NCBI GenBank assembly: GCA_016182795.1
Contig: JACPFW010000006.1
Coordinates: forward strand, 1-64,000
DNA from: Gemmatimonadota bacterium
Lineage (GTDB): Bacteria; Gemmatimonadota; Gemmatimonadetes; Gemmatimonadales; Gemmatimonadaceae
Length of the DNA stretch: 64,000 bases
Direction: 5' to 3'
The notes beneath the pieces are model-generated. The model was not told the origin of the DNA, ran no database searches, and worked only from the letters and a program-made list of their open reading frames with translations. Every line of letters starts with the position of its first letter. The first letter of the stretch is position 1. A program made the position numbers and the translations under genes. This document shows, piece after piece, positions 1 through 64,000 of the stretch.

Positions 1-478
1 GATTCAGGACGGCAAGCGTTCGGTCTTCTTCAGCCGCACGTCGGGCGGGTATCCGTTTGAGCTGGGGCTCGGCAACTACGTGCTGACGCAGGGGCTCGCC
101 CGCAAGCTGCTGACCGATTCGATCGTCGGCGGCAAGGACACCGTGAACGTGGAGGGCGAAGGGTGGGTCGACATCAGCCGCATGAAGTCGCTGACGTCGG
201 AGTTCCGCGCGCCGACCTCACTCGTGCGCAAGAACAAGTGGGTGGACCGCGCGTCGGTGGGCATTCCCTACCTCTACGTGTCCACCAACTACGTGCTCTC
301 CGAGGCGCTGGGCGCCGTTGGCGATCGGGCGGGCGCGCAGAAGGCGCTGGGCGACGCGATGAAGGTGGCGCGCGCCACGGGCCTTGGGGACTTGTTCGAA
401 GGGAGCGCCCCGCCGCCTCCGCCGCCGGTGGTGTCCGGCGACTCGGCGCGCAAGACGGCGGTGCCCGTCAAGCCGTAG
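1..478 (+). CDS. C-terminus of a probable DUF2723 (TMEM260-like) membrane protein, 5'-truncated
   Basis: The reading frame is open from the window edge (frame starting at base 2) and ends at the TAG before 479, so only the last 158 or so residues are present. The start of the visible part (IQDGKRSVFFSRTSGGYPFE, then LGLGNYVLTQGLARKL) resembles the soluble C-terminal part of DUF2723 proteins, which are large multi-spanning proteins related to protein O-mannosyltransferases. The end is a low-complexity tail with a run of six prolines. No membrane segment is visible here; those would lie upstream of the window. The 3' end overlaps the convergent Hpt gene by 11 bases. The family call is from memory of the motif order and is moderate to weak. 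Confidence 0.45.
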   Translation, partial: IQDGKRSVFFSRTSGGYPFELGLGNYVLTQGLARKLLTDSIVGGKDTVNVEGEGWVDISRMKSLTSEFRAPTSLVRKNKWVDRASVGIPYLYVSTNYVLSEALGAVGDRAGAQKALGDAMKVARATGLGDLFEGSAPPPPPPVVSGDSARKTAVPVKP

Positions 479-815
479 CTTCGCGCAGCACCTCAGTGGC
501 CGCCGTGTACGAATCGTGCACGGCGGCCACGTGTGCTTGGGCCCCGGCGATGTCGCCCTGCTTCGTGGCGAGTTCGACCGCGAGGCAGGCGTCGGCCAGA
601 ACGGTGAGACCTAGCTGACGCGAACTCCCCTTCAACGTATGCGCCGCTTCGGCCGCGCCCTGCGCGTCGCCGGACTCGAGGGCTTCGCGCAACGCCGCCA
701 CGCGGCCCGCGGAATGTTCGATGAACACGCCGGCCATCTGGCGCACCAGTCCATCACCGCCCAGGGCACGCAGCCCGTCGAGCGCGGTTCGCACCGATTC
801 TGGAATCTCGGTCAC
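468..815 (-). CDS. Hpt (histidine phosphotransfer) domain protein
   Basis: This is a 115-residue stand-alone Hpt module, the usual size for one four-helix-bundle phosphotransfer domain. The diagnostic AAHTLKGSSRQLG stretch carries the phospho-accepting His59 followed by the Lys-Gly-Ser turn. Such proteins shuttle phosphoryl groups between a hybrid histidine kinase and a response regulator. No kinase or regulator is adjacent, so the partners cannot be named from this window. The gene is divergent from the glycogen operon (110 bp between the two starts) and converges on, and slightly overlaps, the gene to its left. There is no membrane segment or signal peptide, so it should be cytoplasmic. Confidence 0.85.
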   Translation of the reverse strand: MTEIPESVRTALDGLRALGGDGLVRQMAGVFIEHSAGRVAALREALESGDAQGAAEAAHTLKGSSRQLGLTVLADACLAVELATKQGDIAGAQAHVAAVHDSYTAATEVLREATA

Positions 816-925
816 AGTCTACTCCGGTCGGGGGGACCTTTTTTCGCTGGCCTAATCTAGCAGGCCGAGCGTCCTCCGGGATGCCGGGCCGCGCGTTAAC
901 TTGAGGATGTCTCCTGAAGGCAACG

Positions 926-3406
926 ATGCGGCCAACACACGAAATGCGATTCCCGCCGAGCACGGGGCCAGCCGCCGACGAGGCGATCCTGACCTTCCGG
1001 GCGCGGGTGCTCGACAAACTGACGTACCATGTGGGCAAGGATGCCGGGCACGCGCTCGAACACGACTGGTTCGTGGCGACGGCGCTCGCCGTGCGCGACT
1101 ACGTGACGCGGCATTGGATGGACTCGACGCGCCGCACCTACCGCGACGGCAGCAAGCGCGTCTATTACCTCTCGCTCGAGTTCCTGATCGGGCGACAGCT
1201 CTTTGAAGCGCTGGGCAATCTGGGCCTCACCGAAACGGCGCGTCAGGCGCTGGCCGACCTCGGCGTGGATCTCGACCGGCTGCGCAAGCGCGAGGCCGAT
1301 CCCGGCCTCGGCAACGGCGGGCTCGGGCGGCTCGCGGCCTGCTACCTCGAGTCGATGTCCACCATGCGGATTCCCGCCTACGGGTACGGCATCCGCTACG
1401 ATCACGGCATCTTCCGCCAGGCGCTCACCGACGGCTGGCAGGTGGAGCTCCCCGAGGAGTGGCTGTCCTCGGGCAACCCGTGGGAGTTTGAACGCCCGGA
1501 GGTGACGTACACCATCGGCTTTGGCGGCCACGTGGAGAGCGTCGCCAACGCCGACGGCACGACCAGCGCCACCTGGCGCCCGGCGGACGGCGTGAAGGCC
1601 GTGGCGTACGACACGCCGATCACCGGCTGGCGCGGCGCGCACGTGAACACGCTGCGCCTGTGGTCGGCGCGGGCCGCCGATCCCATCTCGCTTCAGGAGT
1701 TCAACCGCGGCGACCACGTGGGCGCGCTGGCCGAGCGCGTGCGGCTCGAGGCCGTATCGCGCGTGCTCTACCCGGCCGATCACACTTCCGCCGGCCAGGA
1801 ACTGCGCCTGCGGCAGGAGATCTTCTTCGCCTCGGCGTCCCTGCAGGACATCCTGCGCCGGCATCAGTCCCAGCACGGCGACCTGCTGACCCTGCCCGAC
1901 CACGTGGCGATCCAGATCAATGACACGCATCCGGCGATCGCGATCCCGGAGCTGATGCGCCTGCTGGTGGACGAGCACGGGATGAACTGGGAGCTGGCGT
2001 GGGACATCACGCGCTCGGTGTTCAACTACACCAACCACACCCTGCTGCCCGAGGCGCTGGAGAAGTGGTCGGTGCCGCTGATGGAAGGGCTGCTGCCGCG
2101 CCATATGCAGATCATCTTCCAGATCAACGGCCTGCACCTCGACGAACTGCGCACGCGGGGCTGCACCGACACCGGCGTGCTGTCGACGGTCAGCCTGATC
2201 GAGGAGAATGGCGGGCGCAGCGTGCGCATGGGCAACCTCGCATTCCTCGGCTCGCAGCACGTCAACGGCGTTTCGGCGCTTCACACCCAGCTGATGCGCA
2301 CCACCGTGTTCCGCGATTTTGCGTCGCTGTACCCGGGGCGCATTGTCAACAAGACCAACGGCATCACGTTCCGGCGCTGGCTGTATCAGGCCAACCCGGC
2401 GCTCACCGACCTCATCATCCGCGCGGTGGGGCCCACCCTGCTCGACGATGAGAGCCGCCTGCACGAGCTGGAACCGTACGCCGACGATGCGGCGTTCCGC
2501 GAGCGGTTCGCCGCAATTCGGCGCGCCAACAAGGTGGCGCTCGGACGCATCGTCGCCGAACGCCTGTCGGTGCCGCTGAACCCGGACGCGATCTTCGACG
2601 TCCACATCAAGCGCATTCACGAGTACAAGCGGCAGCTGCTCAACCTGCTGGAGACCATCGCGCTGTTTCAGGACATGCGCGACAATCCCACGGCGCAGTG
2701 GGTGCCGCGCGTGAAGATCTTTGCCGGTAAGGCGGCGCCGGGGTACGAGCAGGCCAAGCTGATCATCAAGCTCGCCACCGACGTGGCGCGGGTCGTCAAC
2801 CGCGACCCGGTGGTGCGCGAGCGGCTGAAGGTGGTCTTCATCCCCAACTACAATGTCAGCGTCGCCGAGGCGGTCATCCCGGCGGCCGACCTGTCGGAGC
2901 AAATCTCGACCGCGGGGATGGAAGCCTCGGGCACCGGCAACATGAAGCTCGCGCTGAATGGTGCGCTGACCATCGGCACGCTCGACGGCGCGAACATCGA
3001 GATCGGCGAGCATGTGGGCACCGACAACCTGTTCATCTTCGGCCTTCTCGCCGACGAAGTGGCCGCGCGCCGGCGCGAGGGCCTCGACGCCAGCGCATCG
3101 ATCGCGGCATCGCCGGCGCTCGAGCGAGCGCTGCACGATCTCGCCACCGGCGTCTTCTCGCCCGACGACCCAACGCGCTATCGGGGGCTGGTCGACGGCC
3201 TGCGCCACCACGACTTCTTCATGGTCTGCGCCGACTTCGCGGCCTATCAGGCCACGCAGCATACGATTGCAGAGACGTACCGCGACCCGGCGGCGTGGTG
3301 GCGAAAGGCGGTGCTGAACACCGCCCGCATGGGTTGGTTCTCCGCTGACCGCGCGATACTCGAGTACGCGCACCAGATCTGGGATGCCGGGCCGGAAAAG
3401 AGCTGA
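926..3406 (+). CDS. glgP: Glycogen/starch/alpha-glucan phosphorylase
   Basis: The protein has 826 residues, the normal size for this GT35 family. It phosphorolyses alpha-1,4-glucan ends to glucose-1-phosphate using pyridoxal phosphate. Family landmarks appear in order: the [18 protein letters not shown] loop near residue 127, the [12 protein letters not shown] block, and the PLP-binding [14 protein letters not shown] motif, whose lysine is about residue 674. The ATG at 926 is preceded by a GAAGG ribosome-binding sequence. It is the first gene of a five-gene glycogen operon and its 3' end overlaps glgB by 23 bases, implying translational coupling. Having the degradative enzyme first, together with all the biosynthetic enzymes, suggests storage turnover is controlled as one unit. 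Confidence 0.96.
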
Positions 3407-5597
3407 GCCGCCGGACGACCCGGCGCTGACCCGCGACGTCATCGAGGCGATCGTGGCGGGGCGCCATGCCGATCCGTTCGCGGTGCTCGGCATCCATGAG
3501 GATTCGCTGGGCGTGCACGTGCGCACGTTCATTCCCGGCGCCGAGCGCGTGGAGGTGCTGGCGCGCAACGGGCGCACCATCGGCACGCTCACCCGCAACC
3601 ACGCCGCGGGGCTGTTCGCCGGGCGCATAGACCGGCGCATGCGGTACGTGCTGCGCGCGCGGCGCGGCGGCGACCAGTGGACGGTCGACGATGCCTACGC
3701 CTACGGTCCCGTGCTCGGCCCGATGGACGACTGGCTGATTGGCGAGGGGACGCACGCCAATCTGTACGACCGGCTCGGCGCGCATCCCATGGTACATGAG
3801 GGAACCAAGGGCGTGCACTTCGCCGTCTGGGCCCCCAACGCCCGCCGCGTGGCGGTGGTGGGGGATTTCAACCAGTGGGACGGCCGCCGTCACGTAATGC
3901 GCCTGCGGTTCAACACCGGTGTATGGGAAATCTTCATTCCGGTGATTGGCGACGGCACGCTGTACAAGTACGAAATCATCGGCGCCGCCGGTGACCTGCT
4001 GCCGCTCAAGTCCGACCCGGTAGGATTTGGCGCCGAGTTGCGCCCATCCACCGCGTCGGTGGTGCGCGACACCACGCGGTTCACGTGGACCGACGAGGCG
4101 TGGATGGCCGCGCGCGCCGAGGGTGACGCGCGACGCACGCCGCTGTCGGTGTATGAGGTGGACCTTGGATCGTGGCGCCGAGGGTACCACGGCGAATGGC
4201 TCAGTTACGACGATTTGAGCAAGACGCTGATTCCATACGCCACGTCGCTGGGCTACACGCACCTCGAGCTGTTGCCAATCACGGAGCACCCGCTCGACGC
4301 CTCGTGGGGGTACCAGCCGATCGGACTCTTCGCGCCCACGTCGCGGTTCGGCGAGCCGGCCGACTTTGCGCGATTCGTGGACCGCTGCCACGCGGCCGGT
4401 CTTGGGGTGATCGTGGACTGGGTGCCGGCGCATTTCCCTGTGGACCCGCACGGCCTGGCGCGGTTTGACGGCACGGCGCTCTACGAGCACGAGGACCCGC
4501 GGCTCGGATTCCACCCCGACTGGAACACCGCGATCTTCAACTTCGGCCGGCGCGAGGTGGTGAACTATCTCATCGCCAACGCGCTGTACTGGCTCGACCG
4601 GTATCACGTGGACGGCCTGCGCGTCGATGCCGTGGCGTCGATGCTCTATCTCGACTACTCGCGCAAGGACGGCGAGTGGATTCCGAACCGCGACGGCGGC
4701 CGCGAGAATCTCGAGGCCATGGCATTCGTGCGCCGGCTCAACGAGACGGTGTACGCGCGTTATCCGGGCGTGATGACGATCGCCGAGGAGTCAACCGCGT
4801 GGCCAGGGGTGTCGCATCCGGTCTACCTGGGCGGCCTCGGGTTTGGCTTCAAGTGGAACATGGGGTGGATGCACGACACGCTGGCGTACATGGGCGAAGA
4901 CCCCGTGCACCGGCGGTGGCACCACAACCGCATGACCTTCGGCCTGCTCTACGCGTTCACCGAGAACTTCGTACTGCCGCTGTCGCACGATGAAGTGGTG
5001 CACGGCAAGCGGTCGCTGTTGGACCGCATGCCGGGCGATCCCTGGCAGCGGTTTGCGGCCCTGCGAGCCTACTACGCACTGATGTGGGCGTATCCGGGCA
5101 AGAAGCTGCTGTTCATGGGGCAGGAGTTCGCCCAGGGGCGCGAGTGGAACCACGACACGTCGCTCGACTGGGACCTGCTCGATCGTCCGGAGCATCAGGC
5201 AGTGCAGGCGCTGGTCCGCGACTGCAACCGGCTGTATCGCGGCGAGCGCGCCCTGCACGAGCGCGACTGCGAAGGCGACGGGTTCCGGTGGATCGCGGTG
5301 GACGACGCCGCGCATTCGGTGTTCGCGTGGGCGCGCTTTGGCGGCGACGGCGCGCGCCCCGTGGTGGCGGCCGCGAACTTCACACCGGTGCCACACACCC
5401 ACTATCGCCTGGGCCTCCCGCGCGGCGGACGCTGGCGTGAGATTCTGAACAGCGATGCGTCGGCGTTTGGTGGCTCCAATGTGGGCAACGCGGGCGGCGT
5501 GAACGCCGAGCCGGTGCCATCGCACGGGTTCCCCTTCTCCGCGGCGGTCACCCTGCCGCCGCTCGGCACGTTGTGGCTGGCGCACGATGGCGACTGA
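3384..5597 (+). CDS. glgB: 1,4-alpha-glucan branching enzyme
   Basis: This 737-residue protein is a GH13 glycogen branching enzyme, which cuts alpha-1,4 chains and re-attaches them through alpha-1,6 bonds. Two N-terminal beta-sandwich (CBM48-type) modules precede the TIM barrel; the second contains the typical [20 protein letters not shown] stretch. Catalytic residues expected in GH13 are visible: nucleophile Asp415 in [12 protein letters not shown], the acid Glu pair 468/469 in IAEEST, and Asp536 in [12 protein letters not shown]. The start lies inside the end of glgP, so its translation is probably coupled to that gene. The length and all key residues match the family. Confidence 0.96.
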
Positions 5598-5634
5598 CGG
5601 GCAGGCGCCCATTCCGATCTGAGGATCCATCATC

Positions 5635-6900
5635 ATGGCCAAGGTCTCGTACTCGACCCCGATCGCCCGCTCGACGATGGCGTACGTGCTGGCCGGCGGG
5701 CGCGGCGCGCGGCTCATGGAACTCACCGACCGGCGGGCCAAGCCGGCCGTGTACTTCGGCGGCAAGTCGCGCATCATCGACTTCACGCTGTCGAACGCGC
5801 TGAACAGCGGCATCCGTCGCATCGCGGTGGCCACGCAGTACAAGGCGCACAGTCTGATCCGGCACATGCAGCGGGGCTGGAACTTCCTGCGCCCCGAGCG
5901 CAACGAGAGCTTCGACATCCTCCCCGCCAGCCAGCGCGTGTCGGAGCACGAGTGGTACCGCGGCACGGCCGACGCCGTCTTCCAGAACATCGACATCATC
6001 GACGGCTACGACCCCGAGTACATCATGATCCTCGCCGGCGATCACGTGTACAAGATGGACTATGAGCGCATGCTCGTGGAGCATGTCAACTCGGAGGCCG
6101 ACGTCACGGTGGCGTGCGTCGAAACGCCCATCGAGTATGCCAGCGGGCTGGGCGTGATGCACGTCGGCGAGCACGACCGGATTCTGGCGTTTTTCGAGAA
6201 GCCGGCGCTCCCACCGGAGATGCCAGACAAGCCCGGCTGGGCGCTGGCGAGCATGGGCATTTACGTTTTCAAGCGCACGCTCCTCAATGAACAGCTGCGC
6301 CGCGACGCCGCCGATCCATTGTCGACGCGCGATTTCGGGCGCGACATCATTCCGTACCTCGTGAAGCACGGCAAAGCAGTGGCGCATCGCTTCACCGCGT
6401 CGTGCGTGCGCGGCAAGGACGAGGCCGACGTGTACTGGCGCGACGTGGGCACGATTGACGCCTACTTCGACGCCAACATCGACCTCACTGATGTGGTGCC
6501 GCAACTCGACCTCTTTGACCGCAACTGGCCGATCTGGTCGTACTCCGAGATCACGCCGCCGGCGAAGTTTGTCTTCGACGAGCATGACCGGCGCGGCGAG
6601 GCGGTTTCGTCGCTGGTCTCCGGCGGGTGCATCGTGTCGGGCGCCACGGTGCGCCGGTCGCTGCTGTTCACCAGCGCGCACGTGCACTCGTACGCGCGGG
6701 TGGAGAACGCCGTGATTCTGCCCGAGACCGACATCGGGCGGCACGCGCGCCTGCGCAACGTCGTCATCGACCACGGGGTGCGCATTCCCCCGGGGCTGGT
6801 TGTCGGAGAGGATCCCGTGGAGGACGCCGCGCGGTTCCGCCGCACGGAGCGCGGCATCTGTCTCATCACGCAGCCGATGCTCGACCGGCTGGGAGCGTAA
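5635..6900 (+). CDS. glgC: Glucose-1-phosphate adenylyltransferase (ADP-glucose pyrophosphorylase)
   Basis: The 421-residue protein makes ADP-glucose from ATP and glucose-1-phosphate, the committed step of bacterial glycogen synthesis. The nucleotide-binding signature appears at residues 19-38 as [20 protein letters not shown], followed by [20 protein letters not shown] and the glucose-1-phosphate-site stretch GTADAVFQN. The C-terminal third is a left-handed beta-helix rich in hexapeptide-like repeats, as in all GlgC enzymes. It sits 37 bases after glgB and 2 bases before glgA. The enzyme is usually allosterically regulated, but which effector applies here cannot be read from the sequence. 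Confidence 0.96.
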
Positions 6901-6902
6901 CA

Positions 6903-8288
6903 ATGCTGCGGGTCCTGTCGGTCGCGTCGGAGGCGTATCCGCTGGTCAAGACCGGCGGTCTCGGCGACGTGGTGGGCGCGCTGCCGCTGGCGCTGGCGCG
7001 TGAAGGCATCGAGACGACGACGCTCCTCCCCGGATACCAGGGTGTGATTGGCGCGCTGCGCGACGCGACCATCGTCCACTCGTACGACTTCTTGCACGGC
7101 GCGCCGGCGCACGTGCTCGCCGGGCGCGCCGGCGACCTGTCCCTGTTCGTGCTCGACGCGCCGCACCTGTTCGCGCGCGGCGGAAATCCGTATGTCGCGC
7201 CCGACGGAACCGACTGGCCGGACAACGCGCAGCGCTTCGCCGCGCTCGCCGCCGCGGCCGCCGACCTCGCGCGCGGCGCGGTGCCCGCGTTTGTACCCGA
7301 CATCGTGCACGCGCACGACTGGCAGGCCGCGCTGGCCGTTGCCCTGCTGCACTACGCCGATGCCCCGCGGCCGGGAACGGTGATGACGATTCACAACCTG
7401 GCGTTCCAGGGCAAGTTTCCCAAAGACCTGCTCGCGGAACTGGGCCTGCCGCCGCACGCGTTCGCGCCTGATGGCGTGGAGTACTACGGCGAGATCGGGT
7501 TTCTCAAGGCGGGGCTCGCGCTCGCCGACCGGATCACGACGGTGTCGCCGACGTACGCGGCGGAGATCCGGTCGGAGATGCACGGGATGGGGTTGCACGG
7601 GCTCCTCCGGCATCGCGCCCCGGTGCTGTCGGGCATCCTCAACGGCATCGACACCGAGGTGTGGGACCCGGCCACCGACGCCCATCTGGCGGCAGCGTAC
7701 GACGCGCGGCGGGTCACGCGACGCGCCACCAATCGCGCCGCCCTGCAAGACCGCCTGGGGCTCGCTCGCGACCCCGATGCCCTGCTGGTGGGCATCGTCA
7801 GCCGGCTCACATGGCAGCTGGGGTCGGGCGACTTTGCGTTGGAGGAGACGTTGACGCAGGCTGCGGCGGCCAATCCGGCGCGCGTTGCGGTGAGCATCGG
7901 CTACGACGAGACGCTCGCGCACCAGATGCAGGGGAGCGTGGACGCTCTGCTCGTCCCCTCGCGGTTCGAGCCGTGCGGCCTGACGCAGCTCTGCGCACTG
8001 CGCTACGGCGCGGTGCCGCTGGTGGCCCGCGCCGGCGGACTGACGGACACGGTCATTGATGCCAACGCGGCGGCGATCGCCGCCGGTGTCGGCACGGGCG
8101 TCGTCTTCACCCCCGACTCCGTTGACGCGCTGGAGTTGGCGGTGGAGCGCGCGGTGACCCTGCGCCGCGACGACCGCGCGTGGCAGCAGATGCAGCGGCG
8201 CGGCATGAAGACCGACGTGTCGTGGACGCAGCCGGCGGCGCAGTACGCGGCGCTCTTTCGCGCGCTCGCCGCCGAGAGCGCGCGCTGA
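6903..8288 (+). CDS. glgA: Glycogen synthase (ADP-glucose type) with an internal deletion
   Basis: The 461-residue GT5 protein begins at the ATG two bases after glgC stops, giving the standard N-terminus with the ADP-glucose loop KTGGLGDVVGALP (Lys16). The C-terminal SRFEPCGLTQL motif is intact (Glu356, equivalent to E. coli Glu377). However, the conserved run between VSRLT and the LGSGD strand is missing: the sequence reads SRLTWQ directly followed by LGSGD (residues 299-310). In homologues a 'QKGxDLxLxAL' helix of about 22 residues lies here, including the lysine equivalent to E. coli Lys305, needed for ADP-glucose binding and catalysis. The frame is kept. Either the enzyme is impaired, or the sequence has an in-frame deletion error. 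Arg301 (E. coli Arg300) is retained. Confidence 0.9.
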   Translation: MLRVLSVASEAYPLVKTGGLGDVVGALPLALAREGIETTTLLPGYQGVIGALRDATIVHSYDFLHGAPAHVLAGRAGDLSLFVLDAPHLFARGGNPYVAPDGTDWPDNAQRFAALAAAAADLARGAVPAFVPDIVHAHDWQAALAVALLHYADAPRPGTVMTIHNLAFQGKFPKDLLAELGLPPHAFAPDGVEYYGEIGFLKAGLALADRITTVSPTYAAEIRSEMHGMGLHGLLRHRAPVLSGILNGIDTEVWDPATDAHLAAAYDARRVTRRATNRAALQDRLGLARDPDALLVGIVSRLTWQLGSGDFALEETLTQAAAANPARVAVSIGYDETLAHQMQGSVDALLVPSRFEPCGLTQLCALRYGAVPLVARAGGLTDTVIDANAAAIAAGVGTGVVFTPDSVDALELAVERAVTLRRDDRAWQQMQRRGMKTDVSWTQPAAQYAALFRALAAESAR

Positions 8289-8290
8289 TC

Positions 8291-11200
8291 ATGTGGCGCG
8301 TGCGCGACGGCCTGCCTGAGCCGCTCGGACTGACGCTCACCGCCGACGGCGCCAACATCGCGGTGTACTCCGCGAACGCGGAGCGCATTGAACTCTGTCT
8401 GTTCGACGCGTCCGACCGTGAGACGCGCCTGACGCTTCCCGCCCGCAGCGGGCACGTCTTTCACGGATTCGTAGAAGGACTTGCCGCCGGCGCCCGGTAT
8501 GGCTTGCGCGCGCACGGCCCGTACGTGCCGCACGACGGGCATCGGTTCAATCCCGCCAAGCTGCTGCTCGATCCGTACGCCCGCGCCATCGACCGCCCGT
8601 TCACGCTGCATGAATCGATGCTCGGCGAGCGGGCCGACGGCGCGCGCAATGACGACGACAGCGCGCCGCACATGCCGAAGGGCGTGGCGGTGGCCGGCGC
8701 CGCATCGCCCGCCTCCGCGCCGGGAGCGGCGCACCCGCGGGTGCCGTGGAACGAGACGTTCGTGTACGAGCTGCATGTGCGCGGCTTCACCCGCCTGCAT
8801 CCGGACATTCCGGATGCCATGCGCGGCACCGCCGCGGCACTCGCACAGCCGGCGGCCATCGAACACCTGCGCACACTCGGCGTCACCACCGTGGAGCTGA
8901 TGCCCGTGGCCGCGGCGGTGGATGAACCGCATCTCGTCCGCGCCGGGCTCCGGAACTACTGGGGCTACAACCCGATCGGCTGGTTCATCCCCGACCCGCG
9001 GCTCGCTCCGGGAGGGATCGCCGAAGTGCGCGACACGGTGGCCGCTTTGCACGACGCCGGCATCGAGGTGCTGCTCGACGTGGTGCTCAATCACAGCGGC
9101 GAGGGCGACGCCTTCGGCCCGACGCTCTCGCTGCGCGGCCTCGACAACGCCACGTACTATCGCACGGTGCCGGGTGAGGACCACCGCTACGTGGACGACA
9201 CCGGGTGCGGCAACACGCTGGCCCTCGATCGCGAGCCGGTGCTGCGGCTCGCGCTCGACGCGCTGCGGTACTGGGCGCAGGCAACGGGCGTCGACGGCTT
9301 TCGTTTCGACCTCGCCACCACGCTGGGGCGGCGCGAGACGGGGTTCGACCCGCGCGCGCCACTGATGGCGGCCCTCGGTGCCGATCCAACGCTCAGCGCG
9401 CTCAAGCTGATCGCCGAACCGTGGGACGTCGGCCCCGGCGGCTATCAGATTGGCGCGTTCCCCGCCGCGTGGGGTGAGTGGAACGACCAGTTCCGCGATA
9501 CCGTGCGACGCTGGTGGCGCGGCGACAGCGGTCTCACCGGCGAACTGGCCACGCGTCTGGCCGGCTCCGCGGACCTGTTCCGTTTTCGCCAACAGACGCC
9601 ATCGTGCTCCGTCAACTTCATCGCTGCGCACGATGGTCTTACGCTCGCGGACTTGGTGTCGTACGCGCAGAAGCACAATGACGCCAACGGCGAGCACAAC
9701 CGCGACGGCACCAACGCCAACCACTCGTGGAATGGCGGCGTCGAGGGTCCCACACACGACCCGCGCGTGCTCGCCGCCCGTCGCCGCGACGTGCGCGCCC
9801 TGCTGGCCATGCTGTTCTGCGCGCGCGGCACACCGATGCTCGCCATGGGCGACGAACTGGGACGCACGCAGCTCGGCAACAACAACGCGTACGCGCACGA
9901 CAGCGCGCTGACGTGGGTCGACTGGGAGCACGCTGACCGCAATCTCGCGCACTACACCGCCGCGCTCGTCGCGCTGCGGCGCGCACATCCCGCCTTGCGG
10001 GCCAATCGATGGCTCACCGGCGTCACCAACCCGGCCACCTCACTCCCCGACGTGGCGTGGCACCGGCCCGACGGCGGCGAGATGACGTCGACCGACTGGG
10101 AGCGGGACGACACGCGCCTGCTTGTTGCCGTCTTCGCCGAGGGCGCGTCGTTCACGACTGCCGATCGAGTGGCCGTCGCGTTGAACTGCTCAGATGCCGA
10201 CGTCCCCGCCCTGTTGCCGCGGGCGCGGCGCGGCTTTGCCTGGCATCAGGTGCTCGACAGCGCGGCCGAGACGCCCTTTGCCGAGCGTCTGCTTGCCACG
10301 CCGGCGGCGCTCGGCCTGTCGGCGCGCACGGTTGTGGTGGCGGTGGAACGCGCGATCGAACGCCCGCCGATGCGTACGCCCGAGCATTCACCGGAGCGCG
10401 CCGCCCCGCTGATGGAGGGTCTGCGGTCCTCGACCGCGCCCGCGCGCCGCGACGGCGCGTCCACGGAACGCTGCGCCGGCATTCTGCTGCATCCGACGTC
10501 GCTGCCGGGGCCGCACGGCATTGGCGATCTGGGGCCCGAGGCACATCGCTTTGCCGGCGTGCTTGCCGATGCCGGCGTGACGCTCTGGCAGATGCTCCCG
10601 CTCGGACCCACGGGGTACGGCGACTCGCCGTACCAATGCTTTTCGGCGTTCGCCGGCAATCCGCTGCTGATCCACGTGGACGGCGGGCACCCCGAGTTCG
10701 ACGCGCACCAGGTTGAGTTTGGGCGGATAATCGAACACAAACGCGCGCTGCTCCGCGCGGCGACCACCGCCCTCGCTCCCGACGCGGCGTATCGCGCGTT
10801 CGTCGCGGCGGAATCGTGGTGGCTCGAGGACTTCGCGCTGTTCATGGCGCTCAAGCATGCGCACGGCGGCGCGCCGTGGACGCGGTGGGAACCGGGCGCG
10901 GCGCGGCGCGCTGCCGACGCCCTGTCGCGTTGGCGTGTCGAGCTGGCGGACGAGGTGGAGCAGGTGCGCCGCGAGCAGTACCTGTTCTTCACCCAGTTCC
11001 GCGCGCTGCGGCACGCTTGCCACACGCGGGGCATTCACCTGATGGGCGACCTGCCCATCTATGTGGCGCACGACTCCGCCGATGTGTGGGCGCACCCGAC
11101 GCTGTTCAAGCTCGACGGGCGCGGCAACCCGGCGGTGCAGGCCGGGGTGCCGCCGGATTACTTCAGCGATAACGGGCAGTTGTGGGGCAATCCTATTTAC

Positions 11201-11929
11201 GACTGGGACGCGATGCGCGCGGCCGGATTCGACTGGTGGGTGCATCGCATGCGCGCCGCGTTCGCGATGTTCGACACCGTGCGCATCGATCACTTCCGCG
11301 GCTTCGAGGCGTACTGGGAAGTGCCCGGCACGGCGACCACCGCCGTGGGCGGCGAATGGGTTCCCGGCCCCGGCGCCGCGCTGTTCACGGCGGTCACCAA
11401 CGCGCTCGGCCCGCTGCCGATCGTCGCCGAGAACCTCGGCGTCATCACGCCGGCGGTGGAGGCGCTGCGCGAACAATTCGGCTATCCCGGCATGAGCATT
11501 CTGCAGTTCGCGTTCGCCAACGCGGTCGAGGGCAGCGACTACCTGCCGCACAATCTCGCGCGACGGACGGTGCTGTACACCGGTACGCACGACAACGACA
11601 CGACCGTGGGGTGGTGGACGTCGGATCCGGCGAATGCGGAACGTCCGGCGGAGGTCGTGGCGCGCGAGCGGGACTTTGCGCGCCAATACCTCGCCACCGA
11701 CGGACGCGAGATGCACTGGACGCTGATCCGTACCGCGCTCGGCTCGGTCGCCGACACCGTTCTGATCCCACTGCAGGATGTGCTCGGCCTGGGCTCGGTG
11801 GCGCGCATGAACCGTCCGGGCCGCGCCGAGGGAAACTGGGGCTTCCGGTTTACGTGGGATCAACTGACCCCGGAGTTGGTGCAGCGGATGCGCGCGCTGG
11901 TCGCGCTATACGAACGCCGAGCAGGATAG
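8291..11929 (+). CDS. glgX-malQ: Fused glycogen debranching enzyme (GlgX) and 4-alpha-glucanotransferase (MalQ)
   Basis: A single 1212-residue frame joins two enzymes normally encoded separately. Residues 1 to about 690 are GlgX/isoamylase-type GH13: an N-terminal CBM48-like module, nucleophile Asp340 in DGFRFDLATTLG, acid Glu376 in IAEPWDVGPGGYQIG, and the IAAHDGLTLADLV and ENHNRDG-like blocks. A charged linker of roughly 35 residues follows. Residues 725-1212 are GH77 amylomaltase, beginning CAGILLHPTSLPGPHGIGDLG, with nucleophile Asp1000 in VRIDHFRGF, AENLGVITP, and GTHDNDTTVGWW. The start ATG lies 2 bases after the glgA stop. Joining branch removal with re-chaining of the released oligosaccharides makes biochemical sense. 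No stop or frame break separates the halves. Confidence 0.94.
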   Translation: MWRVRDGLPEPLGLTLTADGANIAVYSANAERIELCLFDASDRETRLTLPARSGHVFHGFVEGLAAGARYGLRAHGPYVPHDGHRFNPAKLLLDPYARAIDRPFTLHESMLGERADGARNDDDSAPHMPKGVAVAGAASPASAPGAAHPRVPWNETFVYELHVRGFTRLHPDIPDAMRGTAAALAQPAAIEHLRTLGVTTVELMPVAAAVDEPHLVRAGLRNYWGYNPIGWFIPDPRLAPGGIAEVRDTVAALHDAGIEVLLDVVLNHSGEGDAFGPTLSLRGLDNATYYRTVPGEDHRYVDDTGCGNTLALDREPVLRLALDALRYWAQATGVDGFRFDLATTLGRRETGFDPRAPLMAALGADPTLSALKLIAEPWDVGPGGYQIGAFPAAWGEWNDQFRDTVRRWWRGDSGLTGELATRLAGSADLFRFRQQTPSCSVNFIAAHDGLTLADLVSYAQKHNDANGEHNRDGTNANHSWNGGVEGPTHDPRVLAARRRDVRALLAMLFCARGTPMLAMGDELGRTQLGNNNAYAHDSALTWVDWEHADRNLAHYTAALVALRRAHPALRANRWLTGVTNPATSLPDVAWHRPDGGEMTSTDWERDDTRLLVAVFAEGASFTTADRVAVALNCSDADVPALLPRARRGFAWHQVLDSAAETPFAERLLATPAALGLSARTVVVAVERAIERPPMRTPEHSPERAAPLMEGLRSSTAPARRDGASTERCAGILLHPTSLPGPHGIGDLGPEAHRFAGVLADAGVTLWQMLPLGPTGYGDSPYQCFSAFAGNPLLIHVDGGHPEFDAHQVEFGRIIEHKRALLRAATTALAPDAAYRAFVAAESWWLEDFALFMALKHAHGGAPWTRWEPGAARRAADALSRWRVELADEVEQVRREQYLFFTQFRALRHACHTRGIHLMGDLPIYVAHDSADVWAHPTLFKLDGRGNPAVQAGVPPDYFSDNGQLWGNPIYDWDAMRAAGFDWWVHRMRAAFAMFDTVRIDHFRGFEAYWEVPGTATTAVGGEWVPGPGAALFTAVTNALGPLPIVAENLGVITPAVEALREQFGYPGMSILQFAFANAVEGSDYLPHNLARRTVLYTGTHDNDTTVGWWTSDPANAERPAEVVARERDFARQYLATDGREMHWTLIRTALGSVADTVLIPLQDVLGLGSVARMNRPGRAEGNWGFRFTWDQLTPELVQRMRALVALYERRAG

Positions 11930-12023
11930 CCGCTTCCAACGTGGCCAGGGGCGACGAGGTGGCGCGGAACGCGGCAGCAGGTGATTTTCCACTCCGTGCG
12001 TCGCCTGCTCGCGCAGGCCAGTG

Positions 12024-12110
12024 GGGCAGGTGGCAGAGTGGTTTAATGCTCCGGTCTTGAAAACCGGCGTTCCTGCAAGGGAACCGGGGGTTCGAATCCC
12101 TCCCTGCCCG
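12024..12110 (+). tRNA. tRNA-Ser (anticodon TGA)
   Basis: A complete cloverleaf with a long variable arm is visible. The acceptor GGGCAGG pairs with CCTGCCC, and the discriminator base is G, as expected for serine. The anticodon stem CCGGT/ACCGG encloses the loop CTTGAAA, giving anticodon TGA. The T arm contains GGTTCGAATCC. No CCA is encoded. It lies directly after the glycogen operon on the same strand. Confidence 0.95.
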
Positions 12111-12144
12111 TTACGAGCGCGGTCCTTTAGGCCGCACGGGAAAC

Positions 12145-12217
12145 GTTGAACGACGAAGCACCGCACAGTGCCCGCCAGCCATCAGGAGTGCCTGACGGGC
12201 ACTGTCTGTCGTTCAGC
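12145..12217. terminator. Long two-part hairpin between convergent units
   Basis: ACAGTGCCCGCCAG (12165-12178) pairs with CTGACGGGCACTGT (12192-12205) with one mismatch. An outer stem GTTGAACGAC/GTCGTTCAGC (12145-12154 and 12208-12217) extends it. It sits between tRNA-Ser on the plus strand and a gene ending at 12245 on the minus strand, so it could terminate both. There is no strong T-run, so the terminator role is inferred from position and stem strength. Confidence 0.6.
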
Positions 12218-12244
12218 GGCTATCGGCGCTGGCCGAGCGTGACT

Positions 12245-12850
12245 TCACCACGCGTACCCAACGCCGAGGCGCGCCGTCGGGAGCGCCGCGTGAGCGCCAG
12301 GCAGCTCGCTTCCGAGAAACACGAGCTTCTTCGCCCCAAGCCCGGCCGCGACAGACCTGTTCCGCGTTGTGCCGAGCAGCCACTGATAGTCCAACTCGAC
12401 GCCAAACGTCGCGGCACTCACCGCTGAGCTGGTGCAGCTCACTTCAAAGTTCGAGTCGACGTCACATACATCCTTGGCCGTAACCGCCGTGCATCCGACA
12501 CCGGCGCCCAGTGAGAATCCTTCGAGCACCTTCGCATTTGGATAGAAGCGCCCCTTGGCCTCCAACGTCGTATCCGACCACCCGCTGGGCGCGTACAGCG
12601 TTCCGCTCAGGCCCCAGGAGGTTGTGCCCGTGAATCTGTGCTCACACTCGCCAGACAGTCCGCCGAACACCAGCGAGAGCGGGTTGATAGAGTGTTTGGT
12701 TGGCGTCTTGCGCCAAGGCGTTGGTGTGGGGACTTCGACAAAATGCACATCCGGGGGGCCGTACTTCTTCTGAACGGTTCGCAGGCCGGCGCGTCCGACG
12801 CCTCGCTCCGCTATGGCGCGAGATCGCCTCGTTCGCGCGCCGTGATGCAT
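12245..12850 (-). CDS. Outer-membrane beta-barrel-like protein, apparently without a signal peptide
   Basis: The frame encodes up to 201 residues. From about residue 50 it has the alternating pattern of short amphipathic strands seen in small outer-membrane barrels (INPLSLVFGGLSGECEHRF, WGLSGTLYAPSGW, AKGRFYPNAKV, FGVELDYQWLLG) and ends in an aromatic residue (GVGYAW), typical of barrel C-termini. Four cysteines are clustered in the middle. The N-terminal 45 residues are basic and contain no hydrophobic signal sequence. The only ATG (12850) overlaps the end of the upstream CsgG-like gene by 40 bases, and no in-frame start with a good signal peptide was found. The gene may be 5'-truncated, or its true start may have been lost. 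Co-transcription with the upstream gene is likely. Confidence 0.55.
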   Translation of the reverse strand: MHHGARTRRSRAIAERGVGRAGLRTVQKKYGPPDVHFVEVPTPTPWRKTPTKHSINPLSLVFGGLSGECEHRFTGTTSWGLSGTLYAPSGWSDTTLEAKGRFYPNAKVLEGFSLGAGVGCTAVTAKDVCDVDSNFEVSCTSSAVSAATFGVELDYQWLLGTTRNRSVAAGLGAKKLVFLGSELPGAHAALPTARLGVGYAW

Positions 12851-13662
12851 TGGACCACGAGCTTGTCCACGGCATACTGAATGGATTCGGCGATCTTCGC
12901 TTCGCGCTCGCCCGACGCCGCACTTCCCGCAGCGCCTCCGAGGCCGAGCCCTCCCCCGCCCCCAAGTCCCGCGAGCATCTTCGTCTTGTCACCCACGGCG
13001 ACGCCGTCCGTGCTCATCGAGGCGATGACCTCACCGCTAGACGCGTCCACGATGCGCGCGGTGAGACCGACGATGTACGACGTCTGCGAACTTTCGAGCG
13101 CCACTCCAACCGCGGCCTTCGTCACCGCGCCCAGCAGGCCACCCTTCTTCTCCTTCTTCTTGCCAAACTTCGTGACCTGCCCCGTAATGACGTACTTCGC
13201 ACCCAGCAGCTTCGCCTGCTGGGCCACGGCTTGGCCCGCCTCCGCAGCACCTGAGGCAACGAGCGCCTGCTCACTCTTGACTTGATCGAGGGCGGCGCGT
13301 TCCAGCACTCTGAACTGCTGTGTCGCAAGCAAGCGTTCCATGAGAATGCCGGCAGCGGCCTTCCCGAGGTTCTGCTGTGTCTGCTTGATGCGCATCGAGG
13401 GATCGCCGCCCTTCCACGCCACGACCGCCGCTCCTAACGTGTTGAGTTCGGCCAGGTCCTCCTGCGATGGCGTCGCGGTAAACTCGAAAGGCGCGACCAT
13501 CACAACCGGACGCTGTGAGCGCGGGATGGCCACTACCGTTGTCGCGGTGTCGTCGCTCCCCGCGTGAGTTGCCGTCTGCGCCTCCAAGCGAACGACTCCG
13601 ACGAGCGCGACCCCCAGGTACCCCAGGGTGAGTGGAAGCCGACGCGATACGAACGAGTGCAT
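12811..13662 (-). CDS. CsgG/HfaB-like secreted protein
   Basis: Starting at the ATG at 13662 gives a 283-residue protein with an N-terminal signal peptide (basic MHSFVSRRLPL, hydrophobic GYLGVALVGVV, then LEAQ). A longer frame upstream to 13746 lacks this logic. The body resembles the CsgG/HfaB group: VVMVAPFEF near the start, a LLATQQFRVLERAALDQV block, GAKYVITGQVTKFG, then AVGVALESSQTSYIVGLTARIVDASSGEVI. CsgG forms the outer-membrane secretion pore for curli; relatives of unknown function are common. A glycine-rich loop precedes the C-terminus. No curli subunit or CsgE/F homologue is nearby, so a curli role is not supported. A promoter candidate lies about 250 bases upstream. Confidence 0.75.
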   Translation of the reverse strand: MHSFVSRRLPLTLGYLGVALVGVVRLEAQTATHAGSDDTATTVVAIPRSQRPVVMVAPFEFTATPSQEDLAELNTLGAAVVAWKGGDPSMRIKQTQQNLGKAAAGILMERLLATQQFRVLERAALDQVKSEQALVASGAAEAGQAVAQQAKLLGAKYVITGQVTKFGKKKEKKGGLLGAVTKAAVGVALESSQTSYIVGLTARIVDASSGEVIASMSTDGVAVGDKTKMLAGLGGGGGLGLGGAAGSAASGEREAKIAESIQYAVDKLVVQCITARERGDLAP

Positions 13663-13914
13663 AAGAATCTCCGAGAATAGGTTCCGAGAGCGCCGCAGGT
13701 TGGCCGAGAAGTCGACCGCACTGGGGCCAGCGCGGGCCGCGACCATGGTGAGATCGCTCTTGACGCGACGCGGAGGACGCGGTGCACGACGGCTCTGTCA
13801 TGGCGCCGCGCAGGCGTCCAGTCCGCAGAGGTCGAGGCATCACCAGTGATCTGTGGCCCGGCTGATGTGAGTGAAATGAGCGTTACTTGAGGAAACGTCG
13901 CCTTGCGACGACGC

Positions 13915-13943
13915 ATGGTATTACACGGTTTGCAGTGTGTCAA
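13915..13943 (-). promoter_or_regulatory. Sigma70-type promoter candidate for the CsgG-like gene
   Basis: On the minus strand TTGACA (13943-13938) is a perfect -35 hexamer, followed after exactly 17 bases by TACCAT (13920-13915), a fair -10. It would give a leader of about 250 bases before the start at 13662. No experimental support exists; the call rests on sequence match and spacing in an unusually AT-rich island. Confidence 0.5.
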
Positions 13944-13946
13944 TAT

Positions 13947-13975
13947 ACTGATACACCGATACATCAGTTTTTTTT
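13947..13975 (+). terminator. Hairpin with eight-T run and GATACA direct repeats
   Basis: ACTGAT (13947-13952) pairs with ATCAGT (13963-13968), followed by an uninterrupted run of eight T bases to 13975, the form of a rho-independent terminator on the plus strand. The loop and stem contain two GATACA copies 8 bases apart, next to the minus-strand -35 box, so the site could instead be an operator. No plus-strand gene upstream needs a terminator, which is odd and may indicate a small transcript. Confidence 0.4.
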
Positions 13976-14120
13976 CACGGGGAACGATCATTCGCGCGAG
14001 AACGCCAGGACCTGCGAGTCCAGGTCCGCGACACCGCGGGCCGAGTTCAACGGCGACGGGTCGGCGCACGTTCTTCTTCGGTTAGACGGCTCCCTCCACC
14101 TGATCCCCAGGGTCCCTCGC

Positions 14121-15323
14121 ATGCGACTCCCGCCACGCGCCGTGCGCGCCTCGCTCGTGGGCATAGCCGCCCTTACCGCGGCCTGCTCTTCATTCACCCA
14201 ACAGAAGCCGGAATCCGCGCCCACCCCCGCGCCGTCCGGAGCGGCCGCTCGCGGCCCAGTGACTCCCCGCCCCGCCGGCGGCTTTGACCGCGGTTTCACG
14301 GGACAAATGGACTCGGCGCGCGCTCGCCAGCTCTACGTCAGCAAGGACCCCAAGGATCTGCCGCGCGGCAACTTCGAGCGCGACATGCAAAACAAGGCGC
14401 GCACCGACAGCATCTACGCGGCGCGCTTTGCGGGGATCGCCGAGTTCCGCAAGGTACGGTACAAGAGCACCGCCGACGGCATGGAGATTCCCGCGTATCT
14501 CTTCGCCCCGCTGAACAAGCGCGGCGCCAAGGGGCACGCGGCGATGATCTGGGTGCACGGCGGCGTGCACGGCGACTGGGGCACGTCAATGTTCCCGTTC
14601 GTCAAGGAAGCGGTGGAGCGCGGCTACGTGATCGTCACGCCCGACTACCGCGGCAGCACCGGCTACGGCGAGGCGCACCATCAGGCCATCGATTACGGCG
14701 GCATGGAAGTGGACGACGTGATGTCGGCGTTCGAGTATCTCAAGACGCTGCCATACGTCGACATGGACCGCGTCGGGATGATGGGATGGAGCCACGGCGG
14801 TTTCATCACGATCCTCAACGCCACCAAGCCGAACACGCCGCTGAAGGCCGCGGCTGGCATTGTGCCGGTCACGAACCTCGTCTTCCGGCTCTCGCTTAAG
14901 GGCCCCGGCTACCAGCGCAGCTACGCCGCCGAGCCGACGATTCGCGGCCTGCCGTTTGAGAAGCCCGACGAGTACATCAAGCGGTCGCCGCTGTACCACA
15001 TCGAGAACCTCAACATCCCGCTGCTGGTGCATGTCTCGACCAACGACCTCGACGTCAACTATGTCGAGGACCAGCAGATCGTCTGGAAGCTGCGCGCGCT
15101 CAAGCCCGACCTCTCGGAGACGAAGATCTACGTCGACCCGCCGGGCTGGGGGTCGTCGGTGGGGCACGCCTTCAGCCGCCGTGTCGATCCGGTGACGCTG
15201 GAGCGCGTCGATTCGCCGGAGCAGATCGATTCGTGGAACCGCACCTGGACGTTCTTTGAGTGGCACCTGCGCCCGTACGAGGACCGGTCGAAGCCGATGC
15301 CGGCGCCGCGGGTCAGACCATAG
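14121..15323 (+). CDS. Secreted lipoprotein, S9-type alpha/beta hydrolase (prolyl oligopeptidase fold)
   Basis: The start at 14121 gives a 400-residue protein with a lipoprotein signal peptide whose lipobox is LTAAC, so it should be anchored in a membrane facing the periplasm or outside. A Pro/Ala linker follows, then a catalytic domain of the S9 peptidase type without the beta-propeller. The nucleophile elbow is GWSHGG, the acid is probably the Asp of STNDLD, and the histidine lies in VGHAF. HGGVHGDWG supplies the oxyanion region. Relatives cleave short peptides or esters. Two tandem-repeat arms follow the stop directly and probably terminate it. The substrate cannot be predicted. Confidence 0.88.
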   Translation: MRLPPRAVRASLVGIAALTAACSSFTQQKPESAPTPAPSGAAARGPVTPRPAGGFDRGFTGQMDSARARQLYVSKDPKDLPRGNFERDMQNKARTDSIYAARFAGIAEFRKVRYKSTADGMEIPAYLFAPLNKRGAKGHAAMIWVHGGVHGDWGTSMFPFVKEAVERGYVIVTPDYRGSTGYGEAHHQAIDYGGMEVDDVMSAFEYLKTLPYVDMDRVGMMGWSHGGFITILNATKPNTPLKAAAGIVPVTNLVFRLSLKGPGYQRSYAAEPTIRGLPFEKPDEYIKRSPLYHIENLNIPLLVHVSTNDLDVNYVEDQQIVWKLRALKPDLSETKIYVDPPGWGSSVGHAFSRRVDPVTLERVDSPEQIDSWNRTWTFFEWHLRPYEDRSKPMPAPRVRP

Positions 15324-15326
15324 GGG

Positions 15327-15465
15327 CAGAGAAACAACAGAGAAACAACAGAGAAACAACAGAGAAACAACAGAGAAACAACAGACAGACAACAGAGAGA
15401 CAACAGAGGCCCGCCTTCTGTTGTCTCTCTGTTGTTTCTCGGTTGTCTCTCTGTTGTCTTTCTGC
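15327..15465. repeat. Large inverted repeat built from 11-bp tandem units
   Basis: Seven 11-bp units of CAGAGAAACAA (the last two slightly changed) run from 15327 to 15403. After a short GC spacer an inverted arm of TTGTCTCTCTG/TTGTTTCTC units runs from 15416 to 15465. The arms can form a hairpin of nearly 50 bp. It follows the hydrolase stop by 3 bases and precedes tRNA-Ser, so it could act as a terminator. There are no distinct spacers, so it is not a CRISPR array. Related repeats occur at 38468-38500, 41545-41580 and 52604-52645. Confidence 0.85.
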
Positions 15466-15521
15466 CCTTTACTTCCCTCCCGCCCCCGCCCATCTTTCGA
15501 AGTCTGCGCGCAGCGCGCGCT

Positions 15522-15612
15522 GGAGACGTGGCCGAGAGGCTGAAGGCGACGGTTTGCTAAACCGTTATACGGGCTTAAACCTGTATCGAGGGTTCGAATC
15601 CCTCCGTCTCCG
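15522..15612 (+). tRNA. tRNA-Ser (anticodon GCT)
   Basis: Acceptor GGAGACG pairs with CGTCTCC and the discriminator is G. The anticodon stem ACGGT/ACCGT holds the loop TTGCTAA, giving anticodon GCT. A long variable arm (ACGGGCTTAAACCTGT) is diagnostic of class II tRNA-Ser, and the T arm is GGGTTCGAATCCC. CCA is not encoded. Confidence 0.96.
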
Positions 15613-15615
15613 TAC

Positions 15616-15655
15616 CGCGGGTTCGCCGTCTCGCACGGCGGACCCGCGTTGCAAT
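15616..15655 (+). terminator. Terminator hairpin after tRNA-Ser(GCT)
   Basis: CGCGGGTTCGCCGT (15616-15629) pairs with ACGGCGGACCCGCG (15635-15648), a 14-bp stem with one G-T pair and a 5-base loop. TTGCAATTT follows. It begins 4 bases after the tRNA end. Confidence 0.75.
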
Positions 15656-15731
15656 TTCACCGGGTGGCCGGCGATCGGCGGTCGACATTGGGCCTACCTT
15701 CTGCCGCCTACCCTCTACCTTCTGTTTTCCA

Positions 15732-17186
15732 GTGACAACTCCCCGTCTCCGCTTCGCCCCCTCCCCCACCGGCTACCTCCACGTCGGCGGGGCCCGCACG
15801 GCGCTGTTCAACTGGCTCTACGCCCGTCGGCACGGCGGCCAGTTCCTGCTCCGCGTCGAGGACACCGACAAGGCGCGCAGCACCGACGAGTCGACGCGGG
15901 CCATCTTCGAAGGCCTGGAGTGGCTGGGGCTGATGTGGGATGAGCCGGTGGTCTACCAGGGCGCGAATGTCGAGCGCCACCGCGCCGACGCCGAGCGTCT
16001 GCTGGCCAGCGGGCACGCCTACCGCTGCTTCTGCACGGCCGCCGACCTCGACTTCCGGCGCAAGGTCGCCGAGGCCAACGAGGGGGCGTTCAAGTACGAC
16101 CGTCGCTGCGACCAGCTCGACCGCGACGAGGTCGCACGCCGCGTCGCGGCCGGCGAGCCCAGCGTCGTGCGTTTCCGCGTCCCCGAGGGGAACACGGGAT
16201 GGACCGACCTGGTGCACGACTCCATCAGCTTCCCCAACAAGGACATCGAAGACTTCGTCATCCTCCGCTCTGACGGCACGCCGATCTACAACATGGCCGT
16301 GACGAGCGACGACATTGCGATGCACATCACACTCGTGATGCGCGGGGACGACCACATCTCCAACACGCCCAAGCAGATCATGCTGTACGAGGCGCTGGGC
16401 GCGCCGATGCCGCAGTTTGCGCACCTGCCGATGATCCACGGCAGCGACGGCAAGAAGCTCTCCAAGCGGCACGGCGCCACCGCAGTGGCCGACTGGCAGC
16501 ACGAGGGGATCCTGCCGCAGGCGATGGTCAATTTCCTCGCCCTGCTCGGCTGGTCGCCAGGCGGCGAGTTCGATGAAGTGATGTCCATCGACGAACTGAT
16601 CGCCAAGTTCGACGCCGCGGGACTGCGCAAGACGGCCGCGGTCTTCGACACCAAGAAGCTGGAGTGGATGAACGGCCAGCACCTGGTGCGCATGGCGCTC
16701 GACGAGCTCGCCCCGCTAGCGCGCCGCAAGATCGCGGCGGCCGGACTCGCCACCGAGTCGGACCTCGAGCAGCGAGGCGCCTGGTTCAACACGCTCCTCG
16801 AGCTGCTGCGCGTCCGCGCGCGCACCGTCGACGACATCGTGCGGCAGGCGAAGCCGTTTCTCGTGGCGTCGGTGGAGTACGACGAGCACGCCGCGGCCAA
16901 GGCGTGGAAGGACGCCGCCGACGCGCGCGCCCTGCTCGTCGCCGTGCGCGACACGCTCGCCGGCGTGGCGTGGGAGGCGACCGCGCTCGAGACCGCGCTC
17001 AAGGCGCTGGCCGAGACGCGCGGCATCGGCGCCGGCAAGCTCTTTGGGCCGATGCGCGTGGCGCTCACCGGCGAGGCCAACAGTCCGGGGATGTTCGACG
17101 TATTGGTGGTATTGGGCCGCGACTTGACGCTCGCACGTCTCGCGGCCGCCATCGTCGACCTTGACCGCCGTACCGGCGTCACCTGA
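15732..17186 (+). CDS. gltX: Glutamyl-tRNA synthetase
   Basis: This 484-residue class I aminoacyl-tRNA synthetase starts at a GTG and opens with RLRFAPSPTGYLHVGGARTA, where the HIGH motif appears as His-Val-Gly-Gly, as in other GltX enzymes. The KMSKS equivalent is KKLSKRHGAT in the middle. RCFCTAADLDFRRK matches the GltX insertion region. The all-helical anticodon-binding C-terminus is present and the length is typical. tRNA-Gln is encoded elsewhere in the window, but no glnS is seen, so whether GltX also charges tRNA-Gln (indirect path) cannot be decided here. The gene is followed after 4 bases by the LexA-like gene. Confidence 0.96.
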   Translation: MTTPRLRFAPSPTGYLHVGGARTALFNWLYARRHGGQFLLRVEDTDKARSTDESTRAIFEGLEWLGLMWDEPVVYQGANVERHRADAERLLASGHAYRCFCTAADLDFRRKVAEANEGAFKYDRRCDQLDRDEVARRVAAGEPSVVRFRVPEGNTGWTDLVHDSISFPNKDIEDFVILRSDGTPIYNMAVTSDDIAMHITLVMRGDDHISNTPKQIMLYEALGAPMPQFAHLPMIHGSDGKKLSKRHGATAVADWQHEGILPQAMVNFLALLGWSPGGEFDEVMSIDELIAKFDAAGLRKTAAVFDTKKLEWMNGQHLVRMALDELAPLARRKIAAAGLATESDLEQRGAWFNTLLELLRVRARTVDDIVRQAKPFLVASVEYDEHAAAKAWKDAADARALLVAVRDTLAGVAWEATALETALKALAETRGIGAGKLFGPMRVALTGEANSPGMFDVLVVLGRDLTLARLAAAIVDLDRRTGVT

Positions 17187-17190
17187 GAGC

Positions 17191-17814
17191 ATGCGCGCCC
17201 CGCTGACCGCCATTGAAGAGCAGGTCTATCACTATCTGCTGGACCATCTGGCCGAGCATACGTTCCAGCCGAGCGTGCGCGACATCGGCCGGCACTGCCG
17301 CATTGCGTCCACCAAGAGCGTGACGGACGTGCTCGCGTCGCTCGAGGCGAAGGGGTACATCGAGCGGATGGCCGGACGGTCGCGCGGCGTGCGACTCCTC
17401 GGACACGAAGGACCAGCGGGTGTGATGCCGGTGCCGGTGATGCAAATCACCCACGGCAAGCACGCTGCGGCTCCCACTTCGTACCTGGCACTTGACCGAT
17501 CGCTCGTACCGAGCGCCGAGTGCTTCCTGATCGCCGTGGCGGGCGACGAAGCACGCAGCCTCGGCGCCAATGCCGGCGATTTCGCGATGGTGCATCCGGT
17601 CGCGCGGTCGCGGGACGGCGAGGCCGTGGTGGTGCGCGTCTTCGACCGCGCCGTGGTGCGCACGATGCTGCGGCGCGGGCAGGCGGTGGTGCTGCACGCC
17701 GGCAACGGCGCGGCGCCCGTCGAACTGGGCCCGCAGGACGACTACGAAGTGCTTGGCGTGCTCGCGGCGGTCATTCGCCCGCCCGCGCCGGCATTGCCGC
17801 GCGACGACACCTAG
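17191..17814 (+). CDS. LexA-like repressor lacking the Ser-Lys peptidase dyad
   Basis: The ATG at 17191 gives 207 residues, LexA-sized. Residues 1-70 form the LexA winged helix (LTAIEEQVYHYLLDH, then PSVRDIGRHCRIASTKSVTDVLASLEAKGYIER). Residues 80-195 follow the S24/LexA C-terminal fold. The catalytic positions are changed: the usual GDSM serine region reads AGDEARSLGANAGD (residues 117-130), and the usual KRF/KR lysine region reads DRAVVRTML (152-160). The Ala-Gly self-cleavage site is also not evident near residues 85-95. The protein should therefore bind DNA and dimerise but not self-cleave in an SOS response. It follows gltX by 4 bases. It could be a dedicated regulator rather than the SOS LexA. 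Confidence 0.8.
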   Translation: MRAPLTAIEEQVYHYLLDHLAEHTFQPSVRDIGRHCRIASTKSVTDVLASLEAKGYIERMAGRSRGVRLLGHEGPAGVMPVPVMQITHGKHAAAPTSYLALDRSLVPSAECFLIAVAGDEARSLGANAGDFAMVHPVARSRDGEAVVVRVFDRAVVRTMLRRGQAVVLHAGNGAAPVELGPQDDYEVLGVLAAVIRPPAPALPRDDT

Positions 17815-18681
17815 CTACGGCTTGGCAGGCGCCGGTGGCGGAGGCTCGCCCTTCGCCTTCGCCTCGCGCCGCTCACGGTCCTTCCGCTCGCGGAGCGCCC
17901 GCACCGCTGCCTTGAAGTCGTCGTCGCGCGCGGCGCGCGCCGACTGCTCCTGGATCTGCCGCGTCATCTCGTTCATCGTGCGCTGACGCTCCATCTGAAT
18001 CGGATTCGCCTGCGCATTCAGCGGCAGCAGGGCAAGCACGGCGGTGGGAATCGAGAACTTGCCGAGTCGGATGAAGTGCTGGTCGATGCCGTACTTGCGG
18101 CCCTTGCTGTCGGTAAACGTCCAGTCGCCCGGCGCGCGCTGCTGGCCGCTCACCGCCGCCATTGAATCGTTGAGCATGTGGATCTTGTCGGCCAGGATGT
18201 CGTACAGCGAGTCGGCGCGGGTCCGCGGCGCGCGCATCGGCGCCGACACCACCGGTCCGGTGGGAAGCCAGAGGCGCGGATCGTTGTAGCTCGGGCGAAT
18301 ACCCTTCGTCGGTCCGCCGCCACCAATCATCTCACCCGTGCCGCCTTCTTTCTTGGCGGGCGGCGCGGCGACGGCCGGCGCCGCCGGCACGGTGGACGGG
18401 ACGGCGCTGGGCGCGGTGATCACCGGCGCCGGCTCCACCGTCGGAATGCCACGGTCGGGGCGATTGTCGCCCCCGGCCTTGGGCGCCTGCGCCGGGCCGG
18501 ACGAGCGCGGCAGCGCGAGAAAGCCGATCCGCTCCGCCGGCGCGTGCTGTCCCCAGTTGCTGAAGATCGCGTTGAGAGCGCTGGGCATCGAGAGCACGCG
18601 CAACAGCGCCGCGCCGATCACCACATGCAGGATGACCGAAACGGCAAAGGCACGCGTGCCCCGAGGCTGGCCTGGCGTCAC
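17815..18681 (-). CDS. Membrane-anchored proline-rich protein of unknown function (TonB-like N-terminus)
   Basis: The protein has 288 residues. One transmembrane helix near the N-terminus (AFAVSVILHVVIGAALLRVL) follows a short basic cytoplasmic end, the arrangement of TonB-type energy transducers. A Pro/Ala-rich spacer covers roughly residues 60-120. The rest contains a compact region (NDPRLWLPTGP, DWTFTDSKGRKYGIDQHF) and an Arg/Glu-rich helical tail ending PPPPAPAKP. The C-terminal region does not show the TonB fold pattern, so I do not call it TonB. Its start overlaps the stop of the FAH-family gene by 4 bases (ATGA), so they are co-translated. No family is recognised with confidence. Confidence 0.7.
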   Translation of the reverse strand: MTPGQPRGTRAFAVSVILHVVIGAALLRVLSMPSALNAIFSNWGQHAPAERIGFLALPRSSGPAQAPKAGGDNRPDRGIPTVEPAPVITAPSAVPSTVPAAPAVAAPPAKKEGGTGEMIGGGGPTKGIRPSYNDPRLWLPTGPVVSAPMRAPRTRADSLYDILADKIHMLNDSMAAVSGQQRAPGDWTFTDSKGRKYGIDQHFIRLGKFSIPTAVLALLPLNAQANPIQMERQRTMNEMTRQIQEQSARAARDDDFKAAVRALRERKDRERREAKAKGEPPPPAPAKP

Positions 18682-19292
18682 GCCTCGGCTTCCACAGGAT
18701 TGCTGACGCGGCTCAAGCCCACCAACTCCACCTCCACCACATCGCCGGCCTTGAGCGGCGCGATGCCCGCGGGGGTCCCCGTGGCAACGATGTCGCCGGG
18801 CTCGAGCGTCATGATGTGCGAGATATACGAGAGCAGTTCGGGAATGGAGAAGACCATCTCGGCTGACGTGGCGCGCTGCTTCTCGACGCCGTTGACGCGC
18901 GTCACGAGCGTGATGGCGTCGAGCGGCGGCACGCCTTCATGCAGGGGACCGATGGGGCAGAACGTGTCGAAGCCCTTGCCGCGCGTCCACTGTCCGTCGC
19001 TCTTCTGCAGGTCGCGGGCGGTCACGTCATTGAGCGCGGCGACGCCGCGGATGCCGGCAACGCACCGCGCCGGCGCGGCCTTGCGCAGCGCGGTGCCGAT
19101 GACGACGCCGATCTCGCCCTCGAAATCAACGCGTTGGGACGCCGTGGGCATCACGATAGCATCACCCGTCGCGGTGACGGCTGACGGCGGCTTGAGAAAG
19201 AGAAGCGGGGCCGTCGGGACGTCGTTGCCGAGCTCCTTGGCGTGTTCGCGGTAGTTCCGCCCCACGCAGACAATCTTTCCGGGTCTGGACAT
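18678..19292 (-). CDS. Fumarylacetoacetate hydrolase (FAH) family protein
   Basis: The 204-residue protein is the short form of the FAH superfamily (2-hydroxyhepta-2,4-diene-1,7-dioate isomerase, acylpyruvase or oxaloacetate-decarboxylase relatives). It shows the N-terminal VGRNYREHAKELGN stretch, the metal-binding DFEGEIGVVIG acids, GVAALNDVTARDLQ, and the C-terminal GDIVATGTPAGIAPL loop. These metal-dependent enzymes cleave or rearrange C-C bonds in 2-oxo acids. The order KPPSA, DFEGE, ATGTPAG is the family fingerprint. The exact substrate cannot be assigned, and no aromatic degradation genes are nearby. It is coupled to the downstream membrane protein. Confidence 0.9.
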   Translation of the reverse strand: MSRPGKIVCVGRNYREHAKELGNDVPTAPLLFLKPPSAVTATGDAIVMPTASQRVDFEGEIGVVIGTALRKAAPARCVAGIRGVAALNDVTARDLQKSDGQWTRGKGFDTFCPIGPLHEGVPPLDAITLVTRVNGVEKQRATSAEMVFSIPELLSYISHIMTLEPGDIVATGTPAGIAPLKAGDVVEVELVGLSRVSNPVEAEA

Positions 19293-19334
19293 GCTGTGGA
19301 ATTTACCCCGTTGTAAATGAAAAGGTGCGGGGGG

Positions 19335-21857
19335 CTAGTCGGCGTGGACGGAAATCGCCGGCGCGCCGCGGTGGTTGGCGTAGAAGTCGCGCAGAGTCTC
19401 GCGCAACGACGCCCACGGCGCCACGGCGCGGCGGGCCGGCGGGAGCGCGTCGAGCAGGTGCGCGCCGTACCCCTTTCGCAGCACGCGCGGGTCGCACAAC
19501 ACCACCGCGCCGCGGTCGGCCGTGGAGCGCACAAGCCGCCCGAAGCCCTGCTTCAGCCGCAGCGCGGCGTGCGGCACCATGTATTCCATGAAGCTGTCGC
19601 CGCCGGCCTTTTCAATGGCTTCGCACTGCGCGGCGGTTACCGGCTCCGACGGCACCCGAAACGGAATGCGCGCAAGCAGCAGCGCGTGGAGCGCGCGGCC
19701 GGGCACGTCGACGCCCTCCCAGAACGTCGACGTACCGACGAGCACGGCATTGCCGTGGTCGCGGAACCGCTGCAGAAGCTGATCGCGCGGCGCCTCGCCA
19801 TGCACGAGCAGGGGCCAGCGCGCCTCGACGTCGAGCGCGCGCAGGGTAGCCGCCGCCTGCTTGACGTCGCGATGGCTCGTAAAAAGCACGAAGACGCCGC
19901 CGTCCGCCACCTCAATAAGGTCATGCGCCGCCGACAACACCTGTCCAAAATGCGCGCGGCCGTCGGCGTTGGGCGCCACGAAGTCGCTCGGCACGGCGAG
20001 CACTGCCTGCGTGGGATAGTCGAACGGCGACGCGAACTGCCGAGTCACCGGCTCGGTGCGGTCGTCGTCGAGGCCGAGTCGTCGCGCGATGAATGCGAAC
20101 CCACCGCTGGTGGCCAGCGTCGCGCTGGTCACGATCGCGGTGTCGAGTCGCACGAACAGATCCTCACGCAGGATCGGCGCCAGATCGAGCGGCACCGAGG
20201 CGGCGCCGACGTTGCCGTCGCCGGGGCGGCGCTCGAGCCAGCGCACCAGCTCGTTGGCGTCGCGCCCGCTGCGCAACGCGCCGCGCAGAGCGTCACCGGC
20301 ATGCTGCAGCCTGCGCGACACACCGCGAATCTCGCCGAGCAGCGGCGCCAGTTCGTCGGCGCGCGCCGGCTCCGTCTCGAGGCGGCTGGCGATGGTGCGC
20401 AGGCCGTCGTCGAGCAGGGCGATCTCGCGCAGCAGGTCGTCGAGCGCCGCGCCGAGCCCGCCGTGCCAGATCGGATCGTCGTCAAACGCGTCGGTGAGGC
20501 GCACCTGCGGCTCACTGCGCGCCGCCAGCCAGGCATCGAGCAGATCGCACACCTGCTGCGACTTCTCGCGCGCCGCGCGCGTTCCGTCGACGAGTCGCAC
20601 GCGCACCAGATCGAGCGAGGCGATGCTGAGCAGGTCGGTGGCGCGCGCGAGCCGGTGCTCCAGCGCGGGCAGCAAGCCCTTGCCGCGCCGCTCGAGGCGC
20701 GCAAACAGGCGCTGCAGGCCGCGCCGCGACACGGTGTGCCCCAAGTGGGCCGCCGCCGCGTCCTCGAGGTGGTGCCCCTCGTCCACGACGAGCCGTGTAA
20801 AAGGCGGCAGCACCGCCGCCTCGGTCCAGTTGCCGCTCGCGCGCCGCACGGCGATGTCGGCCATCAGCAGGTGATGGTTCACCACCACCACGTCGGCCTC
20901 AGCGGCGCGGCGCCGCGCCGCGAACACGAAGCAGCGGTCGAAGTGCGGGCACCGCATCCGCGTACAGAGATCGCCCTCGGCGGCCACTTCGTCCCACAAG
21001 TCGCTGCGCGGCGCCGTGGGCAGATCGGAGAGCGAGCCGTCCTTGGTGTTAGCCGCCCACGCGGTCAGGTTGTCGAGTTCATCGGCGAGCCCCTCCTCAA
21101 ACAGCGACGCCCCCTCGGCGCGCGCCGTGTCGAGGCGCTGCAGGCAGAGATAGTTGTGCCATCCCTTAAGCAGGGCAAATCGCACCTTCTGGTCGGCAAG
21201 CGACGCGGCGAGAATCGGGAGATCCTTGCCGACGAGCTGCTCCTGCAGGGTGATGGTGTTGGTGGAGATGACCGTCCGTTCGCCGTTCAACGCCGCCCAT
21301 CGCAGCGCGGGCACGAGATACGCCAGCGACTTGCCGACGCCGGTCCCCGCCTCCAGCAGACCGATGCCGCCCTTGCTGTACAGCGCGGCGATGGTGGCCG
21401 CCATGTCGCGCTGGGTTGGACGATCTTCGAACTGCCCGACGTGCGCGGCGACGGGTCCGTGCGCGTCGAGAAGATCGGCGACGGCCGCGGCATCGAGCGG
21501 CCGCTCGGCGTCGGCGCGCGGAACCTCGACCACCACATACAGCCGCGCGGCGTCATTGTCGACGATGGCAAAGCCAATGCCGTCGCCGTGCAGGCGCGCG
21601 GCGACGTCGAGGTCGGCCTCGGACGGCTCGAGCACGCCGGAGGGGTGGTTGTGCACCAGCACCTCGCCGCGCTTGGCAAAACCGGGCAGCGCCAGCACGC
21701 TGCGCGAGTCGCCGCGCGCCACCGCGCGCGCTGACTGCAGGATGCCGTCGTCGTCCATCGTGCCAACAAAGCAGACTTCACGGCCGCCGGCCATGTGAAT
21801 GGCCGTTTTGATGGCCGAGGCGACGCGCGACGCGATGCGCGGCTCACCGTGCGTCAA
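19335..21857 (-). CDS. RadC/JAMM domain fused to a DinG/XPD-type helicase
   Basis: The chosen start is a TTG at 21857, whose last two bases lie in the stop codon of the upstream gene (TTGA overlap); no in-frame ATG or GTG precedes the conserved region. The resulting protein has 840 residues. Residues 7-112 form a JAB/RadC-like MPN domain with metal ligands His69, His71 and Asp82 in VHNHPSGVLEPSEADLD. Then comes an XPD/DinG superfamily 2 helicase: Walker A EAGTGVGKS (169-177), DEAH-like VVDEGHHLEDA, four cysteines suited to a 4Fe-4S cluster (YLC, GDLC, RC, RC), and motif VI GFGRLVRS. DinG helicases unwind forked DNA and R-loops. The fusion may couple a zinc hydrolase to that repair role. Confidence 0.9.
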   Translation of the reverse strand: MTHGEPRIASRVASAIKTAIHMAGGREVCFVGTMDDDGILQSARAVARGDSRSVLALPGFAKRGEVLVHNHPSGVLEPSEADLDVAARLHGDGIGFAIVDNDAARLYVVVEVPRADAERPLDAAAVADLLDAHGPVAAHVGQFEDRPTQRDMAATIAALYSKGGIGLLEAGTGVGKSLAYLVPALRWAALNGERTVISTNTITLQEQLVGKDLPILAASLADQKVRFALLKGWHNYLCLQRLDTARAEGASLFEEGLADELDNLTAWAANTKDGSLSDLPTAPRSDLWDEVAAEGDLCTRMRCPHFDRCFVFAARRRAAEADVVVVNHHLLMADIAVRRASGNWTEAAVLPPFTRLVVDEGHHLEDAAAAHLGHTVSRRGLQRLFARLERRGKGLLPALEHRLARATDLLSIASLDLVRVRLVDGTRAAREKSQQVCDLLDAWLAARSEPQVRLTDAFDDDPIWHGGLGAALDDLLREIALLDDGLRTIASRLETEPARADELAPLLGEIRGVSRRLQHAGDALRGALRSGRDANELVRWLERRPGDGNVGAASVPLDLAPILREDLFVRLDTAIVTSATLATSGGFAFIARRLGLDDDRTEPVTRQFASPFDYPTQAVLAVPSDFVAPNADGRAHFGQVLSAAHDLIEVADGGVFVLFTSHRDVKQAAATLRALDVEARWPLLVHGEAPRDQLLQRFRDHGNAVLVGTSTFWEGVDVPGRALHALLLARIPFRVPSEPVTAAQCEAIEKAGGDSFMEYMVPHAALRLKQGFGRLVRSTADRGAVVLCDPRVLRKGYGAHLLDALPPARRAVAPWASLRETLRDFYANHRGAPAISVHAD

Positions 21858-23119
21858 GTCTTGTGCGGCTTCTTCTTGGCCGCCGGGAAGAGCACGTTGT
21901 TGAGGATCAGCCGATACCCCGGCGAGTTGGGGTGCAGGGCCAGGTCGGTGGGCGGCGCGCCGATGTTGTGCTGCGGATCCTCGGGGTCGTGGCCGCCGAG
22001 ATACGTCCACGCCCCCTTGCCGATGTCGCCGTGGATGTACTTCACCCACGGGGTGCCATCCTCGTACGCCAGCACCGTCACCGCCGGGCGCAGCACGCCG
22101 CGCATGAATGACGTCGTCACCCCGTAAAAATCGGGGATCACGCCACGATGATCCTGCACGAGCATCGTCGCCACGGGGTCGAGCTTGGCCGAGAAGGCAA
22201 AGAGCTGGAAGTTGCCGAGTGGCTGGCGGCGCGCCGGCACATTGACCTGGTGGCCGTCGATGTCGCTCATCGCATTGACGCCGGCCGACATCTCGAGATG
22301 CGCGCGCGCGACCGCGAAGCCGTTGGCCCAGTCCATCTTGTTGTCGGCATCGGGGTCAATGGGTGTGCCGTCGGAGTACGGCGCGGCGATGTCCACGCCC
22401 TGCGACGCCAGGGCGAGCTCCAGCGTCTCGGTGGCGCCGCACATGGCGAAGATGAAGCCCCCGCGATCGACGAAGGCGCGGATCTTGGCGGCGACCGCTT
22501 TCTTGAGCGCCGGAATGTTGGCGTAACCGTGGCGACGGGCGGTGCTCAGGTCGCGCTCGCGCTGGTCAATGAACCACGGGGCGTCGCGGTAGCTCAGGTA
22601 CAGCTTGTTGAGCTGGCCCGTGAAGTCTTCGTGAAACAGATGGATCCAGTCGTATTGCGACAGGTCCTGGGTGAGCACCTCGTCGTCCCAGACGCGCGTG
22701 TACGGAATGCCGGCATAGCGCAGCGCGAGCGTGACGGCATCGTCCCACGGCGGGGAGTTGGGCGGCGAGTAGACGGCGATGCGCGGCGCCTTCTCCAGCG
22801 GCACGGCGTCGGCATTGCCGTCGGCGATCTCGGCGCGGATCGCGGTGACCTTCGCGTCGGTGACCGCCTCGAAGGTGACGCCATCGAGCGCCGCCCGGCG
22901 GCGCGCGAACGGCACGTCGGGGAGCAGGAAGGCTCCGCCGCGGTAGTTGATGAGCCACTCGGCCCGCACCCCTTCGGTGAGGGCATTGAACGTGACGCCG
23001 TACGCCTTGAGGTGATTCGCCTGTGCGTCATCCATGGGGATGAGCAGGTGCTGCGCCTCGGATCGCGAGGCGATGCAGACCAGGCACAGGACAAGTCGGC
23101 GCACTACTGAAAGCATCAT
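21854..23119 (-). CDS. Secreted protein of the 420-residue family often labelled 'asparagine synthetase B'
   Basis: The 421-residue protein starts with a signal peptide (RRLVLCLVCIASRSEAQ). The body contains RIAVYSPPNSPPWDDAVTLA, DWIHLFHEDFTGQ, GGFIFAMCGATETLELAL and TPWVKYIHGDIGKGAWTYLGGHDPEDPQH. This order matches a Bacteroidetes/Gemmatimonadota family often named asparagine synthetase B in databases. I see no PP-loop (SGGxDS) and no N-terminal Cys2 glutaminase, so that name looks wrong. A glutamine-amidotransferase-like Rossmann fold is more plausible, with Cys in MCGATE as a possible nucleophile. It is exported, so asparagine synthesis is unlikely. The stop overlaps the helicase start. 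Confidence 0.75.
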   Translation of the reverse strand: MMLSVVRRLVLCLVCIASRSEAQHLLIPMDDAQANHLKAYGVTFNALTEGVRAEWLINYRGGAFLLPDVPFARRRAALDGVTFEAVTDAKVTAIRAEIADGNADAVPLEKAPRIAVYSPPNSPPWDDAVTLALRYAGIPYTRVWDDEVLTQDLSQYDWIHLFHEDFTGQLNKLYLSYRDAPWFIDQRERDLSTARRHGYANIPALKKAVAAKIRAFVDRGGFIFAMCGATETLELALASQGVDIAAPYSDGTPIDPDADNKMDWANGFAVARAHLEMSAGVNAMSDIDGHQVNVPARRQPLGNFQLFAFSAKLDPVATMLVQDHRGVIPDFYGVTTSFMRGVLRPAVTVLAYEDGTPWVKYIHGDIGKGAWTYLGGHDPEDPQHNIGAPPTDLALHPNSPGYRLILNNVLFPAAKKKPHKT

Positions 23120-23141
23120 GGTGGGCTGAGTCTTACGGCTT

Positions 23142-23249
23142 TACCACGGATTGCACGGATGGGCACGGAGACGGCGGATGCAGGCGAACTGTGGGATGTC
23201 GTATAAGGTAATCCAGAGCCTCCGTGGCTATCTGTGGTCGTCCGTGGTA
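23142..23249. repeat. Imperfect inverted repeat of 'TACCACGGA...CACGGAG' arms
   Basis: Left arm TACCACGGATTGCACGGATG onward (23142-23170) is the near reverse complement of 23220-23249. The right arm overlaps the last codons of the TPR gene, so the protein tail TTDDHR is encoded by repeat sequence. Each arm contains repeated CACGGA motifs. It lies between two leftward genes and is a probable terminator or a small dispersed repeat. Confidence 0.7.
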
Positions 23250-24988
23250 TTCCGTAACCGCTCCAGCGCCGCGCGCGCCTGCGGCACGAGCGCGCTGTCG
23301 GGCCAGGTGAGAATCAGGTGTTCGTAACGCGCCGTTGCGCCGGCGCGGTCGCCGCGCCGCTCCAGTGCGCGCGCCCACTCCAGATCACCTTCCGGCGCCT
23401 CAGGCGATGACGGATGCTGGTCCACGATGCGCGTCCACAGGGCGAGCGCGCGGGCCTCGTCGCGTTCGGCGCCCGCCACCCGCGCGGCGAGGGCGAGCAG
23501 AAATGGCGTCGCGCCGGGCACCGAGTCGGCTGCCTGCTCAAATGCCCGCGACGCGCGCGCCGAGTCGCCGCGCGCCAGTGCGAGGAAGGCGGCGCCAATA
23601 GCCGGCGCACGCGTCAGCTTGGCGCGTGAGATGAACGCCAGCGCGGTGACAATCTCCGGCGTCTTTTCCTCCGCGGTGCGCAGTCCGCCGCGCGCGACCT
23701 CGAGGTTGCCGTCGAACAGCGCCAGCCAGCCCGACACCACGTCTTCGTCGTCCCCGCCGCCCTGCGCCGCGGCGGCCCGAGCGCGCGCCACATCGCCGGC
23801 GCGAATCCACCCCCACGCCAGCGAGCGCGCATAGAGTCGGCGCTGCGCGACAGTCACCCGCGCACCATACGCGGCGACCAGGCGCTCCGCTTCCTGAGCG
23901 CGCCCAAGCTCCGCCAGCGCGCGCACGCGCACCGGGAGCGCGTCGGACGCCGCCTGGGCGCTGTCGAGCGACGCGGTGGCCAGTGTGGCGAGGCGAAGCG
24001 CGCCCGCCGCATCGCCGCCGGAGAGGGCCGCCGCCGCGGCGCGCAAGGCGAGCGCGGGCTCGCGCCGCACGCGGTGCGCCGCTTCCAGCGCGTCGCGCGC
24101 CACCAGGGCGCCCCCCGCATGCTGCGCTTCGTCGGCAAAGTCGATCCACAACTGCGCGGTGCTGTCGGCCGGCGGCAGCGCGCTCAACGCGCGCCATCCA
24201 TCGCGCGGCGCTCCCCAGCGCAGTTCGAGCCACGCCACGGTGCGCGCGAGCGCGAAGATCAGCGGCAGGGGCGTGCCGGCACGCGTCGCCAACGCCGCGC
24301 GCACGCCATCGCGCGCCGCCGCGGGGGCGCTCATCAGCGAGTACGACGCCGATTGATCGAGATACGGCGCATCGGCCAGCGCCTCGCGCCACGCCGCGGC
24401 GGCGGCGTCCCACCGCCCCATCGTGGCATAGAGGTCCGCAAACTCGGTGGCGAACTCCTTGGCGCCGCCCAACGCCGTCACCGCCTGCCGCAGCACCGAG
24501 TCCGCGCTCTCCACGCGCCGGTCAATGAGCAGAAGGCGCACATACTCGCGGTACGGCGCCGGATCGCGCGCGTCGAGCGCGCGCCAATCATCGAACGCGC
24601 GCCGCGCCGCCGCGTCGCGCCCGATGGCGCGCAGGGTGCGCAGCAGCGCACCGCGCAGAATCGCGTCGCGCGGCGCGGCGCGGAGCATCGCATCGAGCAT
24701 TGGCAGCAGGGAATCCTCCTGTCCCAGCGCGCCGAACGAACGCTCGAGCCCTAGAATACCCTGCCCCGTCGCCCCCTGCGCCACCGCCTCGCGATACGCC
24801 GCGATCGCCTCCCGGTATTTGGCGGCGTTCTCGAGATCGATCGCGCGGCGCACGGCCCCCTCGCCCGGCTGGGCCTGCGCCAGCGCATCGCCCGGCACCG
24901 CGGCGAGCATGGCGCCACCGAGCAGCACGGCGACGAGCGCGGCAACGAGCGCTTGCGGTAGCCGCCCGGCGCGAATCCCGCGCACCAT
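23228..24988 (-). CDS. Secreted/periplasmic TPR-repeat protein
   Basis: The ATG at 24988 gives 586 residues with a signal peptide (LVAALVAVLLGGAMLAAVPGDALAQ). A long frame upstream is only a shadow over the DUF4175 gene. The rest is almost entirely alpha-helical, alanine/arginine-rich, with degenerate tetratricopeptide repeats (for example AAKYREAIAAYREAVAQGATG, GDRAGATARYEHLILTWPDS). TPR proteins act as scaffolds for other proteins. It begins 7 bases after the DUF4175 stop, so the DUF4159-DUF4175-TPR trio forms one unit. The C-terminal residues fall in an inverted repeat, suggesting the natural end may have been altered by repeat insertion. Confidence 0.85.
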   Translation of the reverse strand: MVRGIRAGRLPQALVAALVAVLLGGAMLAAVPGDALAQAQPGEGAVRRAIDLENAAKYREAIAAYREAVAQGATGQGILGLERSFGALGQEDSLLPMLDAMLRAAPRDAILRGALLRTLRAIGRDAAARRAFDDWRALDARDPAPYREYVRLLLIDRRVESADSVLRQAVTALGGAKEFATEFADLYATMGRWDAAAAAWREALADAPYLDQSASYSLMSAPAAARDGVRAALATRAGTPLPLIFALARTVAWLELRWGAPRDGWRALSALPPADSTAQLWIDFADEAQHAGGALVARDALEAAHRVRREPALALRAAAAALSGGDAAGALRLATLATASLDSAQAASDALPVRVRALAELGRAQEAERLVAAYGARVTVAQRRLYARSLAWGWIRAGDVARARAAAAQGGGDDEDVVSGWLALFDGNLEVARGGLRTAEEKTPEIVTALAFISRAKLTRAPAIGAAFLALARGDSARASRAFEQAADSVPGATPFLLALAARVAGAERDEARALALWTRIVDQHPSSPEAPEGDLEWARALERRGDRAGATARYEHLILTWPDSALVPQARAALERLRNTTDDHR

Positions 24989-24995
24989 GACCACG

Positions 24996-27900
24996 CTACG
25001 GCTTCTTCGTCGGCGGCTCGGCCGCGGGCCGCTGATTGTCCGCGGCCGGCGCCGCCCCCGCGTTGAGCCGACGGAAATACTCCAGCACGGCGCGCCGCTC
25101 CTCGGGCGCGAGGGCACGCAGTTCATCCCACGCCGGCGCCTGGTAGCGCAGCGCGTCGCGGCCGCGCGCGGCGCCGTCCGGCGGCGCGAACGGCGATACC
25201 TTGTCGCCCGGCTTCGACTCGCGCGGCGCCTGGTCGTCACGTTCTTCCTGCTGCAGCAGTCGCCCGGCGTCGAGCATCTTGCGGAACAGGCGCTGCTGGC
25301 GGTCGAGCGTGCTCGGATCCGCCGCCCCCGCCTCGAGTGCCTGCGCCAGGGTGCGCGCTTCGCGGGCCAGCTCGCGCGTGCGCCCGGTGGCGTCGAGATC
25401 CTGCACATCGTCGAGCGCCTTGGCCACCGCGCGCTGCTGTCGCGCCAACACGCGCGCCTTGTCGAGCGCCGCGGCGTCGGCCCCCTGACGCTGGTTGGGC
25501 GTCGGGAGCAGCCCGGACATCTGCGCGTTCAGGGCGCCCTGCTGCTGGGCCAGCTTCTGCATCTCGGCGATCATCTCGGGCACGCCGCTCCCCGACTGCG
25601 CGCCCTCCACCCGCTCGCGATCGCGCGCCAACGCGCTGGCCGCCTGCCGCAGCGCCTGCGCCGCCTCCCGCATCGACGACGCCTGCTGCGACTGCCCGCC
25701 CTGCCCTTGCTGCGCGTTGTTGGCGTCGCGCATCGCCTGATCAACTCGCTGCTGCGCGTCGCGCATCGCCTGTTGTGTACCGGGCGAAACCATCGCGCTC
25801 TTCTTGGCCTGATCCGCCAGGCGCTCGCTTGCGCGCTGCACGCCCTGCTGCAGCGCGCTTTGCTGCCCGCGCATGTCGCCCGATTGTTCCCCTGCATTCT
25901 TCCCCTGCGCCTGGTCCGCGAGCCGCTCCTGCTGGCGGGCCATCTGCATCATCTCCTGCACCGCCTTGTCGAGCGAGCCGGTGACGTCGTTCTTCCACGC
26001 CGCCACCTGCTGTTCGCGCGCCTGCGCCAGCGCGTTGCCCGCCTGTTGCATCGCCTGCGCCGCCTCGCGCGCCGCCTGTTCGCGCCCCTGACGCGACGCA
26101 GACTCCGCGGCGCGCTGCATCGCCTCACGCGACGCCTGGGCCTGGCTCGCCGCGCCCTCGGCCTGACGTGCGCCGGCGTTGGCGCGCTCGCGCTCGAGCC
26201 GCTGCTGGAGCTGCTGCATCTCACGCGCCAGCGACGCCGTCTGCTCAGCCACCGTCTTGGCGCGTGCGGGGTCGGCGCCCCCCGAGTCGGCGAGCTGCTG
26301 CTGCTTGCGTGCCATCGACGACGCGTCGTCGCGCAGCGTCTTCATCTGTCCCTCGAGCGCGGCGCGCTTCAGCATCTCCGCGCTCTTCTCCAGCGCCTCG
26401 CGCAGGCGCTTCTGCTGCTCGGCGAGGTCGGCCAGCGACTGCCGCGTGCGATCGGGCGACAGGTCCTGCGCCGCCCCCTCAAGTTTCTTCATCGCCGCCA
26501 TTAGCTCGGGGGTCATCGCCTCGCGCATGAGCTGCTGCGCCTCGCGCAGCTGCGCCTGCAGTGAGCTGTCGAGACCGCCCGCGGCGCGCAGCCGCTCCTC
26601 GAGTTCGCGCGTGGCCTCCTGCACCTCACGCGAGCGATTGGCCATTTCCCCCTGCTCCTTCGCCAGCGCCTTCGCCTTCTCCGCGGCATCGTAGGCCAGC
26701 GCGTCCGGCGCCTTGCGTTCGCCCGGCTTGCCGGCGTCGGCCGGCGTCCGCGCGCGCGCGGCATCGTTGGTCTTCTGCTCCAATCGCTGCTGCGCGCGCG
26801 CCGCCGCCAGCGCCTTGCTCACCAGCGAATCGGCGGCCGCCCGCGCTTCGCGCCGCTGGTCTTCCACGGCCGGCACGCGCAGCACCAACTCGCGGCTCCG
26901 CCCCATCTGTCCCCACGGCGCGTCGTCGCGCGCGCTGGCCTGCACGTGTACCGCGTCCCCCGCCTGCAGCGCGAGCGCGCCGAGTTCGAGCGCCACGGCG
27001 CCTAGGTAGGACGGCGCGCCCCCGTCGAACATCCGCCTCGTCTGCGGCGCCGTCACGCGTCCGTCGGCGTGGCGGGTCCACACCGCCAGCGTCACGTCGC
27101 GCAGCACGCGGTCGTCCACCGCGGCCACGCCAATGCGCACCGCCGCCGACGGCGTGACGTTGGAATCGGCGCTGGGCGTGAGGAAGTCCACCTGCGGCGC
27201 CGAATCGGGCACGATGTCCAGCTGGAGCGGCGCCGGCAGGTCGGCGATCGGTCCACCGCGCCCCGTCGCACCCCACGCCAGCGTAGCGCTCGCGCGCGGT
27301 GTGAACCGACCGCTGAAGCTGCGTCCGTTCACCACGAGTGGCACGCGCGCGGCGGCGTCACCCAGCACGACGGAGGCGAGCGGTTCCGACGAACGCCCCG
27401 AGATCGTCAGCATCGTCCCCTGCGGAATGCGCAGCGCCATCTCCGGGGCCAGCGTCTCGTCGGCGCGCCCCAGGTACGCGGGGAAATGCGCGGAGACTGC
27501 CACGTCGCCGACAAACGACCGCTCGGCGAGTCGCAGGCGCAGCGAGTCGCTGACGGAGCGGCCGTCAGTCGCCACGAGCACGACATCGGCATCCAGCGGT
27601 CCAACGCGCCACGAGGCGGCGCCATCGCGCACCGACAGCACGGTGTCGCGCCACGCACCGCCGGTTGCCCGCTGACGCACGGTCAGGACCGCGCGCCCAG
27701 GGGCGTGCACGTCGAGCCGCGCGGTGTCGCCGCGCAGCAGTCCGGCCGGCGGATCGTCGAACGTGATGGCCGGCAGCAGCGTGCCGGCCCACGCCGAGGC
27801 CGGACGCAGCATCGCGCCCCACCCGTCGGCGTGCGTGCCGCCGGTGCCCACCGCGCCCGCCGCGATGACTGCGACGATCGCCACGGTGGACAGCAGGGCG

Positions 27901-28319
27901 CGCTGCGTGGTGCGTTGCAGCACGGGTGCCAGCGGCGCGCTGCCCAAGCGCGCGCCGAGCAGCGCGTCGGCGCGGGCCACAAACGGACCGCCGAGCGGCG
28001 CAACCTCCAGCAGGGTGCGCGCCGCGCCATCGCGCAGGCCGCGCTCTTGCTCGATCGCTCGTGCGATGTCGTCGGCCGTCACCTGGGCGCGACGCCGGCG
28101 CTTCTGCAGCGTCCACACGCCCCACGCCGCGGCGGCCGCCGCCACCCAGCAGAGCACCGGCAGGGCGCGCGGCAACGACAGCCAGCGCGTGCGCCCCAGC
28201 AGCATCGCCGCCAGCGTGAGCGCCGCCAGCGCCACGCCGGCCGCGCGCAGCGTCACGGTCGCGCGCATCAGCCGCGCGATCCGCGTGTGCTCGGCGAGCA
28301 GGCGATCGGCGGTCGTCAC
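24996..28319 (-). CDS. DUF4175 family membrane protein with long coiled-coil region
   Basis: The GTG at 28319 overlaps the upstream stop (GTGA) and gives 1107 residues. Two transmembrane helices lie near the N-terminus and a third follows a cytoplasmic segment (residues about 23-65 and 135-155). A beta-rich extracytoplasmic region follows. From about residue 520 to the end the sequence is a very long Gln/Ala/Arg/Glu-rich helical region, strongly coiled-coil in character (many AQALREA, QQLMREA, MQQAGNALAQ type stretches). This is the DUF4175 architecture of Bacteroidetes and Gemmatimonadota. The function is unknown; linkage to DUF4159 and AAA/vWA genes elsewhere suggests a membrane-associated complex. 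Confidence 0.85.
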   Translation of the reverse strand: MTTADRLLAEHTRIARLMRATVTLRAAGVALAALTLAAMLLGRTRWLSLPRALPVLCWVAAAAAAWGVWTLQKRRRRAQVTADDIARAIEQERGLRDGAARTLLEVAPLGGPFVARADALLGARLGSAPLAPVLQRTTQRALLSTVAIVAVIAAGAVGTGGTHADGWGAMLRPASAWAGTLLPAITFDDPPAGLLRGDTARLDVHAPGRAVLTVRQRATGGAWRDTVLSVRDGAASWRVGPLDADVVLVATDGRSVSDSLRLRLAERSFVGDVAVSAHFPAYLGRADETLAPEMALRIPQGTMLTISGRSSEPLASVVLGDAAARVPLVVNGRSFSGRFTPRASATLAWGATGRGGPIADLPAPLQLDIVPDSAPQVDFLTPSADSNVTPSAAVRIGVAAVDDRVLRDVTLAVWTRHADGRVTAPQTRRMFDGGAPSYLGAVALELGALALQAGDAVHVQASARDDAPWGQMGRSRELVLRVPAVEDQRREARAAADSLVSKALAAARAQQRLEQKTNDAARARTPADAGKPGERKAPDALAYDAAEKAKALAKEQGEMANRSREVQEATRELEERLRAAGGLDSSLQAQLREAQQLMREAMTPELMAAMKKLEGAAQDLSPDRTRQSLADLAEQQKRLREALEKSAEMLKRAALEGQMKTLRDDASSMARKQQQLADSGGADPARAKTVAEQTASLAREMQQLQQRLERERANAGARQAEGAASQAQASREAMQRAAESASRQGREQAAREAAQAMQQAGNALAQAREQQVAAWKNDVTGSLDKAVQEMMQMARQQERLADQAQGKNAGEQSGDMRGQQSALQQGVQRASERLADQAKKSAMVSPGTQQAMRDAQQRVDQAMRDANNAQQGQGGQSQQASSMREAAQALRQAASALARDRERVEGAQSGSGVPEMIAEMQKLAQQQGALNAQMSGLLPTPNQRQGADAAALDKARVLARQQRAVAKALDDVQDLDATGRTRELAREARTLAQALEAGAADPSTLDRQQRLFRKMLDAGRLLQQEERDDQAPRESKPGDKVSPFAPPDGAARGRDALRYQAPAWDELRALAPEERRAVLEYFRRLNAGAAPAADNQRPAAEPPTKKP

Positions 28320-29029
28320 GCGCCCGGCCGGCTGGTCACCGCGTACACAAACAGGTTGACGCCCATGCGCAGCGCCTGTTCGTGCAGTTCCGGCGGATCG
28401 TCCTTGTAGGTCCCCACATCCTCCCACCCGTTCCCCAAGTCGCTCTCGTAACTGTAGAAGACGGCGAGCCGGTTGCCGATGAAGATGCCGAGCCCGCGCG
28501 CCGGCTTCCCGTCGTGCTCGTGGATCTTCGGCACGCCCTGTGGCAGGTCGTACACCGCGTGGTAGATCGGGTGCCGCAGGGGCACGTCCACCAGCTCGCG
28601 GTCGGGGAAGACGCGCTTGAGTTCACGCCGGAACGAATCGTCGAGCCCGTAGTTGTCGTCGGCGTGCAGGAAGCCGCCGCGCAGCAGGTACTCGCGCAGG
28701 CGCGGCACTTCGGCGTCGGTGAGCCGGATATTGCCGTGCCCCGTGAGGTGCAGGAACGGGTAGTCCCAGAGCCGCTCGTCCATGAGCGTGATGCGCGCTT
28801 CCTTGGGATCGACGTCGAGCGTGGTGCGCTGACGAATCGCGGCAATCAGGTTCGGCAGGCTCGACGGATTCGCGTACCAGTCGCCGCCGCCGTCGTACTG
28901 CAGGCGCGCCACGGCGAGTCGCGGCGCGTATACCGGCGCGAGCGGCGCGGGATCCACCGGCGCGGCCGGTGGATGGGCCGCGCCGGCCAGCCACGGGAGT
29001 GTCAGCAGGCAGAGCGTTGGGAGGCGCAT
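28316..29029 (-). CDS. DUF4159 domain protein, exported
   Basis: The protein has 237 residues with an N-terminal signal peptide (RLPTLCLLTLPWLAGAA). The body matches DUF4159: ARLQYDGGGDWYANPSSLPNL, FLHLTGHGNIRLTDAEVPRLREYLLRGG, HADDNYGLDDSFRRELKRVFP and the C-terminal NRLAVFYSYESDLGNGWED. The domain has a glutamine-amidotransferase-like fold of unknown activity and is often found beside DUF4175 and MoxR/vWA genes. Its ATG lies 3 bases after the rsmI stop, and its stop overlaps the GTG of DUF4175. The role is unknown. Confidence 0.88.
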   Translation of the reverse strand: MRLPTLCLLTLPWLAGAAHPPAAPVDPAPLAPVYAPRLAVARLQYDGGGDWYANPSSLPNLIAAIRQRTTLDVDPKEARITLMDERLWDYPFLHLTGHGNIRLTDAEVPRLREYLLRGGFLHADDNYGLDDSFRRELKRVFPDRELVDVPLRHPIYHAVYDLPQGVPKIHEHDGKPARGLGIFIGNRLAVFYSYESDLGNGWEDVGTYKDDPPELHEQALRMGVNLFVYAVTSRPGA

Positions 29030-29032
29030 GTG

Positions 29033-29872
29033 TCAGTCGTGTGCGAGGCGATACGCAAGATTGCGCGGAGCGCCCGCGTCTTCCATAAGAACGCGCACCA
29101 CGTCGCGAGCGCTCAGTCCGTCGGCGCGCAGCGCGGCCGCCTTGGCGCGCAGCGCCTCTTCGTCGAGCGGCGGCGCTTCGCCGCCCTGTACGACGATCAC
29201 GACTTCCCCGCGCGGCGGCGCGTCGGCAAACCGCGCGGCCAGTTCGCCCACCGTTCCTCGGCAGAACTCCTCGAACTGCTTCGTGAGTTCTCGCGCAACA
29301 ACGGCCGCGCGATCGCCCGCCCCGGCCGCCGCCAAGTCGGCCAGCGTGTCGCCGACGCGGCTCGGCGCCTCGTACAGCACCGCTGCATGCCGCAGTGATG
29401 CGACGTCGGCGAGCAGCGCCCGGCGCTCCGGGCCCTTGCGCGGCACGAAGCCGAAGAACGTGAAGCGGTCCGCCGGCAGCGCCGCGCCGACGAGCGCGGA
29501 CAGCAGCGCCGACGCGCCCGGCACCGGCACCACCGCGATGCCCGCCGCCACCGCCGCCTCAACCAACCGCGACCCCGGATCGCTCAACAGCGGCGTCCCC
29601 GCGTCGCTCACCAACGCCAGGCGCGCGCCGATCTGCAGCCGCCCCACCAGCGACGGCGTTGTGGCCGCCTCGTTGTGCTCGTGGTACGACTCGAGCGGCG
29701 TGTGGATGTCGAAATGCGCCAGCAGCGCGCGCGTGTGCCGCGTGTCCTCGGCCAGAATCGCGTCCGCGGTGCGCAGGGTCTCCAACGCGCGCGCGCTCAG
29801 GTCCCCGAGGTTCCCGATTGGCGTGCTGACGATGAAGAGCGTGCCCTTCTCGGCTACCACGGAATGGTCCAC
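29033..29872 (-). CDS. rsmI: 16S rRNA (cytidine-1402-2'-O)-methyltransferase
   Basis: The 279-residue protein is a tetrapyrrole-methylase-fold SAM enzyme that 2'-O-methylates C1402 in the ribosomal P site. Landmarks are GTLFIVSTPIGNLGDLSARAL at the N-terminus, ILAEDTRHTRALLAHF, LVSDAGTPLLSDPGSRLVEAA, VPGASALLSALVGAALP and FFGFVPRKGPERRALL, then YEAPSRVGDTLADL. The annotated start is a GTG overlapping the upstream gene by 19 bases; a second GTG 12 bases downstream would remove four residues and is also possible. Upstream is an unknown gene; downstream is the DUF4159 trio. Confidence 0.94.
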   Translation of the reverse strand: MDHSVVAEKGTLFIVSTPIGNLGDLSARALETLRTADAILAEDTRHTRALLAHFDIHTPLESYHEHNEAATTPSLVGRLQIGARLALVSDAGTPLLSDPGSRLVEAAVAAGIAVVPVPGASALLSALVGAALPADRFTFFGFVPRKGPERRALLADVASLRHAAVLYEAPSRVGDTLADLAAAGAGDRAAVVARELTKQFEEFCRGTVGELAARFADAPPRGEVVIVVQGGEAPPLDEEALRAKAAALRADGLSARDVVRVLMEDAGAPRNLAYRLAHD

Positions 29873-30837
29873 GGCAGGGATTCAAACAGCCCGGCCGCCT
29901 GAAAGAGGTGACGGCGCGGGCGCGCCACCTCGGCCAGCAGTCGTTCCGCCGTCACACCGTCGGGCAGGTGCAGATGCCACAGCGTCTCACCCAGCCACGC
30001 CGCGATGGCCGCCGACAGCGCGCCCGGCTCCACCACCGGATCGCGCTGATTGGGAATCGTCAGTGAAAATCTTTCGAGCGCCGGATGCGTGCCCATGAGC
30101 TGATGCCGCGCGTGCTCCGCCACCGCGAGGGCGCTTTCGGCGCCGCTTTCCTGCAGGCGGCGCACGAGCGTCGCGGTCAGGTCACGATACGCGGAGATGA
30201 GCGCCGGCGCCGCCTGATTGGGCAGCATCGGCGGCACATCCCAGCGCCGCACGCTCCCGCCGGTCAGCAGCGCCCGATCGATCAGCGCGCGCGAGCGGGT
30301 CGTCAGATCGCCCGCCAATGATTCGTTGGCGACGTAGCCGCGCAGTGGCATGCCATGCTGAAAGACGAGGTAGTTCACCTCGCCATCAGCCATTACCTCC
30401 AGCAGGCCGTCGAACAGCGTGGCCATCAGGTTGCCGAGCAGGGCCGACGTGCCGGCCGCCGGCAGTTCGGCCGGCCAACCGATGTCGGGCGACACCTGCG
30501 TCGCATACATCGCGGCCAGCTGCTCGTCCTCCGCTTCGTGAAAGCAGATCTCCCCGTATTCGGCGGCGGCAGGCACCTTGGCCACCGCCTCACCGATCGG
30601 CAGCGCGCGCCAGTGGCGCCCGTCCGTGGTGGCCGTCGCGTTCACGACGTCGCCCTCTTCCATGTACAGCACGAGGAACTCCTCGGGCAGCCAGATCGCC
30701 ACGTACCCAAAGACCCGCGCCGCACGGTCGCGCTTGGCATCGGTCAGCAGGTTTTGCAGGTGCACGTACGCGAGGCGGGTGCGCGGCAGCAGCGCCCTGG
30801 CCTTGGGGTACCGCAGGTGTCCGGCTGCGACTGGCAT
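29854..30837 (-). CDS. Conserved hypothetical cytoplasmic protein
   Basis: The 327-residue protein has no signal peptide or membrane helix. The N-terminal third (FGYVAIWLPEEFLVLYMEEGDVVNATATTDGRHWRALP) has the hydrophobic/acidic pattern seen in DUF4388-like domains that store or sense effector output, but the match is weak. The middle contains EYGEICFHEAEDEQLAAMYAT and a repeat of similar logic around EVMADGEVNYLVFQHGMPLRGYV. The C-terminal half is helical. It overlaps rsmI by 19 bases and stands 96 bases downstream of trxA, from which it is separated by a terminator. I do not recognise a function. Confidence 0.75.
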   Translation of the reverse strand: MPVAAGHLRYPKARALLPRTRLAYVHLQNLLTDAKRDRAARVFGYVAIWLPEEFLVLYMEEGDVVNATATTDGRHWRALPIGEAVAKVPAAAEYGEICFHEAEDEQLAAMYATQVSPDIGWPAELPAAGTSALLGNLMATLFDGLLEVMADGEVNYLVFQHGMPLRGYVANESLAGDLTTRSRALIDRALLTGGSVRRWDVPPMLPNQAAPALISAYRDLTATLVRRLQESGAESALAVAEHARHQLMGTHPALERFSLTIPNQRDPVVEPGALSAAIAAWLGETLWHLHLPDGVTAERLLAEVARPRRHLFQAAGLFESLPWTIPW

Positions 30838-30850
30838 GGAGAGCGGAGGG

Positions 30851-30892
30851 AAAATAGAAACCCGGACGCCGACAGGAATGGACGTCCGGGTT
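30851..30892 (-). terminator. Rho-independent terminator after trxA
   Basis: Read on the minus strand, AACCCGGACG (30892-30883) pairs perfectly with CGTCCGGGTT (30868-30859) around a 14-base loop and is followed by TCTATTTT. It lies between the trxA stop and the start of the next leftward gene. Confidence 0.85.
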
Positions 30893-30933
30893 CAATTGTG
30901 CGGGAGCGTACGCCCCCGCCGCAATGCGGCCGG

Positions 30934-31263
30934 TTAGGCCGTGTGCTGCTTGAACTTCGCGTCGAGCGCCGCCTTCGGCACCGCGCCGATCACCTGGTCC
31001 ACCACCTTGCCGTCCTTGAAGAACAGCAGGGTCGGGATGGAACGCACCCCAAAGCGCATCGACGTCTTTTGGTTGGCGTCGACGTCAAGCTTGGTCACCT
31101 TCACCTTGCCCGCATACTCGGTCGAGAGCTGCTCGAGGAGCGGCGCGATCATGCGGCACGGGCCGCACCAGGTCGCCCAGAAATCCACGACCGCCACGCC
31201 CGCATGCTGCTCCACTTCCTGCTCAAAGCTCGCGTCCGTCACGTTCACCAGATTGCCCGCCAT
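30934..31263 (-). CDS. trxA: Thioredoxin
   Basis: The 109-residue protein is a classic thioredoxin, a cytoplasmic disulfide reductant. The active site is FWATWCGPCRMIAPLLEQL (WCGPC), followed by KLDVDANQKTSMRFGVRSIPTLLFFKDGK with the cis-proline Ser-Ile-Pro-Thr turn. Its ATG is preceded by GGAGG with 7-base spacing. It is transcribed alone: a clear terminator follows, and the mce gene diverges 85 bases upstream. Thioredoxin reductase is not in the window. Confidence 0.97.
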   Translation of the reverse strand: MAGNLVNVTDASFEQEVEQHAGVAVVDFWATWCGPCRMIAPLLEQLSTEYAGKVKVTKLDVDANQKTSMRFGVRSIPTLLFFKDGKVVDQVIGAVPKAALDAKFKQHTA

Positions 31264-31348
31264 TGCCTAGCCTCCGCGTCCGACGGTGCCGCGCACCTGT
31301 CGTGATCGATAATGTTAGGCGCCCACCCTCCTACCGGAGCGCCCCGCC

Positions 31349-31759
31349 TTGACCACCACCGCCCGTCGTGGCACGCGCATTGCCCACCTCGGCGTTGCCG
31401 TGCGCGCCATTCCTGACGTCCTGCCCTTCTACCGTGACGTCCTCGGCCTCTCCACGGTCCCGCTGGACGATGCTGACGGCGCCCGCATTGCCGGCCTCGC
31501 GGCCGGCGACTCGCTGGTGGAACTCCTCGAACCCGCCGTCGCTTACTCGCCGATCGCGAAGTTCATCGACCGCAAGGGCCCGGGCATCCATCACATCTGC
31601 TTCAACGTCGACGATCTCGACGCCACGCTCGCCAAGGCGAAAGCAGCCGGCGTCGTCCTCATCGATGACGTGCCGCGCGTCGGCGCCGAGGGCAAGCGCA
31701 TTGCTTTCCTGCACCCCAAGTCAACGGGCGGCGTGCTCATCGAACTCTCTGAATACTAA
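31349..31759 (+). CDS. mce: Methylmalonyl-CoA epimerase
   Basis: The 136-residue protein starts at a TTG with CGGAG nine bases upstream. It is a vicinal-oxygen-chelate fold epimerase that interconverts (R)- and (S)-methylmalonyl-CoA in propionate and branched-chain catabolism. The family signature is RIAHLGVAVRAIPDVLPFYRDVLGL, then GPGIHHICFNVDDLDATLA and GVLIELSEY, supplying His, His and Glu metal ligands. The length fits. Methylmalonyl-CoA mutase is not in the window, so pathway context is missing. Confidence 0.93.
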   Translation: MTTTARRGTRIAHLGVAVRAIPDVLPFYRDVLGLSTVPLDDADGARIAGLAAGDSLVELLEPAVAYSPIAKFIDRKGPGIHHICFNVDDLDATLAKAKAAGVVLIDDVPRVGAEGKRIAFLHPKSTGGVLIELSEY

Positions 31760-31766
31760 CGAGGAC

Positions 31767-31795
31767 GGCAAGCCCCGGTCGTCGAAGGGCTCGCC
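31767..31795. terminator. Hairpin between convergent mce and lipoprotein genes
   Basis: GGCAAGCCC (31767-31775) pairs with GGGCTCGCC (31787-31795), with one mismatch, around an 11-base loop. It lies 8 bases after the mce stop and could serve both convergent genes. The T-run is weak. Confidence 0.45.
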
Positions 31796-31836
31796 GCCCG
31801 ATGCGCGAGGGCGGAGTGCGAAGTGTCGACCGCGCG

Positions 31837-32313
31837 CTAGCGCGGGCTTCCTGACGACGGCGCAGGCATCCGGCCAGTCGCGCCGCAGAACCCGCCATCA
31901 CGTAGTTGGTCGAGTTCAAGGTTTTCCACAAACCACCGGTCGTGGGGACCGCGCACGACGGTGAACTGCGGCGTCGCCTTGAGGGTCACGAGGGTGAGCT
32001 GCACCGGGAACCGCAGGCGACCGGCCTCGCCGGGCGACGACGCGCCGATCGTGGCCTGTTCATGCGATAGGCACTGAATCATTATCAACTCGCGCCGTTC
32101 GAGTTCCTTCTGCGCTATGGTCTTGCTGGCGGGGCCCTTGTCGGTGCCCCACACGTTGGCCATCGCGGGCAGGTTCTTGGCGCGCGCCGCGGCGAGGAAC
32201 TGCTGGATAGCCGCCGTTGGCGATTCGGCGCCGGCGCCGGCGCCGGCACCACCGCCCGACAGGCTGGCGCAGGCGGAGGCGATGGGGATCAGCAGCAGGG
32301 CGACACGCTTCAC
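31837..32313 (-). CDS. Small lipoprotein of unknown function
   Basis: The preferred start is the GTG at 32313, which has GGGAG upstream and begins a lipoprotein signal (KRVALLLIPIASAC, lipobox ASAC). This gives 158 residues. The longer ATG frame back to 32406 would run into the pdxJ coding region and places the signal internally. After a Gly/Ala-rich linker, the domain (SPTAAIQQFLAAARAKNLPAMANVWGTDKGP, RWFVENLELDQLRDG) has the layout of small NTF2-like lipoproteins such as DUF4878, though the match is loose. It is divergent from pdxJ by 46 bases. Function unknown. Confidence 0.7.
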   Translation of the reverse strand: MKRVALLLIPIASACASLSGGGAGAGAGAESPTAAIQQFLAAARAKNLPAMANVWGTDKGPASKTIAQKELERRELIMIQCLSHEQATIGASSPGEAGRLRFPVQLTLVTLKATPQFTVVRGPHDRWFVENLELDQLRDGGFCGATGRMPAPSSGSPR

Positions 32314-32359
32314 AGATGGCTCCCGCGGAGTGGCTCCGCGATCACGGATGGGGTGAACT

Positions 32360-33097
32360 ATGACGGCAACTGGCGGCTCCGGATATCTCCGCCTCTTCAT
32401 CAACATCGATCACGTCGCGACGATCCGTCAGGCGCGTCAGACCGACGAACCCGATCCCGCCGCCGCCGCGCAACGGTGCGAAGCGGCCGGCGCCGACGGC
32501 ATCACCGCGCACCTCCGCGAAGACCGCCGCCACATTCAGGACGCCGATCTCGACGCCTTGATGCGCGTCGTCCGCACGCCCTTCAACCTCGAGATGGCCC
32601 TCACCGACGAGATGCTGGCCATCGCCGAACGGCTGCGCCCCCACCAGGTGACCCTGGTACCCGAGCGCCGCCAAGAAGTGACGACTGAGGGCGGGCTTGA
32701 CGTCACACACGACCCGCCGCGCCTGCGCGACGCGCTGGCCCGTCTCGCCGCCGCCGGCATTCGCACGTCGCTGTTCATCGATGCCGCGCCGCGCATGATC
32801 GACCAGTCGGCGGCGGTCGGCGCCGTGGCCATCGAACTCCACACCGGACGCTACGCACACGCCCCGGCCGATCCGGCCACGCTGGCCGCGCTGGCCGACG
32901 GCACTCGCCGCGCCCGCGACGCCGGCCTCGCCGTACACGCCGGCCACGGCCTCACCGTAAGAAACGTCGGCCCCGTCGCCGCCATCGCCGGCGTCGAGGA
33001 ACTGAACATCGGGCACCACATCATCAGCCGCGCGGTGTTCGTGGGCATTGAGGCGGCGGTGCGGGAGATGCGAGCGGCGATGGATGCGGCACGATGA
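32360..33097 (+). CDS. pdxJ: Pyridoxine 5'-phosphate synthase
   Basis: The 245-residue TIM-barrel enzyme condenses 1-deoxyxylulose-5-phosphate with aminoacetone-phosphate to form pyridoxine-5'-phosphate. Landmarks are [69 protein letters not shown], and the C-terminal [18 protein letters not shown] with [15 protein letters not shown]. The length is typical. It provides the PLP used by, among others, glgP. The gene is monocistronic or first in a rightward run. Confidence 0.96.
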
Positions 33098-33186
33098 CGG
33101 ATCGCCGTTACGCGTCTCTGTTTCACCCAGTCTATAGTTATGCGAGTATTGCCCCCTCTTTTCTCCGTCCGTAGCTTCCACTCGCG

Positions 33187-34755
33187 ATGAGCAGCGGCCT
33201 TCTCGACTTCTTCACGCTCGAAGCGACCGAGTACGTCGAGACCCTCGACGGACTGCTGGCGCGCGCGCAGGGTGCCACGCCCGATCTCGAGGCGTGCGTT
33301 CGGCAGGCGCGCGCCCTGCGCGGCAGTGCCACGATGGCCAAGGTCGGGGGCATCGCCGATGTGGCCAACGCGCTGGAGCGCACCTCGCACGCGGTGCTCG
33401 CCGGCACGGTGGGCTGGAGCGACGCGATGCGCGGCGCGTTTGTGGCGGCCATCGACGACCTCAAGATCCTGATTCGCGGCGTCCGTACGTGGGGCGAGGC
33501 CGAAACGGGCCGCGCCGCGGCCCGCGCCCGCGAGTTGGCGCAGTTTGCGCCGGCCTCCACCACCGCCGGCTCCGCCGCGCCCAACGCCTCGGTTTTCCTG
33601 GCGACCGAAGCGGCCGAAATTGCGCGCGCCCTCATGGCCTTCGCCGACAATCCCGTCGGGCCGGCCGGCATTGCGCCCACGCTGCAGCGCGTCCGTGGAC
33701 TGCGCGGCATCGCCCTGCTCAAGGATCTGCCGCCGCTGCCCGAAGTCGTCGACGTCCTCGATCAGGCCGCCAAGTCGTTTGAACTCGGCGGCGCCGTCAC
33801 ACCGACGCTGCGCGCGCTCTTCCATGCCGCCGCCGTCGTCCTCGCCGACGGCAGCATCTCGCTGACTCGCGGCGATCGGCCGGCCACGGCGTCCGAGGCG
33901 CTCACCGCGTTTGCCGCCGCCGCTGCGGCAGTGGGCGGCGGCGCGGCCGGCGCCGATGACATCGTTCCCATCAGCGCGCTCTTCCCCGACGACGGCGCAC
34001 CAGGGCTGGTCAGCGCCTCGCCGTCGCCGCCGACCAGCGCGGCACAGCGCTTCCGCCTCGAGGTCGTGTCGCACGCGGAGCACCTGCGCCGCCTCGTCGC
34101 CGATGCGCGCGGCGCTGTCGATGCCGCCACGCGCGAACGCCTCGCCCGCGACCTCGCCGCCGCCGCGCTCGCCCTCGCCAAGCTTTCCACGAGCTTCAGC
34201 GAATCGGCCCTCGCCGCTTTCTTCGAAGGCCAGCGCGCCCAGGCGTCGCTGCTCGCCGGCGCGGCGCTCGACATGCTCGACCGCGCCTGCCAGCTGCTCT
34301 CCGCGCCGCACGGCAAGCCAACGGCCGACATCGTGAATCAGCTGAACGCGCCGCCCGCGCTGGTCGACATCGCATCGTTGGCACCCGACGGCCAGCCGTC
34401 TCTCGCGCAGCGCACGCCCGCCCCTGCCGCGGCGCCGGCTCCCGCCGCGCCGGTTGGCGCCGCGCCACTTGGCTCCGCGCCGACTAGCGCGGCGCCGTCG
34501 GGCGACGCGCTCTCGGCCCTGCTCGCCAACGGACTCGCCGGGCTGAGCGCGCTCGATGAAACGCCGCTGGTCGAACCGGTGGCGATGGACTCCGACGTCA
34601 TTGTACCGATCGAAGACCTCGTCTATCGCGGGCGCGATGCGCTCGACCGCGCCATCGAACTGCGCGATCTCATGCGCCAGTCGGCCGGCGCTCCCGATGC
34701 TGCGATGCTCGCCGAGCTGTTCGACTTGCTCGAGCTCGCCGCCACGAACGACTAG
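33187..34755 (+). CDS. Hpt-like helical protein lacking the phospho-accepting histidine
   Basis: The 522-residue protein opens like a CheA/Hpt domain (LLDFFTLEATEYVETLDGLLARAQG) and continues CVRQARALRGSATMAKVGGIADVANALE, where the usual H-x-L-K-G-S phosphorylation site reads R-A-L-R-G-S. The phospho-histidine is thus replaced by arginine. A second similar helical unit appears around RVRGLRGIALLKDLPPLPEVVDVLDQAA. Ala/Pro-rich linkers separate units, and a long one lies near residues 400-440. The C-terminus has an IEDLVYRGRDALDRAIELRD helix. No kinase domain follows. It may be a scaffold for response regulators or a degenerate phosphotransfer protein. It is 2 bases upstream of the membrane protein gene. 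Confidence 0.7.
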   Translation: MSSGLLDFFTLEATEYVETLDGLLARAQGATPDLEACVRQARALRGSATMAKVGGIADVANALERTSHAVLAGTVGWSDAMRGAFVAAIDDLKILIRGVRTWGEAETGRAAARARELAQFAPASTTAGSAAPNASVFLATEAAEIARALMAFADNPVGPAGIAPTLQRVRGLRGIALLKDLPPLPEVVDVLDQAAKSFELGGAVTPTLRALFHAAAVVLADGSISLTRGDRPATASEALTAFAAAAAAVGGGAAGADDIVPISALFPDDGAPGLVSASPSPPTSAAQRFRLEVVSHAEHLRRLVADARGAVDAATRERLARDLAAAALALAKLSTSFSESALAAFFEGQRAQASLLAGAALDMLDRACQLLSAPHGKPTADIVNQLNAPPALVDIASLAPDGQPSLAQRTPAPAAAPAPAAPVGAAPLGSAPTSAAPSGDALSALLANGLAGLSALDETPLVEPVAMDSDVIVPIEDLVYRGRDALDRAIELRDLMRQSAGAPDAAMLAELFDLLELAATND

Positions 34756-34757
34756 CC

Positions 34758-35804
34758 ATGCGACTCGGCGCCCGCGGCGCCATCGGCATCGGCGTCAGCG
34801 CACTGCTGCTCTGGTTCGCCCTTCGCGATGTGCCATTCGGCCATGTGATCGACGCGCTCCGCGCGAGCGACCTCATGCTCTGGGCACTCTGCACGGTAGC
34901 CTCGCAACTGATCTTCCCACTGCGCGCTCGCCGGTGGCGCACCATTCTCGATCCGGTGGCACCCAACCTGCCACTTGGGCCGCTCTGGCGCGCCACTGCG
35001 ATCGGCATGATGGCCAACAACGTGCTGCCTGCGCGCGCCGGCGAACTGGTGCGCGTCTTTGCGCTCGTGCGCGAGCGCCCCGACGTCCGATGGTCGTCGG
35101 CCCTCGCGTCGCTCGCCGTCGATCGCGTGTTCGACGCTCTGTGCGTCGTGCTGCTCCTCGTCGTCGCGATGCTCGCTCCCGATTTTCCCTCGGATTTCGT
35201 CATTCAGGGGCGCCCGGTCCAGTCGATCGCCATCGTGATGGCGCTCGTCGTCGTCCTCGCCTTTGCGGCGCTGTTCGCGTTCGCCCAATGGCCGCACACC
35301 ATGGAGTCGCTGGCCGTTCGCATCGCCGGCACCGTGCTTCCGCGCTATCGCGACCGCGTGGGCGCGCTGGTGCACGCGCTCGCCGCCGGCTTGGCGGTCG
35401 TCCGCCAGCCAAGCCGCTTTCTCGCCACCTTCGGCTGGGCGCTCGTGCACTGGCTGATGAACGCGCTTGCGTTCTGGTTCGGATTCCACGCCGTTGGCAT
35501 CGACGCGCCATTCACCACCGCGCTGTTCGTGCAGGGAATCATCGCCATCGGCGTCTCGGTCCCGAGCTCCGCTGGTTTCGTCGGCGTGTTCGAGTATGCC
35601 GCCAAGCTCGCGCTCCCCGTCTACGGCGTCGATCCCGTGAAGGCCGTCACGTGGGCGCTCGGCTTCCACTTCCTGTCGTTCATTCCGATCACCGCGATCG
35701 GCGCGTGGTACTTCCTGCGCATGGGCGTGCAACTCGCCGACGTGCACGCCGCCGAGGCCGCCGAGGAGCGACGCGTCACCGGCGAGCACGAGGCCTCGCC
35801 GTGA
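34758..35804 (+). CDS. LPG-synthase-TM/flippase-like integral membrane protein (UPF0104)
   Basis: The 348-residue protein is strongly hydrophobic, with about eight transmembrane helices. It matches the lysylphosphatidylglycerol-synthase transmembrane (UPF0104) domain: ARRWRTILDPVAPNLPLGPLWRATAIGMMANNVLPARAGELVRVF, ASLAVDRVFDALCVVLLL, and VPSSAGFVGVFEYAAKLAL. In MprF this part flips aminoacyl lipids; in stand-alone proteins the substrate is unknown. The soluble aminoacyl-transferase domain is absent. The stop overlaps the ispE GTG (GTGA). Confidence 0.88.
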   Translation: MRLGARGAIGIGVSALLLWFALRDVPFGHVIDALRASDLMLWALCTVASQLIFPLRARRWRTILDPVAPNLPLGPLWRATAIGMMANNVLPARAGELVRVFALVRERPDVRWSSALASLAVDRVFDALCVVLLLVVAMLAPDFPSDFVIQGRPVQSIAIVMALVVVLAFAALFAFAQWPHTMESLAVRIAGTVLPRYRDRVGALVHALAAGLAVVRQPSRFLATFGWALVHWLMNALAFWFGFHAVGIDAPFTTALFVQGIIAIGVSVPSSAGFVGVFEYAAKLALPVYGVDPVKAVTWALGFHFLSFIPITAIGAWYFLRMGVQLADVHAAEAAEERRVTGEHEASP

Positions 35805-36715
35805 GCGGCGCGCACGCGCCGGCGCAGGCCAAGGTCAACCTCGCCCTGCGCATCCTCGCCCGCGAGACGAGCGGTTTTCACCAGATTGAAACGGTCTTTC
35901 AGCGCCTCGCGCTCGCCGACGCCGTCACCGTGCGCGAGGCGCCGGGGCGGTCGCTCGACGTGCGGTTCGGCGATCCGGCGCGCGCCGCCGATCTCGGCCC
36001 GGTGGAGCAGAATCTCGCGTGGCGCGCCGCCGAGGCGTATCGCGCGGTCGCCGGATGGCCGAGCGGATTTGCCATCGAGATCGAGAAGTGGATTCCCGTC
36101 GGCGGTGGGCTGGGGGGCGGCAGTGCCGATGCCGCCGCGGTGCTGCGCGCGCTCGACGCGCTCGCCGCGCGTCCGCTCGGCCCCGCTGCGCTCGTGGACA
36201 TCGCCGCGCGACTCGGCGCCGACGTAGCGTTCCTCGCCTCGCCATCCGAACTCGCGCTGGCCTGGGGGCGTGGTGAACGCCTGCTCGACCTACCGCCGCT
36301 CCCCATCGCGCCCGTCGTGCTCGTCATTCCAAGTTTCGGAGTGAACACGGGAGAGGCGTACGCCGCGCTCGCCGCGCATCGGGCATCGACGAACGCGGCA
36401 CCAACCGCCGGTTGGCGCTCGCCGCGCACGCTCGGCAGTTGGAACGCCATCGCCGCCGACGCGGTCAACGACTTCGAACCGGTGGTCTTCGAACGGCATC
36501 CCACGCTCGCCACGGTCCGCGCGCAGCTCGCGGCCCTGCCGTCGACGATTTTTTCACTGATGAGCGGATCCGGCTCCAGCCTGTTCGCCGTACAGTCAGC
36601 ATCGTCGGGTCGGAACGCAACCCTTGGGGCCGCCACAAAAGTGCTCACTCTTCCGAGCGGTTGGCACGCAGTCCTGACCGAAACGGCGCCTGCCGCGGTG
36701 GTGTGCCCGATTTAG
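35801..36715 (+). CDS. ispE: 4-diphosphocytidyl-2-C-methyl-D-erythritol kinase
   Basis: The GTG at 35801 overlaps the previous stop and gives 304 residues. The enzyme phosphorylates CDP-methylerythritol in the MEP isoprenoid pathway. GHMP-kinase landmarks are present: AQAKVNLALRILARETSGFHQIETVFQ, the ATP-binding PVGGGLGGGSADAAAVLRAL (family glycine loop), RLGADVAFLAS, and SGSGSSLFAV near the end. A longer open frame upstream is only a shadow over the preceding genes. No other MEP gene is nearby. Confidence 0.94.
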   Translation: MSGAHAPAQAKVNLALRILARETSGFHQIETVFQRLALADAVTVREAPGRSLDVRFGDPARAADLGPVEQNLAWRAAEAYRAVAGWPSGFAIEIEKWIPVGGGLGGGSADAAAVLRALDALAARPLGPAALVDIAARLGADVAFLASPSELALAWGRGERLLDLPPLPIAPVVLVIPSFGVNTGEAYAALAAHRASTNAAPTAGWRSPRTLGSWNAIAADAVNDFEPVVFERHPTLATVRAQLAALPSTIFSLMSGSGSSLFAVQSASSGRNATLGAATKVLTLPSGWHAVLTETAPAAVVCPI

Positions 36716-36749
36716 CGCACGTCCGCAGCGCGGCCGGTCGCGCCCGACT

Positions 36750-36941
36750 CTATGGCCCGGAGGGGCGCACGAACGCCGCGGCCAGAGCGAGGATGGCGAT
36801 GAATCCGGCCAGCCAGCGCCACCGCCGCACGGTCAGTTCGTGCTGCGAGTAGCCCGGAAGGCCGATCCTGCACTTCGGGCAGGCCGCTGCGATCCGTGCC
36901 ACCGTGAATCCGCACCCCCTGCACGCACGTACTTCCACCAT
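36750..36941 (-). CDS. Small zinc-ribbon membrane protein
   Basis: The ATG at 36941 is preceded by a strong GGAGGG sequence 8 bases away and gives 63 residues. The frame also stays open to a GTG at 37019 (89 residues), without a better ribosome-binding site. Cys7, Cys10, Cys21 and Cys24 form a CxxC-x10-CxxC zinc ribbon (RACRGCGFTVARIAAACPKC). One transmembrane helix follows (WLAGFIAILALAAAFV). Such proteins are common in this phylum, and their role is unknown. It converges with ispE, 34 bases away. Confidence 0.65.
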   Translation of the reverse strand: MVEVRACRGCGFTVARIAAACPKCRIGLPGYSQHELTVRRWRWLAGFIAILALAAAFVRPSGP

Positions 36942-37264
36942 TCGCACACCCTCCCCAGCGTCCCTTTCTGTCAGTTCTTCCACGTCGGGCGGCTCCGACG
37001 TCGGACGCTCGCCCGCCACCGCGCGCCCGCAGAAAGCCCCCGACGCACCTATGCCATAATGTAACGTAAGAATGGTGCATGTTCGACGTCAGAGCGCCGT
37101 CAAAAGCAGGCCGCAACCTTCTTACAGCCGTCACGGTCACCCGTTAGCCGCCCAGACGGGTAGCGCCAACCGAGCCGGTCAGTAATTTGTGTTTCGTAGC
37201 AGTCTCGAAGAGCTCAACGGGCGAGCGGAGCTCGGTATTGGTCTCCGATCGCCGAGTTGTGTAT
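36942..37264. other. 323-bp region without a clear gene
   Basis: This holds the possible 5' extension of the small zinc-ribbon gene (to 37019), a short AT-rich patch (CATAATGTAACGTAAG near 37054) that may contain its promoter, and the leader of tRNA-Gln. No hexamer pair with good spacing was convincing. A GAGCTC pair near 37209-37232 could form a small hairpin. Confidence 0.5.
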
Positions 37265-37336
37265 TGCCCCCTCGTCCAATGGTTAGGACGCCGGTCTTTG
37301 GATCCGGTAATGGTGGTTCGAGTCCACCGGGGGCAA
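37265..37336 (+). tRNA. tRNA-Gln (anticodon TTG)
   Basis: Acceptor TGCCCCC pairs with GGGGGCA, and the discriminator is A. The D arm is GTCCAATGGTTAGGAC. The anticodon stem CCGG/CCGG encloses CTTTGGA, giving TTG; position 31-39 is a T-T mismatch, slightly unusual. The T arm is GGTGGTTCGAGTCCACC. CCA is not encoded. Confidence 0.85.
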
Positions 37337-37337
37337 T

Positions 37338-37415
37338 GAGCGACGGACTCGGGAAGTGGGATGTGCGATGTGGGAACGTCCGCATCCTGCATCCCACTTC
37401 CCGTATCTGTCGCTC
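37338..37415 (+). terminator. Long hairpin downstream of tRNA-Gln
   Basis: GAGCGAC (37338-37344) pairs with GTCGCTC (37409-37415), and inside it CGGGAAGTGGGATG (37350-37363) pairs perfectly with CATCCCACTTCCCG (37390-37403). The hairpin starts 2 bases after the tRNA. It probably terminates it ahead of prs. A T-run is absent. Confidence 0.65.
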
Positions 37416-37468
37416 TATCGCCATGAACCACTTCCATTTACGCCGGTTTTCGGCCATCTTTCAAAGCT

Positions 37469-38422
37469 ATGGACGGTCTAGCGGTACCTCTAAAGGGCTT
37501 TCGAGTCCTGACCGGCACGGCGAACCGGGCGCTCGCGGAAAACATCGTGAAGCACCTGGAATGCGACCTCACCAAGGCGACAACCTCACGGTTTGCCGAC
37601 GGTGAAGTCTTTGCGCGCATCGACGAAAACGTGCGCGGCGCCGACGTGTATATCGTGCAGCCCACGAATCCGCCGGCGGAAAACATCATGGAGCTCCTGC
37701 TCCTGATTGACGCCGCCCGCCGCGCCTCGGCCGCCCGCATTACCTGCGTCGTGCCGTACTTCGGCTACGGGCGCCAGGATCGCAAGGATCAGCCGCGGGT
37801 CGCCATCGGCGCCAAGCTGATGGCCAACATGCTGACCGGCGCCGGCGCCGACCGCCTGCTCGCCATCGATTTCCACGCGCACGCGCTGCAGGGGTTCTTC
37901 GACATCCCCGTCGACCACCTCTACGCCGCCCCCGTGCTGACGGCACACTATCGCAAGAAGAACCTCAAGGACCTCGTCGTCGTGGCGCCCGATGTTGGCT
38001 CCGCCAAGATGGCGCGCGGCTTCGCGAAGCGGCTCGACGCCTCGCTCGCCATCATCGACAAGCGCCGCCCGCAGGCCAACATCGCCGAAGTGGTGAACGT
38101 CGTCGGCGAAGTGGAAGGGCGCGATTGTCTGCTGGCCGATGACATGATCGACACCGCCGGCACGGTCACCGAGTCGGCGCGCGCGCTCAAGGAACTCGGC
38201 GCCCGCGACATTTACATCTGCGCCACGCACGCCCTGCTGAGCGGCCCCGCCGTGGAGCGACTGTCGAAGGCGCCGGTGAAGGAAGTCACCGTCACCGACA
38301 CGATCTGTCTTCCCCAATCGCGCTACTTCCCCGCGCTCAACGTGCTGTCGGTCGGCGAGCTGCTGGCCAAGGCCATTCGCAGCACGCACGCGTATCAGTC
38401 GGTGAGTTCGCTCTTCGAGTGA
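37469..38422 (+). CDS. prs: Ribose-phosphate pyrophosphokinase (PRPP synthase)
   Basis: The 317-residue class I enzyme makes PRPP from ribose-5-phosphate and ATP for nucleotide, His and Trp synthesis. Motifs: SRFADGEVFARIDENVRGADVYIVQPT, VPYFGYGRQDRKDQPRVAIGAKLMANML, the metal-binding DFHAHALQGFFDIPVDHL, and the PRPP loop CLLADDMIDTAGTVTESA. The length is standard. The ATG at 37469 lacks a strong ribosome-binding site. The gene is followed by rplY and pth, an order commonly conserved in bacteria. Confidence 0.96.
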   Translation: MDGLAVPLKGFRVLTGTANRALAENIVKHLECDLTKATTSRFADGEVFARIDENVRGADVYIVQPTNPPAENIMELLLLIDAARRASAARITCVVPYFGYGRQDRKDQPRVAIGAKLMANMLTGAGADRLLAIDFHAHALQGFFDIPVDHLYAAPVLTAHYRKKNLKDLVVVAPDVGSAKMARGFAKRLDASLAIIDKRRPQANIAEVVNVVGEVEGRDCLLADDMIDTAGTVTESARALKELGARDIYICATHALLSGPAVERLSKAPVKEVTVTDTICLPQSRYFPALNVLSVGELLAKAIRSTHAYQSVSSLFE

Positions 38423-38437
38423 GCGCAGGGCGCAGAA

Positions 38438-38500
38438 GGTAGCTGGTAGATGGTAGTAGGTAGTAGTCTGTTTTCTCTCTGTTGTTTTTCTGTTTTCCGT
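38438..38500. repeat. Low-complexity repeat between prs and rplY
   Basis: The segment holds TAG/GGTAG units (AGAAGGTAGCTGGTAGATGG and on) followed by TCTGTTTTCTCTCTGTTGTTTTTCTG. The first part is the reverse complement of repeats at 15693-15725 (CTACCTTCTG units); the second belongs to the CAGAGAAACAA family seen at 15327. It may serve as terminator for prs. Confidence 0.55.
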
Positions 38501-38564
38501 GCGACGCCGGGCCGGACCTACCGGGAACCCACGTAGCGCACACGCACTCCAGCAGGAACTGATC

Positions 38565-39233
38565 ATGGCAATAACTCCGCTTACCGCCGCCAGCCGCTCC
38601 GATCGCGGCAAGGGCGTCGCCCGCAAGCTGCGCGCCGCCGGCCGCACCCCGGGCGTCATTTACGGGCACGCGCGCGAGCCGCGCTCGCTTTCGCTCAACA
38701 CGCACGAGTTCGAGCTGCTCCTCGAGAAGATCGCGTACAAGACGACCGTCTTCGAGCTCGACATCGACGGCGCCAAGTCCAACGCGCTGATCCGCGAAAT
38801 CCAGCGCCATCCGTACAAGAAGGAAATCCTGCACATCGATTTCCAGGAACTCGTCGCCGGTGAGAAGGTCACCGTGCGCGTCCCGATCGCCTACATCGGC
38901 TCGTCGGTCGGCGTGAAGGAAGGCGGCATCATCGACCAGATCATGCACGAGTTCAGCATCCGCGTCGATCCGATGTCGATCCCGAGCAAGATCGAAGTCG
39001 ACATCACGCCGCTCGCCATTGGCCGTTCGCTGCACGTGGGCGACATCAAGATGCCGGAAGGCGTCGAAGTGCTCGACGACGAGGAGGCGACGATCTGCGC
39101 CTGCGCCGCGCCGAAGGAAGAGAAGGCCGCGGAGCCGGTGGAAGGCGCCCCGGTGGCGGTCGAGCCGGAAGTGCTGGCCAAGGGCAAGAAGGAAGAGGAA
39201 GGGGCGGAGGCCGCTCCGGCCGCGAAGGCCTAA
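38565..39233 (+). CDS. rplY: 50S ribosomal protein L25 / general stress protein Ctc
   Basis: The ATG at 38565, with AGGA 9 bases upstream, gives 222 residues of the long Ctc/TL5 form that binds 5S rRNA. The N-terminal L25 domain shows RKLRAAGRTPGVIYGH and LNTHEFELLLEK, then IREIQRHPYKKEILHIDFQEL. The C-terminal TL5 beta domain includes VRVPIAYIGSSVGVKEGGII, and VDPMSIPSKIEVDITPLAIG. The final 40 residues form an acidic Ala/Glu/Lys tail, typical of the long form. Located between prs and pth, the common bacterial order. Confidence 0.95.
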   Translation: MAITPLTAASRSDRGKGVARKLRAAGRTPGVIYGHAREPRSLSLNTHEFELLLEKIAYKTTVFELDIDGAKSNALIREIQRHPYKKEILHIDFQELVAGEKVTVRVPIAYIGSSVGVKEGGIIDQIMHEFSIRVDPMSIPSKIEVDITPLAIGRSLHVGDIKMPEGVEVLDDEEATICACAAPKEEKAAEPVEGAPVAVEPEVLAKGKKEEEGAEAAPAAKA

Positions 39234-39247
39234 GCGGGTTCCGCTTC

Positions 39248-39928
39248 GTGAAACTCGTCGTCGGCCTCGGCAATCCGGGTCCCGAATACGAGCGCACACG
39301 TCACAACGTCGGCTGGTGGGTGGTAGACCACCTAGCCGACGTTTGGCGTTTTCCCCCGTGGCGGGACGCGCCGCACGCGCGTGCCGCCGACGGCGACCTC
39401 GACGGGCGCCGAGTGCGCCTGCTCAAGCCGCAAACGTTCATGAACCTCAGAGGCGACGCGCTCGAGGCGTATGCGCACCGCCCGTTCTGGTCGGCGGCCA
39501 ACGATCTGCTCGTGGTCGTCGATGACGTCGCGCTCCCCATCGGCACGTTTCGCTTTCGTGCCAAAGGCTCCGCCGGCGGGCACAATGGCCTGCGCAGCGT
39601 CGAGGCGGCACTCGGCACGCACGAGTACCCCCGCCTGCGCATCGGTGTCGGGCGCGCCGAGCCCGTGCCCGGCGAGGTGCTGCGCGACTTCGTGCTCGGC
39701 GAGTTCGAACGCGACGAGGCCGCGTTGGTGCGCGAGCGGTTCCCCGCCCTGCTCGCCGGCGTGCACACGTGGATCAGCGACGGCATCATCGCCGCGATGA
39801 ACCGTCATCCCGGACGCTCCGCACCGCCCGAGCCACCGCGCGAGTCGTCTCCGCCACCGGCGCCGCCACTGGCGCCGCCACTGGCGCCGCCGGCGCCCCC
39901 GCCGGACGACCCCTCGTCCCGAGTCTGA
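39248..39928 (+). CDS. pth: Peptidyl-tRNA hydrolase with proline-rich C-terminal tail
   Basis: The GTG start at 39248 lies 14 bases after rplY. The 226-residue protein recycles stalled peptidyl-tRNA. The core is standard: LVVGLGNPGPEYERTRHNVGWW with the catalytic His of RHNVGW, LLKPQTFMNLRGDAL, VVVDDVALPIGTFRFRAKGSAGGHNGLRS, and GEVLRDFVLGEF. Beyond about residue 185 it carries an unusual tail of Pro/Ala repeats (PPLAPPLAPPAPPP). This tail overlaps, on the opposite strand, the last 143 bases of the four-helix-bundle gene. Confidence 0.93.
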   Translation: MKLVVGLGNPGPEYERTRHNVGWWVVDHLADVWRFPPWRDAPHARAADGDLDGRRVRLLKPQTFMNLRGDALEAYAHRPFWSAANDLLVVVDDVALPIGTFRFRAKGSAGGHNGLRSVEAALGTHEYPRLRIGVGRAEPVPGEVLRDFVLGEFERDEAALVRERFPALLAGVHTWISDGIIAAMNRHPGRSAPPEPPRESSPPPAPPLAPPLAPPAPPPDDPSSRV

Positions 39929-40277
39929 GCCGCACCGTGCGGTTCAGCCCGCCCAGCATCGCGCGCACCTGCTTGATACGTGCCTCCAGGCGGGCATAAG
40001 GGACCGCGGCAATCACCGCCGCGTCGCGCGCAAACAGCAGGCGATACGCAAGCACATCGGCCCGAACCGCCGCCTCACGCATTGCCCGAGCAAACTCGGC
40101 GGCCGACTCCGCCTCACACCCGGCGACAATGAGCACCGGCACCTCGCGTGCCGCGTCGCGCAGCTCGGCCGCCATCCGAGCGGCGTCCGGGGACGCCGCA
40201 TCCATGGCCAGGCGGTGCACATCGAGGGCGAACTCATGCGACTTGGTCCAGACATCGAGCTTGCGGTAATCCTGCAC
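39786..40277 (-). CDS. Four-helix-bundle (S23-like) protein
   Basis: The GTG at 40277, with AAGGAG 7 bases upstream, gives 163 residues; a longer frame to 40436 lacks a better start. The N-terminus VQDYRKLDVWTKSHEFALDVHRLAM is the classic opening of the 'four helix bundle protein' family first known as S23-like insertions in 23S rRNA intervening sequences. Helices with FARDAAVI and the MLGGLNRTVR end match. Past about residue 130 a Pro/Ala-rich tail overlaps the pth tail antisense. The usual heavily conserved EA-S motif is weak. Function is unknown, possibly nucleic-acid binding. Confidence 0.75.
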   Translation of the reverse strand: MQDYRKLDVWTKSHEFALDVHRLAMDAASPDAARMAAELRDAAREVPVLIVAGCEAESAAEFARAMREAAVRADVLAYRLLFARDAAVIAAVPYARLEARIKQVRAMLGGLNRTVRLRLGTRGRPAGAPAAPVAAPVAAPVAETTRAVARAVRSVRDDGSSRR

Positions 40278-40438
40278 GGGAGTCTCCTTGTTGCCCCGAG
40301 GATCGCGCCGCCCACGCCTCGGCACGTCACCAATCGAGCGCGACTGATTACCTTTCGTTGCGTCCTGGTTCGCCGGACGGCGAACTTCGCGCGGCTGCAC
40401 CGTCGGCCCGCGCGCTCCCCCGTAAATGCTCTCCACAC

Positions 40439-41539
40439 ATGCTTTCGCTCGGCATCGTCGGCCTTCCCAACGTCGGCAAATCTTCGCTATTCAACGCCCT
40501 CACCTCGGCCAAGGCCGAGGCGGCGAACTATCCGTTTTGCACCATCGATCCGAACATCGGCGTGGTGAACGTCCCCGACCCGCGCCTCGACCGGCTGGCG
40601 GAGATCGTGCTGCCCCAACGCACGCTCCCCGCCGGCGTGCAGTTCGTCGACATCGCCGGACTGGTAAAGGGCGCGTCCAAGGGCGAGGGGCGCGGCAACG
40701 CCTTTCTGTCGAACATCCGCGAGACCGACGCCATCGTGCACGTCGTGCGCTGCTTCGAGGACCACGACGTCACGCACGTGGACGGCTCGGTGGATCCGGT
40801 CCGCGACCGCGAGACAATCGAGTTTGAGCTGGCGCTCGCCGACCTCAGCTCCGTGGAGAAGCGACTGGAGAAGGCCAAGCGCACGGCGCGCATCGGCGAC
40901 AAGGCGGCCGCCGTCGAAGCCGCCGCCCTGCAGAAGGCCAACGATCAGCTCGCCGAGGGACGCGCGCTCTGGCACGTGCCGCTGACGCCCGAGGAGCGCG
41001 GGTTGCTCCAGCCGCTCGCGCTGCTCACGCTCAAGCCGATCCTCTACGCCGCCAACGTCACCGACGCCGAACTCAGCGGCCCTGAGGGCCCGCACGTCAC
41101 CGCGCTGCGCGCCGCCATCGAGCGCGACCACGAGCCCGCCGAGGTGGTGACGTTCTCCGCCAAGATCGAGATGGAGCTGGCTGAACTGCCGGCCGAGGAG
41201 CGCGGCGAGTTCCTTACGCACCTCGGCATCGAGTCAGCCGGGCTCGATCGACTCATCCGCGGCGGCTACCACCTCCTCGGCCTGCAGACGTATTTCACGG
41301 CCGGCGAAAAGGAAGTGCGCGCGTGGACGATCCACCGCGGTGACACCGCGCCGCAGGCGGCGGGCGTGATCCACTCCGACTTCGAGCGCGGCTTCATTCG
41401 CGCCGAGACGGTGAGCTACGACGATTTCGTGCGCACCGGCGGGTGGAAGGGAGCCAAGGACGCCGGCGTCGTGCGCAGTGAGGGCAAGGAATATGTGGTG
41501 CAGGACGGGGACGTACTGCTGTTTCGATTCAATGTGTGA
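40439..41539 (+). CDS. ychF: Ribosome-binding ATPase YchF (Obg family)
   Basis: The ATG at 40439 starts the canonical SLGIVGLPNVGKSSLFNAL (P-loop) N-terminus and gives 366 residues. Further motifs are FCTIDPNIGVVNVPDPRL, FVDIAGLVKGASKGEGRGNAFLS (G3), and the C-terminal TGS-like part LQTYFTAGEKEVRAWTIHRG with HSDFERGFIRAE and YVVQDGDVLLFRFNV. YchF binds ribosomes and prefers ATP. This housekeeping gene ends the conserved run; the RiPP locus begins 125 bases later on the opposite strand. Confidence 0.97.
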   Translation: MLSLGIVGLPNVGKSSLFNALTSAKAEAANYPFCTIDPNIGVVNVPDPRLDRLAEIVLPQRTLPAGVQFVDIAGLVKGASKGEGRGNAFLSNIRETDAIVHVVRCFEDHDVTHVDGSVDPVRDRETIEFELALADLSSVEKRLEKAKRTARIGDKAAAVEAAALQKANDQLAEGRALWHVPLTPEERGLLQPLALLTLKPILYAANVTDAELSGPEGPHVTALRAAIERDHEPAEVVTFSAKIEMELAELPAEERGEFLTHLGIESAGLDRLIRGGYHLLGLQTYFTAGEKEVRAWTIHRGDTAPQAAGVIHSDFERGFIRAETVSYDDFVRTGGWKGAKDAGVVRSEGKEYVVQDGDVLLFRFNV

Positions 41540-41544
41540 CGGCC

Positions 41545-41655
41545 ACAGCGAAGCACAGAGAACGACAGAGAAGCACAGTACACTGGGCGCTCAGGCTCGC
41601 GACGCCTGACCGCTTCTGTGCCACTCGGAAGTACTCGGTAGCACTCGGTAGTCTT
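41545..41655. repeat. Repeat-rich gap between ychF and the RiPP exporter
   Basis: AGCACAGAGAACGACAGAGA units at 41550-41580 belong to the CAGAGAA repeat family. TCAGGC (41591) pairs with GCCTGA to form a small hairpin, and ACTCGGTAG/ACTCGGAAG repeats follow near 41621-41655. It is a likely shared terminator for the convergent ychF and ABC genes. Confidence 0.55.
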
Positions 41656-41664
41656 CTGCCCTCC

Positions 41665-43413
41665 CTACAGCTCTACGACCGCATCCGCCAGCGCGCGCAC
41701 TGCGTCGCGATGTGTGCAGAATACGACGGTGCAGCGCCCGCGCAGGGCGCGCACGGTCTGCAGGATGCGCGCCTCGGTGTCAGCGTCGAGCGCACTGGTC
41801 GCCTCGTCGAGCACGAGCAGCGCTGGCTGACGCAGTAGGGCGCGGGCTAGCGCGAGCCGCTGACGTTCGCCGCCGCTGAGCAGCACGCCGCGATCTCCGA
41901 TCGGCGCGTCGAGCCGCTCCGACAGGCGCTCCACGAAGTCGCACGCCGCATCGCGCAGCGCCGCATTCAGTTCGTCGTCACTGGCGTCGGGGCGCGCAAA
42001 CAACAGGTTCTCTCGAACCGTGCCGTGGAAGAGCATGGGTTCCTGCGCCAGATAGCCCACGCGTGCGCGCCACGCCTCCGCCGAGAGCGCCGCCAACGGC
42101 GCCCCATCCACGAGCACCGCGCCCGACTCCGGGACGAGCAACCCCAGCAGCACGTCGGCGAGCGTGGTTTTGCCGGCCCCGGTTGCGCCGATCACGGCCG
42201 TGACCGCCCCCGCGGGGAACCGTGCCGTGCGGTCACGGAGCACCGGACGTTCGCCAACGGCATACCGCACCGTGATCGCGCGCACCTCCAATTGCGGCGC
42301 CGGTGGCACCGTCGGCGTCGTTCCGTGCAGCGCCGGAATCGCCGAGCGCGAGTTCGTCGCCATCGTCGCACTGGCGGCGTTGTGGCGAATCGCGCTCTCC
42401 GCGCGCGCCGCGTCGCACCGCTGGAGCAACGCCGAAAGGGACGCGAAGGACGCCAATGCCTGCGTCAAGGCGCTCCACGCGGACTGCATCTCCGCCAGTC
42501 GCGGGACGAGGCGCGCGTAGATCAATAGCATCAGCAGCAGGGTCGCCGGCGCCGCCTGCGCCACCGCAACTGCTATCCAGACCAGGACCGCCAGCAGAAG
42601 CACACTCAGCACCGCAAACGCCAGCGCCACAACGGCGCGCCGACGCGAGAAGTCCCGGGACAGCTGCAGCCAGGCGCGGATATCGGCGGCGACGGCGCGC
42701 ACCGCCCGCTCCTCGGCCGCGTACGCGTGAATCATCTTCATCGCACCCAACAATTCGTTGGCCCGGGCGGCGGCGGCGATCGATGCGTGGAGTAGTTGGT
42801 CTGCCTCGGCGCGCCCGGGTGCACGCAACAGATGCGCCAGAAGAAGCAGCGCCACGCCCACGAGCGCCACGACGGCCGTGAGCGCCGGCGCCACCGTCAC
42901 GGCCACCACGGCGGCGGCGGTGACCGCCGCCGCCATCGACGCAAATTCGAGCAGCAGCATCACGGCGCTTTGCACGTCATCGACCTGCGGACCGAGCGCG
43001 TGCGCCAGCGCGGCCGGACGCTCGCCGGTGAAGCGCGCCCATGGTAGACGCACAATCGCATCGAACAGTCGGCCATGAAGACGCCCCACGACGGATGCCT
43101 CGAGACGCGTCGTCCATTCGGCCAGGAGGAACTGCAGCGCGGCGCGCGCGGTCACCACGAGCACCACGGCAGCAAGCACGCCAACCAGTGTCGGTGCGAT
43201 GCCAATGACGCGCAGGCCCTCCTCGATGGCGGAGGCTACCCGGTCCGAGGTTCCCTCGTTCAACGCCACGCCCGCCAGTCGCAACATCGGCAGGAGCAGA
43301 AGCAGGCCGGCACCCTCGGTGAGGGAGAGCGCCAGTGTCGTCACCGCAAGGGCGACCATGGCGCGGCGATGCTTCGCCCACAGCGCCCGCACGAAGGGAC
43401 GCAACGCAGTCAT
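41665..43413 (-). CDS. ABC transporter (permease-ATPase), lasso peptide exporter (D protein)
   Basis: The ATG at 43413 overlaps the stop of the nucleotidyltransferase gene as ATGA; the frame upstream of it is a shadow. The resulting 582-residue protein has an N-terminal six-helix transmembrane domain (residues about 15-300) with DAIVRLPWARFTGERPAAL, then an ATPase: Walker A VIGATGAGKTTLADVLLGLL, signature LLSGGERQRLALARALL, Walker B LLVLDEATSALD, and the CTHRD switch. It is an exporter-type half-transporter that probably dimerises. In lasso clusters of the ABC type it exports and confers immunity to the product. It is the last gene of the leftward locus. Confidence 0.9.
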   Translation of the reverse strand: MTALRPFVRALWAKHRRAMVALAVTTLALSLTEGAGLLLLLPMLRLAGVALNEGTSDRVASAIEEGLRVIGIAPTLVGVLAAVVLVVTARAALQFLLAEWTTRLEASVVGRLHGRLFDAIVRLPWARFTGERPAALAHALGPQVDDVQSAVMLLLEFASMAAAVTAAAVVAVTVAPALTAVVALVGVALLLLAHLLRAPGRAEADQLLHASIAAAARANELLGAMKMIHAYAAEERAVRAVAADIRAWLQLSRDFSRRRAVVALAFAVLSVLLLAVLVWIAVAVAQAAPATLLLMLLIYARLVPRLAEMQSAWSALTQALASFASLSALLQRCDAARAESAIRHNAASATMATNSRSAIPALHGTTPTVPPAPQLEVRAITVRYAVGERPVLRDRTARFPAGAVTAVIGATGAGKTTLADVLLGLLVPESGAVLVDGAPLAALSAEAWRARVGYLAQEPMLFHGTVRENLLFARPDASDDELNAALRDAACDFVERLSERLDAPIGDRGVLLSGGERQRLALARALLRQPALLVLDEATSALDADTEARILQTVRALRGRCTVVFCTHRDAVRALADAVVEL

Positions 43414-44555
43414 CCGGATCGCCGTCCCATCGCGTGCCACATCAGGCGGTACGCACGCACCGCGTAGGACAGCAGCAGCCAGCGGTCCGGAAGGTGGACG
43501 GCATCGAGGTCCCTGGGCGTCGGCAGCGCCGCGGCGAGCGCGAGATATCGCAGCTTCGCGAGCACGCCATCTTGCCACCGCAAATCGTACCGCGGTTCAG
43601 AATCGCCGCCGACTATGTCCGTCGCACGCGCCTCACGATGACGCGCGACAATCGCGGCGGCGAGGAGGACGGCCGCGCGATCCCCCCGCGCCGCGACTTC
43701 CACGCGACGCGGGAGTGGGACGCCGGCGATCGCCTGTGCGACGAGCGCTGCGTAGAGGACCGCTCGCCGCACTCCCCACCCTCGCGCTCGTGCGAGATAC
43801 GCGTCCCAGTCGAAGTCTGGACGGTCGACGGCCGCGGAATAGTCGACCACCCACAGTAGGAGCCGCCACGCGTGCTTCACGCCGTGCAGGGCGAGAAGGA
43901 CCGCGAGGTCTGTCTGGTCCGGCACCTCGACGCGGCTTCCACCGAGCGAGCATGCCCGCGTGCGGGCCAGAAGCGCTTCGGGGTCGCCGGGCCCACCGTA
44001 CCGAGCGGCCAGACAGCGCCAATGCAGCTCGACGGGCAACCCATCGCCGCGCACCCGGTGCATCACGCCCTCCCACCGCGAATAGAAGTGCTCGGCGCGC
44101 TCGGTGAGGCCTGGGGGCTGAGCATATCCCGCGTCGCCGATCGCGCGCAACGCGCGGTCGATGTCGCGCCGAGCCACCAGGATGTCGAGGTCGCAGAACC
44201 TCCGAGCCGTCAGATCGCCGTGAAGATCGATGGCGAGTGACGGTCCCTTGTAAGCAGCGGCGCGAATGCCGGCCTCTCGCATGACAGTCATCAACGAGAG
44301 GAGCTGCTGCGCGCCGGCCAGGGCGCCGAGGGCCTGCGCCCGCATCGATTCTGCGATGGCGCCGTGCACTTCGTCGGGCGCCGAGGCCGGAAGCGCCCTG
44401 GCAACCCACCACACCACGTCCTGCTCCTGGGCCAGGCGCAGCACCGCCGACCAGTCGCGCACGGCCGCAGCGGCCTCTGCCGCACCACCCGCCTCGGCAT
44501 CACGCCGCAACGCCGCGTGCACGAAGGCGATGGAGGTCGACGGCAGGATGGTCAT
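43410..44555 (-). CDS. Nucleotidyltransferase family protein (PF14907-like) of the lasso locus
   Basis: The ATG at 44555 (MTILPSTSIAFVHAALRRDAE) gives 381 residues; a GTG at 44657 would extend it over the kinase stop. The core AAAYKGPSLAIDLHGDLTARRFCDLDILVARRDIDRAL is the nucleotidyltransferase-fold signature: Lys-Gly-Pro before the helix and the D-L-D metal acids (RFCDLDILV). VELHWRC supplies a conserved third element. Uncharacterised nucleotidyltransferases of this type accompany kinase-containing lasso peptide clusters. It may attach a nucleotide, or extend a phosphate, on the product. It lies between the kinase and exporter and is ATGA-coupled to the exporter. Confidence 0.82.
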   Translation of the reverse strand: MTILPSTSIAFVHAALRRDAEAGGAAEAAAAVRDWSAVLRLAQEQDVVWWVARALPASAPDEVHGAIAESMRAQALGALAGAQQLLSLMTVMREAGIRAAAYKGPSLAIDLHGDLTARRFCDLDILVARRDIDRALRAIGDAGYAQPPGLTERAEHFYSRWEGVMHRVRGDGLPVELHWRCLAARYGGPGDPEALLARTRACSLGGSRVEVPDQTDLAVLLALHGVKHAWRLLLWVVDYSAAVDRPDFDWDAYLARARGWGVRRAVLYAALVAQAIAGVPLPRRVEVAARGDRAAVLLAAAIVARHREARATDIVGGDSEPRYDLRWQDGVLAKLRYLALAAALPTPRDLDAVHLPDRWLLLSYAVRAYRLMWHAMGRRSG

Positions 44556-44631
44556 GCAGGGAAGATGCGGCGCGAACGGGCTGGGGGGAACGACTCCGCC
44601 AACGCCGGAAATGACGCGACTGCGACCCGCC

Positions 44632-45591
44632 TCAGCGGCCGTTCGCCACCGTCGCACGAATCAGCTGCACCATCGCCGGCAAGCGCTCGGGCGTCGCGTG
44701 GGGAACCACACGACGCAGGTGCCGGCCCCGTAGCAGGGCGCTCAGCAGGCGCATCTCTTCCCCGCGCATGCGGTCGTCGAGCAAGTAGTTCGCGTAGGTG
44801 TTCGCGACCAGTTCGACGAACCCGTCCAATGACGAGAGCGGCTCGACGAACGGCGCGCGCGGATTGTCGCGTCGCGGGGCGAGGACGAAGAGCGCGCCAA
44901 GCGGCGCAGGACGGTCATGGAAGGGAAACGCCGCGCCGAGCGGGAGGGCGCGCTTGTCCCACGTCGGCGTGAGCAGGGGCAGTCGTCCGGTGGTGCCAAA
45001 GAGAATCTGCTCGGACGCATCCCACAGGCGCAGCAACCGATAGGCGGGATAGGCGCATGGCACGCCGTCGGTGATCCGCACGGCGACGACGTCATCCGAC
45101 ATGACGGGCGTGCCGGCCGCGGCGAATGCCGCCGCCGTCGTCGACTTCCCCGCGCCCGACGGCCCGATGAGCAGCGTGGCACGACCGTCCAGGAGCACGG
45201 CGCTCGCGTGCAACGCCAGCACGCCGCGACGACGCAACGCAAAACCGAGCACCGGTCCCAGGAGGTACGTCGCGGTGTCCTCAAGCGTCGAAGCGGCTGC
45301 CCACCAGCAACTGATGGTTGAGGCCGAGGGATCGATCACGAACTGCGTGCCGTCGGCGTACTCGAAGCGGTAGCCGCGTGTTGCATCCAGCCGGACGCGC
45401 ATCGACGGCGAGCCGTCGGTTTCCTGTCCCGCCGTGTAGTACGGTGCGGCGGACGTCCATTCGCCGCGCGGCTGCCCGACGCCCTCCATGGAGATCTCGA
45501 TGTCGACGGTCGCGCCGGGCGCAGCCGTTGCGAGCCCATGGAGCGTGTGCGCACAACGCACCACGAGTCCATACAGGGCGTAGTCAGGCAC
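44632..45591 (-). CDS. HPr-kinase-like peptide kinase of the lasso locus (PadeK-like)
   Basis: The GTG at 45591 overlaps the cyclase stop by 8 bases and gives 319 residues. After an N-terminal beta-rich half, ALHASAVLLDGRATLLIGPSGAGKSTTAAA holds the P-loop (residues 143-151). Next comes the acidic pair of VMSDDVVAVR (165-167), the HprK layout. In the paeninodin lasso cluster a related kinase (PadeK) phosphorylates the C-terminal serine hydroxyl of the precursor. Here all three precursors end in Thr, which could accept phosphate in the same way. The kinase is not preceded by HPr or other PTS genes, supporting a peptide substrate. The substrate is inferred. Confidence 0.85.
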   Translation of the reverse strand: MPDYALYGLVVRCAHTLHGLATAAPGATVDIEISMEGVGQPRGEWTSAAPYYTAGQETDGSPSMRVRLDATRGYRFEYADGTQFVIDPSASTISCWWAAASTLEDTATYLLGPVLGFALRRRGVLALHASAVLLDGRATLLIGPSGAGKSTTAAAFAAAGTPVMSDDVVAVRITDGVPCAYPAYRLLRLWDASEQILFGTTGRLPLLTPTWDKRALPLGAAFPFHDRPAPLGALFVLAPRRDNPRAPFVEPLSSLDGFVELVANTYANYLLDDRMRGEEMRLLSALLRGRHLRRVVPHATPERLPAMVQLIRATVANGR

Positions 45592-47350
45592 GGCGGCCCT
45601 CCTCGCGCATCAGCCAGGCGTCCACCTGCAGAACGCGCCAGGCATCGAGGACGTCGTACGCGGACCCGACCTTCAACACCTCGCGCACCGTCGCGATGTC
45701 CACCCATTCGGCGACGCACTCCGAAATCGGCGTGTCGGCACCGCCCGCGGCGCGCCACTGCGCGACGCGCGCCTCGATATAGCCGTCAAGCGCCGTCTTC
45801 GGACGTGCGAGCACCTCGGCTGGCAGCGCATCACGCATCGCGCGACGAAACAACTGCTTGTCCTGGCACCATGGCACCGGAGGAATGGCAAACACGAACT
45901 CCAACAGCCGCGGATCCGTGAGCGGCAGCGTGAAGAGAACCGACGCGCGTGTCGTCGACGGCTCGAACGCCTCGTGCAAGGCGTCCCATTGAGGCGAACT
46001 GAGCGCCCGCGTGGTGAGCGGTCGCGTCGGGTGATCGCGGCGGGGACGCGGCGGCGGCGGCGGACGGCGAAGCCAGGGTGTCCGCAACGCCGGCGCCGCA
46101 CCCCGCAGTCGCGCGACGCGCTGGCGCCACTCCAGCCCCATCCAGGGCCATCGCCCCGCCGTCCCCCGATAGCGGAGCCACGCGCCGACGACTTCATGCA
46201 GCGGCTGCGTGCGAATCTGCCGCCACAACGTCGGCGCCCGTAGCAGCGTGTCACCGTCCTCACCGAAGATGGCCACCGGGGCGCTCCGCGCCGCGACCTC
46301 GGCACCGACGCGAAGGCCCGCGAGATCCGGTTCGTCAAGCGGCTGCGCCGGCATCCTGCCTGGTGTCGCGAGATAGGCGAGCGCGGGTCCGGCATCGTCG
46401 TCGACAAGCGTCTGCCCGATCCCGAGGCGCGTCGCGATTGCCGCGGAGAGGCGGTCGTCGTCACTCGGCGCGAGCGTCGGCTGCACCACCGTGAGCGCAT
46501 GCAGCGGCACCGATGGGGCCAGACGCCGCGCGGTCACCGCCAGCGTGGACGAGTCCATCCCCCCACTCAGGAAGATCGTCGCGTCGCCGCCGCGCAGGCG
46601 ATCAGCAACCACCTCATCGAGGGTCTCGGTGAACTGCGCGAGGCACTCCTCCTCTCGCGCGAAGCGAAGCGGCGCCGGCTCCGGGAAGGACCAGTGACGC
46701 TGCAGCCGAACCGGCGCGCGATCCGAGAGCACGAGCGTGTGCCCGGCCGGCACGCGATGCACGTCCCGCAGCGCCGTCGCCTCTGCGCGCTCGATCCAGC
46801 CGTGATGCAGTATGCTGCCGATCGACTCCGCGTCCCTCGCCGGCGACAACGCGGGGAGCATGCGCACGATATCGACCGACGAGCCGAGGGCCACGACCGA
46901 GCCGACGCGCCCCCAGTACAGTTGACGGTTGCCCAGCGGGTCGCGCGCCGCGATCAGTTGGCGGCGCGACCGGTCCCAAACGACAATCGCGTAGTCGCCC
47001 AACAGCCGCTCGGCAACGCGGTCGGACCATCGGCGTGCGGCGTGCGCCACCAGTTCCGCGTCGGTCGACGACGCCGACACTGTCGCGCCATCGGAGGCGA
47101 GCCGCCTCCGCAGCTCGCGCTGGGCATCGATCCGCAGCGCGCCGGCCACCACCAGCGCGCCGGAAACCAGCGGGAGTGCGTTGTCGTAGGCCGGCGCCCG
47201 CGTATCGGCCACCTGCGCGACCGCAATCTCGCCAAGCACGTGCTGGCTCTGGCGACCTTGCACGGCCGCCAGCGGCCGCGTCATCCGGTGGATGGCGTCA
47301 GCGGCGAGCGGAGCTAGCGAGAGGTCGACTAACGCGCCGAACGCGAGCAA
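45584..47350 (-). CDS. Lasso peptide cyclase (asparagine-synthetase-like C protein)
   Basis: The start is a TTG at 47350, with GAGGA 7 bases upstream, giving 588 residues. The N-terminal half is the glutamine-amidotransferase fold, but without the Cys2 nucleophile of true AsnB (it begins LAFGALVDLS), while LGDYAIVVWDRSRRQLIAARDPLGNRQLYW is kept. The ATP pyrophosphatase half has the PP-loop TIFLSGGMDSSTLAVTARRL and IFGEDGDTLL, and ends with KQLFRRAMRDALPAEVLARPKTALDGY. Lasso cyclases of this kind adenylate the Asp/Glu side chain of the core and form the macrolactam with the N-terminal amine. It lies directly after the three precursor genes and before the kinase. Confidence 0.9.
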   Translation of the reverse strand: MLAFGALVDLSLAPLAADAIHRMTRPLAAVQGRQSQHVLGEIAVAQVADTRAPAYDNALPLVSGALVVAGALRIDAQRELRRRLASDGATVSASSTDAELVAHAARRWSDRVAERLLGDYAIVVWDRSRRQLIAARDPLGNRQLYWGRVGSVVALGSSVDIVRMLPALSPARDAESIGSILHHGWIERAEATALRDVHRVPAGHTLVLSDRAPVRLQRHWSFPEPAPLRFAREEECLAQFTETLDEVVADRLRGGDATIFLSGGMDSSTLAVTARRLAPSVPLHALTVVQPTLAPSDDDRLSAAIATRLGIGQTLVDDDAGPALAYLATPGRMPAQPLDEPDLAGLRVGAEVAARSAPVAIFGEDGDTLLRAPTLWRQIRTQPLHEVVGAWLRYRGTAGRWPWMGLEWRQRVARLRGAAPALRTPWLRRPPPPPRPRRDHPTRPLTTRALSSPQWDALHEAFEPSTTRASVLFTLPLTDPRLLEFVFAIPPVPWCQDKQLFRRAMRDALPAEVLARPKTALDGYIEARVAQWRAAGGADTPISECVAEWVDIATVREVLKVGSAYDVLDAWRVLQVDAWLMREEGRRA

Positions 47351-47392
47351 TCAGATTCCTCAAGTCGAGCCGCCGCGCCGTCGCGGCCGGAC

Positions 47393-47569
47393 TCAGGTCC
47401 GACGTTTGGGAAATTTGCCGCCGTCGTTTCTGCCGGAGTTGTCAACGGCGGCCGTCAGCTTGGCGACTGATCCTAAGCGCTTCAATCGTGGCGTGACCCA
47501 CGGGGACCGCTTTGCAGCCTTCTTGTCGTCGGGAACAGCGGTTGGGGGAGAAGTGGCAGGCCGGTCCAT
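47393..47569 (-). CDS. Lasso-type precursor peptide 1
   Basis: The ATG at 47569, with GGAGG 10 bases upstream, gives 58 residues; an upstream frame extension is not supported. The leader holds W24-x2-P27-x-L29-x3-G33-x5-T39, the motif bound by PqqD-like B1 proteins. Cutting two residues after T39's position, by lasso convention (Thr at -2), leaves an 18-residue core AVDNSGRNDGGKFPKRRT. Ala1 to Asp9 would form a nine-residue ring, and Phe13 is a candidate plug. It is 42 bases upstream of the cyclase. The cleavage site and ring are inferred, not shown. Confidence 0.85.
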   Translation of the reverse strand: MDRPATSPPTAVPDDKKAAKRSPWVTPRLKRLGSVAKLTAAVDNSGRNDGGKFPKRRT

Positions 47570-47585
47570 ACAGGTCGAGCCTCCG

Positions 47586-47607
47586 GTGGAGCGTGCGTCC
47601 GCTCCAC
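47586..47607 (-). promoter_or_regulatory. Hairpin adjoining the ribosome-binding site of precursor 1
   Basis: On the transcript, GUGGAGCG pairs with CGCUCCAC (8 bp, 6-base loop). The hairpin ends one base before the GGAGG ribosome-binding site (47584-47580). An almost identical sequence precedes precursor 2. It may control initiation or mRNA stability, or simply mark duplication. Confidence 0.55.
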
Positions 47608-47705
47608 TCTTGGGTGATACGGCATCGCCGACACAGCGACGATGATTGGGATGCGTGCCGACGAATGGTGAGCCGGCAAAACGAGGGCTGAGCGGGGCGT
47701 CGCGA

Positions 47706-47879
47706 TCAGGTGCGGCGCTTGGGCCACTTGCCACCGTCGTTCTTGCCCACCGTGTCGACCTTCGTGGTCAGCGCGGCCACGGTGCCCAGTCGCTGGAGCT
47801 CGGGAGCTGCCCAAGGCACGCGAGCCGAGGCGCTCGCGTCCGAGGCAGCCGCTGTTCGCGTCGTTGCAGGCCTGTTCAT
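47706..47879 (-). CDS. Lasso-type precursor peptide 2
   Basis: The ATG at 47879, with GGAGG 9 bases upstream, gives 57 residues. A 14-residue extension to 47921 is open, but the internal start has the conserved context shared with precursor 1. The leader has W23-x2-P26-x-L28-x3-G32-x5-T38. The predicted core is KVDTVGKNDGGKWPKRRT with Asp9 as ring acid. N-terminal MNRPATT resembles MDRPATS of precursor 1, so these two are recent duplicates. Lys at core position 1 is unusual for lasso peptides, which more often start with Gly, Ala, Ser or Cys. Confidence 0.85.
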   Translation of the reverse strand: MNRPATTRTAAASDASASARVPWAAPELQRLGTVAALTTKVDTVGKNDGGKWPKRRT

Positions 47880-47893
47880 TTCGCTTGAGCCTC

Positions 47894-47917
47894 CTGCGGA
47901 GCGTGCGTCCGCTCCAC
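47894..47917 (-). promoter_or_regulatory. Hairpin adjoining the ribosome-binding site of precursor 2
   Basis: GGAGCG-TGCGTC-CGCTCC (47897-47914) forms a 6-bp stem with the same loop as the copy before precursor 1, and lies directly upstream (in the transcript) of GGAGG at 47893-47889. The shared block of about 30 bases shows that the leader region was duplicated with the gene. Confidence 0.5.
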
Positions 47918-48018
47918 ACAAAGATAATGCGTCATCCGACCGCCAGTTCGCGGTAGGCGCGCAATGCCGTGGCTTTCCATGGCATCACACCCCGAGTAGG
48001 GGATTCGCGTCTCGCGCT

Positions 48019-48192
48019 TCAGGTACGACGCCTGGGAAACCTGCCGCCGTCGTTCCTTCCTCGATTGTCCACCTTGGAGGTGAGGGAGGTGACACTCCCA
48101 AGCCGGAGGAGTTCCGGCGGCAGCCAGGTCTCCGATCGACCCCGCTCACAGGCGGAATCATCCTTCTGTTCGTCGTTCAAGCTGTGTTCCAT
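48019..48192 (-). CDS. Lasso-type precursor peptide 3 (short gene, easily missed)
   Basis: The ATG at 48192 has GAGGTG about 9 bases upstream. Translation gives 57 residues. The leader is Asp/Glu-rich (MEHSLNDEQKDDSACERGRS) and holds W23-x2-P26-x-L28-x3-G32-x5-T38. The core is KVDNRGRNDGGRFPRRRT (residues 40-57), with Asp48 at core position 9. It is the most diverged leader of the three but keeps V2, D3, G6, N8, D9, G10, G11, P14, R16, R17 and T18. It is the first precursor in transcription order, between the methyltransferase and precursor 2. It does not share the hairpin of the other two. Confidence 0.85.
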   Translation of the reverse strand: MEHSLNDEQKDDSACERGRSETWLPPELLRLGSVTSLTSKVDNRGRNDGGRFPRRRT

Positions 48193-48314
48193 AAGCCGGA
48201 CACCTCAATGTGGACGCCGTCCTATATGTGCAAGATACAAGGAAACGCGCTCGCTGACCACGACATCAGGCAGGTCCCTATTCCCAAATAGCGACGGCCA
48301 CCGCAGGGAGCGTC

Positions 48315-49478
48315 TCACAACTTCCGCACGGCCTCTGCCTCAACGGTCATCACAAACTGATGCAGCCACCCCGCCGCGGCACTCTCTGACGAGAAACCCA
48401 ACTGGGGGCTCGCAGCCAGCGCGACGGCGATCTCCCGGTTCGAGCGCAACCCGTCGGCCAGTCCGATGGCAGCCTGCCATCGCAGCCCTTCGCGGCCAAG
48501 CCTCGGTCGGTGCGCGGCAGAAACGAACTCCAGCAGGTACGGGTCCATGCAAATCGACGGCAGGGGCGTCTGGCGCGGCCCGTGCATGCGCGCACCTGCC
48601 TCCCGCTGCGTCCAACTCTCCCACGCCCACGTGTAGTCCGATCCGACTGGCACGGCCCAGAAGCGCAGTCCGAGGCGATCTCCCGCGACGACGGCGAGCG
48701 ACTCTCGGAGCGGAACGCACAGGCAGCCGTGAACGGACTGCGCGGGGCCGGGAGCCGCTGAAAAGCGCTCGCCGCCGCACAGTTCCGCCTCGAACCAGAG
48801 CAGGAAGCCGTCAACCACCTCACCTGCGGAGATCGTCCACTCGCCCACTCCCTCAAAGCTCGGGTCGCTCCGTGTTTCCAACTCGAGCACACCAAGGCAC
48901 TGTCCGGCCGCCGCCAGTCGGCTGACGTCCGGCCTGGCCCCACAAGCTTGGTCGAGCACAAAAGGACGCAGAGCGCCCAGGTCGACCCCGTGCGGGCGGC
49001 CACGCAGCAAGTCGCGGTGCGACCGGGAGGCACTCGATTGTCGCGCCGGCGCCGCCCAGACGCGGTCGCGCACGGCGACGAAACGTGCGTCGGGGGTCAG
49101 GTGTCGGGCCCGAGCATCGACAAGCAAGTCGAAGCGCGCCCTGTGAAACGGCAACACGCCTCGCACGTCCTCCACCAGTATGTTGGCACGTTCCGGCAAC
49201 TCGACGTCGCGCGAGTCGGCCTGCAGGAACGTGACGCGGTCAGCGACGCCATTCGCACGGGCCAACGCGGGGCCGAGCGCAATCGCTTCGGACGTCTCGA
49301 CGGCATAGACATGCCGCGCCCCGTAGCATGCGGCGAGAATGGCGAAGTACCCGAATCCCGCTCCCAAGTCGAGGACGATCGACTCCGGCCCGACTACTCG
49401 CTGCAGCGCGCGCGCATACGCGCCCGTGCGAAAGGGGTCGGCAATCATCGCCAGGTAGCCCTCGAGCGAGTAACTCAT
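48315..49478 (-). CDS. PRMT-like SAM-dependent methyltransferase of the lasso locus
   Basis: The ATG at 49478 overlaps the B2 stop (ATGA), giving 387 residues. SAM motif I is VLDLGAGFGYFAILAACYGA (residues 35-54), followed by HVYAVETSEA and the ANILVEDVRGVLPFH stretch (98-112). The order and the acidic loop resemble protein arginine methyltransferases more than carboxyl methyltransferases. The C-terminal 240 residues form a PRMT-style beta-barrel-like part with no recognised domain, ending in a helical tail. Its place between B2 and the precursors, whose tails hold two or three adjacent arginines, suggests arginine methylation of the peptide. A C-terminal ester is the alternative. Confidence 0.78.
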   Translation of the reverse strand: MSYSLEGYLAMIADPFRTGAYARALQRVVGPESIVLDLGAGFGYFAILAACYGARHVYAVETSEAIALGPALARANGVADRVTFLQADSRDVELPERANILVEDVRGVLPFHRARFDLLVDARARHLTPDARFVAVRDRVWAAPARQSSASRSHRDLLRGRPHGVDLGALRPFVLDQACGARPDVSRLAAAGQCLGVLELETRSDPSFEGVGEWTISAGEVVDGFLLWFEAELCGGERFSAAPGPAQSVHGCLCVPLRESLAVVAGDRLGLRFWAVPVGSDYTWAWESWTQREAGARMHGPRQTPLPSICMDPYLLEFVSAAHRPRLGREGLRWQAAIGLADGLRSNREIAVALAASPQLGFSSESAAAGWLHQFVMTVEAEAVRKL

Positions 49479-49936
49479 GCCCGAGAATGATCCGGCGCCG
49501 CCTCAAAAGTGACAAGTGGGCGATACGAATCGAGATCGACGCGAGATCCGGTGACCATCACTCCCGCGCTCACCGTCCAGGCGTGCGCGTTGAGGCTGGA
49601 CGCGCCAGGTCCTTCGCCTGGCGCGACGCCGATCGTCAGGCGGACCGGCAGCTCATGGCGACGTAAAATGACCTCGGCAGCGAGCGCCCGGGCCAGACAG
49701 GTGCTGCCCGGAACAAACGGGGTCGCCCGCGCCACCGCGCGACGGACATCGAGCGGCGACACGCCCCCGGTCGTGGAACGAGCGCCGCGGGTCGACCATC
49801 GGTCGATGATTACACGCACGCGTCGGAACGGGAGGACGGCCAGCGTCAGACGCGTGCTGGCCAGTGTGGCGAGTGCCGACAGCGCGAGCCGCCGGTCCTG
49901 CGCCGGCAACTTTGCGAACCTAGCCAACCGGCGCAT
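49475..49936 (-). CDS. Lasso leader peptidase (transglutaminase-like B2 protein)
   Basis: The 153-residue protein is the stand-alone transglutaminase-like protease of split-B lasso systems. Catalytic Cys80 lies in FVPGSTCLARALAAEVILRR and the His118 partner in SLNAHAWTVS, the family pattern. It should cut the leader two residues after the conserved Thr. Its start overlaps the B1 gene by 17 bases, and its stop overlaps the methyltransferase start. It is cytoplasmic, with no membrane helix. Confidence 0.9.
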   Translation of the reverse strand: MRRLARFAKLPAQDRRLALSALATLASTRLTLAVLPFRRVRVIIDRWSTRGARSTTGGVSPLDVRRAVARATPFVPGSTCLARALAAEVILRRHELPVRLTIGVAPGEGPGASSLNAHAWTVSAGVMVTGSRVDLDSYRPLVTFEAAPDHSRA

Positions 49937-50219
49937 TCTGTCGGTTCACCAAGCCACTTTCGAACAGCTCGGCTGCGAAGGCGAGTACATCGGCCTCGCA
50001 CGTCGGGGCGTCCACCTCGTACTCGTCCGCCAGGATGGCGACGACTTCGGCGAGCCGGCGAGGCTGCTGCAGCAACGCCCAGATGCGAGCACCCACGTCT
50101 CGGACACCGAAGTACGCTCCCTCGCGCATCCCGAGAATCACCGTCTCACCCGAGAGATCGGCTGAAACTTGGTCGGTGGATACAACCAGAACATCATCTA
50201 GCGATAAACGAGTTGCCAT
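49920..50219 (-). CDS. PqqD-family RiPP recognition element (lasso B1 protein)
   Basis: The 99-residue protein has the PqqD fold: a beta hairpin (TVILGMREGAYFGVRDVGARIWALLQQP) followed by the helical bundle (LAEVVAILADEYEVDAPTCEADVLAFAAELFESGLV). Such proteins bind the W/Y-x2-P-x-L leader and deliver precursors to B2 and the cyclase. It is the first gene of the locus. No strong ribosome-binding site is seen before its ATG. It lies 289 bases from the divergent rpsF. Confidence 0.9.
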   Translation of the reverse strand: MATRLSLDDVLVVSTDQVSADLSGETVILGMREGAYFGVRDVGARIWALLQQPRRLAEVVAILADEYEVDAPTCEADVLAFAAELFESGLVNRQNAPVG

Positions 50220-50382
50220 AGGTAATAAGCTACTACCTCAGGCGGTCCCTAGGCGAGCCTTCTGGTCACAAATCGTGTATTGGCAACAACCTGGCGATAG
50301 TTGCAGACCTTCCGAAAAGACCCTGAATCTGCCCAAGATTGTCGTTTCACCGAGCACAAAGTACTGTTTGCAGAGCCAACAG

Positions 50383-50411
50383 TTGACCCGGTTAGCACGA
50401 CTGAATAGCTT
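50383..50411 (+). promoter_or_regulatory. Promoter candidate for the rpsF operon
   Basis: TTGACC (50383-50388) is followed after exactly 17 bases by TAGCTT (50406-50411), a good -35 and weak -10. It is in an AT-richer part of the 289-bp gap between the RiPP locus and rpsF, on the rpsF strand. No clear promoter was found for the leftward RiPP operon in the same gap. Confidence 0.4.
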
Positions 50412-50428
50412 TCTTGGTTCTTCATAAC

Positions 50429-50475
50429 GCGGCACAGTGTGCCGCCCTGCCTCCGCCCGCGTCGGCAACCCGCGG
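50429..50475 (+). promoter_or_regulatory. Hairpins in the rpsF leader
   Basis: GCGGCAC pairs with GTGCCGC at about 50429-50445, and CCCGCG with CGCGGG near 50456-50475. They stand before a very strong AAAGGAGGA ribosome-binding site (50491-50499). Autoregulatory leaders bound by the S6-S18 complex are known before rpsF, so this could be one, but the key bases were not verified. Confidence 0.35.
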
Positions 50476-50508
50476 GTGGCGCGAACGACCAAAGGAGGAT
50501 TGCCATCC

Positions 50509-50883
50509 GTGACTCGTGACTACGAGGCGGTGTACGTCTTCGACTCAACGCTCGAAGACGCCGCCATCAACGACAAGATCGACGACAAGATCGCCAAGCA
50601 CCACGCGCTGCTCGGCGCTGAGGGCGAGATCGCCCTCAACCACTGGGGCCGCCGTCAGCTCGCCTACAAGATCGGCAAGCGCGAGACGGGCTACTATGTG
50701 GTCGCCCGCTTCAAGGCCGACGGCAAGGTGCTTCCCGAGTTCGAGCGCTCGCTCAAGCTCGATGACGCCGTGGTACGCTACCTCATCTCGATCCACGAGC
50801 ATGAGCTTGGCGCCCCGCCCATGACCGAAGAACAGCTCGCCGCCAAGCGGGCCCGTGACGACGACGACGAGGACGACGAATAA
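50509..50883 (+). CDS. rpsF: 30S ribosomal protein S6
   Basis: The GTG at 50509, 9 to 10 bases after a strong AAAGGAGGA, gives 124 residues. The sequence [53 protein letters not shown] and [19 protein letters not shown] match S6. An acidic Asp/Glu tail (DDDDEDDE) ends the protein. S6 forms a pair with S18 in the small subunit, and the gene order rpsF-rpsR-DUF2232-rplI is conserved. Confidence 0.96.
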
Positions 50884-51104
50884 TGCGCCGCCAGCGAAAG
50901 ACGTGCCCCATGGACGAACTCCGTATCCGCCATGTGGACTACAAGGACGAGCGCTTCTTGTCGCGCTTCGTCACCGACAACGGCAAGATCCTTCCGAGCC
51001 GCCTGAGCGGCACGTGCGCGCGGCACCAGCGTCAGCTGGCGAGCGCCATCAAGAAGGCGCGGTATCTCGCGATCCTGCCGTACACGCGCGGACAGACGCC
51101 GTAA
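50883..51104 (+). CDS. rpsR: 30S ribosomal protein S18
   Basis: The ATG overlaps the S6 stop (TAATG). The 73-residue protein reads [25 protein letters not shown], then [29 protein letters not shown], the S18 signature. Two cysteines (KTC and GTC) could be remnants of the C+ (zinc-ribbon) S18 form. It is followed immediately by the GTG of DUF2232. Confidence 0.96.
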
Positions 51105-52145
51105 GTGGCTGACGCCGTCGCCGAGCCTACGCCGGCTGGAGGGCAGCGCGAACGCGGTTGGGCCAGTGTGGTCGGCGCCCTCGTGCTGTTGCTGCTGTTG
51201 CCGGCCATGCCGCCGGTGTCGGTGATGGTGCCAGTGGCGGAAACCGCGCTGTTCCTCGTTCCCGCGCTGGCCGCCTGTGCATTGGCGGGCTGGAAGGCGG
51301 GGGGACGACTCTCCCTCGCGGTGATCTGGGTGGCATTTGCGGCCTGGGTCGTCGTGTCGGGACCAACCAGCAGCGAGTACTCGCTGCTGGCGCGGGGCTG
51401 GGGGGTGCTGGTGGCGGTCTCGTTCGGCAGTTGGGCGCTGCTCTGGCCCGACCGTCCGTTCCTGACCCGGGCCCTCGCCGCACTGGGGACGGCGATGGTG
51501 GTGGCTGGCATTGCGACGGTCGTGGTCCCCGGGGGACCGGGTCGGGTGCAGCAGGTGGTTGCGAGCGAGACGCTGCGGCGCGCCGACGTGTTCGACGCGG
51601 AGTGGCGGGCTCGGCTGGCGACAAAGGATTGGCAGGATCTGCGCGCCACGCGTGCCGAGGCGGCGGCCTGGTTGGAGCAGTCGCTGGAGGAGCAGAAGGT
51701 GATGGTCCGGCGCACCGCCGAATGGTCACCGCCGCTCTTCCCTGCCTTGCTGGCGCTGGAAACGTTGGCCGCGCTCGGGCTCGCCTGGGCGTTGTATCAT
51801 CGCGTGGGGCGCGCCCGCATTGGCGCGCCGCTCGCTCGGCTGCGGGAGTTTCGGTTCAATGACCAGTTCATCTGGGGTTTGGTCAGCGGACTGGCGTTGC
51901 TGGTGGTGCCCGGTCTCGGACCTGTGCGGGGCGTGGGAGCCAACCTGCTCGTGTTCTTCGGCGCCCTCTATGGGCTCCGCGGGGCTGGCGTGGCGCTGTT
52001 CTTCCTGGCGCCCGGGCGGGTGATGACGGTCGTTTTGGTCGGTGCGTCGGTAGTTTTTAGCGGCGCGACCGGCGTGATACTCGTGGGGCTCGGCTTGGGC
52101 GACACATGGCTGGATTGGCGTCGCCGAGCGCGCCCGTCAACCTGA
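51105..52145 (+). CDS. DUF2232 family membrane protein
   Basis: The GTG follows the rpsR stop directly. The 346-residue protein has about eight transmembrane helices, an Ala/Arg/Glu helical stretch in the middle (FDAEWRARLATKDWQDLRATRAEAAAWLEQ) and the C-terminal motif LREFRFNDQFIWGLVSGLALLVVPG, then GVGANLLVFFGALYGLRGAGVALFFL. That motif and the location between rpsR and rplI mark DUF2232 proteins (YybS-like). The function is unknown. Confidence 0.9.
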   Translation: MADAVAEPTPAGGQRERGWASVVGALVLLLLLPAMPPVSVMVPVAETALFLVPALAACALAGWKAGGRLSLAVIWVAFAAWVVVSGPTSSEYSLLARGWGVLVAVSFGSWALLWPDRPFLTRALAALGTAMVVAGIATVVVPGGPGRVQQVVASETLRRADVFDAEWRARLATKDWQDLRATRAEAAAWLEQSLEEQKVMVRRTAEWSPPLFPALLALETLAALGLAWALYHRVGRARIGAPLARLREFRFNDQFIWGLVSGLALLVVPGLGPVRGVGANLLVFFGALYGLRGAGVALFFLAPGRVMTVVLVGASVVFSGATGVILVGLGLGDTWLDWRRRARPST

Positions 52146-52160
52146 ACGTTGGGGTTTCCG

Positions 52161-52604
52161 ATGGAAGTCATTTTGCGAGAAGCGGTGGAAAAGCTCGGAC
52201 ATCCGGGTGACATCGTGAAGGTGTCCGCGGGGTATGCGCGCAACTTCCTGCTCCCGCGCGGCATCGCCTACGAGGCGACGGCGGGCAACAAGAAGCGCAT
52301 CGCCCAGGAAAAGGCGACGCTTGAGGCGGCCGAGAACGCGCGCCGCACGGCGGCCGAGGAGTTCGCCGCCAAGATCGAGCCCATCTCCCTCACCTTCGCC
52401 GCGCGCGTGGGCGAGGAAGGCAAGCTCTTCGGTTCGGTGACGACGGCCGACATCGCCGCCCAGCTCGAAGCGCAGGGCATTCACATCGAGAAGCGCCAGA
52501 TCGACCTGCACGAGCCGATCAAGGCGCTGGGCGTGTACAAGGTGGGGATTCGCCTGCACGCGGATGTGAAGCCGGAGATCAAGGTCTGGGTCATCAAGGG
52601 CTGA
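52161..52604 (+). CDS. rplI: 50S ribosomal protein L9
   Basis: The ATG at 52161 starts MEVILREAVEKLGHPGDIVKV; a TTG four codons upstream is less likely. The 147-residue protein shows the N-domain (KVSAGYARNFLLPRGIAYEAT), the connecting helix (AQEKATLEAAENARRTAAEEFA) and the C-domain (VGEEGKLFGSVTTADIAAQLEAQGI). The length is typical. It ends the S6 operon and runs into a repeat and hairpin. Confidence 0.96.
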   Translation: MEVILREAVEKLGHPGDIVKVSAGYARNFLLPRGIAYEATAGNKKRIAQEKATLEAAENARRTAAEEFAAKIEPISLTFAARVGEEGKLFGSVTTADIAAQLEAQGIHIEKRQIDLHEPIKALGVYKVGIRLHADVKPEIKVWVIKG

Positions 52605-52680
52605 GAAACAACAGAGAGACAACAGAGAAACAACAGAAAGACAACCGACGGGGGCGAGCATTGGCTCGTCCCCGTTTGGC
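52604..52680 (+). terminator. CAGAGAAACAA-type repeat followed by a GC-rich hairpin
   Basis: Immediately after the rplI stop come GAGAAACAACAGAGAGACAA-like units to about 52645, members of the repeat family at 15327. Then ACGGGGGCGAGC (52648-52659) pairs with GCTCGTCCCCGT (52664-52675) with one G-T pair and a 4-base loop, followed by TTGG. A plausible terminator of the S6 operon. The remaining gap to 52827 holds only short ACTCTGTACT-like repeats. Confidence 0.6.
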
Positions 52681-52827
52681 ATCCCCACGGTTCGGATCCC
52701 GCAGCGGTGTGCGCTCACGCCCTCCGCGCCGGGTATGTAATCCTGAGGTACTCTGTGCTACTCTGTACTATTCCGTACGTCTCTGCGGCGCCGGAACCTT
52801 TCCCCCACCTCGGTGTTTGGTTTATCG

Positions 52828-53193
52828 ATGTCCCCCGTTTCTTCGCCAAAACTGATCGCTGAGCAGGCGCGCCGCGCGGCGACGCTCTGCGTTGACAACA
52901 AGGCCCTCGACGTGGTGCTGCTCGACCTGCACGGCGTCACCGACATGGCCGATTACTTCATCGTCGCGTCGGGAACGTCCGACACGCACGTGCGCAGCGT
53001 CGCCCAGCACGTCGTCGAGGGAATGGCCAAGGCCGGACTGAAGGCGTACCAAGTCGAGGGCGCGGACACGGGGCGGTGGGTGCTCGTGGATTTCGTCGAT
53101 TTTGTGGTGCATGTGTTTCACCCGTCCATGCGGTCGTACTACCAGATCGAACGGCTGTGGGGCGACGCCCCCGCGGTCGCCATCACGTCCTAA
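52828..53193 (+). CDS. rsfS: Ribosomal silencing factor RsfS
   Basis: The ATG at 52828 gives 121 residues; a GTG at 52813 is also open. The family sequence is clear: DNKALDVVLLDLHGVTDMADYFIVASGTSDTHVRSVAQHV, then VEGADTGRWVLVDFVDFVVHVFHPSMRSYYQIERLWGDAP. RsfS binds L14 and blocks subunit joining under starvation. It precedes the large peptidase gene by 13 bases. Confidence 0.95.
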   Translation: MSPVSSPKLIAEQARRAATLCVDNKALDVVLLDLHGVTDMADYFIVASGTSDTHVRSVAQHVVEGMAKAGLKAYQVEGADTGRWVLVDFVDFVVHVFHPSMRSYYQIERLWGDAPAVAITS

Positions 53194-53206
53194 GCCGGGA
53201 GCGTCG

Positions 53207-56200
53207 ATGTCGAAGGTCCGCCTGCCCATGCTGCTGCTGGCGCTGTGCGCCGCCCTTCCACTGGGGGCACAGGGCTACTTCGGCCAGAATCAGGTCCAGT
53301 TTGAACGCTTCAACTGGAAGATCCTGAAGACCGAGCACTTCGACATCCACTACTACCCGGAAGAGGCGCGCATGGCGCACATCACCGGGAGCCTGGCGGA
53401 GCGCTCGTACGCGCGGCTGTCGCGCCTCATGAACTACCAGTTCAAGGAGCGCAAGCCGATTATCGTTTTCGCGTCGCGCGGCGCCTTTGCGCAGAACAAC
53501 GTGTTCGGCGATCCGGGCGAGGGGACGGGCGGCATCACCGACGCGCTGCGTCAACGCAACATGTTCTTCTACACCGGCGATCTCGGTGAAGCCGAACACG
53601 TGATGACGCACGAAATGGTGCACCAGTTCCAGTACGACATGTTCTCGCGCGGCAAGGCGGGCCAGGGGCTCGAAACGCTGCAGCAGCGCCAGCCGCCGCT
53701 CTGGTTTGTTGAAGGCATGGCCGAGTACCTCTCCGTCGGCCCCGACCATCCGGCCACCGACGGCGTGGTGCGCGACGCCGCGCTGAGCGGCAAGTTCCCG
53801 ACGGTCGAGAATCTCGAACGGCGCCCCGACCAGTTCTTCCCCTACCGCTACGGCGAGTCGCTGTGGCGCTACGTCGGCTCGCGCTGGGGCGACGAGATCG
53901 TCGGCGAGATCATGCAGTCCACGCCGACGCTCGGCCACGAGCGCGCCATCAAGCGGCACACGGGGCTCTCGCTCGAAGAGCTGGGCAGCGACTGGAAGGA
54001 CGCCATGCAGTCGCTGTACCTGCCGCAGGTCGAGCGCCTTGACCGTCCGCGGAAGATCGCGACGTCGCTGCTCACCGAGCGCAAAACGGGCGGCGTGATT
54101 CCCGTCTACGTCGCCCCCGCGCTCTCCCCCGACGGCAAGTACATCGCCTACATCTCCACCGGCAGCCTCGTGAAGGCCGAGGTCTTCCTCGACCTGTATC
54201 TGGCCGACGCGACCACCGGCAAGCGGCTCAAGCGCCTGACCAAGAGCACACTGAATCCGGAGTTCGAGGAGCTGCGCTATGCCTATTCGCAGAGCGCCTT
54301 CTCGCGCGACGGCCGCTTTGTGGTGTTCACGGCCCAGCGCGGCGGCAAGGACGTGCTGTACATCGCCGACGTGCGCAACCGCGACATCGTGCGCCGCCTC
54401 GACACCGGCCTCGACGCCATGATCGGCGCCAGCTGGTCGCCCGATGGACGGCAGATCGTGTTCAGCGGGCATAAGGGCGGCATTTCCGATCTGTACGTCG
54501 TCGACGCCGACGGCAAGAACCTGCGCAAGCTCACCAACGACCTCTACGGCGACCTGATGCCCGCGTGGTCGCCCGACGGCAAGAAGGTGGCGTTCGTCAG
54601 CGAACGCGGCCCGCAGACGGAGCTCGACGTGCTCAAGTTCGGGCGCTGGCGCGTCAGCGTCCTCGATCTCGCCTCCGGCAACATCGAGGTCCTCCCCGGC
54701 CAGGCGGGCAAGAACCTGAACCCGCAGTGGGCGCCCGATGGCAAGTCGCTGGCGTTCATCAGCGATCGCGAAGGCATTCCGCAGATCTTCCTCTTCGACT
54801 TCGCCAACGAGCAGCACTATCAGCTCACGCGCCTCGTGGGCGGCGTGCAGTCGGTCACCGAGAACAGCCCGGCGCTGACGTGGGCACCGGCCGCCGATCG
54901 CATGGCGTTCGTCTACAGCGAGGGCAACGGCTACACGGTCTGGCAGGTGAACAACCCGCGATCGCTCAAGGGTGAACCGTACCGTCCGTCGGCGGTGGTT
55001 GTCGCCGCGCCGGGCCAGCCGACCGTGCCGCAGGACACGGCCGAGGCGCGGCGCATGCGCGATCGCGCCGCGGCGCAGGCCAACGTCAGCGCCATCGTGG
55101 CGCCGGCGGCGGCGGGACGCGATTCGCTGCTTGCGCCGGCCGCGGCGGCACAGCAGGCGCGCGATCCGCGGCGCCAGTCGGTGTACCGCGGCGAGAGCGG
55201 CCTGCGGCCCACCGACAAGGTTCCCGAGCGCGTCGGCGCGCCGGGCGCCGGCGTGAGCGTCGCCTCGCTGCTCGACAACGCGACCTTTGCGCTCCCCGAT
55301 ACGACCAAGTTCAAGGAGACGCGGTACCCGGGATCGCTGCGGCCCGAGTACATCGCGCGCCCGCAAGTGGGGTACGCGCAGGACAATTACGGACGCGGCG
55401 TCTACGGCGGCACCGCCGTCGTGCTCCGCGACCTGGTCGGCAACCGACAGCTCACCCTGGCCGGCAGCATCAACGGACGCGTAGAGGAGGCGCAGGTCTT
55501 TGCCGCGTATCAGTCGATGGCCCGGCGCTTCCAGTACGCCGTCGGCGTTCAGCAGCAGCCGTCGTTCTTCCTCGTCGGCTCGGCGCTGACGCCGGTCAGC
55601 AACACGCAGGCCATTCAGGAACAGGCGCTGGCGCGGTACATCCAACGCTCGGCATTCCTCGCCGGGTCGTACCCGCTGAACCGCTTCAAGCGGTTCGAGC
55701 TCGGCATGAGCGCCAACAACATTGACCGGTCGCTGATGTTCCTGAGCTACGGCGTTGACTACGCCTACGGCTACACGACGCAGATGTACATCGACAGCAT
55801 TGTGAACATCTCGTCGCTGAACTTCGTGGCCCCGTACGCGGCGTTCGTGCACGACAACTCGATCTTCGGCCTCACCGGGCCCATCTATGGACAGCGGTAC
55901 CGATTCGAGATCGAGCGCGCCGCCGGCAACCTGAGCTGGACCAACTACAACGCCGACTATCGGCGCTACGACGCCCTGCTCTTCAGCTACCTCACGCTCG
56001 CCACCCGCGTGCAGACCGCCATCTCGGCGGGTGGCGGCGAGAACGAGTTCCCCAAGTACATCGGCCGCGCCGACCTGATACGCGGGTATGACCGCGAGAA
56101 CTACTACTCCAACGAATGCGAGAGCGCGGCCGGCGGCACCTCCGGTTGCTCGGCCACGCAGCTGCTCGGCAGCCGGGTGGCGATCGCCAACGCGGAACTG

Positions 56201-56494
56201 CGTTTCCCGGTCATTCGGCCGTTCCACATCAAGCGCACCCTGGTGCAGTTCCTGCCGGTGGACGGTCTGGTCTTCTTTGACGCCGGCGCCGCCTGGAACA
56301 AGGGCCAGTCGGTCTCGTTCTCCAAACCGGCCAACTACGACTGGCAGACCCAGCGCTACGCGATGCGCAGCTACGGGTTCGGGTTCCGACTGAACCTCTT
56401 CAACATCGCCATTCTGCGCATCGACAAGTCGTACCCGCTCGATGCCGCCTCCAAGAAGGGGTACTGGTTCTGGACGGTTGGACCAAGCTTCTGA
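53207..56494 (+). CDS. Zinc peptidase / TolB-like propeller / outer-membrane barrel multi-domain protein
   Basis: The ATG at 53207 starts a signal peptide (LPMLLLALCAALPLGAQG), giving 1095 residues. Residues 30-280 form a gluzincin-type domain with HEMVH (His135, Glu136, His139) and a downstream WFVEGMAEYL glutamate. Residues about 300-620 are WD40-like/TolB propeller repeats (for example APALSPDGKYIAYIS, ASWSPDGRQIVFSG, PAWSPDGKKVAFVS). A Pro/Ala linker follows. From about residue 710 the sequence is a beta-barrel with alternating strands, ending WFWTVGPSF with the aromatic C-terminus required for Bam insertion. It is probably a surface-exposed peptidase-like protein in the outer membrane. 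The substrate is unknown. Confidence 0.85.
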   Translation: MSKVRLPMLLLALCAALPLGAQGYFGQNQVQFERFNWKILKTEHFDIHYYPEEARMAHITGSLAERSYARLSRLMNYQFKERKPIIVFASRGAFAQNNVFGDPGEGTGGITDALRQRNMFFYTGDLGEAEHVMTHEMVHQFQYDMFSRGKAGQGLETLQQRQPPLWFVEGMAEYLSVGPDHPATDGVVRDAALSGKFPTVENLERRPDQFFPYRYGESLWRYVGSRWGDEIVGEIMQSTPTLGHERAIKRHTGLSLEELGSDWKDAMQSLYLPQVERLDRPRKIATSLLTERKTGGVIPVYVAPALSPDGKYIAYISTGSLVKAEVFLDLYLADATTGKRLKRLTKSTLNPEFEELRYAYSQSAFSRDGRFVVFTAQRGGKDVLYIADVRNRDIVRRLDTGLDAMIGASWSPDGRQIVFSGHKGGISDLYVVDADGKNLRKLTNDLYGDLMPAWSPDGKKVAFVSERGPQTELDVLKFGRWRVSVLDLASGNIEVLPGQAGKNLNPQWAPDGKSLAFISDREGIPQIFLFDFANEQHYQLTRLVGGVQSVTENSPALTWAPAADRMAFVYSEGNGYTVWQVNNPRSLKGEPYRPSAVVVAAPGQPTVPQDTAEARRMRDRAAAQANVSAIVAPAAAGRDSLLAPAAAAQQARDPRRQSVYRGESGLRPTDKVPERVGAPGAGVSVASLLDNATFALPDTTKFKETRYPGSLRPEYIARPQVGYAQDNYGRGVYGGTAVVLRDLVGNRQLTLAGSINGRVEEAQVFAAYQSMARRFQYAVGVQQQPSFFLVGSALTPVSNTQAIQEQALARYIQRSAFLAGSYPLNRFKRFELGMSANNIDRSLMFLSYGVDYAYGYTTQMYIDSIVNISSLNFVAPYAAFVHDNSIFGLTGPIYGQRYRFEIERAAGNLSWTNYNADYRRYDALLFSYLTLATRVQTAISAGGGENEFPKYIGRADLIRGYDRENYYSNECESAAGGTSGCSATQLLGSRVAIANAELRFPVIRPFHIKRTLVQFLPVDGLVFFDAGAAWNKGQSVSFSKPANYDWQTQRYAMRSYGFGFRLNLFNIAILRIDKSYPLDAASKKGYWFWTVGPSF

Positions 56495-56498
56495 CGGC

Positions 56499-56673
56499 GA
56501 TTGAGGATTGGGACTCAGGATTGCGATTCAGGATCACGATTCATGATTGCGATTGGCGATGGCTCGGCGCTCCGCGCCGGGCCATCGTCGCATGAGGCCA
56601 CTGTCCAATTCCAATCGCGATCCGTATTCGTCCATCCTGAATCGCAATCCTAAGTCCAAATCCTCAGTCAATC
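56499..56673. repeat. Nested inverted repeat with degenerate GGATTGCGATTCA units
   Basis: The left arm (56499-56556) is made of GATTGAGGATTGGGACTCAGG-type units, and the right arm (56611-56673) is their near reverse complement. Between them lies a second perfect hairpin, CGATGGC-T-CGGCGC / GCGCCG-G-GCCATCG (56557-56587, one T-G pair, loop TCC). Both could form a cruciform. It follows the large peptidase gene and precedes the SPOR lipoprotein. Confidence 0.8.
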
Positions 56674-56711
56674 TCCTTCCCTGCACCCCGTCGATCCGGC
56701 AAATTACGTGG

Positions 56712-58190
56712 ATGCGCCGCGCCTCCCTTTTGCTCACCGCTCTCTGCCTCGCCGCGTGTTCCAAGGCGCCTGACGCAGGAGTGGCCGGCAGCGGCATGAC
56801 GAGCGCGGCGGGGCCCGACGCGGTGCTCCTGCGCTTCCCGCAGGGCGGCGGTACAGCGCGCGCCTATCGGTGGGACCGCGACAGCACGGTCTGGACGTCA
56901 ACCCAGCGCGCGCCGATCGTCGCCGAGGCACTGGCCTTCGACGCCCAACAGGGCGTGCTCGTCGTCGTCGACGCGGCGCGCATTCCGGTGCGCGTGGAGC
57001 TGCGCGTCGGCCGCATCACGCCGACCACCACCGAGCGGCTGCGCGCCATCAGCTCGGCCGACGGCTATTCGGTGTTCGGCGTGGCGCCCACGGGCGAGAT
57101 CGTGCGCCTCACCAGCAGCGGCACGTGGCGCTTTCGGCCGCCGGCCGCCGTGCGCTCGCTGCTCCCGCTTGCCGACGGGGCGCTGCTCGTGTTCAGCGAC
57201 ACCGACGACGGCCGCGTCATGATTCGCAAACTCCACCCGCCGGAAACGAAGTTCGAGGACAGCACCGTCGTCGCCGGCGCCGAGTCCGTGATCTCCACCG
57301 ACGTCGGTGATCGCCTCTACCTCGTAAACGGCGATCATCTCGAGGGGCTGCGCACGCGCGACCTCGGCCGGTCGCTCACCGTGAGCTTCAGCGACGCCGT
57401 GCGCGCGGTGGCGCCGACGCCGAGCGGCGACCGACTCTTCGTCGCCGTGCGGAACAGTGCCACGCTGTATGTGGTCGACCGCTACGAGTCGGCGGTGCGC
57501 GACAAGATCGCGCTGCCGGGTCCGCCGTCGGCGTTGCGCATGGATTCCGATGGCCAGTATCTGCTCGCCGCCAACGAGGCCGGCGACTCGGCCTACGTGG
57601 TCGCCGTCGGCACGCAGCGCGTCGTGAGTACGGTGCAGACGGCGTGGCGCCACGATCTCCCGTTCACCGCCCCCGACGGCGGGCTCGCGCTCGCAGTCGG
57701 TGATGCCATGGTGATCGTCGACGCCGAGACCAAGCGCGAGCGCCTCCGCGTACCGAATGGAGCCGCCGACACGTGGGCATTGGTCCGCTGGAACGGATTC
57801 CGTCCGCGAGCTTCGACCCTCGACGAACCCGTGACGTTCGAGGACGCGTACGCCGACTCGCTTGGGCTCGACTCGCTGGCCGCCGAGCCGGAACCGACCA
57901 CCGAACCGGGCGCCGCGGCCCCAAGCCCCGTGCCGCCGGCCGCCGTGCGCGGCGAGGCGCGCGTGCACGGCTGGATGCTGAGCTTCGCCGCCGTGCTCTC
58001 CGAGAGTCGCGCGCGGACGATGGCCGCTGCGGTGCGCGTTGACGGCGGCAGCGCGCGGGTGCAGTCGAGCGAGCGCGAGGGGACGATGGTGTATCGCGTG
58101 GTGGCCGGTCCGTTCGCCACGCGTGAGGCCGCTGAGGAAGCAGGGCGCAAGAGCGGCCTGCCGTACTGGGTCTTCGAGGCGTCGCCGTGA
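56712..58190 (+). CDS. SPOR-domain lipoprotein with beta-propeller
   Basis: The ATG at 56712 starts the lipoprotein signal RRASLLLTALCLAACSKAPD (lipobox LAAC), giving 492 residues. Residues about 50-370 form a seven-blade-like propeller with YVTN/WD features (for example SVFGVAPTGEIVRLTSSGTW, ALRMDSDGQYLLAANEAGDS). The C-terminus (about 412-492) is a SPOR domain (RVHGWMLSFAAVLSESRARTMAAAVRVDG, then YRVVAGPFATREAAEEAGRKSGLPYWVFE) that binds denuded peptidoglycan at division sites. It overlaps the next gene by GTGA. Confidence 0.83.
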   Translation: MRRASLLLTALCLAACSKAPDAGVAGSGMTSAAGPDAVLLRFPQGGGTARAYRWDRDSTVWTSTQRAPIVAEALAFDAQQGVLVVVDAARIPVRVELRVGRITPTTTERLRAISSADGYSVFGVAPTGEIVRLTSSGTWRFRPPAAVRSLLPLADGALLVFSDTDDGRVMIRKLHPPETKFEDSTVVAGAESVISTDVGDRLYLVNGDHLEGLRTRDLGRSLTVSFSDAVRAVAPTPSGDRLFVAVRNSATLYVVDRYESAVRDKIALPGPPSALRMDSDGQYLLAANEAGDSAYVVAVGTQRVVSTVQTAWRHDLPFTAPDGGLALAVGDAMVIVDAETKRERLRVPNGAADTWALVRWNGFRPRASTLDEPVTFEDAYADSLGLDSLAAEPEPTTEPGAAAPSPVPPAAVRGEARVHGWMLSFAAVLSESRARTMAAAVRVDGGSARVQSSEREGTMVYRVVAGPFATREAAEEAGRKSGLPYWVFEASP

Positions 58191-59382
58191 GCAAGCGCCG
58201 GCGTGCGAGTGCGCCGGCCCAGGATCTGTGGGACGAGGAAGGCCGCCGGCTCGCCCCGCAGCTCGCCGGCGTCTCGGCGGCGATCGTGGTCGGCCTCAAC
58301 GCCTCGGCCGCGGCACGCGTGGCGCTCGCCGCGGCGCGCGCCACGGCGCACGAGCGACGCGTCGCCCTGGCCGATCTCGCCGGCGCGTTGTCGGCGCTGG
58401 ACGTGATTGCCGCGGACGCGGTCGCGCCGGGCATCACCGAGAGTTTCCTCCACGGCACCACGCTCAACGACGTGGCGCGCCCCGCCGCCGACGGCAGGCG
58501 CTGCTGCTTGTCATCGCGTCCCTCGACGCGCCGGCGTTGGCCGCGCTTGTGCATCAGACCGACGGCGTGGTGACCGTGGGCGCCGCCGAGGTGCCGCTGG
58601 ACTGGCGCGTCATCGCGCAGGTGGGCGACGCATCGCCGCCGGCTCCGTCAAGAACCGCAGCGCCGGTTCGGCCGCGGCGCGTCGCAACGCGCCGCGTGCT
58701 GGTGGTCGTCGCCGCCGTTGCCTGCGTGGCTACCGGCTTCCTGCTCTGGCCGCGAATCCGCCAATGGGTGTCCGCGGCGTCCACCGGGGCGCGAACGGTC
58801 GCCTCGGCGCCGACGCCGGTGACACCTGTGCGTGGGCGTGTAATCGCGCCGCCATCCGACACAGTGCGCGTGCCCGAGCCTGTCAATCCCCCCGACAGTG
58901 CAGAAGCGGCACAATTTGCGGTCGAAATTGTGGCGACAAACACCGTCGCGGGTGCAAATTCGTGGATTCGTGAACGCGGCGCCCGCCTCCCCGGCGTGAC
59001 GGTCTCTCCGGTGGTGATTGGCGCAGCGTCCACGCGCTGGCAGAAGGTGTTGGCTGGGGCGTGGCGCGAACGCGCGGGAGCGGACTCGCTGCTCACGGTG
59101 CTTCGCGACGACGGTGTGCTGCGGCCGGGCGCCGGGTTGGTGGTGCGCGTGCCATTGGCGTTGGTGTTGGAATCAGGCGTGCCGCGCGCTGACGCGAACG
59201 CGCGCGTGGCGGCGCTGGCTGCCCGCGGCGTGCGTGCGTATGCGCTGTTGCAGGACGATGGAAGTGTGCGCCTGTTCGCGGGCGCATTTGAAACGGCCGC
59301 TGCGGCGGTGCCCCTCGACGCGGAGCTGCGCGCCGCGGGATTCACCCCACAGCTCGCGTACCGAACCGGGAGAATGTTCTAA
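58187..59382 (+). pseudogene. Frameshifted SPOR-domain membrane protein gene
   Basis: The 5' part starts at a GTG in GTGA overlap with the previous stop and reads in frame 2 (SKRRRASAPAQDLWDEEGRRLAPQL, GLNASAAARVALAAARATAHER). It then loses homology after HGTTLNDVARPAADGR, near 58495. The continuation (QALLLVIASLDAPALAALVHQTDGVV, a transmembrane helix RRVLVVVAAVACVATGFLLWP, and a C-terminal SPOR-like domain) is in frame 1, ending at 59382. One missing base near 58490-58505 would restore a single protein of about 397 residues. The first part resembles a P-loop fold with a degenerate Walker A (no Lys). It may be a real mutation, programmed shift or sequence error. The gene sits immediately before smc. 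Confidence 0.75.
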
Positions 59383-62300
59383 GTGCGATTGACCAGACTC
59401 GAGCTGCACGGCTTCAAGTCGTTTGCCGACCCCACCGACATGTCGTTCAACCCCGGCGTGACGGCGATCGTCGGGCCGAACGGCTGCGGCAAGTCCAACG
59501 TGTCGGACGCCGTGCGCTGGGTGCTCGGTGAGCAGCGCGCGCGCCTGCTGCGCGGCGCCAAGATGGAAGAGGTCATCTTCCAAGGCTCGTCCGCGCGCAA
59601 GCCGGTCAACATTGCGGAAGTCTCGCTGCACTTCTCCAACGAAGACGGCGTGCTGCCGATCGCCTACCGCGAGGTCGTGATCACGCGCCGCCTCTCGCGC
59701 TCGGGCGAGAGTGAGTACCTGCTCAACCGCACGCCCTGCCGCCTGCGCGACATTCACGACCTGCTGCGCGGCACGGGCCTCGCCGCCGACGTCGGCGTCG
59801 TGATCGAAAGCAAGATGATCGATGCGCTCCTCAGCGACCGCCCCGACGACCGGCGCGAGCTGTTTGAGGAGGCGGCCGGCGTCGGCCTGTACCGCGACCG
59901 CCGCCGCTCCACCGAACGTCGCCTCGAGGAGACGACGGGCGACCTCGCGCGCCTCGACGACCTGATCAACGAAGTCGGCAGCCAGGTGCGGTCGCTGGCG
60001 CGCCAGCGCAAGAAAGCCGAGCGCCACACCGAGGTGATGGCCCGCCGCAAGTCGGTGGAGCTGACCCTCGCCGAGCGCGAGATGGCCTCGTGGATGGACG
60101 AACTGGCGCGGCTGGGCGAGGAACTGGCCGGACTGCGCGAGCGCGTCCCCGCTGGCGAGACGCGCGTGCGCGCCGCCGAGCAGGCGCGCGACGCGGCGCA
60201 TGCCGCCCGCGCGGCGGCCGACACGGCGCGCCAGGAGCGCACTCGCGTCGCCATGCAGCTGCGCGAGTCGCAGCAACAGCTGCAGCGCGAAGTCGCCGTC
60301 GCCGAGGAGCGCCATCAGAATGCGATCCACCGGCGCGAGCGCGCTGAACTCGAGCGCAACGAGGGCGCCGCCTTCGGCGACCGCCTGCGCAGTGAATGGG
60401 ACGCCGCGCGCGCCGAAGAAGCGCAGTGCGAGGCCGACGTGCGCACCGCCGCCGAAGCGCTCCAGCGCGCGGTCGCGACCGAGGAGGAGATGCGCGGCGG
60501 CGTGACCGCGGCGCGCGAGCAGCTCGCGCTCGCCGAGGGCGCGGTGCGCGACGTGCGCGACCGCATCCACCGCATCCAGCTCGAGCGCGACGGCGCCGAG
60601 CGCGAGGCGGGGGAGGTCGCCCAACGCACGGTTGTGCTTGCCGGCGAGCGTGAACGACTCGCTGAGCAGCTGCAGCTCGCCGAGCGCGAGTTGGTGCTGG
60701 CGGCCGAGGCGCTCGCCGTGGCGCAGGGGAGCGCTGGTCAGGCAACCGACACGCTCGAAGCAGCGCGCACCCACGCCCGCGCGCTGGGCGAGCAGGAAGC
60801 CGGCGCCCGCGCCGATCTGCGCCGCGTCGAAGAGGAGCACACCGGCCTGCAGGGCAAGCTGAGCGCCCTCGAAGGGCTGGAGCGTGAGCGCGTTGGGCTG
60901 GCCCCCGCCGCCGCGCGCCTGCTGCGCGAACGCGATCAGTTTGGCGACGGAGCCGTGCTCGGCCCGCTTTCCGATTTCATCGGCGCCGACGCCGCCGCCG
61001 CCGCGCTCGTCGAGCGCTTCCTTGGCGCGACGGTGCACGCCGTGATCGTGCGCGATCGCGCGGTGGCCGATGCCGTGCGCGCGTGGCACGCGCGCACCAC
61101 TCCGGGAGCGCTGCTCCTGCTCCCGCTCGACGCGCTCGCCGCGAGTGAGGACTCTGACGGCATCGACGAACTAGCCGGACGCGTGCAGTCCGACGGGCCG
61201 GTGCGCGCCTGGGTGCGCGCCCTGCTCGGCAAGGTGCGCAGCATGGACGACGGCACCGCCTTTGTCGACGCCCGCGGCGCCGTCTGGCTGCCGGGCACCG
61301 CCGGCGGCGCCGGTCCGCTGCGCCGCAAGGCCGAGCTGTTTCAGCTGCGCGCCGACCTGCAGACGATCGGCGCGCGCCGTGAGGGCGCGCTGGCGGCACT
61401 GCAGCGCGTGCACACCGACGTGGTGGCCGCCGAGGCGGCCGCCGCGGCCGCCGCGCACGCCGACGGCCTCGCCCAGCAGGAGGCCCAGCGCGCCGCGTCG
61501 CTCCGCGACGAGCGCGAGCGCACGGTGCAGCGCCTGAACCGAGACGCCGCCGACGCGACGGCGCTCGCCGAGCGGCTCGCCGCGCGGCAGGCGGAGCTGT
61601 CGGCCCGCACGGCCGAGGGTGAGGCGCGCATCGCCGACGAGAACGCTGCGCTGGCCATCGCGGAGCAGCGCGCGCTTGAGGCGCGCGAGGCGCTCGCCAT
61701 CGCCGAGGCACGGCAGGACACGGCGCGCGAGACCCGCGCGGCGTCACAGGTGTCGCACGCGCAGGCCGAAGCGCGCCGCAAGGTGGCCACCGAGCGCGAG
61801 GAGCGCCTGGCGTTCGAACAGGCCGGCGCCGCCGCGCGTCTCGACGCGCTGACGCAGGAACTCGCCGCCATCGATGCCGCCGACGACGAACTCGCGCGGC
61901 AGATGACCGCCTGGCGCGACGACCTCGCCGGACGCACGCAGTCGCTGACGTCGGCCGAGCAGGCGCTCGAAGAGGCCGAGGAGGGCGTGCGCGCCGCCGA
62001 CGCGTCGCTGGGTGCCGCCGAGCACGAACTCGACGCCGCGCGCCGCGACGCCACGACCAGCGCCGAGTCGCTGCACCAGGCCGAACTGCGGCACGCCGAA
62101 CTCGGCGGCAAGCGCGCCGCCATCCGCGAACGGCTCGAGGCCGAGTGGCGCAAGCCGCTCGAGGAGCTGCTGGCCGAGTATGTGGCGCTCGACATCGACG
62201 ACGAGGCGCTGCGCGCCGAGGCCGAGCAGCTGCGCGCCCAGCTCGAATCGCTCGGCCCCGTCAACGAACTCGCCATCGAGGAGCACGACGAGGCCGTCAA

Positions 62301-62892
62301 GCGCCTCGAGTTCCTCACGACCCAGCGGGCCGACCTCGCCGACGCCAAGCTGGCGCTGCAGCAGGCCATCCGCGAAATCGACACGACGGCGCGCGAGATG
62401 TTCCTCAAGACGTTCGCCGAGGTGCGCGAGCACTTCCACCGCATCTTCATGACGCTGTTCGGCGGCGGCGAGTGCGACCTGCGGCTCGAGAATCCCGAGA
62501 TGCCGCTCGACTGCGACATCGAGATTCACGCCTCGCCGCGCGGCAAGCGCACGCAGCGCATCCACCTGCTCTCCAGCGGCGAGCGCGCGCTGGTGGCGCT
62601 CTCGCTGCTGTTCGGCATCTTCCTCACCAAGCCGAGCCCGTTCTGCCTGCTCGACGAAGTGGACGCCCCGCTCGACGACCAGAACGTCGGGCGCTTCGTG
62701 CGCATGCTCAACGAGTTCAAGACCAACACGCAGTTCATCGTGATCACGCACAACCCGCGCACGACGACCGAGGCGGCCGACGCCGTGTACGGCGTCACGA
62801 TGCAGGAGCCCGGCGTGTCGTCGCTGGTGAGCGTGCGCATGTCGGGAATGCCCGTGGACGAAGACGCGCCGGAGCAGACGCCGGTCTCGTGA
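59383..62892 (+). CDS. smc: Chromosome segregation protein SMC
   Basis: The GTG at 59383 follows the previous stop directly and gives 1169 residues. The N-terminal head has LELHGFKSFADPTDMSFNPG and Walker A IVGPNGCGKSNVSDAVRWVLGEQ, followed by RPDDRRELFEEAAGVGLYRDRR. Two long coiled-coil arms (about 180-500 and 670-1000) flank a hinge with FIGADAAAAALVERFLGATVHAVIV. The C-terminal head has the signature HLLSSGERALVALSLLFGIF and Walker B PFCLLDEVDAPLDDQNVGRFVRML. It is condensin core; ScpA and ScpB are not in the window. Confidence 0.97.
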   Translation: MRLTRLELHGFKSFADPTDMSFNPGVTAIVGPNGCGKSNVSDAVRWVLGEQRARLLRGAKMEEVIFQGSSARKPVNIAEVSLHFSNEDGVLPIAYREVVITRRLSRSGESEYLLNRTPCRLRDIHDLLRGTGLAADVGVVIESKMIDALLSDRPDDRRELFEEAAGVGLYRDRRRSTERRLEETTGDLARLDDLINEVGSQVRSLARQRKKAERHTEVMARRKSVELTLAEREMASWMDELARLGEELAGLRERVPAGETRVRAAEQARDAAHAARAAADTARQERTRVAMQLRESQQQLQREVAVAEERHQNAIHRRERAELERNEGAAFGDRLRSEWDAARAEEAQCEADVRTAAEALQRAVATEEEMRGGVTAAREQLALAEGAVRDVRDRIHRIQLERDGAEREAGEVAQRTVVLAGERERLAEQLQLAERELVLAAEALAVAQGSAGQATDTLEAARTHARALGEQEAGARADLRRVEEEHTGLQGKLSALEGLERERVGLAPAAARLLRERDQFGDGAVLGPLSDFIGADAAAAALVERFLGATVHAVIVRDRAVADAVRAWHARTTPGALLLLPLDALAASEDSDGIDELAGRVQSDGPVRAWVRALLGKVRSMDDGTAFVDARGAVWLPGTAGGAGPLRRKAELFQLRADLQTIGARREGALAALQRVHTDVVAAEAAAAAAAHADGLAQQEAQRAASLRDERERTVQRLNRDAADATALAERLAARQAELSARTAEGEARIADENAALAIAEQRALEAREALAIAEARQDTARETRAASQVSHAQAEARRKVATEREERLAFEQAGAAARLDALTQELAAIDAADDELARQMTAWRDDLAGRTQSLTSAEQALEEAEEGVRAADASLGAAEHELDAARRDATTSAESLHQAELRHAELGGKRAAIRERLEAEWRKPLEELLAEYVALDIDDEALRAEAEQLRAQLESLGPVNELAIEEHDEAVKRLEFLTTQRADLADAKLALQQAIREIDTTAREMFLKTFAEVREHFHRIFMTLFGGGECDLRLENPEMPLDCDIEIHASPRGKRTQRIHLLSSGERALVALSLLFGIFLTKPSPFCLLDEVDAPLDDQNVGRFVRMLNEFKTNTQFIVITHNPRTTTEAADAVYGVTMQEPGVSSLVSVRMSGMPVDEDAPEQTPVS

Positions 62893-63914
62893 AACGGGTC
62901 GCCCTCGCGCTCGCGCTGATCGCCGTCGGCGCCGCCCCCGTGGCGGCCCAACGCGCCGTGACGGTGGTGGGCCCCACCGACAACCCGCTACGCGACGGCA
63001 TTCCCGCCTTTACGATCAACGCGTTAGGCTTTGCCGATGCCGACCTGCCGCTGCGGCAGGTCGGCACCATTCCGTCGTTCGCCGGCGGCCTGCTTACCGA
63101 CACGACGGTCGCGGGCACGGGCACGAGCCTCACCATCGCGCCGGCGCATCTGCTGCCGGAGAAGAGCACGGTATACTGGCGCGGGGTCGTCACAACCCGC
63201 GCGGGCCTGCAGGTGAACTCCAGCGTCGCGGGCCCGGTGTTGACCGCACCGTGGCTCACGCTCACGGCGCCCAACAACCCCAACGGTTCGGTCGTCTACA
63301 CCAACCGCCCGCTCTTCACGTGGCGTTCGGCGCGGGTCGCTTCGACGGCCGGCGCCTGGCAGTACGAGATCCGCATCACCGGCGCCAACGGCGCCACAGT
63401 GCTCGTCGGCCGCCTCGACGACACCGTGTACGTGCCCGTGCGCGACCTCGAGGGGAATACGTCGTACCGGTGGTCGGTGTCAGCGTGGCTGGCCAATGGC
63501 GACTCCACCAAGGTGCAGAGCGCCGCATCGTTTGTCGTGCTCGACCCCACGGTGCCGCCGGCGACGATCCTCTTTCAGAACTTCCCCAACCCGTTTCCCA
63601 ACGAGCGCGTGAGCGCCACGTGCATCTGGTTCGATCTGCGCCGCGCGTCGGCGGTGGAGCTGCAGATCCTCGACCTGCGCGGCAATCGGGTGCGCACGCT
63701 GCTGCCCAGCGCGCAGTTCGCGGCGAGCGCGTCGTTCGCGGCGGGGCGATACGGCCGCGCCAGCGAGGGCAGCAACACCGGCTGCGACCCGCGGCTCTCG
63801 TGGGACGGCACCGACGACGGCGGACACCGCGTACCCACCGGCGTCTACCTCATCCGCCTGCGCGCCGATGGCGTCGAGACGTTCAGAAAGGCGCTGTTCA
63901 AGGGGCACCGATAG
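62889..63914 (+). CDS. Secreted protein with FlgD/T9SS-like Ig C-terminal domain
   Basis: The GTG at 62889 overlaps the smc stop and starts a signal peptide (KRVALALALIAVGAAPVAAQ), giving 341 residues. The middle has two fibronectin-like segments (NRPLFTWRSARV, YRWSVSAWLANGD). The C-terminal 90 residues match the FlgD-type Ig/sorting module: FQNFPNPFPNERVSATCIWF, VELQILDLRGNRVRTLLPS, and LSWDGTDDGGHRVPTGVYLIRL ending with FRKALFKGHR. Such domains mark type IX-like secretion in related phyla, but a T9SS here is not shown. Two cysteines may form a disulfide. Confidence 0.85.
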   Translation: MKRVALALALIAVGAAPVAAQRAVTVVGPTDNPLRDGIPAFTINALGFADADLPLRQVGTIPSFAGGLLTDTTVAGTGTSLTIAPAHLLPEKSTVYWRGVVTTRAGLQVNSSVAGPVLTAPWLTLTAPNNPNGSVVYTNRPLFTWRSARVASTAGAWQYEIRITGANGATVLVGRLDDTVYVPVRDLEGNTSYRWSVSAWLANGDSTKVQSAASFVVLDPTVPPATILFQNFPNPFPNERVSATCIWFDLRRASAVELQILDLRGNRVRTLLPSAQFAASASFAAGRYGRASEGSNTGCDPRLSWDGTDDGGHRVPTGVYLIRLRADGVETFRKALFKGHR

Positions 63915-63968
63915 CGGCATCGCCGTCCGACTGCAAATCGCCCCCCAAACCGGCCATATTGCATACTC

Positions 63969-63998
63969 CCGGAGCGCCAGCGGCGCCCGGGCCGTTTC
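63969..63998 (+). terminator. Hairpin near the window end
   Basis: CCGG-A-GCGCC (63969-63978) pairs with GGCGCCCGG (63982-63990) with a bulged A and a 3-base loop, followed by GCCGTTTCTT. It follows the secreted Ig-like protein by about 55 bases. The remaining bases after 63914 hold no gene. Confidence 0.4.
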
Positions 63999-64000
63999 TT

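Follow-up and report, generated by a model that had tools for sequence, protein, structure and literature searches.

A probable phospho-lasso peptide locus with three precursors and a PRMT-fold methyltransferase in a Gemmatimonadota bacterium

Published precedents exist both for a kinase acting on lasso peptides, PadeK, and for a lasso nucleotidyltransferase, PsmN, according to the available portion of their description (PMC9266682). A knockout ties PsmN to a hexose carried on the phosphate (PMC9266682, same portion). The tail kinases described act on a C-terminal Ser. A different position is used by BsfK, which together with B1 phosphorylates Ser3 and tolerates Thr there, as reported in the part of the source available (PMC10368454). 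Methylation of lasso peptides is represented by StspM, homologous to a mitomycin O-methyltransferase, and by LihM, a PIMT homolog, in the accessible section of a review. The residues named so far at core position 1 are Gly, Cys, Ser and Ala, to which a 2025 paper, available in part, adds Asn (PMC12670498), and the ring acid of lasso peptides is placed at positions 7-9 by a review.

We analysed a 64,000-nucleotide stretch of contig JACPFW010000006.1 (hereafter the window), which carries at 41665-50219, on the minus strand, a complete locus encoding B1, B2, a methyltransferase (MT), three precursors, a cyclase (C), an HPrK-like kinase, a PF14907 nucleotidyltransferase (NTF) and an exporter (D). 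All the genes that the initial annotation had placed in one leftward set were found on this strand; its description of them as nearly all overlapping holds for B1/B2 (17 bases), B2/MT (as ATGA), C/kinase (8 bases) and NTF/exporter but not for the precursors, which follow gaps of 122, 139 and 136 bases and end 42 bases ahead of C. B1 (49920-50219), a PqqD-type leader-binding protein (RRE), matches PF05402 at 67 bits and the lasso PqqD model NF033536 at 71.1 bits, below its 80-bit cut-off. The transglutaminase-like leader peptidase B2 (49475-49936) scores 74.9 bits against NF033537 (cut-off 33) and is the sole B2 match in the genome, which is 93% complete; it retains the catalytic Cys and His, which 25 of 27 aligned B2 proteins also have, the other two being gapped there. 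The AsnB-like macrolactam cyclase (45584-47350, TTG start) matches PF00733 (Asn_synthase) at 1.5e-22 and has an SGGMDS motif and no Cys at position 2; among NCBIfam models it scores best against the lasso cyclase NF033535, at 148 bits and below the cut-off of 525, so that among B1, B2 and the cyclase the lasso model cut-off is exceeded by B2 alone. The HPrK-like peptide kinase (44632-45591) matches TIGR04352 (HprK_rel_A) at 5.7e-11 and 42 bits, below the cut-off of 200, with a complete His-Lys-Asp-Asp set. The PsmN-like NTF (43410-44657) belongs to PF14907 (1.9e-47, 162 bits, cut-off 31.2), carries DxD and KG motifs and may truly start at an internal ATG at 44555. The exporter (41665-43413) combines PF00664 (ABC_membrane) and PF00005 (ABC_tran); its listed open reading frame reaches 43578, and its start is likely the ATG at 43413, which overlaps the NTF stop.

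The three precursors carry the cores KVDNRGRNDGGRFPRRRT (precursor 1, 48019-48192), KVDTVGKNDGGKWPKRRT (precursor 2, 47706-47879) and AVDNSGRNDGGKFPKRRT (precursor 3, 47393-47569). Precursor 1 matches no NCBIfam model, precursor 2 weakly matches the lasso leader model NF033521 (14.4 bits, cut-off 19), and precursor 3 weakly matches NF033528 lasso_cyano (16.9 bits, cut-off 33) and NF033521 (15.5 bits, cut-off 19). In all three, Thr lies at -2 behind a ruler of the form aromatic(-17)xxPxL, and the ninth core residue is Asp; the aromatic residue is Trp in place of the Tyr of the YxxPxL motif, and the spacing is exact in 3/3. Thr(-2) recurs in 32/32 precursors of the main MT clade (clade A), found with a search pattern that demanded a Thr without fixing its spacing to the leader motif. 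The ring acid of these 32 cores lies at position 9 in 21, at position 10 in 8 and at position 8 in 3. Among all precursors of MT-bearing loci, 40/44 have Asp or Glu at core positions 8-10, against 8.9 +/- 2.6 in shuffled cores, none of 5000 shuffles reaching as high. The core opens with Lys in precursors 1 and 2 and with Ala in precursor 3. An 18-base inverted repeat ahead of precursors 2 and 3 was considered as a special leader RNA and rejected, folding being at most mildly above that of shuffled sequences (z -1.85 and -0.91); 13 of 100 shuffles produced two matches when as many as 3 mismatches were allowed, but both copies found here are exact, and they may have been copied along in the gene duplication.

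All three cores end in Arg-Thr, with tails finishing Lys/Arg-Arg-Arg-Thr. The C-terminal Thr is the only Ser or Thr of the precursor 1 core and the only hydroxyl common to the three cores, and Thr18 is therefore the likely target of the kinase, as judged from the core sequences. Endings of the type [KR]x?[ST]x? were found in 46/75 precursors from kinase loci against 0/8 from kinase-free lasso loci (Fisher p 0.001), and a Ser or Thr within the last two residues in 57/75 against 2/8 (p 0.006); these counts, like those of the leader ruler, the ring acids and the cores with or without Arg, rest on the 83 precursors left after 6 of 89 pattern-found ones were removed as frame noise.

Arginine methyltransferases of the PRMT type are marked by a double-Glu substrate loop and a THW loop. 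The MT of the locus (48315-49478), 387 residues long with a small helical C-terminal domain, had been called PRMT-like by the initial annotation, which stands for the fold and fails for the substrate-binding loops. Its AlphaFold2 model (pLDDT 91.7) has a clear PRMT fold, Rossmann plus beta-barrel, with yeast HMT1 as the best structural match (TM 0.86 on the target), and the family profile matches PRMT2/PRMT6 at 2e-53, with the SAM motif present. The double-Glu places are occupied by Asp104 and Arg113, and SVHG (residues 248-251) stands in place of the THW loop. The double-Glu pair is present in 0/38 MTs of clade A against 37/50 homologs outside clades A and B, and the HW of the THW loop in 0/36 clade A MTs covered by the alignment against 32/50 of the same outside homologs. 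A new Arg in the altered loop, Arg106, is shared by 36/38 clade A MTs; Glu is kept at the second place in 3/38, with Asp at the first, and in clade B a Glu lies one residue ahead of the usual second Glu. A PqqD/RRE-related domain at the MT C-terminus was sought by aligning 26 C-terminal segments to 76 B1 proteins with hhalign, which gave a probability of 18% over 41 columns, and Pfam returned no relevant family for five such segments.

These losses bear directly on whether the MT could still be a working methyltransferase of Arg or Lys side chains in the basic KRRT tail, with a remodelled PRMT pocket. Besides the fold and profile match, such a role would be in keeping with the presence of at least one Lys or Arg in 32/32 clade A cores, directly before a Ser or Thr in the last two residues in 25/32, and since every core keeps one, a basic side chain may still be the methyl acceptor. 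However, 10/32 clade A cores (and 4/8 of clade B) are without Arg, as are all the cores found in 8/23 clade A loci with precursors, where further precursors may have been missed; the same basic tails persist in relatives that lack the MT, and such endings are frequent in MT-less kinase loci too, 19/31 of their precursors matching [KR]x?[ST]x?. The loss of both hallmark loops, together with the Arg-free cores, makes arginine methylation unlikely as the shared task of these enzymes; the MT should not be classed as an arginine methyltransferase, and side-chain methylation of Arg or Lys taken together is rather doubtful. PIMT-like aspartimide chemistry, as in lihuanodin, was also considered and rejected, because a second Asp is not conserved across clade A: Asp3 of the window cores is common only to same-genus relatives (L030, L031, L183 and L206) and an Acidobacteria locus (L066). 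An oxygen at the tail end, in the C-terminal carboxylate or in a phosphate/sugar cap, is the acceptor that we favour, at somewhat under even odds.

A more specific proposal, that the MT acts on the product of the kinase and NTF, phosphate or attached sugar, and requires it, draws on the genomic context of the MT. Cyclase and kinase accompany 41/98 MT homologs within the covered stretch (the window included), under many phylum names, although in three of the 41 (L109, L111 and L118) the linkage is doubtful since the MT lies on the opposite strand from the cyclase or kinase. Of the 42 loci with MT and cyclase, 41 also have the kinase in the covered stretch, the exception being a 4.6 kb contig, and linkage to the kinase is seen in each of two separate MT clades, despite differing presumed phosphate sites. 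A shared operon type would also predict this linkage, and of the 30 clade A loci that carry both cyclase and kinase, 9 have no NTF in the covered stretch, some of them being cut by contig ends. The MT also resembles the sugar methyltransferase model MftM weakly (2.8e-5, 23.6 bits, cut-off 200), but in the general SAM-binding region only. We consider a strict dependence on the phosphorylated or glycosylated product to be a minority reading, no better placed than side-chain methylation.

MT distances track those of the cyclase (r 0.61, 40 loci), the kinase (0.56, 43 loci) and the NTF (0.61, 31 loci), with 0/2000 permutations as high in each case. On two trees, one built from the cyclase plus kinase of 25 selected loci (16/17 MT loci and 9/55 MT-less ones) and a repeat with the 70 usable of 74 phylum cyclases, a single clade holds the MT loci together with three MT-less ones. 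The three MT changes can be read as one gain and two losses, with both apparent losses in the genus of the window and one of them in its closest relative, whose cores are nearly identical. An MT remnant was sought in the MT-less sister locus L206, where the best tblastn match (E 0.24 over 22 residues) was not convincing, and no core feature tracking the MT was seen between MT-bearing and MT-less relatives of the genus. Such relatives, with and without the MT but with near-identical cores, offer a natural comparison. The kinase is present in 17/17 MT loci against 36/55 MT-less ones (p 0.004), a table that is biased and not phylogenetically independent because the two sets were collected by separate searches and the MT loci all belong to one clade. 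An independent-pairs test with 6 pairs on supported branches gave average counts of 0.4 for a loop change with context, 0.3 against and 5.3 without difference; judged from these sequences, the altered loop characterizes one main clade and does not reflect many independent events. For these comparisons 80 of the B2 matches were retrieved; L205 (MT match E 5e-11) was dropped under a stricter threshold, reducing 18 MT loci to 17; L197, which belongs to a cluster divided between two contigs and has its MT on the other part, L039, is labelled MT-less and kinase-less in the kinase table and MT-bearing in the 70-cyclase tree; and nine loci repeating genomes already included were left out of the MT-homolog counts, the kinase table and the pairs test.

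Taken together, we read the locus as encoding a pathway to phospho-lasso peptides, with three precursors that are paralogs and a set of tailoring steps that includes a non-arginine MT, with a probability of roughly 70%. The initial proposal of a lasso type with a paeninodin-like kinase and NTF is borne out by the protein families, the catalytic residues (His-Lys-Asp-Asp of the kinase, Cys/His of B2, SGGxDS of the cyclase) and the precursor geometry. In the proposed sequence of events, B1 would bind the leader, the kinase would phosphorylate Thr18 on the still-linear peptide (an order of steps that we infer), and the NTF would cap this phosphate, probably with a hexose as in pseudomycoidin. B2 would then cleave one residue past Thr(-2), C would close a 9-residue ring between Asp9 and the N-terminal amine of residue 1 (Lys or Ala), leaving nine residues as the tail, and the exporter would release the product. 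The MT would be an optional extra step, in which an enzyme that gave up arginine binding methylates something else at the end of the tail, with an oxygen as the likeliest acceptor. Lys1 in two of the three cores speaks against this pathway, as do the C-terminal Ser used by the described tail kinases, where the locus has Thr, and precursors that match lasso models below cut-off or not at all. A product other than a threaded lasso, closed through another amide (for example at the side chain of Lys1, or in relatives as a ring of 10 residues) or left as an unthreaded macrocycle, would account for this Lys1 and for the position-10 acids of clade A, beyond the 7-9 of the review, but is improbable, as precursor 3 keeps its Asp9 spacing with an Ala1 that has no side-chain amine and the cyclase and B2 are closest to lasso families.

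The phospho-lasso reading can be extended, tentatively and with the odds against it as a whole, to a PRMT-fold enzyme recruited twice into kinase-bearing lasso pathways with its arginine-binding loops rebuilt each time. In the larger clade, an Arg at the Met of the PRMT double-Glu loop would turn the cation pocket into an anion pocket, the MT would be a carboxylate or phosphate methyltransferase capping the phosphorylated tail, and a quarter of the clade cores would form 10-residue rings. If true, this would be the first PRMT-fold methyltransferase of carboxylate or phosphate known to us. The MT family seems to have exchanged arginine for another acceptor without losing the PRMT fold, and annotation of such genes as arginine methyltransferases would mislead. 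The initial annotation knew of no described combination that includes a PRMT-like enzyme, nor of cores like these; a search confined to the open-access literature found no paper describing the gene set or its MT tailoring step, but the combination is not peculiar to the locus, as 40 others of the 98 likewise unite MT, cyclase and kinase, not all of them with an NTF in the covered stretch. The locus thereby defines a recurrent and testable kind of phospho-lasso cluster.

Among known systems, we take the core of pseudomycoidin to differ from those of the locus. Its pathway (PsmK, PsmN) is alike in combining kinase and NTF, and the portion of its description available mentions no MT. Paeninodin-type clusters (PadeK, ThcoK, SyanK) share B1, B2, cyclase, a His-Lys-Asp-Asp HPrK-like kinase and a C-terminal hydroxyl residue, as given in the available part of PMC9266682, whereas the locus has a C-terminal Thr instead of Ser, three precursors, a PRMT-fold MT, an NTF and a Gemmatimonadota host. 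The Bsf cluster of Bradymonas sediminis likewise has A, B1, B2, C, D, K and N genes and a YxxPxL leader motif at fixed spacing, but differs by Ile at -2, by phosphate on the ring residue Ser3 and by a gene list that, in the text available, contains no MT (PMC10368454). SAM-dependent tailoring is shared with the lassomycin-type StspM and the lihuanodin-type LihM, as covered by the accessible review section, from which the MT of the locus differs by its PRMT fold with beta-barrel and by cores that offer no clade-wide second Asp as an aspartimide site. With PRMT1, PRMT2, PRMT6 and yeast HMT1, the MT shares the Rossmann plus beta-barrel fold and the SAM motif; in contrast to them it is without the double-Glu pair and the THW loop, and carries instead a new Asp-x-Arg-Gly-x-x-Pro loop and a C-terminal helical extension.

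The operon extends from 50219 to 41665 on the minus strand and encodes, in this order, B1, B2, a PRMT-fold methyltransferase (MT), three precursors, an AsnB-like cyclase, an HPrK-like kinase, a PF14907 nucleotidyltransferase (NTF) and an ABC exporter, all the genes named in the layout proposed by the initial annotation. B1, B2, the cyclase, NTF and the exporter passed the Pfam cut-offs and, among the operon proteins, only B2 passed an NCBIfam lasso cut-off; the kinase matched HPrK-related models with scores below cut-off, as did two of the precursors with lasso models, the third having no match to these. The lasso, kinase and nucleotidyltransferase readings of that annotation are retained as well supported by the sequence. 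The cluster is flanked by what we take, from reading the flanking DNA, to be ychF on one side and the ribosomal S6 gene on the other. The same flanking DNA is found around the clusters of L030, L180 and L183, loci of the same genus, and also borders that of L206, the closest relative of the window, on the one side covered. The window genome, 93% complete, contains a single B2 match, and a second MT match elsewhere in it is weak (9e-8). Judged from its genes, the locus is a complete cluster of the phospho-lasso type, in which three precursors are accompanied by an MT that has the PRMT fold but appears to have been repurposed.

This combination of enzymes, for which the initial annotation named no described example, proved not to be peculiar to the window. 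One scan of the genome contig collection returned at least 594 stretches fitting the pattern, 194 of them encoding a relative, of which the best 80 were kept; 98 MT homologs were compared after removal of repeats. Both cyclase and kinase were present in the stretch examined for 41/98 homologs, the kinase alone for 11 and neither for 45, and a single homolog, on a short contig, had a lasso cyclase without kinase. The named records with all three genes, mostly metagenome assemblies, include Gemmatimonadetes, Acidobacteria, Chloroflexi, Betaproteobacteria, Lysobacter, Myxococcales, Deltaproteobacteria, Rokubacteria, Binataceae and Nitrospira. Because 41 of the 98 homologs have both partners, under many phylum names, we regard the set as a recurrent cluster type. 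Across 298 genomes of the window's phylum, taken as Gemmatimonadota, MT was matched in 26 (E up to 1e-10) and B2 in 92.

The 'PRMT-like' description of the MT holds for its fold but not for the loops that bind substrate. An AlphaFold2 model built with 32 sequences (pLDDT 91.7, pTM 0.80) had yeast HMT1 as its best Foldseek match in the PDB (TM 0.86 on target), and the family profile matched PRMT2 and PRMT6 at 2e-53. At the places of the double-Glu loop, however, the window MT carries Asp104 and Arg113. In clade A, the larger MT clade to which it belongs, no member has both Glu (0/38): Asp occupies the first place in 38/38, Glu the second in 3/38, and Arg is found at the place of window Arg106 in 36/38. 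The HW motif is absent from all 36 members whose loop is covered by the alignment. Clade B, a smaller separate clade in kinase-lasso loci, likewise lacks both Glu at the aligned places (0/10), though one Glu sits one residue earlier, and lacks HW (0/9 covered), whereas 37 and 32, respectively, of the 50 homologs outside both clades retain these features. Furthermore, Arg is lacking from 10/32 clade A and 4/8 clade B cores, and 2 of the latter 8 lack Lys as well. The missing Glu pair and HW motif, together with the Arg-free cores, speak against arginine methylation as a function common to these clades. The methyl acceptor is the interesting question of the window cluster; replacement of two Glu by Asp and Arg would fit an anionic one. 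An independent-pairs test of MT loop against locus context gave no added support, with 6 usable pairs and the same loop in most.

In five further MT homologs (L049, L050, L052, L053, L084) the double-Glu loop is altered to a FEDY/FEDF type. They lie near an HPrK-like gene; four have a PqqD-like gene nearby, none a lasso cyclase, and that of L049 lies about 2 kb from dnaN. A separate case is L119 (Gemmatimonadetes MAG, JACDHR010000030.1), where a precursor at 2316-2534 combines a lasso-type leader with an acid-free RG-repeat core, QGQGRGRGRGRGRGRGGGHS, in company with B1, kinase, NTF, exporters and an MT of PRMT fold in which the double Glu is kept. In a list of short RG-rich frames drawn from 187 loci, no other has, as we read it, a leader of this kind. 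Since RG repeats are classic PRMT substrates, this peptide may be genuinely arginine-methylated.

Clades A and B are separate and well supported in the MT tree (SH-aLRT 99 and 100), which suggests two recruitments of a PRMT-fold MT into kinase-lasso loci. MT distances correlated with cyclase distances at r 0.61 across 40 loci, with kinase distances at 0.56 (43 loci) and with NTF distances at 0.61 (31 loci), values reached in 0/2000 permutations each. In cyclase trees of 25 chosen cyclase+kinase rows and of 70 usable cyclases of the phylum, the MT loci grouped in a single clade, with support of 100/99 and 100, which they share with three MT-less loci of the window genus; MT presence changes three times, which could be read as a single gain and two losses. 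No match to MT at 1e-10 was found in the genomes of these three loci (87-94% complete). L206, the row nearest to the window, has no MT, no convincing remnant of one was found in it, and its cores, KVDNKGKNDGGRWPKRRT and AVDNSGRNDGGKGSKRRT, delimited with the leader-spacing ruler, are almost equal to those of the window. On this evidence the methyl step seems dispensable, leaving no visible mark on the core. In two Spirulina genomes (L067/L070 and L250/L251), clade A MTs lie outside any kinase-lasso locus, adjoining DUF3172; cyclase, kinase and a lasso-type precursor ending in PNKTN are on another contig, and the MT may act in trans.

The window cores, all on the minus strand, are KVDNRGRNDGGRFPRRRT, KVDTVGKNDGGKWPKRRT and AVDNSGRNDGGKFPKRRT. 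An identical inverted repeat, GGAGCG-GACGCA-CGCTCC, lies just 5' of the starts of precursors 2 and 3 (47898-47915 and 47588-47605), and its letters recur before one L206 precursor. With the ruler based on the Bsf leader, described in PMC10368454 as Tyr(-17), Pro(-14) and Leu(-12), Thr fell at -2 in 32/32 clade A, 8/8 clade B, 31/31 kinase-only and 8/8 kinase-free precursors, the search pattern having demanded a Thr with variable spacing. Asp or Glu occurred at core positions 8-10 in 40/44 MT-locus cores (8.9 +/- 2.6 in shuffles), 26/31 cores of kinase loci without MT (7.2) and 8/8 of kinase-free loci (1.9). The ring acid of clade A cores is at position 9 in 21/32, 10 in 8/32 and 8 in 3/32. A review places it at 7-9 (PMC9266682); the eight clade A cores with Asp at 10 (loci L033, L035, L036, L040, L041, L046, L076) are one position past this range and would have rings of 10 residues unless the cut site is shifted.

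The window kinase retains His-Lys-Asp-Asp, as do 41 of 46 aligned kinases (2 HKED, 1 HKDN, 2 gapped at the site). The C-terminal Thr, the likely phosphate acceptor, is the one hydroxyl common to the three window cores, and core 1 has no other. Endings of the form [KR]x?[ST]x? were found in 46/75 precursors of kinase loci versus 0/8, a small sample, of kinase-free loci. The clade B loci (L091, L103, L104, L112, L116, L121, L124, L128, L133), which combine a kinase with the MT that seems to have been recruited separately, occur in Rokubacteria, Nitrospira, Binataceae, Deltaproteobacteria and others, and several of their cores are Met-rich. None of eight clade B cores has Ser/Thr in the last two residues, most ending in Cys-Leu; 4/8 carry Ser/Thr at position 3, like the Bsf peptide.

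In the portion of the open-access lasso, PRMT and RiPP literature searched, we found no description of this MT, kinase and NTF lasso set. The metanodin paper (PMC12670498) mentions clusters from metagenomes in which the B genes are split and which carry tailoring enzymes that it does not name; since it gives Gly, Cys, Ser and Ala, with Asn as a new addition, as residue 1 of lasso cores, the Lys at this position in window cores 1 and 2 is unusual.
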